This document shows positions 1 to 64,000 of a DNA stretch of 64,000 bases, in pieces (position 1 is the first letter of the stretch; each line of letters starts with the position of its first letter). The notes beneath the pieces are model-generated. The model worked only from the letters and a program-made list of their open reading frames with translations. It was not told the origin of the DNA and searched no databases. Made by a program: the position numbers and the translations under genes. This DNA is from Brachionus manjavacas (lineage: Eukaryota > Rotifera > Eurotatoria > Ploima > Brachionidae): the NCBI GenBank assembly GCA_019054805.1, contig JAHQIY010000007.1, forward strand, positions 4,345,501-4,409,500, written 5' to 3'.

Positions 1-1519
1 CGATTAGCAGGGATTTGGTCAAGTAGGCTAATAGATCGAATGCCATGTACAGCTTTTTCTTGTTTAATACAAGCCAAGTCTCTGATGGTTTGATAAATTT
101 CTAGAGGTGTTGTAAATTGATTTGAATTGCGAACTAAATTTAAAATTTTATTCTTATTTTCTTGTTTGAATTTTTCAGGCAAATAAATTGAAAAATATGG
201 AAGACGTTCTTCTAAATCGCCTTGTTCACCCTGTCGATCTGAACCATAGCGAAGACCATGATCTGAAAATAGAAAAAGTGCTGTATTGTCTAAATTTCCA
301 TTTTCATAATTGTATTTTAAAAAAAACTCTAAATCATCATCTAATAAATTGGCTTTTGCATTGTTACCATGTGTATTCTCACCGTAGTGCATTATAGCAA
401 CGTAATTGGCTTTCGTATTGTACATTTCAATAAATTCAGTAATTAAATTTAAAGCTTTTTGTGAACGCTTAACTGAACCAATGCATAAGTCATCCGATCT
501 GTGATTTTTTCTGTTTTCAGCTGCTAAATTATAAGCTCTCATGTAATGATGAGCAGTATTGTTGTAGAAGCCTCGATGTCTAAAAGAAAAGGGACTGAAA
601 TTAGGATTGTCTTCAAAGTGAAACGACATGTAACCTTTTTTTTTTTTAAAAACTAAATTTAAGATATTGCTCTATTTTTTAAATTTTAAGAAAAAACCTT
701 GTTCATGCAAATCTTTCCAAATCATTGGAAATATTTCATCAACATGCTTTCCTTCTGGATCGTATTTATGAGCGCTTGGAAGTTCGTGTGGAAATTTTCC
801 TGAATACAATGGTGTTAAATTGTTAAAAGTACCATCACCAACTGTCGTGTAGCCATGAAGAATAGTTGATTGTAAATTCAAGTGAAAGTATTTAGAGGTT
901 TTGGGCAATCTTTTTAACCAAGAAACTCTAGACATTGAATCATAGCTTAATACTAAAATATTCATAGGTTGGCAAGAACTGATGACTTTATCCAGTGGCT
1001 TCGTTCTTACTAATTTTATTTTGTTACTTATTTGCACATGGATATTTGAATATACGAGAGATTGAACTTTCGATGAGCATGTTACCTCAATGAGCTCATC
1101 TTTTATCAAAAGTCCATCATCAAGATTCTTTTTTTCTGAAAATTTTAATTCGTAATCATTCAAAAAATTGATTGTTTTATACGTACATTTCAATTTTTTT
1201 AAATGTGATAAATTGATTTTTTAAAATACCATTTTGAATTTTTTAAATAACCGAATTCATCTTTTAGCTTACAAGGAGATACATATATTTTTGAATTATG
1301 TCCTGTAAAATTAAGCTGTGGTAGTTTACAGAAAAATTTTTGTCCAAAAGTTTGATTTGATTTAAAATAAAAATCATGGTCATCGAAAATTTCTGCTGAA
1401 CCTAGTTCTGTTGAGTTTTTTTTTTGATGAAATTTTGAATTAAAAATACAAAACAAATATACCGAAATGATTAGAAAACAAATTCTTTTTTTTGAACAGA
1501 ATTTTTTGAAACTTTTCAT
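1..1519 (-). CDS. DUF229 family protein (sulfatase/alkaline-phosphatase-like fold), partial and frameshifted
   Basis: Translation on the minus strand shows a short cytoplasmic N-terminus, one hydrophobic anchor (residues about 13-29) and a lumenal or extracellular domain, as in type II membrane proteins of the DUF229 family. Family motifs visible are LVLSYDSMSR, GDGTFNNLTPLYSG, MHYGENTHG and LFSDHGLRYGSD followed by EERLPYFSIYLP; the His and Asp residues fit the metal-binding phosphatase/sulfatase fold. A 63-nt GT-AG intron (635-697) joins HEQG to YMSFHFED. The first part (1519-1202) ends at a stop in ...SIYHI. The continuation KCTYKTINF begins in another frame at about 1193, with no usable splice signals between, so one base is missing or extra near the A/T run at 1194-1203. 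This may be a sequence error, an allele or a young pseudogene. The C-terminus lies beyond the left edge. Substrate unknown. Confidence 0.8.
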
Positions 1520-1689
1520 TTTAATTTGAAATTAAAAATAACTTAGCATTAAAAATTTATGTTGAATTCTTTTTCTGAAAAAAGATAGCTTGACAAATAA
1601 ATATTTATGAACCTTTTTATTTAGGCTTCAAATATTGTGTCAAAAATAGTTTTCTTTGAATATTATTTTTTTTTACAAAAATTAATTAT

Positions 1690-1747
1690 TTTATCAACGA
1701 TTTTGATAAAGTTTGCAAATGGTCTGAAGATTGGTCTACTCAGCTTA
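1690..1747 (+). pseudogene. Upstream piece of a split CR1-like LINE reverse transcriptase
   Basis: The plus strand reads FDKVCKWSEDWSTQLN and then stops at the edge of the MULE element at 1757. This matches the RT thumb region of the LINE at 52.5-53.9 kb, which reads LDKVSNWSTNWSTQLN. The sequence that should follow (VEKSKVLHIGHSN) is found at 4432 and below on the opposite strand, between the two MULE copies. The LINE looks 5'-truncated at about 1690. Confidence 0.65.
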
Positions 1748-1756
1748 ATGTTGAAA
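1748..1756. repeat. 9-bp target-site duplication A, outer left copy
   Basis: ATGTTGAAA sits immediately outside the left MULE. Its partner is not at the other end of the same element. It is at 4426-4434 in reverse complement, beside the inner end of the right MULE. The 9 bp are LINE coding sequence (codons of LNVEK), so they mark the original insertion point. Confidence 0.75.
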
Positions 1757-3178
1757 GGCATATAATTAATTGAACTAGCTAAAATGATGAATTTTACTAG
1801 ATAATAAAAAAATAGATAAAACAGATGAATATTACTAGATATTTTATTAAAACCTTAGATAAAAAGATAAACGACTATTTATTTAGATATTTCATTAGAT
1901 AAAAAATAAAAATACAAGATAAAAAAATGAAAAAAAAAGCAAATAAAATTTAATTAAATTAAGACTAATTAATTCTTCTTCTTTTACTTTTAATTACTTG
2001 CACGTTTTCGTCGGCATTGTTATTTGAAGATGTTCTTTTAGCTGTTGATTTTTGACTCGCGACTTTGTTTGAATTAGAACCCGCGTCACACTTTTTCGGT
2101 CTACCACGCCCACGTTTGGTTTCGATAATATCTGGCGATTTGGAATTAATGTTTTCAAGAGACTCTAAAACTTCCATTTCAAATATCTCGCTTGTACGAT
2201 TTACACGTTGGTTAACTTGCTGGTTTACTGGTATGTCAAAGTAGTCTTCGTAAGTGTCTTCATCGCTTGAATCGCTTATTTGCTCACCAGGTTGTTTGTC
2301 TAAGCATTCTGCTGTGTTTTTTGGTCTACCTGCTTGTCTTTTTTGACCGATCGGAATTACTTTTACATTTGCAGGAAACTCGAACAAAAGTAGACGCTCG
2401 GCAAGAGCAATAACATGTTTGCAAATATAATGTTTAGGCCAATACGGACAACTACAACGACTATTTTTCCAATCTGCCTCATTGAAATCAATGTAGAAAA
2501 TTGACGTGACGTGAGAATAATAAGAATCATAAGTTATCGGCAGTCAACAAAAGATATAATCTTTTGGGACACTCTTTTAAGCAATTGTAGAAGCGTTTTT
2601 CTCCTTCATTTGTTCTTCTTGTATCACATCGAGTCCATTTAACCGAGTCTAGTTGGTTGATATAATCAATCGCTTCTTTAAGGCTTTGACACTCGATTTG
2701 GAGCTCATAATCTTTGTTTTTCCCTCGTTTTTTTCCTTGCGCATTTTGATTTTCAACTAAATCTGCTTGAGCTTGATTAAAAGTACAAGGTAGCGTTGCT
2801 TGTAGATTTTCCCTTGGTACTATCTCGTAAGTCTCTGTGGTAGTAGCCTCAGTGCTTGAATCGGAATCCTCGCTACTATAAGATGAAAAAGATTCATTTT
2901 GGGTCATTTTTAGTTAAATATAGATTCAAAGTAATTTAAGAAAGCAATTTATATTATCAATCTAATTAAATGTCAATTAATTATTTAATTTAAAACTCGA
3001 GTTCAAAATTGTATTATCTAGTGTCAATTTTATCGGATGAATTAATCTCAATTGATATCAATTAATTATTTTATATAGTAAATTCTCTCAATTTATATTG
3101 ATTAATTTTTTTTTATAGGAGCTAATTTTTTTATCTAGTAGATTCATTATTTTATCTAGTATCAATTAATATTTTGCG
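1757..3178 (-). mobile_element. MULE-type DNA transposon, left inverted copy (1422 bp, non-autonomous)
   Basis: The ends are imperfect terminal inverted repeats: GGCATATAATTAATTG at the left and, in reverse complement, CGCAAAATATTAATTG at the right, each followed by copies of an ACTAGATAA/TAGATAAA subterminal motif. The element is a near-identical inverted copy of 4435-5897, with identical encoded proteins, but it lacks about 41 bp near its inner end. A 9-bp target-site duplication and a SWIM zinc-finger gene point to the Mutator/MULE superfamily. No DDE transposase core is present, so it would depend on a full-length relative. Confidence 0.8.
1965..2907 (-). pseudogene. MULE-derived protein: N-terminal zinc-binding domain joined out of frame to a SWIM finger and AT-hook tail (left copy)
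   Basis: The first open segment (2907-2527) has a Ser/Glu-rich start and then a FLYWCH-like block (WTRCDTRR ... YNCLKECPKRLYLLL), the usual N-terminal DNA-binding part of MULE transposases. One frame over follows a SWIM finger (CSCPYWPKHYICKH, Cys-x-Cys...Cys-x-His) and an open tail to 1965 with GRPKN and RGRGRPKK AT-hook-like motifs. The catalytic DDE region that normally lies between is absent. The frame break is identical in the right copy, so it predates the duplication. A frameshifted two-part protein or a dead gene are both possible. Confidence 0.7.
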
Positions 3179-3187
3179 ATTTAAAAT
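3179..3187. repeat. 9-bp target-site duplication B, inner left copy
   Basis: ATTTAAAAT directly abuts the inner end of the left MULE. Its reverse complement is at 5898-5906, directly outside the right MULE. It is AT-rich, so weaker evidence alone than site A, but its position and length agree exactly. Confidence 0.6.
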
Positions 3188-3649
3188 TTTAAATTAATTT
3201 GAAATAAAATTTTTATTTCAATTTTTTACGTTAAAAAAATATTATAAGTTAATATTATAAGTATATATAAATAAGTATTATAAGTATTATAAGTTAAATT
3301 ATTATAAGTATATATAAAAAAGGAGTTTTTAAAAAAAAATTCAATTGAGTTTTTTAAATGTGTTCTGCTTTTTTGTTCTAAAATTCACATAGCTAAAATG
3401 TTGTAATTAAAAGAAAGATTTTGGATTAAAAACTCAAAGACCTGGTTCCATATTGAACCTTTTATGAAAGCATAAAAGTTTAAAAATTTTATTTAGGCCA
3501 CAAAAAATTCAATCCAGTGAAGGTTTAATGAGATAAATAAAGAAAAATGGCTTTTCAAATTTTCGCAGAATGACACAGAACATACCGGTTTTTGAAATAC
3601 TTCAAGATTAAGTCAATTTGTAAAAAAATAAGACCGAATTATTATTCTA

Positions 3650-4434
3650 AAATAGTAGTAGTAGTAGTAGTGTTAACTGCAGCTTGGAGTCAACCAAGCA
3701 GAGCTCTAATGAGCAATAGCAGTCGCTTCAAATCGTTTCGCTATCCAAACATCAAGATTTGCTTTGAAACTGTTTGTATTCCTTGAGTTGATAATTTCTT
3801 CCGGTATTCCACTCATTGACAACCCTGTTAATAAAAAAGTTAAATCTAGGAAGACAACTCCCAACTAGCTCTCGTGTAAGGTGCTGTCTGTGTCTTCTCA
3901 ACTCATGTCTTCTATTATCCATCTTGGAGTTTAGACTATAATTGATCCTTTTGGTAAAATTCACAATCTCTATACCATTAACTATCTTAAACATTTGAAT
4001 CAAATCGCCACATACTCTTCTTGTTTTCAAGTCGGTTAATTTTAACTTTGATAGTCGTTCCGAGTAGTCTAAATGACGCAGTTCATGAACTAATTTTGAC
4101 GCTCTTCTTTGTACCTTTTCCAACGCATTCACATCTTTTTCAAAATAAGGACACCAAGAGCTAATCGCGTATTCTAAGTGCGGTCTGACAAGTGAACAGT
4201 ATAGGAACCTAATCAACTCGAGCGTAGGGAATTTAAACGATTTTCTTATCATTCCTAATAAACGATTTGCTTTCGACGTTGCGTTTTTTACTTGAGTGTC
4301 CCATTTCAAATCATCTTGAATGTAAATTCCTAAGTCCTTTTCACAATCTGACTTATTTAGAGCCTGAGAATAAATTGAGTAATTAAACTTTTTATTGCTG
4401 TGGCCTATATGAAGAACTTTAGACTTTTCAACAT
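3650..4434 (-). pseudogene. Downstream piece of the split CR1-like LINE, inverted between the MULE copies
   Basis: On the minus strand the translation starts at the MULE border with DVEKSKVLHIGHSN, then EKDLGIYIQDDLKWDTQVK, RLLGMIRKSF, SLVRPHLEYAISSW, LEKVQRRASKLV and FINRVVNEWN. This is the C-terminal region of a CR1/Jockey-group reverse transcriptase. It ends near 3785. A short 3'UTR follows and ends in a (CTA)n tail (TAG repeats at 3654-3672 on the plus strand), as in the copy at 52.5 kb. The upstream part of the same reading frame is at 1690-1747 on the other strand. Confidence 0.8.
4426..4434. repeat. 9-bp target-site duplication A, inner right copy
   Basis: TTTCAACAT is the reverse complement of 1748-1756 and lies directly against the inner end of the right MULE. 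Removing the elements and re-inverting the spacer rejoins the LINE codons LNVEKSKV with no gap. Confidence 0.75.
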
Positions 4435-5897
4435 CGCAAAATATTAATTGATACTAGATAAAATGATGAATCTACTAGATAAAAAAGATTATTTTTACTA
4501 TATAATGAATTTATTCACTAGATAAAAAAATTAGCTCCTATAAAAAAAATTAATCAATATAAATTGAGAGAATTTACTATATAAAATAATTAATTGATAT
4601 CAATTGAGATTAATTCATCCGATAAAATTGACACTAGATAATACAATTTTGAACTCGAGTTTTAAATTAAATAATTAATTGACATTTAATTAGATTGATA
4701 ATATAAATTGCTTTCTTAAATTACTTTGAATCTATATTTAACTAAAAATGACCCAAAATGAATCTTTTTCATCTTATAGTAGCGAGGATTCCGATTCAAG
4801 CACTGAGGCTACTACCACAGAGACTTACGAGATAGTACCAAGGGAAAATCTACAAGCAACGCTACCTTGTACTTTTAATCAAGCTCAAGCAGATTTAGTT
4901 GAAAATCAAAATGCGCAAGGAAAAAAACGAGGGAAAAACAAAGATTATGAGCTCCAAATCGAGTGTCAAAGCCTTAAAGAAGCGATTGATTATATCAACC
5001 AACTAGACTCGGTTAAATGGACTCGATGTGATACAAGAAGAACAAATGAAGGAGAAAAACGCTTCTACAATTGCTTAAAAGAGTGTCCCAAAAGATTATA
5101 TCTTTTGTTGACTGCCGATAACTTATGATTCTTATTATTCTCACGTCACGTCAATTTTCTACATTGATTTCAATGAGGCAGATTGGAAAAATAGTCGTTG
5201 TAGTTGTCCGTATTGGCCTAAACATTATATTTGCAAACATGTTATTGCTCTTGCCGAGCGTCTACTTTTGTTCGAGTTTCCTGCAAATGTAAAAGTAATT
5301 CCGATCGGTCAAAAAAGACAAGCAGGTAGACCAAAAAACACAGCAGAATGCTTAGACAAACAACCTGGTGAGCAAATAAGCGATTCAAGCGATGAAGACA
5401 CTTACGAAGACTACTTTGACATACCAGTAAACCAGCAAGTTAACCAACGTGTAAATCGTACAAGCGAGATATTTGAAATGGAAGTTTTAGAGTCTCTTGA
5501 AAACATTAATTCCAAATCGCCAGATATTATCGAAACCAAACGTGGGCGTGGTAGACCGAAAAAGTGTGACGCGGGTTCTAATTCAAACAAAGTCGCGAGT
5601 CAAAAATCAACAGCTAAAAGAACATCTTCAAATAACAATGCCGACGAAAACGTGCAAGTAATTAAAAGTAAAAGAAGAAGAATTAATTAGTCTTAATTTA
5701 ATTAAATTTTATTTGCTTTTTTTTCATTTTTTTATCTTGTATTTTTATTTTTTATCTAATGAAATATCTAAATAAATAGTCGTTTATCTTTTTATCTAAG
5801 GTTTTAATAAAATATCTAGTAATATTCATCTGTTTTATCTATTTTTTTATTATCTAGTAAAATTCATCATTTTAGCTAGTTCAATTAATTATATGCC
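4435..5897 (+). mobile_element. MULE-type DNA transposon, right inverted copy (1463 bp)
   Basis: This is the inverted partner of 1757-3178, with the same TIRs (CGCAAAATATTAATTG at the inner end, CAATTAATTATATGCC at the outer end) and the same encoded protein. It carries about 41 extra bp near the inner end, bounded by repeats of ACTAGATAAAAAA. The left copy therefore probably lost this stretch by slippage between direct repeats. Dense TAGATAA-type motifs lie just inside both ends and are candidate transposase-binding repeats. Confidence 0.8.
4748..5690 (+). pseudogene. MULE-derived zinc-binding plus SWIM/AT-hook protein (right copy)
   Basis: The two open segments are identical at protein level to those at 1965-2907: 4748-5128 (126 aa) and the SWIM-containing frame from about 5110 to 5690. 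The SWIM finger is encoded at about 5190-5240. The switch between frames lies around GCCGATAACTTATG near 5119-5128. There is no intron signal at the switch and no DDE catalytic core. Confidence 0.7.
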
Positions 5898-5906
5898 ATT
5901 TTAAAT
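5898..5906. repeat. 9-bp target-site duplication B, outer right copy
   Basis: ATTTTAAAT is the reverse complement of 3179-3187. It touches the outer end of the right MULE. Confidence 0.6.
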
Positions 5907-5924
5907 AATCATTTTTTACCATTT

Positions 5925-6275
5925 TTTTTTTTTTTTTTACCATTAAATTGATTACATTTTACCAAAATTTACGTAAATTATGGTAATTTTTTTTTTTCAT
6001 AATTTTGGATATAAATATTGAAGGATAACAAAAATTCTTTTTTTTTTAACAAGTGCCAAATTATTTCAATTTTTTGGACATTTTTTTTTTTACATAAATT
6101 TACGTAAAATGATCGAAATTTACCAAATTTTACGTAAAATCAAGTAAATTTACGTTTTTTTACTTTTGTAAATTTACGTAAATTTACAATATTTTACGTA
6201 AAATTCGGTAAATTTACTGTTTTTTACGTAAATTATCGTAAATTACTAAATCCGGAACACCACTGTATTTCATAA
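5925..6275. repeat. Tc1/mariner-type MITE fragment rich in TTTACGTAAA palindromes
   Basis: The stretch is packed with TTTACGTAAA and ACCAAAATTTACGTAA variants. Its right end reads CCGGAACACCACTG followed by TA, which matches the start of Tc1/mariner inverted repeats (CAGTGGTG...) with a TA target site. The left inverted repeat is missing, so this copy is truncated. Related copies are at 36751-37310, 54240-54560 and 61330-61700. Confidence 0.55.
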
Positions 6276-7406
6276 TTTAAGAAATACTTAAAATTTTTTT
6301 TCTAATATCAAAATTGGTTCTAAAATTTTACCAACTGATTTTAATGTGTGATCTAAATCAAGCCTAATACTATGCAAATAAATTTTCGTAAAATTAAATT
6401 TTTGTTCATTTTTAAAATTTTTTGTAGAGATTAGGTTTTACATCCTAAGTTGGCACAGTTTATAGAAATAATTTTTGACTTTTAGAAATTTTGAGTTTTC
6501 TAAGCCTTGTTTAAAATTCACAGTAGCATAATTAGTTTTATTTAAAAACATATAATGGAAGTTGTTCAATTTTTAAATGAAAAATGGTAAAATTAAATAA
6601 TTTTTAGCGCTGTTAGTACACTAGGAATTTTTGAGGCCTTATAATAAAAACTTAAATAAAAATAATTTTTTTTTTTAAAGAGTAGCTGGTTTAGGATCTA
6701 TTATAATTGCATCTGAATTCATTGTGGTTGGCAAATCTTGACTGTTTTCTTTTGGCTGACGTTAAAATGCAGTCTTTTTAGAAGGTTGACCTCTCTTACG
6801 ATTCACTCATTATAATCAAGTTCAAGCCTTCGGGCAACATTTATCTCTTTAAAATAAGATTCAAATGATATCTGAGAAAAATTTAGCATTCTGTCAATTT
6901 AATATGTGTACTTTTTTTTTGTCAGATCATCAGGAATTATTTTTTAATTAATAAAATAAAACAAGAATCTAGATAATAAAGCTTATTAACTTTTTTTCAA
7001 AAATATTCCACTAATGAACAGTATAATAACAGGTTCTTGGTTAAATTTTTTATAATAAATAAAAAAATAAAAGATTTCGTTGTTTTGAAATTAATAAATA
7101 ATTGTTTGTCTGTGTTTAGCTAAAGCTCCTTCAGTGTATCTTCATCGAAATCTGAATTAAAAAAATTTGCTACAAAAAAAGAAATTTAAATTTTTTTTAC
7201 ACAAAAAACTATAAGAGAAATATTTGATAAATAACTTAATTACGTAATAAAAGGGATATCATGAGTTAAACCCTTAACAAATTGAAAAGTGTAAAATATT
7301 CTCTAATTTTTCAAAGATCATTCTCTAAAGATTTATACGGAAGAAGACCAGTGTCTACATCAATTTCATTTTCTTTTATCTTCAAAAAAATTAAATAAAT
7401 TTCACA
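6276..7406. other. AT-rich non-coding stretch with a possible decayed MULE tail
   Basis: No convincing gene. On the minus strand around 6690-6850, broken frames read LELDYNE and RGQPSKKTA, which resemble the linker after a MULE SWIM finger. This is weak and may be chance. Confidence 0.3.
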
Positions 7407-7722
7407 AGTTTAAAAAGTTAGTTTGCGCAAGTGGTGAATTTAAACAGAGTAATCCCGAAAGAAAGGAAATTTACGGTTTCGAATTATTTGAAAATCTTTT
7501 GCGAAGTAACCACCAAGCTAAGCTAACCTGTAATCATAAACTTTTAAAATAATGTTTTAAATTAAGAATTTCGCTGTTTTGAAATTGATAAATTTAACAA
7601 TCTTAAAATAATTGCTGAATGACTACAAAAAATTAATTTTTTATTTATAAATTTTCTAAAGCAATAAAAACTTTACAAAAATTGCTAAATTTATTAATTT
7701 CAAAACAACGAAATTCTCAATT
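7407..7722. repeat. Fold-back element, partial copy with flipped loop
   Basis: Homologous to the full palindrome at 17691-18157. The left arm (GTTAGTTTGCGCAAGTGG onward) is complete, while the right arm is truncated after about 45 bp. The central loop (about 7620-7690) is in the opposite orientation relative to the arm, compared with the 17.7-kb copy. Confidence 0.65.
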
Positions 7723-7744
7723 ATATTACACCGAATTATATATA

Positions 7745-8371
7745 CAGTAGAATCCCTCAAAAGTGAACACTCGCCGTCGCAAGGGATTTTTGTTCATTCA
7801 TAGGGCTGTTTACATTTGAGGATGCTCTCTCAAAAGTGAACTGTTCACTTTTGTGAGATTAATAAATGTTAAGTTAATTTTTGTGTAAAACAAAAATAAA
7901 AATAAAAATAAGACCATGTATTCATTTAAGTATCAGTTGAATGATGATAAAATTAATGCAAAAATTTGAATCTCAAAATTAATCTCTAATTAGAAAAATG
8001 TCAGCATCCAAGTTGAATAACTATAATAAACTAACCATGGAGGAAAAATATAGACTTATTCAAGTAGCAGGTCAAAAAAATAGTTCTCAACGGAGTTAAA
8101 ATATGTATTATAAATTTAAAAGTCATGTATTTTATGAAGATATTAAAAAAAATTTTTGTATTTAACTGTAAATAAATTTTTTTTTCGAGTTTTTTGTTCA
8201 CTTTTTTCTAAATTTTTCATGTTCACATACCGAACGTTCACATTTGAGGGTGTTCACATTTGAGGGATTTTATGCCATGTAAAAAGATTCATTTTGGTCG
8301 GTCGAAAGAAATTTGTGTTCACTTATAGGGCTGTTCACATTTGAGGATGTTCATTTTGAGAGCTTCTACTG
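7745..8371 (+). mobile_element. pogo/Tigger-like deletion derivative with TA target sites
   Basis: The ends are CAGTAGAATCCCTCAAAAGT and, in reverse complement, CAGTAGAAGCTCTCAAAATG, each preceded by the dinucleotide TA (7743-7744, 8372-8373). Several copies of TTCACATTTGAGG lie just inside the ends and may be transposase-binding repeats. The interior holds only the first 33 codons of a pogo/CENP-B-type transposase. Confidence 0.7.
7998..8099 (+). pseudogene. N-terminal stub of a pogo/CENP-B-type transposase
   Basis: A 33-codon frame reads MSASKLNNYNKLTMEEKYRL and on to a stop. The KLTMEEKYRLIQ block matches the first helix of the psq/CENP-B helix-turn-helix that opens pogo and Tigger transposases. 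The rest of the gene has been deleted from this element. Confidence 0.5.
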
Positions 8372-8706
8372 TAATTGAATATATTTCAAATTTTTAAGTT
8401 TGACATGTTACCGCTTTAAAGACTATATATGGGTCTAAAAGGTTTTAGAAACTTATTTTTTTCTCATTGAAAATTAGTAAAAGATCTGCTGGAAAACGCG
8501 ATGGTGAAGTTCTAATTTTTTTGCCAAACGGTCTAATTGACGATCATTCTCTAAATTGAAATATTTATTGAATGATTATTTTGATTTGAAAATTGATTTC
8601 AATGATTTTAATTGTTTTTTAACTGGGAATCAGTTAAAAGATATGTTTAAAAGAATGCTCTTGATTGATTTTGATAATATTCTAGTTCTAAATATTTTGC
8701 TGCTTA

Positions 8707-10990
8707 ATTTATTTATTTATTTATTGAATTGAATTAACCTCCTTTAAGGAGAAGTAAAAGAAAATAAAGATAAATTTTTTTTTTTGTGTTTTTGTGTTTT
8801 TTTAAAAAATGAAAAATTATTATCTAAAAATAAAATTACAAAAATAAAAAAGGAACATTAGTTCGAAAATAGAAAAAGGGATGAAAGTTAGAAAGCAAGA
8901 TAATTTGGACCAAAATTCATGAATTTCTTTTATTTTGAATTAGCTCATTTAGGAGAGTTCTGTAATGTTTTAATTTTAAATTGCAAAGACATAACCAAAT
9001 TGAATCAGATATACCATCATTAGAAATCAGATTAATCTTAAGATTTTCTTTAAGTTGGTTTATATTTACTGAAATTTTTGAGGTTTCAATTTTAAAGTAC
9101 TTGGAAATAAGTACTAAGTCGGAGGAAAAAGATTTATTAGAGGGGGGTCACTTAGCATATATTTTAAAAATTGTGATGATAGATAATTATATTTAATTGT
9201 ATCAATAAAACTTAGTTTTGAAAATAGATAAAGTTCATCAAAGTTGAATAATTTTAGTACTTTTAAGACTCGTGACATGTGACAGTAGGCTTTTAAACCA
9301 AACATTTGTCTAATTAAGTTGTTTTGTAATTTATTTATTGAATCCTTTGTGGTCGAATTAAGAGTAAGAGCCTCAAGACCATATGTGAATTTAGATAAGC
9401 AAAATGTTTTGTATATAAAAGATTTGAATTTAGGTGAAGAGGTAGGACTATTTTTAGGCAGAAGATATGAAATTCCAAAAAAGCTGCTCTGAACTTTTTA
9501 AAATTTATAACTGCCTGTGTGTTAAGGTCAAAATTAGAATCTATAATGAATCCTAAGTATTTTAACTGATTTGCTTCTTCAAGTTCGGATCCATTAAGGT
9601 GAAATACCGACTTAAATAATTGAGTGCCAAAGTTAACAACTTTTGTTTTATTAGGGTTAAATTTTATTCTCCATTTATTCCCATAAGATCCACAAATATC
9701 CAAAAGCATCTGTAGATGGGAGTCAACTGAGCTTAATAAGATTATATCATCTGCGTAGACAATGATAGAAACATTAAGATTTTTATAAAGAGCTCCAAGC
9801 TCATTGTTAAGGCATTCTATTATAAGATCATCAATATATATGTTGAAAAGAAAAGAAGATAAAATAGCTCCTTGTTTTACACCAGTTTCAATTTTAAAGG
9901 GTTTAGTTGTTAGATTATTTGGAAGAGATAAAACAGCTAGTGCTGAGTTATAATAAATCCTAAGCAATACCCAGTAGAAAGTATGCAGTCTCTTTAATAG
10001 TTTATAGAATAAGCCATCACGCCATATTTTGTCAAAAGCCTTTTCTGCATCTAAAGATGCTATCCTACATCCAGAGCCTTTATTGATGTAGTTAAGAGTT
10101 GTTTCTTTTAATACAAAAATGGCATGGTTACATGAGGTTTTTTTCTTAAAACCAAATTGGTTATTACTAACTTTGTAAAGATCAGGGGAGTTAATTAGAA
10201 TAAGTTTTTCTAGGATTTGAGCAAAGCAGTTTGAAATAGAAATAGGTCTTATATTGTTTAGATCATAGCTGTTTTTTAAATTGTCTTTTAGAATAGGATT
10301 AATTTTTGAAGTATTAAGATTTTTTGGGATCTTATTGAATAGAAGAAGTTGGTTGAAGAATTCAAGTAGAATTTCATAAAAGCCAACAAAATTTACATTT
10401 TTTAACAGGTTATAGGAGATTTTGTCAAAACCAGTTACTTTTGAGTTATCAAATTCTGATATTATTTTCTTTAGTTGACACAGCTCAAAAAAAGGCAGAG
10501 TATCAGGACGAGTGTAGTTCACAAATGTTTCATTCACATGTTTTTTAATATTTAGCTGATCACTTGAGAGAGAGGATTCATCCTCTTTGAATAAATTTAA
10601 GAAATGAGAAAAGAGTTTATCCGGTGGGAGAGTTATTTCTTTTCTAACATTTCTTTTATTTTTAGACTGTGCTAGTCTTTTCCAAAATCTATTCCTATCT
10701 TTTAAAGAGAAAAGACTTTCTATTTTTGCTTGCTCTTTTAATTCATTTAGATAAATTTGTTGTCGTTGAGCTCTTCTAAATTCTTTCTTTAATTGTCTTC
10801 TTTTAGGTTCAAAGGAGGGATCCGTTTTTATTTTTTGATTGATGTCAATTAACTTATCTTTTATCAATTTTAGTTCCTTATTGAACCAATTGTTTTTCTT
10901 TGGCTTCTTAGCCAAATTGGAGGAAAAGTAAATATTTTGATAGTTTAATGCTTCATTTGAGGCTTTAGAGATTGAGTCACTACTGTTGCT
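8707..10990 (-). mobile_element. 5'-truncated non-LTR retrotransposon with TAAA tail
   Basis: The element reads on the minus strand and contains the reverse transcriptase at 9114-10915. Its 3' end (low coordinates) has a small hairpin, CTCCTTAAAGGAGG, and then TTAATTCAATTC and (AATA)n. The same 3' end, with CTCCTAATAGGAGG, occurs at 19262-19660. The open frame can be followed upstream to about 10980, where it stops. The endonuclease domain is missing. Confidence 0.75.
9114..10915 (-). pseudogene. Non-LTR reverse transcriptase, frameshifted near the C-terminus
   Basis: A 526-codon frame (10915-9335) covers the linker after the endonuclease (KKNNWFNKELK), the RT fingers (NDNLKNS...NNIRPISISNCFAQILEKL), ASLDAEKAFDKIW (motif A), TGVKQGAILSSFLFNIYIDD (motif B) and VYADDIILLS, the catalytic YADD box. 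At about 9480-9490 a T-run shifts the frame. The true C-terminus continues elsewhere (SFFGISYLLPKN, then KLQNNLIRQMFGLKAYCHM down to about 9114). The RT core is well preserved, so this insertion is fairly young. Exact clade uncertain (I/Jockey/CR1 group). Confidence 0.75.
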
Positions 10991-11302
10991 TAATACTATT
11001 AAGCAGTATTAGATGATCTAATGCTCCTAAATAAATGTTCTGAATTTGCTAAATTAAAGAAAATTGACTAAAATACCAATAAATCTATAAATTGAAATTA
11101 AAAAAAAAATTTCGAAAAAAAGTATTTAATGATCAATATTACTGGTAATAAAATAATTTTAAATAAATAAATTACTTTTTACCGTTATTTTTCGGACAAG
11201 TTAATATTTTTTTTAAATTGGTTTTTGCACACTGTACCGAGTTCGAGGTAGTCAATTATCATATTTTTCTTCGTTGTCTTTCTATTCCTTTAAATGATTT
11301 TT

Positions 11303-11542
11303 TCAAATAGATAATTTTTTTTTAATTAGGTAAACTTCTATGGAGTAGGTTATAGACGAGTTTTTTTTTTTTTTTAATTTTGATGGGTTTCTATTTGACA
11401 GGGGTAGCATTTTAGCAAAATTTTTTAATGAAATAATGATATTTTCTATTAATACCACAATAGGACCATTGTTTGCTATGACTTTTGGGTTTCTAATAAA
11501 CTTCTTATTCTCTAATCCATTTAGTAATTTAAAAAAATCCAC
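11303..11542 (-). pseudogene. Possible LINE linker-region fragment
   Basis: A 79-codon frame reads FFKLLNGLENKKFIRNPK and then IANNGPIVVLIENIIISLKN. This resembles the linker between endonuclease and RT in LINEs (kllN ... NGp). No RT core adjoins it. It is short and could be chance. Confidence 0.3.
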
Positions 11543-11803
11543 ATGAATATTCTTATCAAATCTTCATTGTTTCTTTTTAGATTTAATTATTTTGTCGATT
11601 ACATTTTTCGAAAATATAAGTAAACTTCCTTGTTATTGTACTTTTAAAAAAGATGAATTGAAATAAATTTCAAAATTTGTTAATTTTATTTTGTCAATTT
11701 AAATTTTTATTTTTTTTAATAATAAAAATTATTCATTAAAAAACGAATGTCTAACAGCAGAGTTATCTAAATAAATCATTTACCTTAGCAATTTTGTACA
11801 AAA

Positions 11804-14773
11804 ATGCACAATGGTCTTAGAATAGTCAAGTTGAATTACAGAAAAAAAGCGGTCTATCTAAATTGGCGTTACTCTTCGAATGTGAGCTTTAAATTTAAGC
11901 AAAATATTGAAATTCTTGATTCGAATTTGGCAAAAAATCAGCAAATAGATGGCAAGCTATTCACCAAACTGGTTAAAGAAATTGAAATTGAAAAAACGTG
12001 TGATTCAAAATCTGGTTTAATATTGCTCAAATCTTGTGGTTTAAACTACATTGACAAATTTCCGGCTCAAAGACAGATCATTGTTGACTATTTATTTAAT
12101 ATTTTATTCAAAAAAACTAATTTTGATTACCAAAACCTTCACTATGAAGCGTATTTGAACACAACTGTTGCTAACCAAGCTTCATTTGATCCTTTTAGAA
12201 TCGAAGATCAGCTAAAAGAGCACGGATTAGCCTTTAACCAAGGGATATGTTTGGATTTTTTAAGTCAACTTTGTAATCAAAATCAGATCAAACTGGCTTT
12301 CTTATTTTTAAAACAAATTATTGAGACCGATAATTTAGCTTTTGATTCTAATAAGCTTCGAAGCTCTCTCTCTCTACTCAACCAAGACAAGATTGATGCG
12401 GAAAATTTAAAAACTGACCATGTCGAATTAATAAATCCTTTAATTTATTATTTTTTTAAAGCTAATAATCGGGATAAATCTAGATACTTAATCGAATTAT
12501 TAGAGTATAACTTTCAAAAATTAGATCGTTCGACACTGAGCTCAATTTTAAAAGGAAATTTAATTTTGACTGATTATGGCAAGGCTTTGGATATTTTGTA
12601 CCAAAACGGAAATTTATTTTTGCCGAAAGATTTACTAGATTTTTACCACGTGACATCTTGGGATTTAAACTGCAGAAATAATGAGTTTACCAAACAACTC
12701 GGTCAACTCATTTCCGAAAAAATCAGATCGGAAGACCTTATCTATTTAATCGATTTAATAAATAAATTAACATGTGAAAAAAAATTTAATTTAGCGGCTG
12801 AAATTTTGAAAATTTGTAGTCAAAATAAATTTAGTGTTAATTTAAGTGAATATTTTATGAAATCAGCCATCGAATTTGAAAGTGAATATAAAAAATTGGC
12901 AAATTTAGCCGGCATTTGTGACCACAGGGTAGAAAATTTAAAAAATTTATTGAATTTTTCTTTAGCTAAACAAAACATTGAGATTAGTTTAAAACTTATT
13001 TCGGAACTAAAGAATAGTGGAGAAACAATTAGACCGTGTTATTTTTATCCAATTTTGGACAAAGAATCAGCCGAATTGGTCAAAGAAATTAAAAAATCTG
13101 GAAAAAAAATAGAAAAATGTTTAAATTATAAAAGAATTGATTCAATTTTTAAAAAAATTCGATCTGATTTTAATGTTTTAATGGGCAAAAATGATTTAAA
13201 GGAAATTTTAGAAATTTTTCGCTCCAATGACCCTGCATATTTGATCACATTTGACAAAATTTGCCACCTTTTTGATAAGAATCAACTCTACAACACCTTA
13301 ACCCTTTTCAATGTAAGTTCAGAACTAATCCTTGATAGTCAATTGAAACTCATCGACCAAAACAGATTTACCAACAACTATGGTCTAGAAGCAAACATGG
13401 TTCAACAAATTTTTGGCGATATTTCCAATTTAATCGATTCTTTAAATATAAATATTTTTAATGAGCCCTTTTTAAGCAGACTACATCGATATTTGATTAA
13501 GCTTTACGAAACCGATCTAATTTTTACCAACAGCGAAATAAATCAAAACAAAGTTATTGGCACTTTAAAAATAATAAACCAAAGGTATCACCAAAGAGAA
13601 GATTATCTTCTAAATGATATTAATAAAAGTTTTAAGGATTATTTTGTTAAATCTTCTTCTAATTGCCAAGATGATTCAGTTTTGGTTTATAAAGTAGTGG
13701 AAAGTTCGCTCAAAAGACATCCGAGATCCAAAAATGCTGAACGTATTTTTTCCAAAAACACCGAATATTCAGATAAAAGTGAATCTGTAGAAGATCTAGT
13801 GAATCTTATTGACGAACTAGAGTCAAAGGAAAAAAATGTTTATCCCAGTGTTCGAAGGCTTTTAATGAGATTATGCCATTCAAATGAAGTGGGAAACCCG
13901 TTTGAATTGATAGAAAGATATGAAAAAAAATTACCGATCGATCAACTTACACCTAAATTATGTCATGATCTGATGCATTTCTATATCCAAAGAACATTTG
14001 ATTTTGACAAAGCAAAATTTTATTTTGAAAAATTGAAAATTTTTGCAAAAAACAAAGACAAATTTCAGCCGGATGCAATCAAAATGATTAGTTTCTGTGA
14101 TATATTATTCAATGCTGACAAAATAAATTTTTTAGATCTGGAACAAATTTTCAAAATTTTTAAATGGATAAATGCGAATAATGACCAAAAGAGCTTGGAT
14201 AAAATGAATGAATTTTTAAATGGTAAAATGTTTACCAATCTCAGTCCATCTGAGTACAAAAGTTTGGTCGAGTGCATTTTTGAAAGTAATATTATTAGCA
14301 GGAACTCGTGTTTTGGCAGCATGGTTCTTTTGAAATTTATTGAATCAAATCAAATAGATGAAGCGTTCAGTTATTTTAAATACAATTTAATTGAACACAA
14401 AACCAGCATTGGTGAAGTGTTTATTCTCAAGTCATTTTTTAAGCAATATGAAAAAAAACTTTTGACTGGAACTAAACTAGAAGAATTGATGCTGTTTTTT
14501 TCAAAACATTATTCACCGAGTCTAGCCTTTAATTTTATGTTCTACGCTTATTGTATGAATGGGGATTTTTATTCAGCAAAAGCTATTTATAATCAGAATT
14601 TGGACAAAAATATTGACCTGAATATATTAGAACGCTTGGTCAATCAAATTGGAACAAATCGACTTAACAAAAAACATTCTGCGGAGTTGAATAATGTTTT
14701 GAAGTTTGTGAATTTTGATCAAAATAAATCTCTAAAAAATGAAATCAAAATTATTCTAAATAAACTGCCCTGA
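11804..14773 (+). CDS. LRPPRC-like mitochondrial pentatricopeptide-repeat protein
   Basis: A single-exon gene of 989 codons. The first 25-30 residues are rich in Arg/Lys and lack acidic residues, as in mitochondrial targeting peptides. The N-terminal block (LDSNLAKNQQIDGKLF, GLILLKSCGLNYID, HYEAYLNTTVANQASFDPFR) follows the order of LRPPRC, which has a similar LLRSCG and FSP motif. The rest is helical and Leu/Lys rich, compatible with diverged PPR repeats (for example LIYYFFKANNRDKSRYLIELL and DYGKALDILYQNGN). LRPPRC stabilises and polyadenylates mitochondrial mRNAs with SLIRP. It is shorter than the human protein (about 1394 aa). The ATG at 11804 is the first in an open frame after a stop-rich leader. 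The family call rests on recall of motifs, not a search. Confidence 0.65.
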   Translation: MHNGLRIVKLNYRKKAVYLNWRYSSNVSFKFKQNIEILDSNLAKNQQIDGKLFTKLVKEIEIEKTCDSKSGLILLKSCGLNYIDKFPAQRQIIVDYLFNILFKKTNFDYQNLHYEAYLNTTVANQASFDPFRIEDQLKEHGLAFNQGICLDFLSQLCNQNQIKLAFLFLKQIIETDNLAFDSNKLRSSLSLLNQDKIDAENLKTDHVELINPLIYYFFKANNRDKSRYLIELLEYNFQKLDRSTLSSILKGNLILTDYGKALDILYQNGNLFLPKDLLDFYHVTSWDLNCRNNEFTKQLGQLISEKIRSEDLIYLIDLINKLTCEKKFNLAAEILKICSQNKFSVNLSEYFMKSAIEFESEYKKLANLAGICDHRVENLKNLLNFSLAKQNIEISLKLISELKNSGETIRPCYFYPILDKESAELVKEIKKSGKKIEKCLNYKRIDSIFKKIRSDFNVLMGKNDLKEILEIFRSNDPAYLITFDKICHLFDKNQLYNTLTLFNVSSELILDSQLKLIDQNRFTNNYGLEANMVQQIFGDISNLIDSLNINIFNEPFLSRLHRYLIKLYETDLIFTNSEINQNKVIGTLKIINQRYHQREDYLLNDINKSFKDYFVKSSSNCQDDSVLVYKVVESSLKRHPRSKNAERIFSKNTEYSDKSESVEDLVNLIDELESKEKNVYPSVRRLLMRLCHSNEVGNPFELIERYEKKLPIDQLTPKLCHDLMHFYIQRTFDFDKAKFYFEKLKIFAKNKDKFQPDAIKMISFCDILFNADKINFLDLEQIFKIFKWINANNDQKSLDKMNEFLNGKMFTNLSPSEYKSLVECIFESNIISRNSCFGSMVLLKFIESNQIDEAFSYFKYNLIEHKTSIGEVFILKSFFKQYEKKLLTGTKLEELMLFFSKHYSPSLAFNFMFYAYCMNGDFYSAKAIYNQNLDKNIDLNILERLVNQIGTNRLNKKHSAELNNVLKFVNFDQNKSLKNEIKIILNKLP

Positions 14774-15931
14774 TATAATTTTATTTTTTTTGTTTTTTTA
14801 ATTTAAGATAAAATGGTTTAACAAAAAGTATATAAATCTTTTTCTTCGATATTTTTGTCATTTTTTACTCTATTAATTTAAAATTTTTTAAAAAATAGTT
14901 TACAGTACTGATTTTTTCCGATGATTTTTCTAGAATTTGCGCAAATTTACCAACATTTTGATAATGTTTAATTTGCTGTCTATGTTTCTTGGAAAGCCCA
15001 TTTAAAGTCGTCAGTTAAATAGATTTCAAGATCTCGTTCAACGGTTGTTTGAATCTTTGGTAAGTTGCTCATTAATTGTTCAACTGCATTAATTTCTTTA
15101 CTGTAAGATAGGGATATTATTTTATGTGTAAACCGGGTGACAACTTTTGATAAGTGTTTTTTTTTTCACATTAACATTATATGTCTTAAATTCTTTTTAA
15201 ATAATTATATAAAAAAGGGTTCGTAGAATAAATAACTTTATTTTGTTTGATATATGCTTACCTTTTTCAGGCTGAAAAATTACTTTAAAAAAAACCAGGG
15301 GCAATTGGTGAGATTTAGTCAAATTTGAAATTCGATTTCGACCGAGTTAAATTTTTATTTAGAAATTTGAAAAAAATATTGCAAATTCATTTTTAACTTT
15401 TAAATAATATATTAATTTATTAATTTGATTATCTGTAACGAGATAATGCTCCTTCAGAATAAAAATATATGAAAAAAAACTTAAATAATTCATTTATCAT
15501 AATAGTTTTTCAATTTAATTGAAAAACTGGGTACAGTCAGTTAGTAACTGGGTAAAGTTTATTCTATTATGCGAAATATTCTTGTTCTCGGGTTTTTTCA
15601 ATGTTTTTTTTTTTTTAAATTAGAATTATCTATCAAAAATTAAAGCTCAGTTTCGTTTATTCAAAAGTTATTTTTGAAAATATGTAAAAATTAATTGTAG
15701 GGTACTTAAATTCAAATCGATTATAAAATATTTATTGATGAAATTAATTTTCTTATTCCTTTTGAATAAAAAAATAGAAATTTTTATTAGAAACATAAAT
15801 TTTGGGGGCAATCGGGTAAATATAAAATCCGGCTAACCGGGTTAATATGCGGGATAATCCTACTAAAAATGGGGCAATCAGGTAAACCCTATAAACCCAA
15901 TTTCCCCTCATACGGTTAACAGATCGGTGTA
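14774..15931. other. Non-coding region with faint LINE remnant and repeated GGGGCAAT motifs
   Basis: On the minus strand at about 14940-15110 a broken frame reads ERDLEIYLTDDFKWAFQ, which resembles the EKDLGIYI..DFKW block of CR1 reverse transcriptases; this is weak. GGGGCAATyGGGTAAA-like motifs occur near 15298, 15804 and 15871 and suggest a decayed repeat. Nothing else is recognisable. Confidence 0.3.
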
Positions 15932-16720
15932 CAGTGAAGTACGGTTATAACGAAGTCACTGGGGGAATCCAAAGGCAGTTTGTAATAAACGAATTTCGTT
16001 ATATCCAAATAAGAGAAAATAATGTTATTTTTAAAGTTTTTATTAATTTCAAAAGCATAATCTAGTACAATAAATCAAAATTCATAAAATCAGAAATCAG
16101 AAATCAAAAAAATTATTTTTTAAAATAATCCAACATTGTTTTTTGTTTGACCATTAAGCCTAAAATTTCGGTTTCAATGCTTTCCAAATTTTCAATAGAC
16201 GATTCAAAATTGTGTGTAGATTTTGAAAGATGCTTTCTTAATTGATCAATTAATTTTAAAGCTTGTTGATTTGATATATTTTCGTCCTGAAATGATTCGA
16301 TAACATTTGAAGATTCGTTATCTGATTCGTCATCACTTGACTCATTTACAACTTCGTCCGATTGTACGTTTTTTTTAATTAATTAAATTGATTATTTCGT
16401 CGTCTGTTTTTTCTTGATGTATGGCCAGATCTTGATCAATATTCGCATAATCATGAAATTGTACATATGCGGAATACTTATTCTTTAAAATCAAACAAAA
16501 ACAAAGAAACCAAAAATATTTTTTTCCTAACTACGTTATAAACCAAGAGAAATTCACTAATATTTGTTAAAAAATGATTCGTAATAACCGAATTTTCGTA
16601 ATATCCGAACTTCGTTAAGAAATTACATTGAAAAGATTCTTGTTCTGCCAAATATAGAATTTATTTTCGTTAAAAACGAATTTTCACTATAAGCGTGTAC
16701 GTTATAAACGGACTGTACTG
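15932..16720 (-). mobile_element. Second pogo/Tigger-like deletion derivative carrying a transposase C-terminus
   Basis: The ends read CAGTGAAGTACGGTTATAAC and, in reverse complement, CAGTACAGTCCGTTTATAAC, each next to TA (15930-15931, 16721-16722), typical of pogo-like elements. On the minus strand 16470-16113 translates to DYANIDQDLAIHQEKTDDEI and then, after a frame break near 16380, to an acidic stretch, QALKLIDQLRKHL and KQKTMLDYFKK-stop. That is the usual Tigger/jerky C-terminal tail. It is a different family from 7745-8371. Confidence 0.7.
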
Positions 16721-16879
16721 TATATCAAAATCTTGAGGCAAATTGGGTGATCAAATTTCGATTTCTCTCACTTTAGTTTGCTTAATTTTAAATTAATCTA
16801 AGAATAAGTCATCCAGTTTTTAGACGAAGATATATGGTCATTCGTTAGATTTGGATATCTTTATTAACTAGCTATTCTA

Positions 16880-17560
16880 AGAAAGGTATTTTACGTGATA
16901 TCAAAAATAAATGATATCAAATCGATTTATTTTAATATATTTTTATTGATAACTAATTTATTTTAAATGATACCTAAAAAATAAAAATGATATCAAAAAG
17001 TCTAAAAAAAAATATTTAAGAAAAAAAATTATATGTTCTAGGTTTTTTGTTAGCAGTTGCTTTATTTTTTGGTGGTCTACCTCTTGGTCTTTTGGCTGTT
17101 GTACTTTTATCAACATTCGTTTCTTGTACTATATTTTTATGTTTCAATTGAGTCAATATTTGAATGTCTGCGTTGCTTATAGAGATAGGCTCGGCTTGAA
17201 TAATCAAAGTATCGACTGTTTCTTGATTGTTGATTGTCATGATTGAGTCTTGTTCCTAATCGAATTCAATGATAAACGAATCTTCATCTTCATCGTCTTC
17301 TACTTCCAAATTGTTCTGTGTTTCAACTGGTTGAACATGTAAAGCCTTCTTATTCTTAGCCGGCCTTTCCTTTTTACGATTCTCACCAAGTGGGACATCT
17401 TTTGCGTTTGGATGCGTTGGAACATTTTTTAGATAAAATAAGATTAACACTTCTATCAATTGTCAATTTTTGATATTATTTTTTTTATTTTTTCTACCTT
17501 ATAAATTATAATTGATATAATTAAATAATTTTAATTGGTATCAAGAGTTTTGAATAATAT
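16880..17560 (-). mobile_element. Decayed MULE relative with SWIM-protein tail
   Basis: On the minus strand, 17459-17256 reads NVPTHPNAKDVPLGENRKKE and RPAKNKKALH, the linker seen after the SWIM finger in animal MULE proteins (VPLGQKRKxGRPAKAKKAL). A second frame, 17240-17016, ends in an AT-hook, KRPRGRPPKNK. Repeated TGATATCAAA motifs lie at 16892-17000, with GATATAAT/GGTATCA motifs at 17505-17550, like the subterminal repeats of the intact pair at 1.7-5.9 kb but of different sequence. Boundaries are approximate. Confidence 0.5.
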
Positions 17561-17690
17561 ATTTATAGATTACGTAATTATCCGAATTTAAAGACATGTT
17601 ACTTATTCAAATAATTACTTGTCACTAATATTCTTTTATCTTAAAAAATTTAAAAATGTTTTCAATTTTTTCATTTGCAAAAATTTCACA

Positions 17691-18157
17691 AGTCTAAAAA
17701 GTTAGTTTGCGCAAGTGGTGAATTTAAACAGAGTAAACCCGAATGAAAGGAAATTTACGGTTTCGAATTATTTGAAAATCTTTTGCGAAGTAACCACCAA
17801 GCTAAGCTAACCTGTAATCATAAACTTTTAAAATAATATTTAAATTGGGAATTTCGTTGTTTTGAAATTAATAAATTTAGCAATTTTTGTAAAGTTTTTA
17901 TTGCTTTAGAAAATTTATAAATAAAAAATTAATTTTTTGTAGTCATTCAGCAATTATTTTAAGATTGTTAAATTTATTAATTTCAAAACAACGAAATTCC
18001 CAATTTAAATATTATTTTAAAAGTTTATGATTACAGGTTAGCTTAGCTTGGTGGTTACTTCGCAAAATATTTTCAAATAATTCGAAACCGTAAATTTCCT
18101 TTCATTCGGGATTACTCTGTTTAAATTCACCACTTGCGCAAACTAACTTTTTAGACT
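17691..18157. repeat. Fold-back element: 467-bp near-perfect palindrome with short loop
   Basis: The left arm (17691-17882) starts AGTCTAAAAAGTTAG and includes GTTTGCGCAAGTGG and CCACCAAGCTAAGCTAACC. The right arm (about 17965-18157) is its reverse complement and ends CTAACTTTTTAGACT. The loop is about 80 bp. It encodes no protein. Partial relatives are at 7407-7722 and 18368-18560. Such fold-back elements move non-autonomously; the superfamily cannot be told from the sequence. Confidence 0.8.
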
Positions 18158-18367
18158 CCTATAAAATAATGGTAAAAATAATTTTACCGTAAATGAAAAC
18201 TAAAAAAAGATCAAAAAGATAATTTTTTTCATGTGTAGTACTGAAACTGATAAGATGGATTTCTGAGAAGTTATCTTCATTTCTCCTTAAAAAAAGAGAA
18301 TTTATAATTTTATTTTTACTTTAATGATTTAACACCTTTAAGGATTGTGATTTTTTTCCATAAATAA

Positions 18368-18560
18368 ATCTAAAAAGTTAGAATGCGCTAGTGGTTATAT
18401 TTAAACATAGTTTATCATAATAAGTTGATTCCGAAGTAACCACTAAGCTAAGCTAACCTGTACTCTAATGCTGTTAAAGTAATATTTAACATTAAGAATT
18501 TTGCTGTTTTGAAATTGATAAATTTAAAACAATAATTTTTTGTTAAGTTTTTATTGCTTC
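18368..18560. repeat. Diverged half-copy of the fold-back element
   Basis: Matches one arm of 17691-18157 with many substitutions (TCTAAAAAGTTAGAATGCGC, then AGTAACCACTAAGCTAAGC, then GCTGTTTTGAAATTGAT). The opposite arm is absent. Confidence 0.55.
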
Positions 18561-19261
18561 AAAAAATTTTTTTTTCAGTATTTCGGAATTCTTTTTTTTT
18601 TACTATCAGCACTTATAAATTCCATCTTCGAGCATTTCCATTGACTAATTAATGTTTTTATAATTCAAAATGTTAATTATCATTTATTTATGATTATACC
18701 AAAAAATTTAAGTTACAATTTTTTAGTATTTAATGGATGAGTAAAACATAAGAAATCTTTTTAAATTAGTTCAAATATGTACTCCTTATTGACATTTTGA
18801 TTTTATTAATCTTTATGCTCAAAATAAAATTAGAAAAAAATTTTAATTACATTTTTGATTTTTTTTTTTTTTTAAAATTAATTAAAAAAGGCTTCGAGCT
18901 AACATTCGAAAAGAGCGCAAACTGCACATTCGAAGTGAAGCTCCTTCTGCCCAGTAAAAAAATAAAACAATAATAAAAACAAACAAACATATTTTAAATT
19001 ACATCATTAAAAATAGATTTTTTAATATCTGAGTGAAATACATGTACGCAGACAACAATCGCTGAGCTAATAAATGAAATGAGTAACAACCAGTTGCAGT
19101 GCGACATCTGGTCAGTCGTTGAGTGGTGTGAAATCGATGGACAGATATAAAGTTATCCATTTAGTCATTAAAAAAACCGAGACTTATTATTTGATTGATC
19201 CACACACACTCGCAAAATCACCTCTTGAGAAGGATCTTGGTGTCTTATTAGCAAAGATCAA

Positions 19262-19660
19262 TATAAAACATTAGAAAATTTTTTTAAATTGGACATAATT
19301 AACATATATAATAATTCTGGAGTCCTAAAAAGGGATCTTAAATTACAATTTAAACTAAAAGATGGACTAACTGACTCTATTAATTTATGTTTAAACAATA
19401 TAAATAATAGAAAATATTTTCTTCTTCTTCAAGAATTAACTAAATCATTTTGATTTTAAATGTTTAAAATTTATGTTTTTTTACATGTATTTCTATCTGT
19501 ATTTCTATCTGTATTTCTATCTGTATTTCTATCTGTATTTAATCTTTTTTTTTTTTCTTTTCTATTTAAGTCTTTATCTTTTCTTTTTCTTTAATTTTTC
19601 AAATTTAAAATTTTTACATTTACTTCTCCTAATAGGAGGTTAATTCAATTTAAATAAATA
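19262..19660 (+). mobile_element. 3' fragment of the TAAA-tailed LINE family, nested insertion
   Basis: The coding remnant VLKRDLKLQFKLKDGLTDSI then LCLNNINN and LLLQELTKSF matches the extreme C-terminus of LINE proteins. A 3' end follows with CTCCTAATAGGAGG, TTAATTCAATTTAAA and (TAAA)n, the same as 8707-8760. A possible target-site duplication is ATAAAAC (near 19264 and 19662), though the tail makes it ambiguous. Confidence 0.6.
19489..19540. repeat. 12-bp minisatellite (TTTCTATCTGTA, about 4 units)
   Basis: Four direct units with almost no divergence, inside the 3'UTR of the nested LINE fragment. Confidence 0.85.
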
Positions 19661-20576
19661 AATAAAACGCAAGTGGATAAACCAGCTGCGAAGGCAAATT
19701 CCATGCTTGGGCTTTTGAAAAGGACATTCATCTCGAGAGATGCTTTTATCTGGAGCAAGCTGTACAAAATATATGTGAGACCTCATCTTAAATATGCGAT
19801 TCAAGTTTGGAGACAGTATTCCTTGAGCGACATAGACACACTAGAAAAAGTTCTTAACAAATAAATCAGTTCTATTAACTGGCGGTTGATCACTCTGCTA
19901 CTTCTCCCATGCAATCAGTTATTTTAATTCTGATTAAAGAAATTGTCAACCTTTTTTAAGTTAAGTTTCTTTTTCTTTGTTAATTCAGTTTACTGAATTT
20001 CTCTTTTATTAAGAATAACCTAGAATCTCAGAATTCTTATCTAATTATTAAAGATAATTGATTTAAAAACTGGATTTGCTTTTAAAAAAATTACCCTAAA
20101 ATTAAAAAAAAAATATTTTTTAAAAAATGATTTGTTTTAGAAATTTTTTCGTTAAATTTTCAGATATTATTACCATCTTCGGCAATTTTTTAAGCTTTTT
20201 TTAGCTAATTTTTAATTTTTTTCAGCTTATTTACTCGGTAAAAAAGCGAATGCAGAAGATATTAATAAAGAATTAATTAATTTGCAATGATGAACGAACT
20301 ATCAGCTAATTAGTTTTATTTCTGAATGTTTTCTGGAAGACTTCAATTGATTTTTAAAATTAAAAATTCAATTATTATGAAATTATTAAAATTATGTATG
20401 ATTTTCTTATAAAATATTGAATTTTGTTCAACTGGTATTTATGATAACTTGCTATGCTTGTTATAATTTATTTTTAAATTTTGTATTTTTGGTCAGATTT
20501 TAAAACCCAATGATTAAAATGAATCCTTAATTTTAAGATAAATTTCAAAATGATAAAATTTCAAAATAATAAATTT

Positions 20577-20685
20577 GACAGCAGTGGGATTTGAACCCAC
20601 GCCAGTATACACTGACCAGAACACACTTTTTTTAGTTATGTTTCAAACTTGAGTCTGGCGCCTTAGACCACTCGGCCATACTGTC
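20577..20685 (-). tRNA. tRNA-Leu(CAA) with a 26-nt intron
   Basis: The minus strand gives acceptor GACAGTA pairing with TGCTGTC, an A box TGGCCGAGTGGTC, a B box GGTTCAAATCC, and a long variable arm typical of tRNA-Leu. The anticodon CAA lies at 20651-20649, and an intron runs from 20647 to 20622 at the canonical position 37/38. The 3' CCA is not encoded. Nuclear tRNA-Leu(CAA) genes carry such introns in many animals. Confidence 0.9.
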
Positions 20686-20923
20686 CTTGATGGAATTCGA
20701 TTTAAAATTTCAATAATTATTAAACAATTAAAAAAAATTCAGAGATATTTAACTCATCAATTATAATTAAATCTACCCAAATTAAAAGACTCATTTTCAA
20801 TCAAACCAAAAACTCAAAAAATATTAAAATAATATTTTTTCTTTTTTAAATTTTGCTGTCATTACTCAAAACTTCTCTAGGAAATAAATCAAAATTTTTT
20901 AATTATATTTCTAAAATTTAAAA

Positions 20924-21821
20924 ATGTATATTATTCAATTTTTGTCTCTGTTATCTTTGTCCAGTTTTAACCAAGCTTGCTTACCTTCAAAAAGCCAAAT
21001 TTACTCAGAAACTGAAGAAGTTTTCAAATATAGAAAAGACTGCGGTGTGTCAGCCAAAAGTCATTTTTTCGGAAATTCATTAAACAATCGCATCATTAAC
21101 GGGAATGAAAGTGACCCGGATTTTTTCCCATGGATCGTAACTTTGACCAACTATTTAACAAAAAATTGTGGAGGAACACTAATTTCATCGCAACATGTTA
21201 TCACTGCTGCTCATTGTATTCAGCGGTCAGTAAAAGATGTCAACGTCATAATAGGAATCACAAATTACAATAATAAGATTTATCCTGAAAATATTTTTTC
21301 TGTGAGTAAAATAAAAATTCATCCTGAATATTCTGGAAACAAAAATGACATTGCAATCCTTAAGCTTTCAAAAAAAACAAAACAAACTCCAATTTGTTTG
21401 CCTATTTCGTCTAATTACGGTGCTGTATTTGGTAAAAATTTAGTGGCTGCTGGATGGTAAGTCTTTGCAAAGCAAAATATAAATTAAAAATTTCTAAAGG
21501 GGCAATTATGATGGAATTTATAAAGGAAAATTAAATAAGAAACTTAAAAAAACCAATTTAAACATAATAAATGGAGACAAAAAATGCTTATATGCAAATG
21601 ATTTTTATTGTCTTATCGATTTGCCAAATAAAAAATCGAACATTTGCTACGGAGATTCTGGAGGTCCCCTAATGTTTTATGCAAACAAAAACTGGTATTT
21701 GTACGGCATTGCATCAATGATATCTACGAATCCGCAGACAAATGATTGTTTGTATTACTCACCAAGCTATTTTATTATGGTTCCTAAATATTTAGATTGG
21801 ATTAATAAAAATTTAATTTAA
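20924..21821 (+). CDS. Secreted trypsin-fold (S1) serine protease
   Basis: Two exons (20924-21456, 21500-21821) with a 43-nt intron give a protein of about 284 aa. It has a signal peptide (MYIIQFLSLLSLSSFNQAC), a propeptide, and an activation site NNR|IINGNE. The catalytic triad is intact: His in TAAHCI, Asp in NDIAILKL and Ser in CYGDSGGP. The residue six before the catalytic Ser (chymotrypsin position 189) is Asn, not the Asp of trypsin, so cleavage after Lys/Arg is not expected. The C-terminal helix (YLDWINKNL) is present. Substrate unknown. Digestive or extracellular roles are both possible. Confidence 0.88.
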
Positions 21822-22122
21822 AAAGAATTATATTTATTCTTAAAAATTAAAATGAGTCGAAATTTTGATTTTTTGCAAATTAAACTAATATTTGTTTGAA
21901 AATATTTGCCTAAAATCACATCCAAATTTTGAAAATTGTTTAACAACAGATTAAAAGACATGATTAAAAGCCCAAAATTGACTGCTGATCACTAATAGCA
22001 GTAAATGTTTAAATCAAAAATCTTAAAATAAATATTTATTAAGAAACATTTCTCAATACTTAATATTTAATTAGATTAATTATAAAAACTTGTAAAATTT
22101 TAAAAAATTAACTATTCTAAAA

Positions 22123-23636
22123 ATGAAGACATTAGGTTGTTTTATATCGATAACTTTGTTTCTTAAGGCTAGTTTTGGACAAACTTTTGCACAAAGTAAT
22201 CTTCATCCGAAACAGTCCATCAGGCTTAATTTAGAATTTTAATTTTATCTTTTATTTAAAGCTTGTGCGGAAAATTGTGTAAATGGAAATTGTATTGATC
22301 TGAATGGAGTCAGCCACTGTGAATGCTTCGAAAATTATGTAGGAGCAAAATGTGATACCATAGATCCTTGTTCAAAAAAACCATGTGGACCTGGAGCCTG
22401 CTTTCCAGTTGTTCAGCAAATTCAAGGAACCTCTGTGGAAGAAATTTCCTATTTATGTCAATGTTATAGTGGTTTTTCTGGACCAAATTGTGAAACATGT
22501 ATCCTTGAATTTTACTCTTCAAAAAAACGTTTAATAAATAAAATCATTTTCAGCTGATTTAGGAGCTTGTAGTTCAAATCCTTGCCTGAATAGTGGAAAA
22601 TGTATTGAACGATTGAGCAGTAGAGATTACTATTGTGAATGGTAAATTATTTACTTATATATTTAAATAATCAAGTTTACTAATTGTTGAGTCTTTTAAG
22701 CCTTTGATTTTAGAATCCTGAAATTTTTTAAAATTAAGATTTTTGAACAAAAATTAATATAAAAAATATTAGTTACGATTATCTTCAATTTAAAAGATAG
22801 ATTAAAATTTTTTTTTAGTGTCGGACCTTACATTGGACCAAATTGCGGAACATGTTAGTTATGCTTGGCTTATAGATAATTAATAATAATCTAATTAAAA
22901 AGATGTTGATTATTGTGCTAATAGCAGATGTGAAAACGGAGCTAGTTGTTTTCCTCAACCAGATTCCAAGAATTATAGTTGTAATTGTGCAAATGGATTT
23001 TATGGAAATTTTTGTGAAAAAGGTAAGAGAGTTAGTTTTAAATTAAATTTTTAATAATGAAAATTTTTAAAAATGTTTTATTTAAAAAAAATTGTTTGAT
23101 TAATTAAAAAGAAATTAATGAATGCATTGTTTATGACCAATTTGGAAATGAAACAAAGCCCTGTAAAAATGATGGAGAGTGTTTAGACTTAATCGATTCA
23201 TTTATTTGTCAGTAAGGAGTTTATTTAAAAAAAAATATATTTTATACTGTAAATAATATTAAAAGATGCAAACCTCCATGGACCGGTCTTACATGTGAAA
23301 TATGTAATTTTAATAAATTTTAAAATAGTTTCGAAAAATAGTGTCTTTTAAAAAGATTCAAATCCATGTGACTCAAATCCTTGTGGTGATGGCACTATTT
23401 GCAACGTCGTCGGAATTTCATACACATGCAGCTGTCAGCCTGGTTTTTTCGGAAAACCATGTCAACCAAATCCTTGCAATTCAAATCCATGTAAGAAGCC
23501 TGGAAGCAAATGCATACCTGTTGAAGCAGGAGCATTTCCAATAATCAACATACCTGGTTGTAATATTCCAACTCCAACCTCTTATGTATGCATTTGCCCA
23601 GGTGTAAGTCCAGAATATGGCAGTCAAATTTGCTAA
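22123..23636 (+). CDS. Secreted EGF-repeat protein, tandem copy 1
   Basis: Eight exons can be traced: 22123-22195, 22262-22498, 22554-22641, 22819-22853, 22903-23022, 23112-23211, 23266-23303 and 23356-23636. All phases fit, giving about 323 aa. A signal peptide (MKTLGCFISITLFLKASFG) is followed by about six to seven EGF-like modules with six-cysteine spacing (for example CVNGNCIDLNGVSHCECF, CENGASCFPQ, CDSNPCGDGTIC). There is no transmembrane segment, so it is probably extracellular. It ends with an unusual Pro/Cys-rich module. The gene is a tandem duplicate of 23887-25422 with nearly the same exon lengths. No specific family is recognised. Confidence 0.85.
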
Positions 23637-23886
23637 ATTACTATTTGAAATAAACTCAATTTAGATTTTTTTCAATAAAAAAGCATATTAAATTACATTT
23701 AATCTACAATTTACTAAATAGATACAAATCCCTAAGAACAATGAACAGTTTATCTGATTTAATTTTTTTGGATCTAAACTATAAATTTTTAAATAAATAT
23801 TTTCGAAAAAATATCAAATTTCCCAAACAAATATTGCTTATAAAACTAGAAAATTTTTTCAAAATTTATCATTTGAAAAAAGAAAA

Positions 23887-25422
23887 ATGTTGGCAAAATA
23901 TTTTCTTTTGGCGACAACTTTAATTTTATCTCAGACACATGTGAAAACTCAGGGTAAACAAAATTATATTTTTTGTAAGACATTTTGAAATTTTCATTGT
24001 AGAATTGTGTACCCCGAATTTGTGTGGTCCGAACGGAAACTGTGAAATTCAAAACAGCCAGGCTGTGTGTAGATGTAAACCAGGGTTTGTCGGCTCAAAA
24101 TGTCAACTAATGGATCCTTGTTCAAAAAAGCCCTGTGGAGTAAACGGAGCTTGCTTTCCTGTAGTTTCAAATCAAAGCATTCCTGGTCAATTGAATCCTG
24201 TAGAACAAGTTGTTTATCATTGCCAATGCTACAGTGGTTTCAGTGGCGAAGATTGCCAAACTGTGCCAGCTAAGCCTTGCAATTCAAATCCGTGTTTAAA
24301 TGGCGCACTTTGTCTAAATCGAAATAACAGTTATGACTTTTTTTGTATATGGTATGAATTGAAAAAAAATAAAATTTAATTAGTTAATTTAAAAATTGGA
24401 AATTTAGCACTGGAACTTACACTGGTAAAAACTGTGGAACATGTAAAATATAAAAAATTAAACTTGAAGATTTAAATCTAAATTTTATTACTTAGATATT
24501 GATGTGTGTGCTAATAATAGATGTGAAAATGATGCACTTTGCATTCCTGGATTCGGAAACCACAATTACACATGTTCTTGCAAGAGTGGATTTTATGGAA
24601 CTTATTGCGAGAATGGTGAGAAAATGAGTAAAAAAATTAATGTCAAATGCTGATTTTTTTTCAAATAGAGATAGATGAATGTAAAATTATATCAGGTGAC
24701 GTGGAAACAAATCCTTGTAAAAACAATGGAACTTGTTATGATTTAATAGATGCATATTATTGCGAGTATGTTTTCACTTAAACCAAAAAAGGTACTTAAT
24801 TAAGTTAATAAAGGTGTGAAGGGCCGTTTGTTGGTCCAAATTGTGAAACATGTAAATTTTTATTTTTGTGATGAAAGCTTTTAAAATTTTGAGCTTTAGC
24901 TTTACTTACTGGAACCGGCAACGATTTTAATTCTTTGCTTTTGCCCGTTATATTACCAGTAGTTTCAGGTGTTTTGTTACCGATATTACCGGGAGTTTTA
25001 AGTTATTATTTTTTAAAAAATGGTAAATATTTTATAATTATTAATCTTCTTTTAGCTTTTTTTTAGTTTAACTGGTAATATCGGTAGTATTTAGGACAGA
25101 TATACTAATTTGATGAAATTTTAATTCTTTGATTGCTAAAGATGTGAATCCTTGTGATAAAAACCCATGTGGTCCAGGATCAGTGTGCATTCCAAACGGA
25201 GGAAGCTATGTTTGTCAATGTGCACCAGGATTTTTTGGTAATCCATGTCAGCCGAATCCTTGTATTAGCAACCCTTGTAAACAACCAGGAAGCCAATGCG
25301 TTCCTGTCGAAGCAGGAGCTTTGGTCACTTTTATACCAAACTGCACTTGTGTTAATCCAGATCCTTCTTATGTTTGTGTTTGCCCAAGTACTAATCCTCC
25401 GTATGCTAGCACCCTCTGCTAG
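23887..25422 (+). CDS. Secreted EGF-repeat protein, tandem copy 2
   Basis: Seven exons: 23887-23953, 24003-24351, 24408-24442, 24496-24615, 24669-24765, 24814-24851 and 25142-25422, giving about 328 aa. Signal peptide MLAKYFLLATTLILSQTHV. The EGF modules match copy 1 one for one (PNGNCEIQNSQAVCRC, CSKKPCGVNGACFPV, CDKNPCGPGSVC). Exons of 35, 120, 38 and 281 nt have the same length in both genes. Copy 2 lacks the intron that separates the second and third exons of copy 1. Its last intron (290 nt) is unusually long and contains ACCGATATTACCG/GGTAATATCGGTAG inverted repeats. Promoter space between the genes is only about 250 bp. Confidence 0.85.
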
Positions 25423-26893
25423 ATTATTTTATTTAAACAATTGAATTTTACAATAAACAATTTTAACAAAAGTTAATTTTTATTTAATTTTTTTTTAATT
25501 TGAATTATAATAAATTAAGATTTAGCTGTGGTAAAAGTAGTGATAGAATTTGGTTTTTATTTCTTTTTTCAAAAGTACAACACTTGCTTGGCTACTATAA
25601 TAACCACCTGGAACGGCAGAAATTTCATTTGTCCTTGATCCTAGCTTCCCGATGCTATTTATTTGACTCAGTTTAATTTAAAAAAAAATTTAAATAATAA
25701 AAAATAACTTAAAATAAAAATCAAAATCTTCTAAATTTATTTGCAAATTTGAATAACAAAAAATCTAGGTACTGGTCAAAATGACGAACCCGTGATTGTC
25801 AAGTTTGATACGCATTTTATACAGATTAATTTTGTTGAAACTTAAAAAAGAAAAAAATTTAAATTTGAAAAATCAATTTTTTTATTTTAAATTAAGTCCA
25901 ATTTAATTTCTAATTGATTTTAAAATTTCAAAAAAATATTTTCTAATTTTTAAATTATGCTACGGCCCATTTTTTTTTACTTCTCAGAGTGTCATTAAAA
26001 GACCTCATATGGGTATTCACTGCTCTATCTTATTGAATATTTGATATTAGATAAATTATTTTACTTTCGTCTACCTAAATTTTTTTTTATTTTTTTAAAT
26101 TAATTTAAAAAATAATAATTTCGGTTAACCACAGTTGTCTATCATGTGTGATGATCAGGACCAAATGATCTTTTTGCAGTTCCAGGTGATTATTGTTGTG
26201 GCCTAGTAATTGTCAAAGTTCATAGATAGACTTGCCTTGAGACTTGTGACTTTTAAACAACTCTGTTTCAGGCATTCTTTGAAAGCTAATAACTTAAAAC
26301 TATAGATGTTTCAACCATCAGACTCCTTAGTGAGCTCTATTTGTTCACCATTCTTCGCTGAAGTTAATCAACTCCTTTTTCTAATACATGAAACATTTCT
26401 TTACACATTTCTACGTCAATCGTCAAACCAAGTTCTTAGGAAGGTTTCCAAAATTTGAACCAAAAATCGAAATTTTAATTTTTAAATCCTTTTCAACCAT
26501 TTTGGTTTTATGGCAGATTCTATGCCAAAACATCATGTTCGAAAAAATTTTGATTTCATTAACTTTACCTTCTAGGAAGTGAATGATAAAAGGCTCAAAT
26601 AAACTTTAATATTTCAAAAGACTCATAATGATTTTTTTGAATCCGAATTTACATTTAGAGACCTTTCAAATTATAACAACATTTAATTTCTTGATTACTT
26701 GATATTTTCATTCAAAATTTTCCTGAGATATCTTTTTTTTATCTGATTCAGTTATTTGTTTGCTGATTTTATCATGAAATGTAAAAATTAAGGATGAATC
26801 CTTGTTAATAACCCGAATTCTAGTTCGAATGTTAAATTCTGACTTATTTTTTTCAGCAGCGATGTTATTAAAAAAGAAAAAAATAGTAATTTT
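25423..26893. other. Non-coding stretch with an inverted-repeat relic
   Basis: GGCTACTATAATAACCACC at about 25590 and, inverted, GGTGATTATTGTTGTGGCC at about 26187 look like arms of an old element. A related sequence is near 47522. At 26236-26266 there is one copy of the hAT-like terminal sequence also seen at 55853-55983. No gene seen. Confidence 0.4.
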
Positions 26894-28152
26894 TTAAACT
26901 TTATTCATTTTCTTGCCTTTCTTTTTATTAATCTTTTTATTTGCTAGATCTCTTTCTTTTTTTTCCAAAAATTTCAAATTTGGTCTTGTAGCTTCATCGT
27001 CTTCATCCAAATTAGGCAAGTTAAAGTCATCAATGGGATATATTCCTTTAGACAAAGCTCTGAATCTTAATTATTAAATGGATAAAAAATAAAAAAATCT
27101 CAATCTATAATTAATCAACTACTTTTTGACTAAATCAAAAATCAGGCTTTTATTACGCTGCAAACATCCAGTACTATTACCCATTTTGAACAATTTATTA
27201 GCAATCAATTTATAGTTAAACTATTAATAATAAAATTTTTTTTTCTTTTTAATTTAACAAAAAAATTAAATTCTACTTTAATTGTGTATTCCGATGTATC
27301 CTCTTCTTCATATAATTGAAGTCCAAATGGCTTTATTTGCTCCATTTCTTCTTCAGCTTCGGGTTCAATGCCGACATCTGAACATTCGATTATTTGTTCG
27401 AACAGTCTTTTTTTAAGATGAATAGCATACTGTTTCCTTGAATAAGAATTAAAAATTTAACTTCAGTTTTCGATTGAATTTAAAACAAACTTCTTTGAAA
27501 TGGCCATTAGTCTAAAAAATGGTAAAAGCATTTTAACTGCTCTAACTGGTTTTAGATTAGTGCCGAATTTGGCTAATTCTTCAATGTATAAATCAGCAAC
27601 ATGATAGCTAATACCGTCTGGAATTTTATCATCATTAATGTTCAAGGGTAATTCAAGCATCATGTTATTAAATTTTTTAATCAATGTTTTGTTCCATTTT
27701 TTAGAATTCAAATATCCAAAAGTTTTTCTGATCATACAACGAATCATCATCAAAAATTTGTCAATGCGCCATTTATCAATGCCGATCCATTCTCGGATGA
27801 TTGTCACAAAATAAACTCTTGCAAAAAGCATTACTTGTTTATCATTGTTATTCAAGCAGTCTACTAGATTGCAAATTTTATCCATGAGTTCTTCCTTTGT
27901 TAAGAATTTAAAAATAATTTTAACAATTTTTGAAAACCCTACCTGAACAAGCGGCTTATCACACATCCACAAGCAGTAGTGAAGACCTTTCCACAGTTTG
28001 ATCATATCTTCTTCATTGAACGGCTCTTGTTCCGTAATCGATCGGGATCTGATATAGTTTTGCAGTTGTCTTACTGATTTATCTCGTACTTTTTTATTGT
28101 TGTCTGCCAATTTAATGGCAAATAATTTCTCATTATCCATTTGGTCGAACAT
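26894..28152 (-). CDS. RRP1: Ribosomal RNA processing protein 1 (RRP1/Nop52)
   Basis: Four exons on the minus strand, 28152-27491, 27436-27277, 27220-27123 and 27065-26894, stay in phase and give about 363 aa. The N-terminal half is the NOP52 domain (KLADNNKKVRDKSVRQLQNY, EDMIKLWKGLHYCLWMCDKP, NDKQVMLFARVYFVTIIREW). The tail has the conserved FRALSKGIYPIDDF and a Lys-rich nucleolar end (KKINKKKGKK). RRP1 acts in the nucleolus in pre-60S rRNA processing. The first donor (27490) is inferred; the unspliced frame stops shortly after it. The gene is divergent from CHMP1, 416 bp away. Confidence 0.85.
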
Positions 28153-28568
28153 TGTTAATTTTTGTAAATTTTGAAAAAATGTGCCTTTTTTATAAATGAA
28201 TAAAATATTTTATTTTTTTTATTCAGATGCGTGCTATGTGCAGTTCAAAATGAGCCATAATTTTGCATTTGTGCAATAGAGCAATTTTAAAAACCCGCGT
28301 ACAAAATTTTTTCTTTTAAAATTTTTTTTGAGGAAATTTTTTTTTTAAAAAAAAAAAAATAAACTAAAAATGAACTTTTTAATTGATCAAAATAAAGAAG
28401 AGAACATTTTACCAATGACTCAGGATAAAGACTAAATTGGTAACTCGTTTATGCTAATTTAAAAAGTATTATTACTAATTTTTTATTGCAAATAATAAAA
28501 TTTTGAAATTAAATTTTTTTAGACTAAAAAAAAGAGAAAAAGTTAATTATTCTAAATAATTTTTTAAA
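28153..28568. promoter_or_regulatory. Shared intergenic region between divergent RRP1 and CHMP1
   Basis: The 416 bp separate two head-to-head start codons, so both promoters must lie here. It is AT-rich with long A and T runs. No specific factor site can be named. Confidence 0.45.
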
Positions 28569-29177
28569 ATGGGACTAGAAGACACATTGATACAGCTGAG
28601 AATGAGCGTCAAGCAGTTGGATAAAATGGCTCAAAAGGCACAGAAACAGCAGCAGATAGAGAAAGCCAAGCTGAAAAAAGCGATTGAAAATAAAGATTTA
28701 GAAACAGCCAAAATTTATGCCGAAAATTCAATCCGAAAAAAGAATGAATACCTAAACTGTTTGCGTCTATCATCTAGAGTTGATGCTGTATCGTCTAAAG
28801 TAAAAAGTGCCATGGCGATGCAGGGCGTTGCTAAAAATATTGGAAGTGTCACTAAAGCTCTTGAAACTGCCATGTCTAGTTTGGACCTGGAAAAAGTTCA
28901 AAAAATAATGGAGCAATTTGAAAAACAATTCGAAAATTTGGATGTAAAGTCAGGAGTACTAGAGAATACTATGTCTTCGGCAACTACGCTGTCTACACCA
29001 CAGGCTGATGTAGATTCGCTTATTAAGCAAGTAGCCGAAGAGCACGGACTTGAAATTCAGTCTAAAGTTTCTGAAGCGCCAGGCACGGCCAATTTGGGTT
29101 CGATCGGAGCCAAGTCTAATAGAACCCAAGAAGAAGAGGATTCTCTTACCAAGCGTCTAGCTTCTCTGCGAAATTAA
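28569..29177 (+). CDS. CHMP1: Charged multivesicular body protein 1 (ESCRT-III)
   Basis: A single exon of 202 codons, the usual family length. The N-terminal basic helices (LEDTLIQLRMSVKQLDKMAQ, KAKLKKAIENKDLETAKIYA) and the central AMAMQGVAKNIGSVTKALE block are highly typical of CHMP1/Did2. The C-terminus EEDSLTKRLASLRN is a MIM1 motif that binds MIT domains of VPS4 and spastin. The protein polymerises on endosomal, midbody or nuclear membranes to regulate ESCRT-III disassembly. A versus B cannot be decided from the sequence alone. Confidence 0.95.
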   Translation: MGLEDTLIQLRMSVKQLDKMAQKAQKQQQIEKAKLKKAIENKDLETAKIYAENSIRKKNEYLNCLRLSSRVDAVSSKVKSAMAMQGVAKNIGSVTKALETAMSSLDLEKVQKIMEQFEKQFENLDVKSGVLENTMSSATTLSTPQADVDSLIKQVAEEHGLEIQSKVSEAPGTANLGSIGAKSNRTQEEEDSLTKRLASLRN

Positions 29178-29341
29178 TTTTTTTTATTTTTTCTTAAATT
29201 TTCTTTTATAGGTTCCAATTATTTTTTAAATAAAAATTGAATATTAAAAAAATCAAATTATTTTCGAAATTTTGGGACTTAAAACTCAATTTTTATAAAT
29301 AAAATTTAATTCGAAGAATTATTAATTTTTTCAGACACATC

Positions 29342-30242
29342 ATGTCCATTAGTTTAATAAATAAAAGTAACTTTAAAAATTTATTTGAAAATCCGAAATG
29401 AGTGAATAAAATTTTTAAGCCCGACTGATTGTGCCAAAACTGTGGCAACAAAGTGTTCGCTATCGTGGAAAATATAATGTTAGAATGCCGAAACCGAGAC
29501 ACGATATTGCTCGCTACTTGGAAGAAATAACTAAGCCCCTTATTGTCAAACAAATACCTGATCCTATTGAAACTTGTATTCAATCAAAGTTAAATATTAA
29601 AAGAAATTTAAAATTTGGTTCCGACTCGGCTGGAGAGTTCGAAAAATTCTTGGCCAAATTTGCCTTTGAAACATTGGAAAAAAGTGAAGTCATGCTCATT
29701 TGCCATAAATTGGATATAAGCGGTGAAATTGTTCGAAGAAATAAAGTTGAATTTAAAAAATCTGGGACTAATATGTGGAATTTTAATACTGTAGTCATGC
29801 AGTAAGATTTATTTAAAAGTTCAATTGTATTTTTTTAATAATCATTAAAAGATTAATGATGGAAAATAATCCAAAATATAAGAATTTGGAGCCAATTGTA
29901 AGCACTGGTCTAGGAAGAAATGTATATATTTTTTTTAAAGAAGAAATGCTAAAACAAAATCTAAAAATGATGAAAAAAATGCCACATTTCGTTCTTTTGG
30001 GTTAGTTTTCCAAAATTTAAAAAAATTAAATTTACACTTGAATTTTAGGTGGTATGATAAATCAACAACTGTATACTCGGTCCGGAATTCAAAGATATTC
30101 TGAACTTGGCGATCTTCAAACCGTAAGAGGACAACTAGTAGGCACATTGAACATGGCTTTGTCTCAGATACCCAATACATTGTCCATGCCTATCAACAAT
30201 CTTTCTCAAGCTTTATCACAACATTCAAAACCTGAAGAATAA
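29342..30242 (+). CDS. MRPL10: Mitochondrial ribosomal protein L10 (uL10m)
   Basis: Four exons, 29342-29366, 29420-29801, 29852-30000 and 30049-30242, give about 249 aa. The first exon is only 25 nt and supplies MSISLINK, the start of a basic, acid-poor mitochondrial presequence. The match to MRPL10 follows the family in order: VMLICHKLDISGEIVRRNKV, NPKYKNLEPIV, MPHFVLLGGMINQQLYTRSG and GDLQTVRGQLVGTLN. The protein anchors the L7/L12 stalk of the mitochondrial large ribosomal subunit. It lies 164 bp after CHMP1 on the same strand. Confidence 0.85.
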
Positions 30243-30484
30243 ATCTTTAAATAACTTTATATTAAAAAATAAAATAAAACTTTAAGGAAATATTGTTAAT
30301 AATATTCATTACAAAAATGTTTTTATTAAGCGCTTGATATTGAAAAAAAGGATCTTTCAAATACATTTTATTCTCTAATAAAAAGAATAATTTTAAAAGT
30401 ATTAAAATTTACAATTTAAAAAAAAAAATTCGAGTCTTTAAATAAAGTGCTTCGTTTTGCTCGATTCAAATTTTTATTTGTAAT

Positions 30485-31229
30485 CTATTTGCAGTATTTA
30501 TTAATGTACTCTCTTACTCTGCGTATAAACATGTCTTTATTGCTTTGAAACATTGTAGCAGCTTCGGTGTTTAGTGGATCTTCGAAATTTACCAAGTCCT
30601 TGAAAAAAAAACAATAAAATAAAATGTCTTTGGAATTAATTTAAAAAATTTTACATAGAAAAGAGAATTGATTCCAAATATTATATCTGCTATGGTTCTT
30701 GTAGGCAGCCAACCTTGATTTAAAAAATAAATACTAGAAAATAATTAAAATTTGTTGTACCAAAAGAGTCGATTGAATTTTGTCGCAAAATGCTTAGACA
30801 AACTTCTCCTTTTTCGTTGATATTTGGGTGCCAAACTCTGGTTAAACAAGTAACCTTAGGCGGCTAAAGCAAATTTGTATGTTGCTAATTAGCTAAATTT
30901 TATTATTTATAATCTTACATCAAAATTGTATCTAAAAAAAAGATTAATATTTTAATTTTATAGTTTTTTAAAAATTACCCTTCGGGAACATTGATTAAAA
31001 ACTCGAATCGTCCTCCGTACCAAAGACTGTCTTTGTCAGGAACTAAAATGAGTTTGAATTGATGCAGAACGTCAGGGTTATCGAAGTGAATAGAACAGCC
31101 GACAGGTAATTGTTTTAGTGTTTCGAATTCTTTCTGAAGTAGTTTTTGTCTTAGATCAACTGGTTTTTTGGCAGGCTGAGATGTGCCTTTATTTGCTTCT
31201 TGTTTTAATTTTTTCTGGAGACTGAACAT
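30485..31229 (-). CDS. UBE2F: NEDD8-conjugating enzyme UBE2F
   Basis: Five exons, 31229-30979, 30931-30919, 30863-30761, 30713-30655 and 30598-30485, give 179 aa, close to the human 185. The E2 fold is complete: [20 protein letters not shown], then [17 protein letters not shown] with the catalytic Cys. The [20 protein letters not shown] and [11 protein letters not shown] segments match UBE2F rather than UBE2M. The N-terminal Phe-rich helix ([12 protein letters not shown]) would dock on the NAE1-UBA3 E1. UBE2F works with RBX2 to neddylate CUL5. Exon 2 is only 13 nt (30919-30931), encoding the last base of a Gly codon plus YNFD. Confidence 0.9.
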
Positions 31230-34200
31230 TCTAATACTTAAAATGCTTCTTAGAATTTTTTTTTAATTACTAATGATATTTATTTTAAATTATATTGTAT
31301 ATTTACGCGATTGCTGTTTTTTTTCGTAATAATTTTAAATTTTGCTAATCATTTCAAAAATTGCACTAAAACTTTGTGTATTTTTGCCCAGTTTAATGAA
31401 TAAATTTTTTTGTCCTCTAAATTATTATTAAAAATTTTCAATCAACAAGTTTTGATAAAATTTTTCCATGTTTATTTTATTAATTATTAAAGAAATATAA
31501 AAAAAAACTTTAAAAAAATGACTTTTTTTTTAATGATGTTGCAAATATTCATAATGGATACACCAACATCAAAAAAATGCATCAACTGCCAAAATCTGCT
31601 GAACCCTGCAAATTTTGCAGAATTTAAATTAATACATTCTAGCGTTCAATTTTCAATTTGTAGTTCAATTTTCAGAGATTTGCACATCGATAGAAGACTT
31701 TCACGATTGATTTCACAGAACTGATAGGAAAATTATTCAATTTTTTATCATTGTGTTCTGTTCTCATGTATTGAATTCCACAAAACTAAATTAATAGTCT
31801 TATTAAAAAATTTGATCAATTGATAATTAATTTTACTTTGCTAAAAATGAAGTTTTTTTTTCAAAAGTCCGAGCCAAAGACTTTTATTTTTTTGTCTAAA
31901 AAAGTCCAAGACCGAACTTAAAAATTTTGAATACTGAAGAAGAATTGTGAAGAGTTTTATGGTTAGATTGTAAGAAAATTCTGAAATATGGCAAATCAAT
32001 ATGCATTAGACAACCGAAGAGTAAAAATTGGACTTTATTTTGCGACTTTTAAATAAGTCTGCTTAATATCAAGACTAATTAACCTTTCTTTTTATGACCA
32101 AAATATGTAAAAACTTAATTCGAAGAATCTAAGTTAATCATTTCGATTTATGACACCGATATATTGAAGAATTATAAAATAGTCTTTTTTTTTTACTTAA
32201 TATTTTAATTATTTTAAAATAAATTAATATAAAAATTGAATTGTGATGCAAATATGAGACTCCCTAATTATTTTATAAAGCCAATTCTTTTAAACAAATT
32301 TTTATTTTTTGTATTTTTTACTAATCAGATTTCAAAATTAAATTGCAACAAGGGTAATTTTTTCTAATTTAGAAAAGACTCGATTGATAATGTCTAAAAT
32401 TTTAAAAAACTTTCCAGTTTTTTTTTTAATTTTTAAACACTTCTCATAGATTTTTCGACCTTATTTGCTACTTATTTTGCTTTTTATTCAATAAATCTAA
32501 TCATTTTTGACAATTTTTTTCTATCAAATTTAAAATCAAAAAAATATAAAAATTGAGTAATTTTGTTACAAAATGTTTTAATTTCCATGCAAAAAAAGAT
32601 TGATTATGTTAAAGTCGAAGAGGGTTTTTTGAACACTCCAAAAATATTGTGTTTTTTTGTTGTAAAATAAACTTTAGAAATAGCTAATAATGCTTTATTT
32701 TCAAAGCTCTACCCAATTTAAAACTTTTTCGAGCCATTTCTCTAAGAAAAGCTGCCTTACAAGTTCTTTCAGAATTTTTTCAGAAATGCGGATGATATCG
32801 AATCAGCATTTTCTGATGATAATGATAACGATTATGAGAATAAAGTTGACTTTGATAATAATTTTGATGAAGAAATGGAAGCATCAAATCAAGCTTATAC
32901 TGAATTTGCCTCGTATGAAGACTCAGATTATTAATAAACTGGAGAAGCATTTGAACATACCAGACTTGCGCAAAATCAGAAAAAAAAGTCATTTTAAAGT
33001 CAAGTCATTGACCTGGCTTTTAAAAATTTTGAAGTCAAGTCTTTTGACTTTAGATTAAAAACTACATGCCTTAAAAACTACATGGAACGGCAAAAGACTT
33101 GTTTAAAAAAAATGACGGAGAAGAGACAAGTTTTAGAAAAATGATAAATTTTAATGAGAAAGTTGGACATCTTATAATTAACTGGAAAAAATAGTTGGAT
33201 CTTGTATAAAGCTACAACTCCAATAAATTCTAAGCAGCTTTATTTCCTAATGTATCTTTATTGTTATATTATTTGATAAAAACTGATTAACTCGTGGTCA
33301 TCAACTGGTCAGCCAACTTTTTTTTATTTTTTTAAATAAGAATATTTGGTTGAAGAACCAAAATCTAAAAGAACTAAACGTGAAGCTGAACCGCTAAGAG
33401 AACTACCAGCAAGACAAGCTAAATCAATATGTACAAGGTTACTGTTCTAAAAGGACAAGAAAATCAAAAAAAATAATTACTATAAATCAACCCTTTTTTA
33501 TTTTGTTACTTAGGATTATTAAAAAAATTACATATTAACATTAAAGGAGTTAACTATGCATTATAAAAGATAAATATGTAAACTTAAAGTAATATATTGA
33601 TTAAGAAAATTTCTATCAAAAAAGTATTTATTAATTAGTATATATTAAGTCCTAGAAAGTGTTTGGAAAGCACTGAACTTATTCATTTCCAAATTTTGCA
33701 AAAAAAATATCGAATCAGGTTATGTAATGGAAGGAAGTCGAGCTTTGCTCGTGACAAATGTAAAAAAAACTTTACATGTGATCCTAGTCTAGAAGAGAAG
33801 GCATTTATTCCGAAGCATACAAATTTCTAAAAATAAGAAATAAGAATTTAGAAAAAAATTTTTTCTTGTATTTATATATTAACTGAAATATTTTTTTTTA
33901 GAAATAATTTGAGATTTTTACTTAAAAATTCTCTAAGACCTATAATTGTCCCTTTTCAATATTTATAAATACAATAATTGTCCCTTTTCTATCGAATAAT
34001 AGGAAAGGCGCTCATCTCTTTTTTCAGTACCTTTTTGAGCGACAGCCACGAGCAAGCAAGCTTTCTAGGCAAAATGAAGAATTTGAAAACATACCTTTGC
34101 TTGTCGAAAAAAAAACTTATCTAAAATAAAATTTTGAGTGATCATTTAATATACTTTGGAGCTTATTTTTAATATTTTTCAGAGCACAAGTGAAATATAT

Positions 34201-34679
34201 TTATATTTATTTAGAGAAAGATTAAATTTATCTTGTTTATTTCATCCTAAAAGCATATTTAGTTGAACCGGTTTTTAGACCTTTTTAGTCTTAGTAGATA
34301 AAAAAATCGACATTCGAGTGTTAAAATAAAATAAGTAGGAAAAAAAATTATTATTTTTTTATTCAAAATTGTGCAAATTATTTCCAGAGAAAATTAAATT
34401 GAATAAAAAATTTAAAAACTAAATGTAAATTAAAAAAAAAAGAATTGAATCTTTTTTTTTCTTGATTGATTAAATCGATTAAAATATTAAATTCCGTTTT
34501 TAAATCTTTTGATTATAAAACTCCATAAAAAAATAGTTAAAATCTCTTTAAAGCTTTTTTATATCCAATAATTGTTCTAAATTTTTGTTGACTCTACATG
34601 GCTACAACTAAAACTAGCTCAAAATTTTTCGTAGAAAAATCGATTGTGGCAAGTGCGTATCTTAAAAACAAATAACTGT
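31230..34679. other. Non-coding region with repeat relics
   Basis: No supported gene. At 32774-32935 an acidic frame (FRNADDIESAFSDDNDND, ending ASYEDSDY-stop) and at 33340-33450 a basic frame (EEPKSKRTKREAEPLRELP) could be transposase or gene relics but match nothing recognised. At 33125-33215 there is a copy of a repeat shared with 58322-58400. Long stretches are simple AT-rich sequence. Confidence 0.4.
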
Positions 34680-37600
34680 TTAAGGCTTTGTATCACTAAT
34701 AATATTTCCCAGAGAGTCCTTGAGCCTTACTCTTCCATTCGAATACTTTGTTTCACTAAGTCCATTAGTGTAAACCGTTTTAACACTACCATCGGGATAT
34801 TCACGTTTTTTGAACTCTTTGGTATGCACTTCCCTCTGTTTATTCGGATACTCTATGACTTTGTCTCCATTTTTGTCCACCTTAATCAAAGTGCCGTTCG
34901 GCAAACGGGTCTCCTCGCTTCCATCCGGATAAATAAATTTACATATTTTATCTGGAAATATAATCTCTTTTTTTTTATCAACATGATGCTTTTCTATTTG
35001 ACCATTGGGAAATTTAAGAATTTCCAAACCATTCGAGTAAATAACCTGAGTTATTTGAGTTTCGGCATAAGAATATGTCTCAGTGCCGGTTTGGCGATTG
35101 ACTTCTTTTCGGTCACCGTTAAAAAATTTCACTAAAATTTTCATTTTGTCATCGCTCACTTCTTTCACAGTACCATTGGGAAAAATAGTCAACAAAGTAT
35201 TGTCCTCAAGAAGCTTCTCAGTGTGCTTGCCTTGGACCACTCGGACTTCTTTTACTTTTAATTTTCTATCAGTTCCAGTCACAGATGATATGACATAGTC
35301 TGACTCGGCAGCTAAAGCCTGTGATGGCGGCCTGTACGAATTAGCAGATGTATTTGGCAAATTAACCGGTAAACTACTTGATCGGTAGTTGGTATCATAC
35401 TCCTCGTTCTCTATTAGATTAGTTCCGTTTGGAGAATAGTATCGAGTTTCTTTTAATTGTTCCGGATTGAATTTTACACTTTTAACAAGATTAGGCTGCT
35501 GTGGAGAGTATGATTTATGGTTTTGGACACGGACATCGGATTTGACCGAATCAAATGAGTTGGAAGTCAGAGGCGAGTTGATTGTGTGCGGATGATAGTT
35601 GTGCTGGATAATATTTGGCTGAGGTTGGTTAAAATTGTTATTTGAATTTGTCGCCAGAGAGCTAGTGGATCCTATTGAGGACGAGGATGAAGTCGGAGAA
35701 GAATTTGGCAGGGATTTTTCGCTGGTTGTTCTTTTTAGGTTCGGGTAAGTGTTTTGCTGAGATGGAAAATAGTCTGAATCGAAGTTATTTGTATTTATGG
35801 TCAAGTTTTTGTTTAGATTTTTCTGGCTATTTGATTTTTGAGCAGTAAAATATGAGTTTGGTGATTCGGATCTTGGTTGATTTGACATCTTGATCAAAGA
35901 CTCGATGCGCTGTTTTTCGAATAGTTGAAGTTCTTTTTTAAGCTCAAGCTTTTCTTTTTCCAATGAGTCTATTCTCTCTTTCAATCTATTGTTGTTAGCT
36001 ATCCATCTGGACTCTCTATTTTTCATTTCTTCAGACAAATCGATTATCTTTAAAATTTTTAAATTTTTATTTTCAAATTTTTTATTTTATTCTGATTTTT
36101 TTTTTGTTATAAAAAAATATCTTTAACAGTGTAACAATGATAAATGGTCAAAACAAACTGTTTTGATTGCAATAAGTCTATGATCTTTATTTAGTTAAAT
36201 AATGGCAATTCAATGAATAATGTGGTTCAAGAAATTTTTTTTTTTTCTTAATTTATTTATTGATAAATCTAAAAGGGATCGTCAATTTTTTAAATATCAA
36301 AAAAAGCAAAAACTCTTCAAAACAAAATATCATAAAATTAAGCGAAGTTTTGGTAAAATTTTTAAATGCTAAAAATAAATAAAATATAATTCTTTTATTT
36401 TTTTTGGTAAATTTTAACTAAACACATAATAAACATCAAGTTGGACAGAATCGAATTATTTTAAGCAAAATTAATAATCATTTTTCAGGTGCCAAACGAT
36501 TTTTAGGGCCTTAACTTTTTTATCAGCAATTTAAGTTCATTTGTATAAATTTACTGTATTCCCTCGTTCGGTAATGCTGCACCACAAATTAAGACACACT
36601 TTTGGACTAAGCACCAATGTAAAAATTCTCCATGCTAAAACATTTTAGATTAAGAACGCATGGTCTAATAGTATTATCAGGGGTTAAGGGCCGCATCAAA
36701 CTCTGAAATTCTTAATTTAATGCGTCAGCTAGACTTCAGTCTAAACAATACAGTGGTGATTTGCCACTGGATTTACCAAAATTTATATAAATTTATGTAA
36801 AATTACGTAAATTTACCAAATTTTAAAAAAATTGATCAATTAACTAGTTTATTTAAAAATTCTTTCAAAGGAAAATTTGTTGACTTTGTGCTGAAGAAGC
36901 TTGGAATCGAGCACAAAAATGTCTTATGATGGACAAATAAAACAACCAAAATAAACAAAATAACCAAATTAGATGATAAAAATTGTAAAATTCAATAATT
37001 TTTGCAAAAATTTAGTATTTTTTACGTTATTTTACTATTTTTTCTCAGATTTTACCATTATTTACCTATTTTTACGAATATTAAAATTGAATTTAACGTG
37101 AATTTACGTAAAATAAAAGAAAATTTTAAAATGCTAATTTTTGAAATTTCAAAAGCAAAAATGAATGAAATTGAAAATTGTACTAAGATATTGCATTTAT
37201 TCAAACTTTTTTTGGCCTTTTTTTGGTTTTACAAATATTTACAATATTTTACGTAATTTTACGGAAATTTATATAAATTTTGGTAAAATCCATGTAGCAA
37301 ATCACCACTGTATTTTTTTAAACTGAAGTCTAGCTGACGCTGAAATTAAGAATTTCAGAGTTTGTTACGGCCCTTAACCGTTCTTCTTTATAAAAGAATT
37401 TAAAAATGTAAAAAAAATTTTTAATTTAAAAATGGTTTCTTTTAAGTTCCTATCCGAAACAAAAATTTTTATATTAAAATGACTTCCAAATTCCAAAATA
37501 CTCACAGCCTTTTTCTTTATTTTTTAGTTTATCTTTAGTTTATTGTTAAGGTTATCTTTAACTAGTCGTTGCTTGAATGTCTTAAGAAACTCAGGACATT

Positions 37601-40600
37601 CAAGCAACGGCTAGTTATAGATGAGAATTATAACATTATCTTATAATGTTTGAAATAATTTTTATATCAACAAAAGGTTTTATTTTGAAAAGATTTTTTT
37701 TAAAACAAAAAAGCTGTTTATTTATAAAAGGTTATATTTAATGCATGAAGAAATTTTATAAGGTAAATGGTGGTCAAAAATGGTTTTGCAAAATTTCAAA
37801 AATTTTATTTTAAAATTTAATTTTGAAACTTTATCTTGTTTTCAAAAAAATAATAAGCTCTTTTTAAAAGCATTTTTTTGGCATGTTCTTGACTCATGAA
37901 TGACCCATATACTAAGGCCTACTTGTCCTCAATGGTTATGAAACTTCGAATGCTAGTACGATACATCATTTTATATATATTGATATCCTGATTGAAATGA
38001 GCAATAATTTAGTAAATAGCTAACAAAAAGATGTGAGGAACCTAAACGAACTTAAACGGTCCTGTACAAATAACAAAAATTGTGTATTAAATCAAATCAA
38101 ATGGATTTTTCTTTTGAATGATATATTTTTTTTTAAATTATTTTATGAAAAACACCTGTCACTTAATTAAAAGCTTTTATTCGATTTAATAAGTTTGCAA
38201 AATTTCAAGCCAATCTATTAACTTGAACATAAGATATTTAAAAATGACGAATTTTCAAGCTTTTAATTTTTTACAAAAACCCTAAGTTTTTGAGGTTTTT
38301 TTGTTAAGGAAAAAATTATCAGAAAAAAAATTTATCTTGGCTGTTTGTACTTAAATAAAAAATTTGGATATTAATAAAATAAATTAGATACTTTTTTAAT
38401 TTTTTTAATTCATTATTTTTTATTTTGTAGATGCTGAATTCATTTATATAGATACAAAAATAATTTTTAGCCAAAAAAAAATTAATAGCTTGTTTCAATT
38501 AGGATAAAATACTCTAAAAAATTAATTCATCGAAACAGCATTAATTTAATTACCAGAATGAATTTAATTTTGACTTAAAGACGTTTGATTTATTTTAAAA
38601 AAAAATTGAATTTTATAACAACTCTTATTAAATTAAAAAAATTGATTTCTAATTCTTTTAATCAAATTTAGCATATATTAAATTTCAAGTTTAAATGTAC
38701 TTTTTTCAAAACTAATTATTGAATAGAGGTTTCTGTAAACAAATTTAGTATTTATTTGTTTTTAAAAAAAATATCCTTTTTTCCTGAATATGGGTTAATT
38801 TAATTAAATAAACAAATAGTTAAAGTCTTTTGTCCTAAAATCTGTAGAAATTAATTTTTTGAATATTTTTTGACTTTTATTTTATTAACTGATCTTAATT
38901 TTGTCTAAATATCAAAAAAATTTTACCACAATAAAGTATACTAAATATATTCGAAATTTAAATAAGTTATTAATGTAACACGTAAAGGAAAAAAAGAAAA
39001 AAATTTCTGTCCAATATGCTTATATATTTTTAATTGATTTTAAAATTTTATTTCTTTCGTTAATCAAAAATTGTTCGATTGAACTGAAATTTAAATGTAT
39101 TGATGAAATTTCCGAAATAATCTTCAAACTTGTATTATTTATCACTCGAAAACTGAGATAGGCTGAATTAGATGTGAGGTTAGAGAATTTTAATAAAGTT
39201 TAAAAAGTTTTTTAAATTTTTTTGCATTAAAATTGATTATTTGCAGTGGATTTCTATAAGTTTAAATTATCGATTTCAGCGAGAATCTAGGTGAAATTTC
39301 GCTCATTTTTCTAATGAACAAAATTGCTAAAAGTCTTAAAAAACCACATAATTTTACCTTAAAAATTTGATAAAATAATTTGTTCGATCATTTAAATTTA
39401 AAACTTAGAAAAGTTTTTTTATTATTTCCAATCTAAAAATAAGCGTTTTTGTGAAAATAAGATGAAGAAAGTGGAAAAAAATTTTTACTCTTAATAAAAG
39501 CTGTTTTGTTGTTTTTGTTCTATAAATAGTGTTGGATGCAAACCAAAACTAATGAGGCCTGAAACTATAGCTTTTTTATACAAACAGTTCTCTCAATCAA
39601 TCTTTAGATATCATCTTGATAAAATCTCCATTAATGAATAGACTTTGATGGAATTTGATATGCGGCAAAATATTTTAACACTAGAAGCACCAACGAGTCA
39701 AAAGTCAAAGTCAATAGTCAAATTTTTGCTATTTGAGCACAATTTTTTTTGTTCAGCATAAAAATAAGAATAACTTTCTAAATTAACTAAATTCAAAAAA
39801 AAAATATTTGCCTTTGTCCAAAATCAAGTATATACTACTAGAAGCACCAAAAAGAGTCATTTTGAATTTTGAATTAAAATTTTGAATTTATCTACAAATC
39901 AATGGATGAGTCATAAAATATTTATAAAAAAATTATACAAATCTTTAAAAAACTGACTCAAATCTTATACTTGAACGAAGATAAGCAAATTTAAAAAATG
40001 CAAAAATTAAAGTTTGCGTATTTTACATGAAAGACGAAAAATTGGTTCAAAAAGGAATGAATTCAGTAGAAGAAAAATTTTTTGCAAGATACTTTTTTTA
40101 GCCAAATTTTTATTTTTACTCAATTATAATTAAGTTTTGAATAGATTAATCCAAATAATAATTTATTATCAATTTTTATCCATTAGATTCTATTAAAACA
40201 AGTCATTTTGACTCGTTTTGCTGCTTCTAGTGTTAATAAAACGATTCATTGGAGTCAGTAAATTTACCAAAACAAAGCCTTTAAACAAAGTACTAAAATT
40301 GGAGTCAACTAGACAAATTTATTAAAAGCATAAATATTTTTTGTTAAAAAAAATTTCAATAACCACTTGTGTAAAAATGTATTTGATTACTTGAGAAAGG
40401 ACTATAAAATATTTGATGGAGAAAATACTTCTTTTATTAAACAGTTGTCAAAAGTAGAAGATTTGACTCATACAATATGCACTAAATGTGATCTAGCTCT
40501 CAGAGTTCTTTTGATTGAATGGTGCTTTGAATGTCACAATTCTGGACTGACTGACTCGATTAGATACTTTTTTTACCTAATCGAATTTTAAATAATCTTT

Positions 40601-42535
40601 ACCATTTTGATGCAGATAATAATCTGAATTTTTTTCTTAATTTTAAAATAGACATTTAATTGTCAATACAAAATTTTGCTATCCTTTTTTATATATTTTG
40701 CATGTAACTTAAACTTGAATTAAATAAAATAAATGGATAAAAAAGAATACCTGTTTATTAAGTTTTTCGATTTCCTCTCTTTCCCTTCGATCGGGCCTGT
40801 CTTTGACCGATTGTTTATACTGTTCGAAAATTTTTTTTTCCTGTTTTAACTTTCTCATTTCCTCGTCGTGAACATCTCTAAGTCTAGTGATCTCCTCTTG
40901 CTTTTGCTTGTCGAACAACTTCCTATTAGTCTCGGCCAGTCTAACTTCAGTGTCCAATTTTTCCTTTAGCTTGTTCAAGTCGGCATTTTTCTTTTTGAAC
41001 AATTCAATTTCGCTCTCCAATTGATTGATTTTTTCCCTAAGAACATTGGCATTCAAATTGGTGGCCGCACTGCCCACTTTGTGACTCTCGGCCACATTTT
41101 TCATCTGCTCCTGCTTCATCCGTTCAAACATCTCCTGGTCCTTTTGCATCTGCTGCTTAAACAACGCCTGTTTCTGCTTTTCCTCTTGTTCCCTGATGGA
41201 CGGAAACAATTTGTTTATGAGCTTGGAGACCGGAGCCGGCTCCTCTGCACCATATTCACCAGGTGGGTCCGACCAAGTGGAAGAGTCGTCGAACTGGACG
41301 GCTTTGGCCGGCTCGCGACTCTCAAACGAGATTTTGTAATCTCGGTAGCTGTCAAAATTCGGCTCCTCATTGTCACTCTGATTGTACTTTGTCCTAGTCT
41401 CATAATTGTCCAAGTCATCGTTCTCCAGAGCCTCATAGTTGCCGCAGACGTAATTTTTTCCATTTGTCAAGCCAGAAAGATAGTCAGTCGACGTGGTCAG
41501 TTTGTTGGTGCTTGATATTCGTTTAACTTTGCGCGAAAGGCCCGAACTACCATTGCTAGTGTTGTGGTTCTTGTTGTCGTTCTCAAGTGTTCGATTACTT
41601 GAGTCCAAGTCGTCCAAGTCTTGCTCGTAGTTTCGGCCCACTTTGTCCATAAATTCCTCCATGTCCGAATCGTCAAAGTTAGAGTAGATGTTTTTGAAGT
41701 TACTTGTGACCGTTTGACAGCTGTTCGAGTAGAATGTTGACTGAGAAGACTGGTCCGAGCTCGATTTGGGCTCGTGGGCTGCAGACGTCTGAAAAGACGG
41801 GTGTTCTTCGACATATTTTTCCAAATTTTCAAACTCTTTCAACTCGGTATCGTTGTGCTGCTGGTCAGTGTAGTTGCTAGACGATTGAACCAGTTTAGGC
41901 TGGAAGTAGTTGGATTCGAACTCGTCTTGGTCCAGCTCGTCAGATTTTATTTGAGAATTTTTGGTCTCGGGCATCTTGTGTGCGAGCTTGGGCTCAGTTT
42001 TTTTGGCATCCGGCTTGACAGCTCTGGGCTTGACGGTGGCCGCACTTTTGCTCTCAATTTTTTTCGGCTTTTCAGCTGGTTTGGGCGCATTCTTGGACAT
42101 GGTGCGCGCTCTGCCACTGCTCGCCTGTTTAGGCTTGGAATTTTGGCTCGAAGTGGTCACACTTTTTCTGTTAAGAGAAGATTTTTTGCTAGCTTCTGGA
42201 TTTTTTTTAATCTGGGGCTGGTAGCGCTTGAGGCCCTCGCCCCTTCTGAGAAAAGGTCTGGGTTTGGGCTCGTGGGCCTCGGCGTCGCTCTCGGTCTCCT
42301 CCTCGTCTTCAATCGAAATTTCGATTTGAGGGTCGGACTCGTCCGCAACTTGGTCGTCAATGGGGTCAGCAGTGGGCCTGGCGGGCGCCTTTTTTTTCAC
42401 CTTGGACTTTTTGGATAGCTCTTGCTGCTCTTGGTCTAGCTGATCGGCTATTTTGAGTTTTTCTTCAATCAGTTCTTCAAAGTTCATTTGATTTGTCGGT
42501 TTGATACCGATCGGTAGGCTATCAATGTCCAGCAT
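34680..42535 (-). CDS. CENPJ: Centrosomal P4.1-associated protein (CPAP/CENPJ/SAS-4), centriole assembly factor
   Basis: Two exons, 42535-40751 and 36047-34680, join in phase 0 (LNKQ|IIDLSEEM) to about 1050 aa. Near the N-terminus, MNFEELIEEKLKIADQ and then PFLRRGEGLKRYQP (residues about 93-105) match the conserved block of vertebrate CPAP. A Ser/acidic disordered middle follows, then WSDPPGEYGAEEP and VSKLINKLFPS, a coiled coil from about residue 450 to 650, and a C-terminal TCP10/G-box domain (about 845-1050) with the repeated strand pattern FPNGTVKEV, FPNGQIEKH, YPDGSEETRLPNGT and YPDGSVKTVYTNGL. The G-box binds STIL/Ana2; the protein sets centriolar microtubule length. ATG 42535 is the first Met after an in-frame stop. 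Any upstream coding exon is unproven. The 4703-bp intron is exceptional here. Confidence 0.9.
36682..37380. repeat. Outer inverted-repeat element with a MITE in its centre (CPAP intron)
   Basis: The left arm starts GGTTAAGGGCCG at 36682, and the right arm, its reverse complement, ends CGGCCCTTAACC at 37380. Each arm is about 65 bp and contains CTCTGAAATTCTTAATTT and GTCAGCTAGACTTCAGT. The arms flank the Tc1-type MITE at 36751-37310 almost symmetrically. Confidence 0.75.
36751..37310. mobile_element. Tc1/mariner-type MITE, 560 bp, TA target sites
   Basis: The inverted repeats are CAGTGGTGATTTGC at the left and GCAAATCACCACTG at the right, each next to TA (36749-36750, 37311-37312). The interior is rich in TTTACGTAAA palindromes. 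It has no transposase. This is the most complete copy of the family in the window. Confidence 0.75.
37554..37622 (-). other. Near-perfect 69-nt hairpin in the CPAP intron (pre-miRNA-like or mini fold-back)
   Basis: The left arm AACTAGTCGTTGCTTGAATG and the right arm CATTCAAGCAACGGCTAGTT pair along the whole length, with one G:T wobble and two more pairs (TC/GA) at the tip. The loop is about 13 nt, and an outer ATCT/AGAT pairing extends the stem. Size and shape fit a microRNA precursor, but a small fold-back repeat gives the same shape. The strand shown follows the host gene and is not proven. Confidence 0.4.
39675..40236. mobile_element. piggyBac-like MITE with TTAA target sites (CPAP intron)
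   Basis: Both ends are TTAA followed by CACTAGAAGCA (left CACTAGAAGCACCAACGAGT; right, in reverse complement, CACTAGAAGCAGCAAAACGA). A further internal ACTAGAAGCACCAAAAAGAG lies at about 39837. The TTAA duplication and CACTAGAAG-type ends are characteristic of piggyBac-group elements. It has no coding capacity. Confidence 0.7.
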
Positions 42536-42550
42536 CTCTATCACACTCAA

Positions 42551-45500
42551 ATTTTACCTTCTTCTAAATTTAAAATTCCAATTAAACTAAAAAATTTAAA
42601 ACGTGATAGTAGAATTTCAAGTCGACTTGATATTTGAGTGGGCCCCAGGACCATTATTTCAAATTATAATAATTTATTAGATGTAAATTGAATGAAAATT
42701 TGAAATTTGAATGTCTAATTGAAGCGATGGGGACAGAAAATCGAACAAAAAAAAGTGTAACCAATGGCAACCAGAAATTAGAACGGACCTAATCTTATTC
42801 TATTGAACTTGTTTCTAGACGATTGGTCTTTTACAAATATTTGCTGCAAACAAATATCAGAAGCGACTAAATTGTCGAGTGTTTGCTCAACTTAAGGCTG
42901 TTATTATTATTAAGAATAAGGTATTTTTTTATTTTAATTTTGCTCGGACAAACAAAACGCTCATGCGTCGTCACACATTAATTTTTTTCACTAATTTACA
43001 TTTTAATTAAAATCTATTAAACAAAATAGAGAATACAATTTTGAAAAATAGCTTTGACAAAAAAAAACAACAAAAATTAAAGGCTTTAATAAAAATTTTC
43101 AGTTCTAAAATAATTTGAAATTAGGCTTTATCGTAGATGGCTTTTTTAAACTCAACAAGATAAGACTTTATTTGAGTTAGTTGTGATAAAAAAAATTAAA
43201 TTATTCACAATTGTCAACAAAATTTCCGATGCTTTTAATTTAGTGGGCTAATTTAATAAGACCGAATTTTAATGGCTTTTTACTAATTGCTCTTTTGCTA
43301 ATTTTGATGCTGAATTTCATTCTTAATGTGACCCCTTCAATTAATTAACTTTCGAATGACTCATTTAGAAAATCAAATTTTCAAAGAATAAAATAAACAG
43401 GCAAGAAATTTTTTTACGAAAATTTTAAAATGTAATATTAAAACTACAGTATTTAAATTTTTTTTTAGAGTTGGCTGTCTTTGGCTTCCTACAATTCGTG
43501 AATTCGTGAAGTACCGCTGGCTTTTTATGCAAAATTGAATGCTTTTTCAGAAAATATACTTTCTGTGATAAACTAAGTGGGGCGCACATTATTGCCACGC
43601 AATTATAAATTATTTTTTTTTGATAAAAAATTTTACTTTTTTAAAAATTCATAAAAATGTCATAAATAATAAACTAAAAAAATTATAAATGTACCTTGTG
43701 TAAATGGTTTAAGAATTCCAAAGATGCATACTAAATTACTTGGGTTTTTAAGGTACTCATCTTCGAGGCACTATAAATATCATTTAGAAATACCTATTAC
43801 TTAATCAAACATATATTCTTGTAGAGGAAATTCAGCGCTATCAATTGATAAATTATTGCATTTAAAATTTTCATTCAAAAAAATTCAAATTTTTTTTTTC
43901 AACTCGCCGGAATTCTTTAAAGCAAATACAGGATCAAAATTAAAAAAAAAAATTTTCTGAGCTAAATGATTTAGTAAAAATAATATTTTAAAAGCTAAAA
44001 ATTTTAACAGAAAATTCAAATGTGATTTTAAAATTGATTGATTTGAGAACTTGTAGAGGTTTAAAACAAAAGTAAAATAAAAACTACATCTAAAAAAAAG
44101 AATTCATAATTAAAAATGAATTAGTCCAATTCATTCATTTATTGTCATTCAATTATTTTTAATTTTTTTATTATTTTTTCTCACGAAGTTAAAAGTTCGA
44201 ATTTGTACTTGAAATTTCAAATTTTATTTCGATTTCTTTTAAAATTATAAAATAAAGCCTCTTGCATGTCTGCTACTGAAGAAATAAGTTCCATGATTTG
44301 AGCTTTTGTCAAAATTAAACTTTAAACGTTTTGACTTCGATCTAATATTTTAAAAGGAAAAATAAATTAATTTAATTTGAAAATAGAATTTAATCATTTT
44401 CAGTGTTACATTTATAGTTTTAATTTAATTTGAAATTAGGCTTTATTGCAGATGACTTTTTTAACCTTAACAAGATAGAACACTATTTGAGGAAGTTTTA
44501 AAAAAAATTGGTCACGAAATTTTTTGCCAATTTATCTATACTTTTAATCTAGTGGACTAATTTAAAAACCGAATTTAATGAATTTTTCCTAATTGCCTTT
44601 CTGTTAAATTAGGTATTGAATTTCATTTTAATGAAATCCTTCAATTAATTGATACCCGAAAGTAAAGGGAAATGTCAAGCTTAAATCTTAAATTGCAAAA
44701 CTTTTTTTACCCTCACCAAGAAAATATAAATCAAGACTTAAATAAAAAAAAAATTTAAAAGCTTTAAATTCACAGTTTTGAAATTAATAACTCGACTTTC
44801 TCGTGAGAGTGAAGAAAAAATTTTTGCTTTACTCTACCAGATTTAAGCTTGACATTCTCTTAATTTACCTTGGGATTCAATCTCGCCTGATTCCCGGTTG
44901 ACTCATTAAGAAAATAAAATATCAATTTTAAGATCCGACATTGACTGAAACTTTAAGAGCTTTGTTTAAGCTAAATTGATTGAGGTTTACAAATAAATAA
45001 ATAAAATCAAAATGACAAAATTTTACAAAAATTTGAATTTAAAATGATTTTAAAACAAAAATGAAAAAAATAGTTGAAATTTTTTCGAGTTTAAATAGTG
45101 AACCGAATAAATGAAAAATTCAAATATGCACTTAAATTTTGCTTTTAATTTGGTTTCTTTTAAATTGATAAAAATGATTCTTTTTGTCGTCTACGAATTT
45201 CCAAAATTCGTGTTTTGAACTTTTGTTAAAAAGCAAAAACATATTTTGATGGGTTATTTTTGATCAAATATTTTAAAAGTACAATTAATTAATTTAATTT
45301 TTCATACGGAATTTTTTCATTTACAGAGTAACAGGTAACCTTAAAAATAATAAGTATAAAAACTAGAAAATATAATTCTGATAAAAGTTCAATTTCATTT
45401 TAAAAAAAAATTGGGTAAAAATGGCGAATTTACTTTTCATACCAAATTTTTTTCATAAAATATCCCGAATATTTTTTTTAATAAAGCACCAAATTTTACA

Positions 45501-45980
45501 GATTCTAATCAGTCATTGCTAATTAGTTATTGAATTAAAAAATATTATCATTTTAAAAAAGTCTAATATTTAATCAAATTACTATTTGATTTCAATAGTT
45601 TAAATCAAAAAAATTCTAATAAAAAATGGCCTTTAAATAATAGAATCCCGGAGTTAATCAATTCAAATCAGTTCATTGAATCATTAAAATTGGTAGAAAG
45701 AACTGGAGTATAGAGTGAATCTAATCTATTAATACTGAACAGTGTTTAGCTCAAGATGAGCGACTGTCTTTCTTCTCTTTTTCTGCATCACACCAAACCT
45801 TCTTTATAAATACTTGATTTGAAGCCATGGACCGTTTAAACATTAACTATACTTAGTTTAAAATCATTAACTCTATGTTTTATAATAATTGTACCTATGC
45901 GCCTATGAGCCTATGGGCCCGGTTTACATATTCCCAAAAATACAATAATATCACAATTAGTGGTATCGAAATTCAATTAC
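42551..45980. other. Non-coding DNA upstream of CPAP containing an old tandem duplication
   Basis: No gene. Segments at 43115-43380 and 44430-44660 are diverged direct repeats (both contain TTTGAAATTAGGCTTTAT, then AGATG-CTTTTTTAA and CCTTCAATTAATT). Flanking sequence also appears repeated (44040-44400 versus 45010-45330), implying a unit of roughly 0.9-1.3 kb duplicated in tandem long ago. Confidence 0.45.
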
Positions 45981-45984
45981 AAGC

Positions 45985-46145
45985 AGATTAATAAAGTTCT
46001 TCAAAGATTATGCGATTGATGACATTTTTAACTGCGACGAAACTGCTCTCTTTTATAGAACTTTACCGAACAATCCAAAATTGACATTTTTTACAAAATA
46101 TTGTCTCGACAATAGTGACATGTCACTCAGCGAATTTATGTATTT
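45985..46145 (+). pseudogene. Tigger/pogo transposase fragment containing the first catalytic Asp
   Basis: A short frame reads DDIFNCDETALFYRTLPNNP and then LDNSDMS. NCDETALFYR is the conserved block around the first Asp of the DDE_1 domain in Tigger and pogo transposases. Flanking frames are broken, and no terminal repeats are recognised. Confidence 0.65.
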
Positions 46146-46388
46146 AAAATTTTAATTCAATAAGTATAAGGAATTAAATAAAAAATTTATTCAAATAAAG
46201 TATTATTATTGTTAAAAAAAGAAAAAAAGAATCTTAAAATTAAGAAATTAATAATTGAATCTCTATTTACAATTATTGCAATAATATGATTGATTTGGCC
46301 TCAAGCTTTTAGGCCAGCAATCAATTGTCACATTTCTCACAAGAAATCAATGAAGTACAGTCTTTGTCTAGATGAAAAAAAAACTTAC

Positions 46389-46524
46389 ATCTATTAAATC
46401 TCTTATTTTGCAATCGATTTTCGAACGTTTTTGTTTTGCTTTAACTAAGCGACTTGACTGAAGTTTTTGGGCAAGAAGTTTTGCTGGCTCATACTCTTCA
46501 TCTATCAGATAGACTAGACTATTG
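46389..46524 (-). other. Orphan exon-like segment (46 aa)
   Basis: On the minus strand a consensus acceptor (TTTTATAG|C) is followed by an open frame NSLVYLIDEEYEPAKLLAQK, then LQSSRLVKAKQKRSKIDCKI and RDLID, ending at a strong donor (GAT|GTAAGT). Codon use resembles real exons here. It could be a 5' exon of a CPAP isoform, part of an unidentified gene, or a relic. No flanking exon could be assigned with confidence; a frame FDDLDNAKKDVFEKIL near 46765-46825 is a candidate neighbour. Confidence 0.35.
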
Positions 46525-47773
46525 CTATAAAACAATTTGTTTCAATTAATTTTACTTTTTTTGTATAATTCAACTTTTAACTTAATCTAATTTTGTAAAA
46601 ACCTAAAATCTTTTCAAACTAGAGGGTTTAAACGAAGGCTTGCGCCATTCGGACGAACCCTGGGGCTTTCCCCTCAATTATATATTTAATAAAAAAATAA
46701 AAAATAGATAGACTAGAAACGCTAAACAATCGTCAAATTCATTAGTTAATTTAATTAATATAATATAATATTTTTTCAAAAACATCTTTTTTTGCGTTAT
46801 CAAGATCATCGAATATTTTTTTTTAACTTCTTTTTGCTTGTTCTGATTCATTTTTATAATATATTGACGATTTTTGATAATACAGAATGAATATTTTAAT
46901 CAAATAAAATCAAATTATTTTTGTAAAAAAAGGAGAAACAAAATTTAAAATTTTTCATAAAAAATGACGTCATTGTGATCATTTTTGTCCATTCAGTCTA
47001 ATTATGTTAAATATTTTATTTTTAGGGGTAAATGGGTGGGATTTTTGGGTATTGAGGTGATACCTCATTAACCTCTTAATCCATAAAAAATAACAACATT
47101 AGACAACGGACCCATCAGCTATCTTAAAATTCTAGTAAAATTATTTTCTATTAATTAAGACCCGCTGAAAACGATAAGCAAATATGGTCAGTTCAAACTT
47201 GTTCCGTCATCGGATCAAAATTGTCAACCATAATTACTAATTTGAAAAATTCTACCGAATTAGCTGAAAAAAAACTTTGAATTGAGAAAAAAAAGGTTTA
47301 AAAATTTTTTAAAAATATTTCATTTATATATTTGGATTCCTCTCATCAAGATTTACAAGAATATGTGGGTTGTTTAAAAAAAAAATAAAACGACATAAAT
47401 ATTTCGGTTTTCAAATTACGTCACCGAATTTACATAAAATACATTTAGGCTGTGTTACCATATTATTATTTATTTATTTTACTATATTTTTTTTATTTTA
47501 TTGACTTTGACTTAAACTAGGCCACCACAATTACTACTTGGAAGGGCATATATTTTTCATGTGAGTTTATATTTTTTGTTTTGAATATTATTCAGTTTTA
47601 AATATAAATTAAAATGAAAATTGTAAAAGTAAAATAGATGCATTTCATCTTCTAAGTTATCATTTACAATTCAAAAAAAATCAAATTTTAAAATGAGCTA
47701 GTAAGTTATCAGAAAATGCTGTTTTAAATTATGTACCAAGGCTTTGCCGAACTATTTAAAAAAAAAAGAATTG
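46525..47773. other. AT-rich non-coding DNA
   Basis: Apart from the possible neighbouring exon near 46765-46825, nothing is recognised. One arm of the repeat seen at 25.6/26.2 kb occurs near 47522. Confidence 0.35.
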
Positions 47774-48335
47774 TTAACGCGGTGCTAGAACTCAGAAATC
47801 CTGCTTTGGTGCATGAACCTTTTACCACCTAATCCATGTTATAATTATTTTGACTTAAGACATCAATTTCAATTTCAAGATTAATCAACAGGCTAGTGCT
47901 CTTATCGTAGTCGACAGATTAACAATTTAATTATTTAATTTAAAAAAAATTTTAATAATTAAAATTAAAATTTTTATAAAAATATAAAATCTTATATTTT
48001 GAAATTTAGTTTAGTGCTGCTCAAAAAGGGATATAACCTAAAAAAAATAAAAATTTTAATATTTTTTATTATTTTTTGAATTATTTTACTATTTTTATTT
48101 TTTTAGTTTTTGTGTCGTATCAATTTAAGAATTCGAATAAAAAGCTTATTTCTAAATTAAATTTTTTTTTGTTTTAATGCAGTAGGAAAATTAAATTTTA
48201 AACTTTATGCCCAGTAAACTCTTGAAAACAAATTTTTTAATGCATGTGTCTAAAGTCAAAATAATTTTATCATGGATTAGGTGGTAAAAGGTGCATGCAC
48301 CAAAGCGGGATTTCTGAGTTCTAGCACCGCGTTAA
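47774..48335. mobile_element. MITE with about 100-bp inverted repeats and TTAA flanks
   Basis: The left arm begins TTAACGCGGTGCTAGAACTC and the right arm ends GAGTTCTAGCACCGCGTTAA. The arms extend through CAGAAATCC, GCTTTGGTGCATG and CCTTTTACCACCTAATCCATG to AATTATTTTGACTT. They are far more GC-rich than their surroundings. TTAA at both ends would fit piggyBac-type target sites, but the inner ends do not match the family at 39.7 kb. The interior (about 360 bp) is AT-rich and non-coding. Confidence 0.7.
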
Positions 48336-50329
48336 AAAACAAATATTTACGGTAATTATTTTACTTTTAAAATTAATTTTAGTTAAATAATTCTACCCTT
48401 AAGGCTTTCGTTTACATAAGCCATAAGTTTAAGAGACTATCATTGTGCTTGCATATAGACTGTCATTTATTTACCGATTTTGTCAATATTGATGAAGCAA
48501 CAATACTGATTAATGATAAACCTCTTTATCATCTTAGGCATCCAGAAATCTTTTTATTTTGCAATAGAAAAAATAGTCGTAATACTTGACTCTACTTAAA
48601 ATAAAAATTCTCTTGATTAAAATGAGCTATAGATTATACTTTTATGATATTTTTGTACAAGTTATGATAAAAATTCAAAAATCTCTAAAAAATGGAAAAT
48701 TAAATAATAGATCATTAAATAATTAAATAATTAAGTATATTTTGACCAAAATAATATGTTGCCTTGAAATTTAGCACTCTTATCTAATATAATCTTAGCT
48801 TTTAATTAAATGGCATTTTGAAAATTAAATTCTTTTATGGATGTTTTTCAAAATTTTTTTTTTTTTTTAATAGTAAAAAATAAAAAAGAACATAAAATAA
48901 ATTACAATAAAATTATTCAAAAGTTAAATGCCTGTGCTTCAATTTAAAAAACAAAACATCATTTAATCATTTTCCAAAAGTCATTGTATTTTCATCTAAA
49001 ATAAAAAGAATCCTCCAATTCATATAATCTCTAAGTAAAAATTAAATAAATCTTTCTTAATTGTTTTTATAAATTATAATTTCTAAATAAAAACTTTCAC
49101 TTTTTGAATTTTCTAAAAATTAAGCTTATTTAATGTAGATACTTAAAATTTTTAAATTTTATGATTTTTAAAAATTTTCTAATTATATTTGTCATTCAAT
49201 TACTTTGACTCAGAGACTCAATTACTTTAGCATAATTTGACTCAGACTCAATAAACCTTGAGCAGCAAATCTAAAAATGCCTATTTCCAAAACATGCATT
49301 TCATCAAGACAATAAACTTTATATGTTTAAAAGTAAAGTTAATTTTCAAATTGAATGAGGCATTTTAAAATTATATACAAAACCCAAAATTACCAAATAA
49401 ATAAACAAAAATTAAAGTGTGTTTCATACACGAACTCCAACTCAATATTCTTTACATTTTGAAAAATTTATTAAATAGATCAAAATGTTTTTTGTTTTTA
49501 TTTTTACCATATCGTTCCAGCTGCTCCTTTTTTGAATACATTTTGTAAAACTTTCTATTAAATGTTTTAAATGTATACATTAGACTCTAATTATGCATTC
49601 CTAACAAAATCTTGTTACCTAATATCATAAAATTGTTTTATATTTAGAAAGCTAAGCTATAAATTAGCTAAGTCGCCACTGTAAACATCTCAAAACTGCG
49701 AAAATACTGACTTAAGGCTTTAAATGATTAACTATTTAACTGCGGCTGCCATCAATAGAGTAACAATATATATTTTTTTAATTTTCAGATTTAATTATTA
49801 ATTTTTTAAGCAGAAACCGAAAATTTCAAAATTGAACATTCAAAAACTAATCATAAATGCAGCTATGTTAGTTTCGATGTTCGGTCTAAGCATATCAGTT
49901 GTTAGCACTGGAAAATTGATGACCAACAATCAATTGAAGCATAAACAATTTTAAAATGGAACTTAAATAGACAATAATTTAATTTGACTTTAAGAAGATA
50001 AAGTCGTTTGAATAAAAGCATAAAAACTCTAATTTAGGCATAAATTTAATCCTTTTGTTTTGAATCAAAAGGAATTTCTTGTGTACTTGATCTCAGGTGA
50101 TTTTGTTCAGCTGGATCTTTATAAGATTTTTAATTAGTTCAAAAATGAATTTTTTTAATAAAATATTTAATCAAATTATTATTCGAAAATTTCTTGTCTT
50201 CTTGACCAAAATGTGCTCTTAATCAATGAGCTTTAATATTTGGTCATTTTTCTTGCAATATCAACTCGGCTAACTCCGAATTCTGGTAACAAAAAAAAAC
50301 ATTTTTTAAATTTCTTAATAGAATCTAAA
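48336..50329. other. AT-rich non-coding DNA upstream of METTL1
   Basis: No gene, RNA or repeat recognised. The METTL1 promoter should lie in the last few hundred bases. Confidence 0.4.
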
Positions 50330-51474
<1,145 letters not shown>

Positions 51475-51582
51475 TTGAAATTAATGGACTGTTTTGCTTT
51501 TTTTTTCTAAATGATTATTAATAAAAAAAAATTTAACTTCTCATTATTTATATTTAGATTTTGTTAAATTCATCTGGTCCAA

Positions 51583-51735
51583 ATGCCAGAGCTAAAAGCT
51601 AAAAACGAAAAAGCATTGTACAAATACACTCAACTGATGAAAAATATCATCAATATTCAAGGTATCAGTGATTTTCATTTTACTCTTAATTTTAATTTTC
51701 ATAAAAATATTCCAATACAAAATCTAAATTCTTAA
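51583..51735 (+). CDS. Small uncharacterised open frame (50 aa)
   Basis: ATG at 51583 opens MPELKAKNEKALYKYTQLMK, then NIINIQ. CAAG|GTATCA at 51661 could be a splice donor, and the unspliced frame runs to a stop at about 51735. The lysine-rich helical start looks protein-like, but no homologue is recognised. It may be a first exon whose partners are lost, or chance. Confidence 0.22.
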   Translation: MPELKAKNEKALYKYTQLMKNIINIQGISDFHFTLNFNFHKNIPIQNLNS

Positions 51736-52520
51736 TTAAAATATGGATTTTGGATTATTTATTTTTCTGTAAGTGTTTCAATGTGAGACCTACAATGTTT
51801 CATTTAATTGTCCAGTTTAAAGAATTAATTCCAATTGATATATTAGTTTTTTTATTTATTTATTAATTTTTTTATAATTCAAATCTACTAATGTATTTTT
51901 CTCTATTATAATATTTCTTTTCTTAATCGCTGAAATTAATGCAATTGTAATTATATGAATTAACTAATTTTTTTAATCTTGACATCAATTAAACATCGCC
52001 AGTAGGCGTTTTATGAAATTATAAATATAAATAACATAAGAATATATTATTTTTTGTTAAATTATGTGTTTATTTGAAATTAAATGTAAATAAAATTTTT
52101 AGCGATTATTAATTCTTGAACATTTAAAAAAAAAATTTTATGTTTTCATTGTAAAAAATTTAGGATTTTTTTAACACCTAATTTTAAATTTTTGAGATAC
52201 AATATATGATTTTAAAAAAAATTCATAAATTAAGATAAAAAAATTCTGTTCTAAAATTAATGATGATAATTCGATTATTTGAAGTGGTTGTGAATTTTGA
52301 AGCAAAAAGTGATGCAGTTTTATTTCAATTATGAGCTATCATTTTAAAAATAAATGTTTAAAAAAAGTTAAGTTTTGTTAATTTTTTTATTCTATACTTA
52401 TAAAGCTTTTTTCGATTTTTATTTCTAAAAATTTTTTTAATTATCATTTTTTTAATAATGTACTGTTAATGCCTGTCGACTCAAAAAACGTATAAGTTCT
52501 TGTATTTTTGTAATTTCCCT

Positions 52521-53950
52521 TGTAGTAGTAGTAGTAGTAAAATAAACTACAACTTGAAGCCAGCTTAACTGAGCTCATAGAGCTATAGCAGTCGTTACAC
52601 ATTTTTTCGCCAACCAGTCATCAAGCTTCGACTTAAAACTGCTCAGGCTTCTTGTTTCAATAACCTCTTCCGGCAATTTATTCCAATCGTTCACAACTCT
52701 GTTAACAAAAAAGTTAAATCTTGGAAGACAATTTTTTACTCTTTCTCTATGAATCGTTTTTTTGTGCCTTCTAAGTTTGAAGGCGCAGCTTGAGTCAGCC
52801 CCAGATCGAAAATTTATGCCGTTTACAAAATTCACTTTCTCCATTTTATTTACTAATTTGTACATTTGGATCAAATCACCTCTCAACCTTCGCGTCTTCA
52901 GGTCACTTAGGCCTAGTCTCATGAGTCGTTGCGGGTATTCGAGATGTTTGAGTTCCGGAACAAGCTTCGTCGCTCTTTTCTGTACTTTTTCAAGCTCCGC
53001 GGTATCCTTTTCAAAAAACAGGCACCACGAACTGATAGCATATTCCAGATGAGGTCTGACCAATGATGTGTATAGTAATCTGATGTTTTCTTGGTTAGGA
53101 AAATGGAAAATTAAAAGCTTTCTTGATCATTCCTAAAACTCTATTTGCCTTAGCAGTACAATTTTTCACTTGTACGTCCCACTTAAAGTCGTTTTGGATA
53201 TAAATACCGAGGTCTTTCTCACAAATTGACTTTGTCAAGAGTTGTCGATCCAAACTTTCTGACTTAATTTCATAGTCAAACCTTGTGTTTGAATAACCAA
53301 AGTGCACAACTTTACATTTATCAGTATTAAGTTGAGTAGACCAATTCGTTGACCAATTTGATACTTTGTCTAAGTCCCCTTGAAGATCTATCAATGATTG
53401 GAAATTTTTAATGACAGAAATAATCTTCGTATCATCAGCATAAGCTTCACAATTTGACTCAATCATCTCTGACATGTCATTAATGAAGATGCCAAAAAAG
53501 AATAGGTCCTAAAACCGAACCTTGAGGTACACCACTTGTTATTTCAGCCCATTGTGAAGATGATTATCCAAGTACCACTCTTTGTGTGCGCCCCGTTAAA
53601 AATCCATTGATCCAAGCGATTAGTTTTTCTCCAAATCCATAGAATCGGAGCTTGTACAGTAATTTATGATGAGAAACCTTTTCAAAAGCTTTGGCGAAAT
53701 CTGTATAAATAACATCTACTGGAAAGCCATTTGCAAGAGCGTCTGTAATTATATCAATCGTTTCAAGAAGATTGGTTGTACATGACTTGTTCGGTAGGAA
53801 GCCATGTTGGACCCTATAGATTAGGTCGTTCCCAATGAGATGCTTTAACATGTATTCTTTTACAATACTCTCAAACACTTTACAGACAACTCTTGTGAGA
53901 GAAACAGGACGATAATTTTTGATAATTTTTGTATAGCGCAATGTGCTACC
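52521..53950 (-). mobile_element. 5'-truncated CR1-like LINE with (CTA)n tail
   Basis: The minus strand runs from about 53950 to a TAG-repeat tail (52523-52540 on plus). RT blocks: KNYRPVSLTRVVCKVFESIV, YTDFAKAFEKVSHHKLLYKL (motif A), SGVPQGSVLGPILF (motif B), CEAYADDTKIIS (catalytic YADD) and VRPHLEYAISSW. Frame breaks occur near 53562 (in-frame stop), 53500 and 53090, so it is inactive. It is the same family as the split copy at 1690-1747/3650-4434. Confidence 0.85.
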
Positions 53951-56485
53951 ATAGGCTACCTCCTAGTAGGTTTTTAATAAAATTCAGTAAATAAAGTTAA
54001 TTTAAAAAAAAAAGAAATTAATTTTATAATTACTAAAGGTTTCAGGTTTTTTTTAATAACTAGAAAATCGCCATTTCTCTCTGAATTGGATAAAATAAAG
54101 ACTAATTTGATACATAAATTTAGATTTTAAATATTATATTTTTGGGGATCAAACAAGCCTTTGTTCGAAAAACAAATTTTGTTCAAAAGTAAACTGAGTT
54201 TAGTCGGGATTACAAAATCTGAAACTTTTAAAAATTATAAATTTAATTTCTTTTTTTTTAATTTTTTTACCAAAATTTACCAAAAATTGTGTAATTTTGA
54301 ATAAAATTAAGTAAGAAACGGTAAGGAATGTTAAATGTGAAAAAGAAGCCAATTTTGAATTTTTCTTACCAAAATCCTCATTTTTTTGCCGGTGAGCATT
54401 TAGGAACAATTTTACCGAAATTTTAATGTAAGCTTACTTTAATTTATGTAAAATTACACTTACCTACAAATGTTTACGCAAGATTACCTAAGTTGACCGA
54501 AACCTATGTAAAATAACGTAATTTTACCAATTCTGAGGTTTTTGTAGAACCACTGTTGTTAAAAGACGAGAAAATTTTATGAAACCCTTTTCCAAAAAAA
54601 TAATTGTGATGGGATATTTTAAACAATATTTTCCTATTCATTAAATGCTATTCATGCATATCTTAGTTCTTTTTTTGTAATTTCCGAAGTTTTAAGAAAA
54701 GTTAATTATTGAGGACCAAAAATTATAAATCTATAGGTAGTGAATTTTCAAAATTTTTCTTTAAAATGATTCATTGAGTTATTCTGCACAAGATTTTTTT
54801 TAAATTAGTTGCTAAAACACGGACCGCGGTTGGATGGTATTAGGAATAATCCAACAACTTCCGACCACCAACCTTTTGAGGAGAATTTGATGAAAATTTA
54901 CGCAAAAGAATCAGTTTGATCATAAAACCTAGTTTTTGACTTGTAAAACTAGTGATAACGAGTAGAATCCTGATTTGCTATTAACGGACCATATGTTTTC
55001 AAAATAATGATAATACCTTGACCTTCCGACCACTAATTATTTGAAAGAGAATAGGCTCAGCATTATTTAAGAAAAATAAATTGTCTCTTAGCTCTTTTTT
55101 TTTTAAACTCATAGCTGAAAAACTAAAAGAAATACCAAAAAAATGGTCTAATTGAAGTTTATGCTCAATGTAAATTTCAGATTAAAATTTTTAGTTTTTG
55201 ATTTAAAAAAAAATTATTTTTTATCAATTTTTTAAATACTAAATTTTTAAACTTTATTGAGCATGATTAGTTTAATCTTTAATTGGGAAGAAAATTATAT
55301 GAATTTTTTTCTATAATAAAATAAAATCTAAATCAATATTTTTAAAATTTGAAATACAAAATTTAACTATTTTAGTAAAAAACAGGTGGCCCGTATCTTA
55401 GCATAAGCCAAAAGAACAGTACAAAACGATAAAAGAACTTTTAAAATATTATTTCCTTAGTAAAAAAAGAGTAAATGTGACAAATTAAAACACATTTTAT
55501 ATCATCCATTCTACTAAATTTTTTCATTTAACTCGCTTTAATCCGAACATAGCATAAAAATTTAATTTTTTATAAAATCAAATTAAAAAAATTTCAAAAT
55601 ATTTAATTGGTAAAATTTACTAAGTATTTACTTAATCATTTACTTAGTTCTATAACTTTAAAAACTACCAAGTTTATTTTAGAATTTTAGAAATTGTTTC
55701 ATTGAATGAGAAAATTTTTGGCTTGCAAAAAAAAAATTTGATTTTTTTTTATACTTTTCCTTAGAATCGATTTTCAGGAAAGCATGTATAGGTAGAATCG
55801 AGTTTTTCATCAATTTTTAATTTTCAATCCTCAAATTTTAACCAGAGTTGTTTAGAAGTCACAATAAAAAGTCCAAATCGGGAATTTTTTTTTCAAAATA
55901 ACTTTTAATAATCTTTGACTCAGACTTTAAAAAAAAAACGAACTTGGACTTGACTTGAGACTTGTGACTTTTAAACAACTCTGATTTTCAGTATATTTTT
56001 GAAATTTTAACTTTGAAAAATTGAGTTAGGTCGAATCATATTCTGGCTCGAAACTATCTATCTTAATTTTCGAAATTCATTTAAACTTCTTAAAATCGAA
56101 TATACAATACTTTATTAAAACTACCACACAAAAAATATTAGAAATAAACAAAACCGATTATTTTTATTAAAAAAAAAATTTTCATTCATTTTTTATTACT
56201 TCAAAATATTTCAAAATTATCGATTCAAATTTGTGGCATCCAAAATAATTTTGTGCAAATAAATCATAATATTTTTCAAGATGATTTAATTGTTCACAAT
56301 TAAAAACTTAATTCATTTAAAATTTATAAAAATTTTTGTAATTTCAAATTAAATTAATAGAAAAATGTAAAGTTTAACTTTATTTTTTCTTCAAAATATA
56401 TTGTATTAATATTAAAGAGTATTTTACAGTGAATTTTTTTATAAATGCTTTCAAATTTTGAAAATTGGAATAATTATTTAACTAG
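53951..56485. other. Non-coding region with two MITE remnants
   Basis: 54240-54560 holds a diverged TTTACGTAAA-type copy ending GTAGAACCACTGTTG, related to the Tc1-type MITE at 36751. A hAT-like MITE lies at 55853-55983. Nothing else is recognised. Confidence 0.45.
55853..55983. mobile_element. Short hAT-like MITE, 131 bp
   Basis: The ends are CAGAGTTGTTTAGAAGTCAC and, in reverse complement, CAGAGTTGTTTAAAAGTCAC. CAGAGTTG fits hAT-type ends. The flanking 8-mers ATTTTAAC and ATTTTCAG match at six of eight bases, suggesting a worn 8-bp target-site duplication. One end also occurs at 26236-26266. Confidence 0.5.
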
Positions 56486-57975
56486 AAAGGAAAGGGAAAA
56501 TAGAAAATGAAAGTAAAAAACCCGGACCAAAGGCGTCCATTAAATCTGTCAAAGATGGAAAAAAAAGTACAACTACATTTTTGAAAAACAATTGCCAGAA
56601 TCGAAATAAAAAACCGCCGATTACAAGAAAGCCAAGTTCAGTGTCCAATCTTAACCCATTGAGGACTATTCTTAAAAATTCTCAGAGTAATGAAAACTTA
56701 AAAAGAGTCGGCCGTGAGCACACAAACACTAGGCCAATAAATCATGTAGATAATTTTAGGTCGCGGTCAGCTGATTTTTCCTCTTTTCAAAAGTGCCCGA
56801 TGCATAAAAGCATCGATTGGAATAATCTGAAAGACTTAATTAATTTACATTTGAGTGAGTTTTCAAGCAAAGATAAACTCATCAAACCTTGTATTCAAAC
56901 TGGACTTGAAGTCAAACTAAACGAAATGAAACAAGAAATTGATGATCTCAAGCAAACAATACGTAATAAGGAATTTAAACCAAATAAAAAATCTGAAACT
57001 CAGGCCATAGATTCAGAATTGAGTCATGGTTTAAATTGCATAATTTCGAACTATTCAGAAAAACTGGCTCACATCAATCAGCAAATTGTAAACATTAAAA
57101 CCAAAAAAGACCTAGAGAATGTTCCTCAGCAAGCACCAAAATATAAAGATATCAAATTTTCACATGACTATTTGGACCAAATCGAGTCAGAATTAAAAGA
57201 ATACAAAGCTAAATGTAGCCAGTTGGAACTTGAATTGGATAGCAAGAATAAGCAAATTGAAGAATATAGTGCTTTATTTAAGTAAGATCTAATTTTAAGT
57301 AAACTAGTTATTTAACTTATGACTTACTTTAGAGAAATAAGTGAAAATGTGACTGGGTTAATAATGGAAATGGAAAAAAAAGAGAAAGAAACAAGCGAGT
57401 CCATGTCGGTTAATGTGACCGAATCGAAAAGTATAACCAATCTTTTGATGAACTTGGCCAAATTTGAAAAGGCAATAAAGCCTGAAATAGGACTTGACAG
57501 TGCAAAGAAAAAAAGTAAAGATTTATCCACCACTGATACTTTGATTGACGCTGATTCATCGTTTGCTGATTTTGCAGAGTCTCTTAAAAGAGCCAATTTT
57601 AATTCGCGTGCTTTTAATCATCAATTGAACTTGATTACTAATTTGAATGAAAACCAAGTTTTAAAACCATTTACGGAAAACGATTTATTGAAGAAGCAAA
57701 AAAAAAATTTTTTCTGCACCAAATCGATAGTGAGTAATTTAAAAAATCAGTTTAATGATTTGTATGCTGATGAAGACGAAGAGGAGAAAATCGTCTTTAA
57801 CATGGAAGATTTAAGCATCACTACAATTCAAACTTCGGGAAACACTACCGAAACTGTGGAATCGCTGCCTCCTCTAAAAAATGATCAAGATGATGAATTT
57901 CAAAAAGATCTTGATATTTTGGATCAAAAAATTCTAAGGGTTAAAAAAATGATTGACTCCATGAAAAATACTTAA
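56486..57975 (+). CDS. Uncharacterised coiled-coil protein
   Basis: Two well-supported exons (56486-57281, 57333-57975) join in phase across a 51-nt GT-AG intron (EYSALFK|EISENVTGL). The N-terminal part is basic and Ser/Pro rich (KKPPITRKPSSVSNLNP). Two heptad-rich segments follow, VKLNEMKQEIDDLKQTI and YLDQIESELKEYKAKCSQLE, and an acidic/Ser C-terminus ending LRVKKMIDSMKNT. A CPMHKSIDW motif around residue 90 may bind metal. The start is unresolved: the frame is open to a possible acceptor CTAG at 56482-56485, while the nearby ATG at 56445 is one base out of frame. The family is not recognised. Coiled coils with disordered basic tails are common in centrosomal or cytoskeletal proteins, but that is only a guess. 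Confidence 0.7.
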
Positions 57976-58849
57976 TCCTTAAATTAGAAGACATAAAAAA
58001 ATCAATTTTTTCAAAGTAGTTTTTAATTTATTTGAACTTTATTACTACAAAATTTCAGCAATTTTAAAATAAAATTTTTTCATCGACTTTTTCAATATTA
58101 GACTATGAAACATTAATTCTACAAAAAGCCTTTTTTCATATCAAAATTATTCCACTTGAAATATTTGCAATTTTAAGCAAAAACATGTCATGTTCAAGTG
58201 TTTTCAAAATTTCAGCTTTCTTATGGCTGTTATAGATCTGAAAAAGCAAATAAAACAAAATTTAGATTTAACGAAAAATTTAACAGTTCTAAATTTAATC
58301 GTCCATAAAGGCGGACCGAGGTAAGTTTTAGAAAATGATAAATTTTAATGAGAAAGTTGGACATCTTAAATTATTTAGAACAGCTTGATCTTGTTTAAAA
58401 ATTTATCTTTGGAAAGGCAAAATAATTTTTTGCTAAAATTTTTTTCTAACTGTTATAAAAAACGTTGATTTGTAAAATTGAAAAAAATTGCATCTAACAG
58501 AAACATGTTAGCTTAAAAGATATGCTCCGATACCATTTGAGTAGCGCAAGATTTCAGTCCAGTCTTGTCCAAGTTTCTTTGTTCTGCAGGTCTTGAACTT
58601 GAATATTGGTGCGCTAAAACAAGACCTAATGGTGAACATGATTGATTTTTCCATGCTCCAATCGTTCGATACCCAGAATCAATAATTAGATACCAATCTA
58701 TTTCATAATTATGGGATGGGCGATGTATACCTATATGTCGTTACAAAACGCTTAGGTTTGATAAAAGATTCCTCATTTGCAATAGAGACTTCTTGACAAA
58801 CTGGAAACGAAGAGTCATTTTAGGACAGCATTCAGCAGAATGGGAGAAC
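57976..58849. other. Non-coding spacer with a dispersed repeat
   Basis: 58322-58400 (AAATTTTAATGAGAAAGTTG, then GACATCTTA) repeats 33125-33215, with a weaker inverted match near 61000. No gene. Confidence 0.45.
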
Positions 58850-60262
58850 GTAACGAGTGGAGTGTCACAAGTAAGTATTTTGGGACTTCTACTTTTCGTG
58901 ATATTCATCAACAATATCCCTTAGATAGTACACCATTTAATTAGGCTATTTGGAGATGACAGCAGGCTACTGGCCTCAATTAGAGGTAAAGTAGATATTA
59001 TGATGCTTCAAAAAGATCCTGACGCACTCAACGAATGGTCCTTAGAATGAAATATGCTTTCCAATCTGGATAAATGTAAGGTAATGCATTGCAGATGCCT
59101 TTCAGAAAATCCGGTAAATACAGGCTTTCTGACCTGGGACTTAATATGAATGGTTGTGATGTTAGTCATTATCTTGAATTTTTTGACTCTGAAAAGGACC
59201 TTGGGATGGCTCTTTAACCAAATCTGAAATTCTCATCGCATTATAAGACATATGCTGTCTTGGATCAATTACGGCAAACTTTCATGCTCTGGACCGTTGA
59301 CATGCTAAGGCTATTGACATTCACATTTGTAATACCTCATCTAGAATTTACCACAATAGCCTGGTATCCTCACACAGTAAATAATATTAGAGTACTTGAG
59401 AATGAACAGAGAAGAGCCACAAAGTTAGTACCAAAAATCCGTAAATGGGAATATAGCAGTAGGCTAGCAATTCTTGTTTAAACTCCGCTTAACTAAAGAA
59501 GAGAACGAAGTGACTTAATCCAGCTATTCAAATTCCAAAGACAAAACTTCCTATCTAATGTAATTCGATGGCTTCAACTGAGCCAGCTCAGGAAATCAGA
59601 GGAGACAAAAGGAGGCTTTCCAAGTAGACCATTAAAAATTGAAGCCAGTGGAAGAAGTTTTTTTTCAATAGAGTAGTAAATGGGAGGAAAGGGTTTTTTA
59701 TCAATAGAGTAAAACAAACTTCCTGAGGAAGTGATAAATTCATGTTCAGTAAATTAATTCAAAAATGAGTAAGATAAGTTCAAAAATCGAATCAAAAGAA
59801 ATTAAATAGCAATCTGAATTGTAATTATATTGATTTGGTTGGAGATAAGTGTTTTTATAAGTTGTCACCAGAGTTATAATCTTTAATCTCGCGAGGAATT
59901 TTCAATTAAATTTTTTTAATAAGAAGTTGGATTGGTTTAGTTTTGTTGAGAGGGTCGTTTTTATTCTATGGTTCTTATTTGATCGGTTGAGAGTTGGAAT
60001 TGGATTTGAAAGCTTAAATGTATTTAAGCTACAATGAATTATGGACTGATCCATTATTTTTATGCTTTGCACATGTATTTAATTCATTTATTTTTTCCAA
60101 TATTGAATTATTTTAATTGAGATATGCTTTTTTATTTATCTTAGATAGTAGCCTAATGTTTAAGTTATGTATACGGTGTCAGAGCTACCGTAATAGTCTT
60201 CCGTGAAAGACTTCTCCGGCAATTTTCTTACAGCATCTAATTATTATTATTATTATTTTTAT
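58850..60262 (+). pseudogene. Heavily decayed CR1-like LINE with (ATT)n tail
   Basis: Broken frames in order: SGVSQVSILGLLLFVIFIN (motif B), RLFGDDSRLLASI (the YADD box, now FGDD), NLDKCKVMHC, FDSEKDLGM, VIPHLEFTTIAWYP and LENEQRRATKLVPKIRKWEY. Many stops interrupt it. A 3'UTR follows, ending with the hairpin TCTTCCGTGAAAGAC and an (ATT)n tail at 60238-60262. It is a different, older family member than the (CTA)n-tailed copies. Confidence 0.7.
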
Positions 60263-61020
60263 TAAATTCAACAAATAAAAAATTAATTAATTTTTGTATG
60301 TTAAACCTTTGTCATCACTTTACTGTTACCTAGATATGTCAGAAAAAATCTTAAATTTATATTGTTTTCAAGTCTTTTCAAAGTTTATCTGAGAAAAAAT
60401 CATCAACGCTCGTCCGAAATTGTATTAAGTGATTCATAATATGTAATTTTTCACATAAAAGTAAGATCTCACAATAGCTTAAAAACTATTTTTTTTCAAA
60501 AACTGAAAATAAAAATAAAAACTTAAATTATTTTTATATTTTTTATGAATATTACCTCAAAATTTGGATTGTTAAAAAAAACTTTGTAAATTTTTAAGTA
60601 AAAATTTAAAATTATTCACAAGTATATTTCATAAAATAAATTTGATACAAATACACAAATTTTTTTTTTAATCGTACCTTGTTCTTAATAATTTCTAAAT
60701 TGTTTTTAATTATTCTTACAGATCGATTTAAAAATCTTCTCTCCTTTTAAAAGACCACATGCTACGGAAACAAATTGAACTTTATAAATTCTTGGCCCCA
60801 TGGCTTTGAGAGGAACATTTTGGCATTAAACACTTCTTGCATAAAAGATGCCGATAAAAGCTATTATTTTTGTAAATGAAAGTTTAGAGTCTACTGCTTT
60901 CTGGTGACAATTGGTACAATTTAATATCATTCAAAATTATCATCGACAAGTCAAAAATCATTAAAAATTCTGACAGTTTGGTCTCATTTATCTATGTGTT
61001 GGTCTAACTTTCTCATCTAA
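60263..61020. other. AT-rich non-coding DNA
   Basis: No gene recognised. The last part (about 60990-61020) resembles, inverted, the repeat at 33125 and 58322. Confidence 0.4.
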
Positions 61021-61067
61021 AATTTATCTTCTCCTAACACTTGCCACTTGTTAGGAGAAGATAAATT
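61021..61067. repeat. Perfect 19-bp-stem hairpin
   Basis: AATTTATCTTCTCCTAACA (61021-61039) and its exact complement TGTTAGGAGAAGATAAATT (61049-61067) enclose a 9-nt loop. It immediately precedes the mariner transposase relic, so it may be a rearrangement scar rather than a functional RNA. Confidence 0.7.
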
Positions 61068-61262
61068 AACTAAGTCGCCAGACTTGAATCTAATTGAAAT
61101 GGTTTGGAACGATCTTAAAAATTTTGTTAGATAAAAAATAGATTTCAAAGGATGACCATGCTTTTGCTAATATCCCGGAATTTGAGTCCAAAAAATGTAA
61201 GAGATATATTAACCACTTAAAAAAGTTATTCCTATTGTAACAGCTAAAGATGGGGAATGGTC
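61068..61262 (+). pseudogene. Tc1/mariner transposase C-terminal fragment
   Basis: SPDLNLIEMVWNDLKNFVR is the hallmark block before the last catalytic acidic residue of Tc1 transposases. After frame breaks, KKCKRYINHLKKVIPIVTAK then DGEWSNH follows, as in the family C-terminus. The rest of the gene is absent. A TTTACGTAAA-rich MITE relic (61330-61700) lies next to it. Confidence 0.7.
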
Positions 61263-61329
61263 AAATCATTAGTATAACATTAAAAAAGAAATTTGTACAA
61301 TTAAATTTAATAAATTTTTCAAAAAATAA

Positions 61330-61700
61330 GTTTTTACGTTTTCGTTTTTTCTATTTTTTCTCAAATTTTACCACTTTTAGCAATTTTTACTTAAATTAAA
61401 ATTGAATTTAACGTGAATTTACGTAAAATAAATGAAAATTTTAAAATGCTAATTTTTGAATCGTTTCAAAATCAAAAATGAAAAAATTTGAAAAATTTAC
61501 TAAAATATTGCATTAATTCAAACTTTTTTGCCCTTTTTTGGTTCTACTTCCATTTACAATATTTTACGTAATTTTTAAGTAAATTAATGTAAATTTCGTT
61601 AATTTACTATTTCTTACAAAAGTCATTTTTCGTAAAATTACCAAAATTTACATTAATTTACTAAAAATCTTGTTAAATCCATTTAGTGAATCATCATTGT
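61330..61700. repeat. Tc1-type MITE relic (TTTACGTAAA family)
   Basis: Shares AATTGAATTTAACGTGAATT and neighbouring sequence with the copy at 36751-37310 and ends in a worn inverted repeat, GAATCATCATTGTA. The left end is not clear. Confidence 0.55.
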
Positions 61701-62329
61701 ATTTTGTAATCAAAATTTTTCAATTATAATGTTTTTTTTATTTTAACTTTGATGAAAAAAAATCGTCAAAAATGATAAAATATTGAGCAGTAAGCAAAAA
61801 AAGTACCACAAAGTGTCGAAAAAACTCCTCCGGGATTTGAGTGTTAAAGAATAATCTGTAGTAAAAAATCCATATTTTTATATTAATTTTAAAATGCCCA
61901 TTTTGAGCATCAAAAATTGATACCTTATCATTTACATTTTTCTGATAAACTTATGTCGGATTCTGCAAATCAGATGACTATTTATAAGTTTATAATTTAA
62001 TTAAAAATAAATTTTATAAATAAGCTTAGTCATTTTTGACCTTATGTTCACGTATTCCGGGAGTCACGTAACAGAATAGAGCCTGACAAAATAGCACAAG
62101 TCTGATATTTGATAAATTCAAAAAAAAATATTCATTGATAAATTTTATTTAATAACTTTCATTGTTCAAGCTTAACTCAATAATATACAATTAGATCAAA
62201 ACTAGTTTTAAAAAATGATATAAAAAAAAATTTACATAAATTATAAATCAATGAAGAATAAAGCCAACAAAAAAAATTATTTTAAATTATTTTTTTCAAT
62301 AGGAGCCTTTAGACTGAGCCACTTCGATC
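61701..62329. other. 3' flank of RSF1
   Basis: AT-rich, with no feature recognised. The RSF1 3'UTR and polyadenylation signal should lie here. Confidence 0.4.
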
Positions 62330-64000
62330 CTAACTTGGTTTTATAAAACTCTGACTAGGAATATTCATCAAAACAATTGGCTGCAGTTGATTTTGAATCT
62401 GACCGTTCATTTGAATAATTGGTGCCGGCTGTATATGAGCTGGCTGACAGTAATAGTACACCAATGGAGCTGCAGTAGCTATGAAAGTGTTGGGGACAAA
62501 ATTTTGTTCTGGCAAATTAATGGGTTTATTCTCAGCCGCAGATTGTCTAGAAGCCTCATTGACCACTTGGCTCTTATTTTCATTTTGTGAGCCCTTAGAT
62601 CCATTAAGGAGCGAATTTTTCTTCTCGTTGCCATTTTCTCCTGCAGTTACTTTTAATTTTGACTGGTCTTGTTGCGGCTTGCTCTCTGCCGAATCTTCAT
62701 CGGACCATGGCCGTTTTATAATCGGCTTAGCTTTTTTAGCAGGCACCTCACCATCGCAATCTTCTTGGTCACTTGACCACGGTTTTTTAATGCTCGATTT
62801 CGCCTTCTCTTCACATTCACTCTCTTCTTTTGGCTCTTCTTCGCCACTGCTCTCACGATAATTTCTTCTTTTCGATTTGGCTCTAGTTGACCGCACCTTT
62901 GTATTCTCGTGATCAGAAATGGTTTCCGATTCTGCATCATTCCATTCTTGGTAAACTCTGCGTTTACGGCGCCTAGACCACTGATTAATCTCGTCTTCAT
63001 CGCTCAATCTGGCCTCTTCTTCTTCCTCCTCTTCTGTCTCTTCAACTTCGCTTTCAGTATCGTCACAATATTTGGATCTAGTCCTTCTTTTCTTGGCATT
63101 TTTTGCTCTTTTTCTACAAGCTCTTGCATTTCTTGGCTTTTTCTTACCAAAATCTTCATCAGACTCGGCCTCCTCTTCACTCATCTCCTCGCTTTCACTC
63201 TTGTACCTAGGCTTTGCTATCTTGGCCTTGTACTCTGAACTGTTCGATGCTGCGTCCGACTCGGCCTCAGAATTAAAAGTGTCAAAGTTCTCATTCAGTC
63301 TACTGGATCGCCTGGTGGCTCTTGTCGGCCTTGGCTCGCTAATTTCCTCCTCTGCCTCCTCACCACACGCCTGATTGATGGACTTGTCAAAATCCTCAAA
63401 TGTGTACTTGACTCTTGACTTTAGGCGACACGATCTCGGTCCTTCTAAAACTGTTTCCTCGAAAATACTCTTTTTGGGCTTTTCTTGCTTTATTTTTCGA
63501 CCTGCACTCGAACTGAACAAATTGTCCAAATAGGTGGATATGTCAGTGTAGGATCTTTTCTGGTTTTGTTGTGCTTTGTGACTAGCCTCGTCGACTTCAC
63601 GGTTGTGTTTTTCGATGAGGCTGATTTTTTGCTCCAGATAGCGGATAAGCTGGTCATGGGTGCACACTTCGCAAAACCAGTCGCCTTCAGGTATTTCTAG
63701 TAGTGGTGGTTTGAGGCAGCCAATGTGATATGGAGCGTCACAGCCATCGCACAATATCAATATTTGCTTTGATTTGACTTTTTGGCATTTGACACATGCC
63801 GACTCTTGGTCGGACTCGTCGCTAATTGTCGACCCACTTTCGTAGTCCAACAAGCTGGGCTTTTTTTTTTGTCCACTCTTTTTCTTGGCTGAGTGGGGAT
63901 TTTTTTTTTTGGACGGACTTGGCGCGAATTCTTCGTCATCGTCCTCTTCTTCGATTTCTTCGTCGTCCAATTCGTCTTCAATGTATTCGGCGCGAGTTGC
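62330..64000 (-). CDS. RSF1: Remodeling and spacing factor 1 (RSF1), C-terminal part
   Basis: The frame is open from the right edge to a stop at 62330, giving 556 residues. After an acidic stretch comes a PHD finger (about residues 68-113): ACVKC, ILCDGCDAPYHIGCLKPPLL, GDWFCEVC, with the Cys4-His-Cys3 pattern. A predicted helix (LIRYLEQKISLIEKHN) and SRVKYTFEDFDKSINQ follow, the latter matching the YRFDEFDEAIDEA block of RSF1. Long alternating acidic and basic Ser-rich stretches come next, then a short Gln/Pro end. RSF1 pairs with SNF2H/ISWI to space nucleosomes and bind H2AK119ub chromatin. The DDT/WHIM N-terminus lies outside the window. Confidence 0.85.
   Translation of the reverse strand, partial: ATRAEYIEDELDDEEIEEEDDDEEFAPSPSKKKNPHSAKKKSGQKKKPSLLDYESGSTISDESDQESACVKCQKVKSKQILILCDGCDAPYHIGCLKPPLLEIPEGDWFCEVCTHDQLIRYLEQKISLIEKHNREVDEASHKAQQNQKRSYTDISTYLDNLFSSSAGRKIKQEKPKKSIFEETVLEGPRSCRLKSRVKYTFEDFDKSINQACGEEAEEEISEPRPTRATRRSSRLNENFDTFNSEAESDAASNSSEYKAKIAKPRYKSESEEMSEEEAESDEDFGKKKPRNARACRKRAKNAKKRRTRSKYCDDTESEVEETEEEEEEEARLSDEDEINQWSRRRKRRVYQEWNDAESETISDHENTKVRSTRAKSKRRNYRESSGEEEPKEESECEEKAKSSIKKPWSSDQEDCDGEVPAKKAKPIIKRPWSDEDSAESKPQQDQSKLKVTAGENGNEKKNSLLNGSKGSQNENKSQVVNEASRQSAAENKPINLPEQNFVPNTFIATAAPLVYYYCQPAHIQPAPIIQMNGQIQNQLQPIVLMNIPSQSFIKPS

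Follow-up and report, generated by a model that had tools for sequence, protein, structure and literature searches.

Two nearly identical transposable-element copies lie in opposite orientation on a contig of the rotifer Brachionus manjavacas, and compared with the pre-insertion arrangement the 1.25-kb spacer between them stands reversed at both of its breakpoints, as can be seen independently of the target-site duplications (TSDs). The window, by which we mean the whole stretch of 64,000 nucleotides that was analyzed, corresponds to C7:4345501-4409500 in a genome assembly of 114.17 Mb and 61 contigs. The left copy (1757..3178, plus strand, 1422 bp) carries its coding remnants on the minus strand, and the right copy (4435..5897, minus strand, 1463 bp) carries them on the plus strand. 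As inverted copies, the two share 1192 bp that are identical and gap-free. The spacer that they enclose (3188..4425, minus strand) starts with the inner portion of a palindrome-armed repeat, which extends from 3188 to about 3256. Some 400 bp that gave few matches follow, and the rest (about 3653-4425) is the 3' part of a LINE.

The 9-bp TSDs of the two elements match crosswise only. TSD1, ATGTTGAAA, is the outer flank of the left element (1748..1756, plus strand) and the reverse complement of the inner flank of the right element (4426..4434, minus strand). TSD2, ATTTAAAAT, is the inner flank of the left element (3179..3187, plus strand) and the reverse complement of the outer flank of the right element (5898..5906, minus strand). 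When each element's own two flanks are paired instead, they differ at 4 of 9 positions. For two 9-mers drawn at random from this AT-rich window, the probability of being equal is about 6.7e-5, and the plus-strand frequencies are about 3e-5 for the TSD1 9-mer and about 2.3e-4 for the TSD2 9-mer. Because these values are so low, chance does not explain two crossed matches at fixed places. The first-pass annotation had placed the elements and their 9-mers exactly to the base. We also rejected a macro-transposition in which the 4.1-kb unit moved as a whole, since the outer flanks 1748-1756 and 5898-5906 differ in sequence.

The inversion was examined against empty sites. To rebuild the pre-insertion order, the spacer was turned back and set between the two outer flanks, with one copy of each TSD, and the result was compared with repeats fetched from the genome; the empty sites are paralogous repeats from the same genome and a single assembly, not allelic ones. 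With the spacer turned back, the join at TSD1 is spanned by 12 of the 72 loci compared (86-98% identity, all 12 under the strict criterion). These are LINE copies and represent 8 distinct places, three of them represented two or three times. Of the nine LINE places outside this locus that had been fetched through their spacer matches (L026-L034), eight span this join, and the match of L034 stops short of the junction. The turned-back join at TSD2 is spanned by 17 of 72 loci (12 places, 92-97%) under the loose criterion and by 16 loci (11 places) under the strict one; these loci are arms of the palindrome-armed repeat. As a control, the joins in their present order were treated in the same way, and none of 106 and none of 97 alignments crosses them under the strict criterion. 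The loose criterion gave four weak alignments at the present-order right join, from four loci in three distinct places (74-76%, E 0.002-0.006). We reject these as noise: they are AT-rich, lie inside MULE (Mutator-like element) copies, and none is strict. The LINE and repeat sequences are continuous at both joins, with no flanking deletion or duplication. Because the turned-back joins match contiguous LINE and repeat copies and the present-order joins match none under the strict criterion, the spacer is inverted. An inverted spacer had also been proposed in the first-pass annotation, and that proposal is now strongly supported, by the crossed TSDs, by paralogous empty sites at both breakpoints and by the present-order control.

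Orientation errors are a classic problem where inverted repeats enclose a short unique stretch, and the spacer could have been misoriented during assembly between the 1.4-kb inverted repeats, the true order then having straight TSDs. This is quite improbable, however, given the contiguity of the assembly: 61 contigs for 114 Mb, with 12.1 Mb in C1 and 6.4 Mb in C7, point to long reads, which would span the 4.2 kb concerned. The inversion is real in this assembly. An alternative haplotype was not found in it; outside the window, the sequences that flank the pair are matched only in part among the candidates scored (20 of 20 for the left flank, 40 of 617 for the right).

The LINE reading frame is split at the left border. 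The 5' remnant of the LINE, 61 bp long (1696..1756, plus strand), ends with ...STQLN plus TSD1, and the open reading frame at 3752-4453 on the minus strand contains VEKSKVLHIG. A related LINE within the window reads STQLNTDKCKVVHFG uninterrupted. The split frame that had been reported at the left border, with STQLN at the border and its continuation inverted in the spacer, is thus borne out by the continuous reading in this relative. The LINE label is based on the similarity of 3653-4354 to 52523-53232 (66% at the DNA level) and on the genome copies. The frame 53098-53508, which overlaps 52523-53232, has an RVT_1 match, and the spacer frame itself has no Pfam match. In the genome, 16 other places match 37-90 bp ending at TSD1 with 82-100% identity, all 20 left-flank candidates having been scored. 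Judged by coordinates alone and with 40 of 330 spacer candidates scored, 12 of these 16 continue into spacer sequence with a 9-bp overlap.

On the other side, the part of the repeat arm that remains beyond the right element (5898..6268, plus strand) is where a second MULE copy would have entered. This arm has at least 40 further matches from its first query base, at 93-98% identity with 40 of 617 candidates scored, and among the matches listed there are at least 14 inverted arm pairs less than 1 kb apart. Copy counts across the genome are lower bounds throughout, as 40 of 75, 40 of 330, 40 of 617 and 40 of 102 candidates were scored in separate searches.

Each element holds two coding remnants, in the form of slightly overlapping stop-to-stop frames. 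In the right copy these are an N-terminal part of 128 aa (4742-5128, plus strand) and a part of 192 aa (5112-5690, plus strand) in which a SWIM zinc finger was recognized (PF04434, E 1.9e-6). Both frames are also present in the left copy. The catalytic transposase domain PF10551 was not found in the two frames of the right copy or in three frames of the sister copies L011 and L012. The N-terminal region of L011 nevertheless matches genome frames that directly adjoin PF10551 matches: it is 57% identical to C8:2885771-2886502, beside a PF10551 match at C8:2885477-2885695, and 51% identical to C5:1481231-1481875, beside a PF10551 match at C5:1480836-1481057. The elements have terminal inverted repeats (left-end query bases 9-52 match the other end reversed at 89%), and the terminal 22- and 23-mers are exact at the ends of both window copies. 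All six solitary young copies that were read have perfectly matched 9-bp TSDs. The lengths of the eight young copies lie between 918 and 2311 bp, and several different internal deletions occur among them, one of which is common to the window pair and L009. Because terminal inverted repeats, 9-bp TSDs and coding homology occur together and PF10551 was not found, we class the family, on its sequence features, as an internally deleted, non-autonomous MULE derivative. The first-pass description of the elements as MULEs has to be narrowed in this respect: they are not complete MULEs, as they retain an N-terminal part and the SWIM C-terminus and their frames gave no PF10551 match. They resemble other non-autonomous, internally deleted Mutator-like elements in their terminal inverted repeats, 9-bp TSDs, SWIM finger and MULE-like N-terminal region, and differ from them in that no catalytic domain was found in the scanned frames and the young copies carry several internal deletions.

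The two window copies are closely related to each other. In the alignment of the whole element, a single substitution separates them in 1,420 columns. The left copy alone has a T at 1433. Their difference in length comes from two 1-base homopolymer differences and from 43 bp absent from the left copy only. When the pair was aligned with six other young copies (L009-L014), with positions numbered on the right copy, two sites set the pair apart. At position 979 the pair has C, and all six other young copies as well as the older L015, L016 and L018 have T (L019 has a gap). At position 777 the pair has T, and L009 and L011-L014 have G (L010 has a gap); this position adjoins the junction of the internal deletion. 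The members of the pair differ from L009 by 5 substitutions in 1,422 columns and 4 in 1,463, and the distances to other young copies start from 2 substitutions, with the interior left out. Judging from so few substitutions among the young copies, the MULE family as a whole is young, and for this reason the grouping of the pair is drawn from two informative sites. From these sites, a sister relationship of the two copies is most likely. The shared sites could also stem from gene conversion between the arms.

In the first-pass annotation, the two elements were taken to have inserted independently. In that case two unrelated insertions in opposite orientation would have been followed by homologous recombination between them, with gene conversion equalizing the interiors. 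Such a course would account for the crossed TSDs, and conversion linked to the exchange could have spread the two shared substitutions and erased differences. The probability that two of eight random young copies fall within 1.26 kb of each other is about 6e-4, however, and about 7e-5 for the three copies that have the deletion of the pair, although striking cases were sought, which weakens the argument somewhat. Moreover, both copies have the same internal deletion, which is otherwise present in one other copy (L009). Together with the private substitutions at 777 and 979 and the single substitution in 1,420 columns, this closeness speaks against independent insertions, and we consider them unlikely.

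Our data are better explained by local copying of one MULE followed by recombination between the arms, a history that we favor tentatively, at a little short of even confidence. A young, internally deleted, non-autonomous MULE would have entered a truncated LINE, generating TSD1. A copy of that MULE would then have inserted the other way round in an arm of the palindrome-armed repeat, some 1.25 kb from the first, generating TSD2. Homologous recombination between the near-identical inverted arms would have flipped the 1.25-kb spacer, after which either element would combine an end and a TSD of the first site with an end and a TSD of the second. Long, near-identical inverted arms are good substrates for recombination. 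We favor recombination because arms of 1.4 kb that are so similar and only 1.25 kb apart are expected to recombine, and we infer both the succession of these events and recombination, not transposition itself, as the cause of the flip.

Two observations weigh on the other side of this history. Exchange between distinguishable copies would leave some chimerism, and none is visible between the two copies, a comparison of low power that draws on two informative sites, both in one half of the element. In addition, a one-step event needs fewer steps. In such an event, a single MULE would have flipped the 1.25 kb itself by one aberrant transposition, using sister-chromatid ends or a replicative route, and would have duplicated itself with no second copy present beforehand; we regard this as a strong rival, although a less probable one. 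In its sister-chromatid form, transposase would join one end from each of the MULE copies on two sister chromatids (or homologues) into a hybrid element, and this hybrid would insert into the repeat arm at a distance of 1.25 kb. The same product would result from replicative intramolecular transposition of the Shapiro type. After the first insertion, one event of this kind would explain the identity of the copies, their shared substitutions, their opposite orientation, their closeness and the crossed TSDs. The identical copies without flanking deletion or duplication that it predicts fit the pair, but they also fit sister copies that recombined, and identity would likewise follow if one copy derived from the other before recombination. 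The matched TSDs in all six solitary copies indicate that mis-pairing of ends is not common in this family. Our literature search, mostly at the level of listings, showed no demonstration of such an inversion reaction for a MULE, and none is known to us.

Homologous recombination, which the first-pass annotation had named as the cause of the flip, is thus a plausible candidate mechanism, set against the lack of visible chimerism and against hybrid element insertion, which predicts a strikingly similar outcome. Because the copies are almost identical and show no visible chimerism, the crossed TSDs cannot decide between the mechanisms. In other words, crossed TSDs alone are no proof of two independent insertions plus recombination. 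The locus can be used to ask whether MULEs act as passive recombination substrates or mis-transpose.

Two other close MULE loci in this genome were also inspected for straight or crossed TSDs. At C2:4400391-4410224, an inverted pair (4.64 kb, 99.6%, 563 bp apart) shows no TSD at its edges, whichever way the flanks are paired. The C10 locus was rejected as a pair of single elements; it is a 12.4-kb palindrome. Besides these two, the genome has direct MULE pairs on C14, C13 and C11, a further pair on C4 and a cluster on C18. A literature search for swapped target-site duplications with a MULE found no paper, which is no proof of absence from print.

The closest known systems are inversions made by other transposons. 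Delprat et al. 2009 (PMC2775673) describe the Galileo inversions 2j, 2q7 and 2z3 of Drosophila buzzatii, which, like the present pair, have element copies in opposite orientation at their breakpoints and exchanged TSDs. In 2z3, each non-inverted breakpoint has a single target copy, a role taken here by paralogous repeats, and the exchanged TSDs were read as ectopic recombination after the copies had been shown to be chimeric (PMC2775673). Galileo differs in being an element of the P superfamily with 7-bp TSDs, in the demonstrable chimerism of the 2z3 copies, and in inversions that are chromosomal and polymorphic, whereas the present inversion measures 1.25 kb, involves a MULE whose TSDs are 9 bp long and shows no visible chimerism. 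For hybrid element insertion or alternative transposition, known from the P element and Ac/Ds, the same account predicts that copies from one site give an outcome resembling that of ectopic recombination, with this TSD pattern but with identical instead of chimeric copies at the inversion (PMC2775673). For the present locus, that mechanism is a proposal drawn from the sequence pattern. In citrus, too, the non-matching 9-bp TSDs of a MULE are reported to record a rearrangement (PMC4334395): at the CitMule-associated 2-Mb deletion of Arrufatina, dissimilar 9-bp TSDs lie 2 Mb apart. This precedent for a MULE-associated rearrangement is in line with a one-step event, but the citrus event is a deletion and involves only one inverted element (PMC4334395), whereas here two copies enclose an inversion. 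The locus described here is a new and clean instance of a type of rearrangement that is already known, exchanged TSDs at transposon-made inversions having been described for Galileo. It adds a small, young and fully readable case, with paralogous empty sites at both breakpoints.

On the outer side of the left breakpoint, where the MULE copy begins at 1757 and the LINE remnant (1696-1756) ends, adjoining frames lie on the minus strand across 672-1531 of the window. The frame at 672-1220 (minus strand) matches DUF229 (PF02995) with an E-value of 3.7e-24, and the frame at 1199-1531 lies ~165 bp from the start of the LINE remnant.

MULE sequences occur in several other arrangements in the same genome. 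On contig C2, two inverted copies of 4.64 kb (C2:4400391-4410224, read as loci L071 and L072) lie 563 bp apart and are 99.6% alike; their MULE domain is covered by open frames 562 and 563 aa long. The repeat edges of this pair were checked for 9-bp target-site duplications in both straight and crossed combinations, and none were found. A cluster of eight MULE-domain matches in mixed orientations, seven of them with equal score, occupies ~31 kb at C18:1098172-1129517. On C11 (~2067800-2106400, parts of which were read as loci L024, L065 and L066), fragments of related MULEs alternate in orientation and recur every ~12.8 kb, and this spacing suggests a tandem segmental array.

C10:1395235-1407641 forms a near-perfect 12.4-kb palindrome without a spacer, 98.9% identical to its own reverse complement and carrying a related MULE terminus on both arms. 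It is either a real palindrome or a fold-back artefact of assembly. The window itself holds a 467-bp palindromic repeat (17691-18157; 90% self-complementarity), with a copy at 7397-7728 that is 84% and 96% identical to its two orientations.

The second MULE copy entered a repeat with ~440-bp arms, represented by 5898-6268 in the window and by further places in the genome, for example C28:436282-436646 (minus strand) and C28:437049-437420 (plus strand). At least 40 arm matches, at 93-98%, are present in the genome (40 scored of 617 candidates), and the matches listed include at least 14 inverted arm pairs less than 1 kb apart, a foldback-like arrangement.
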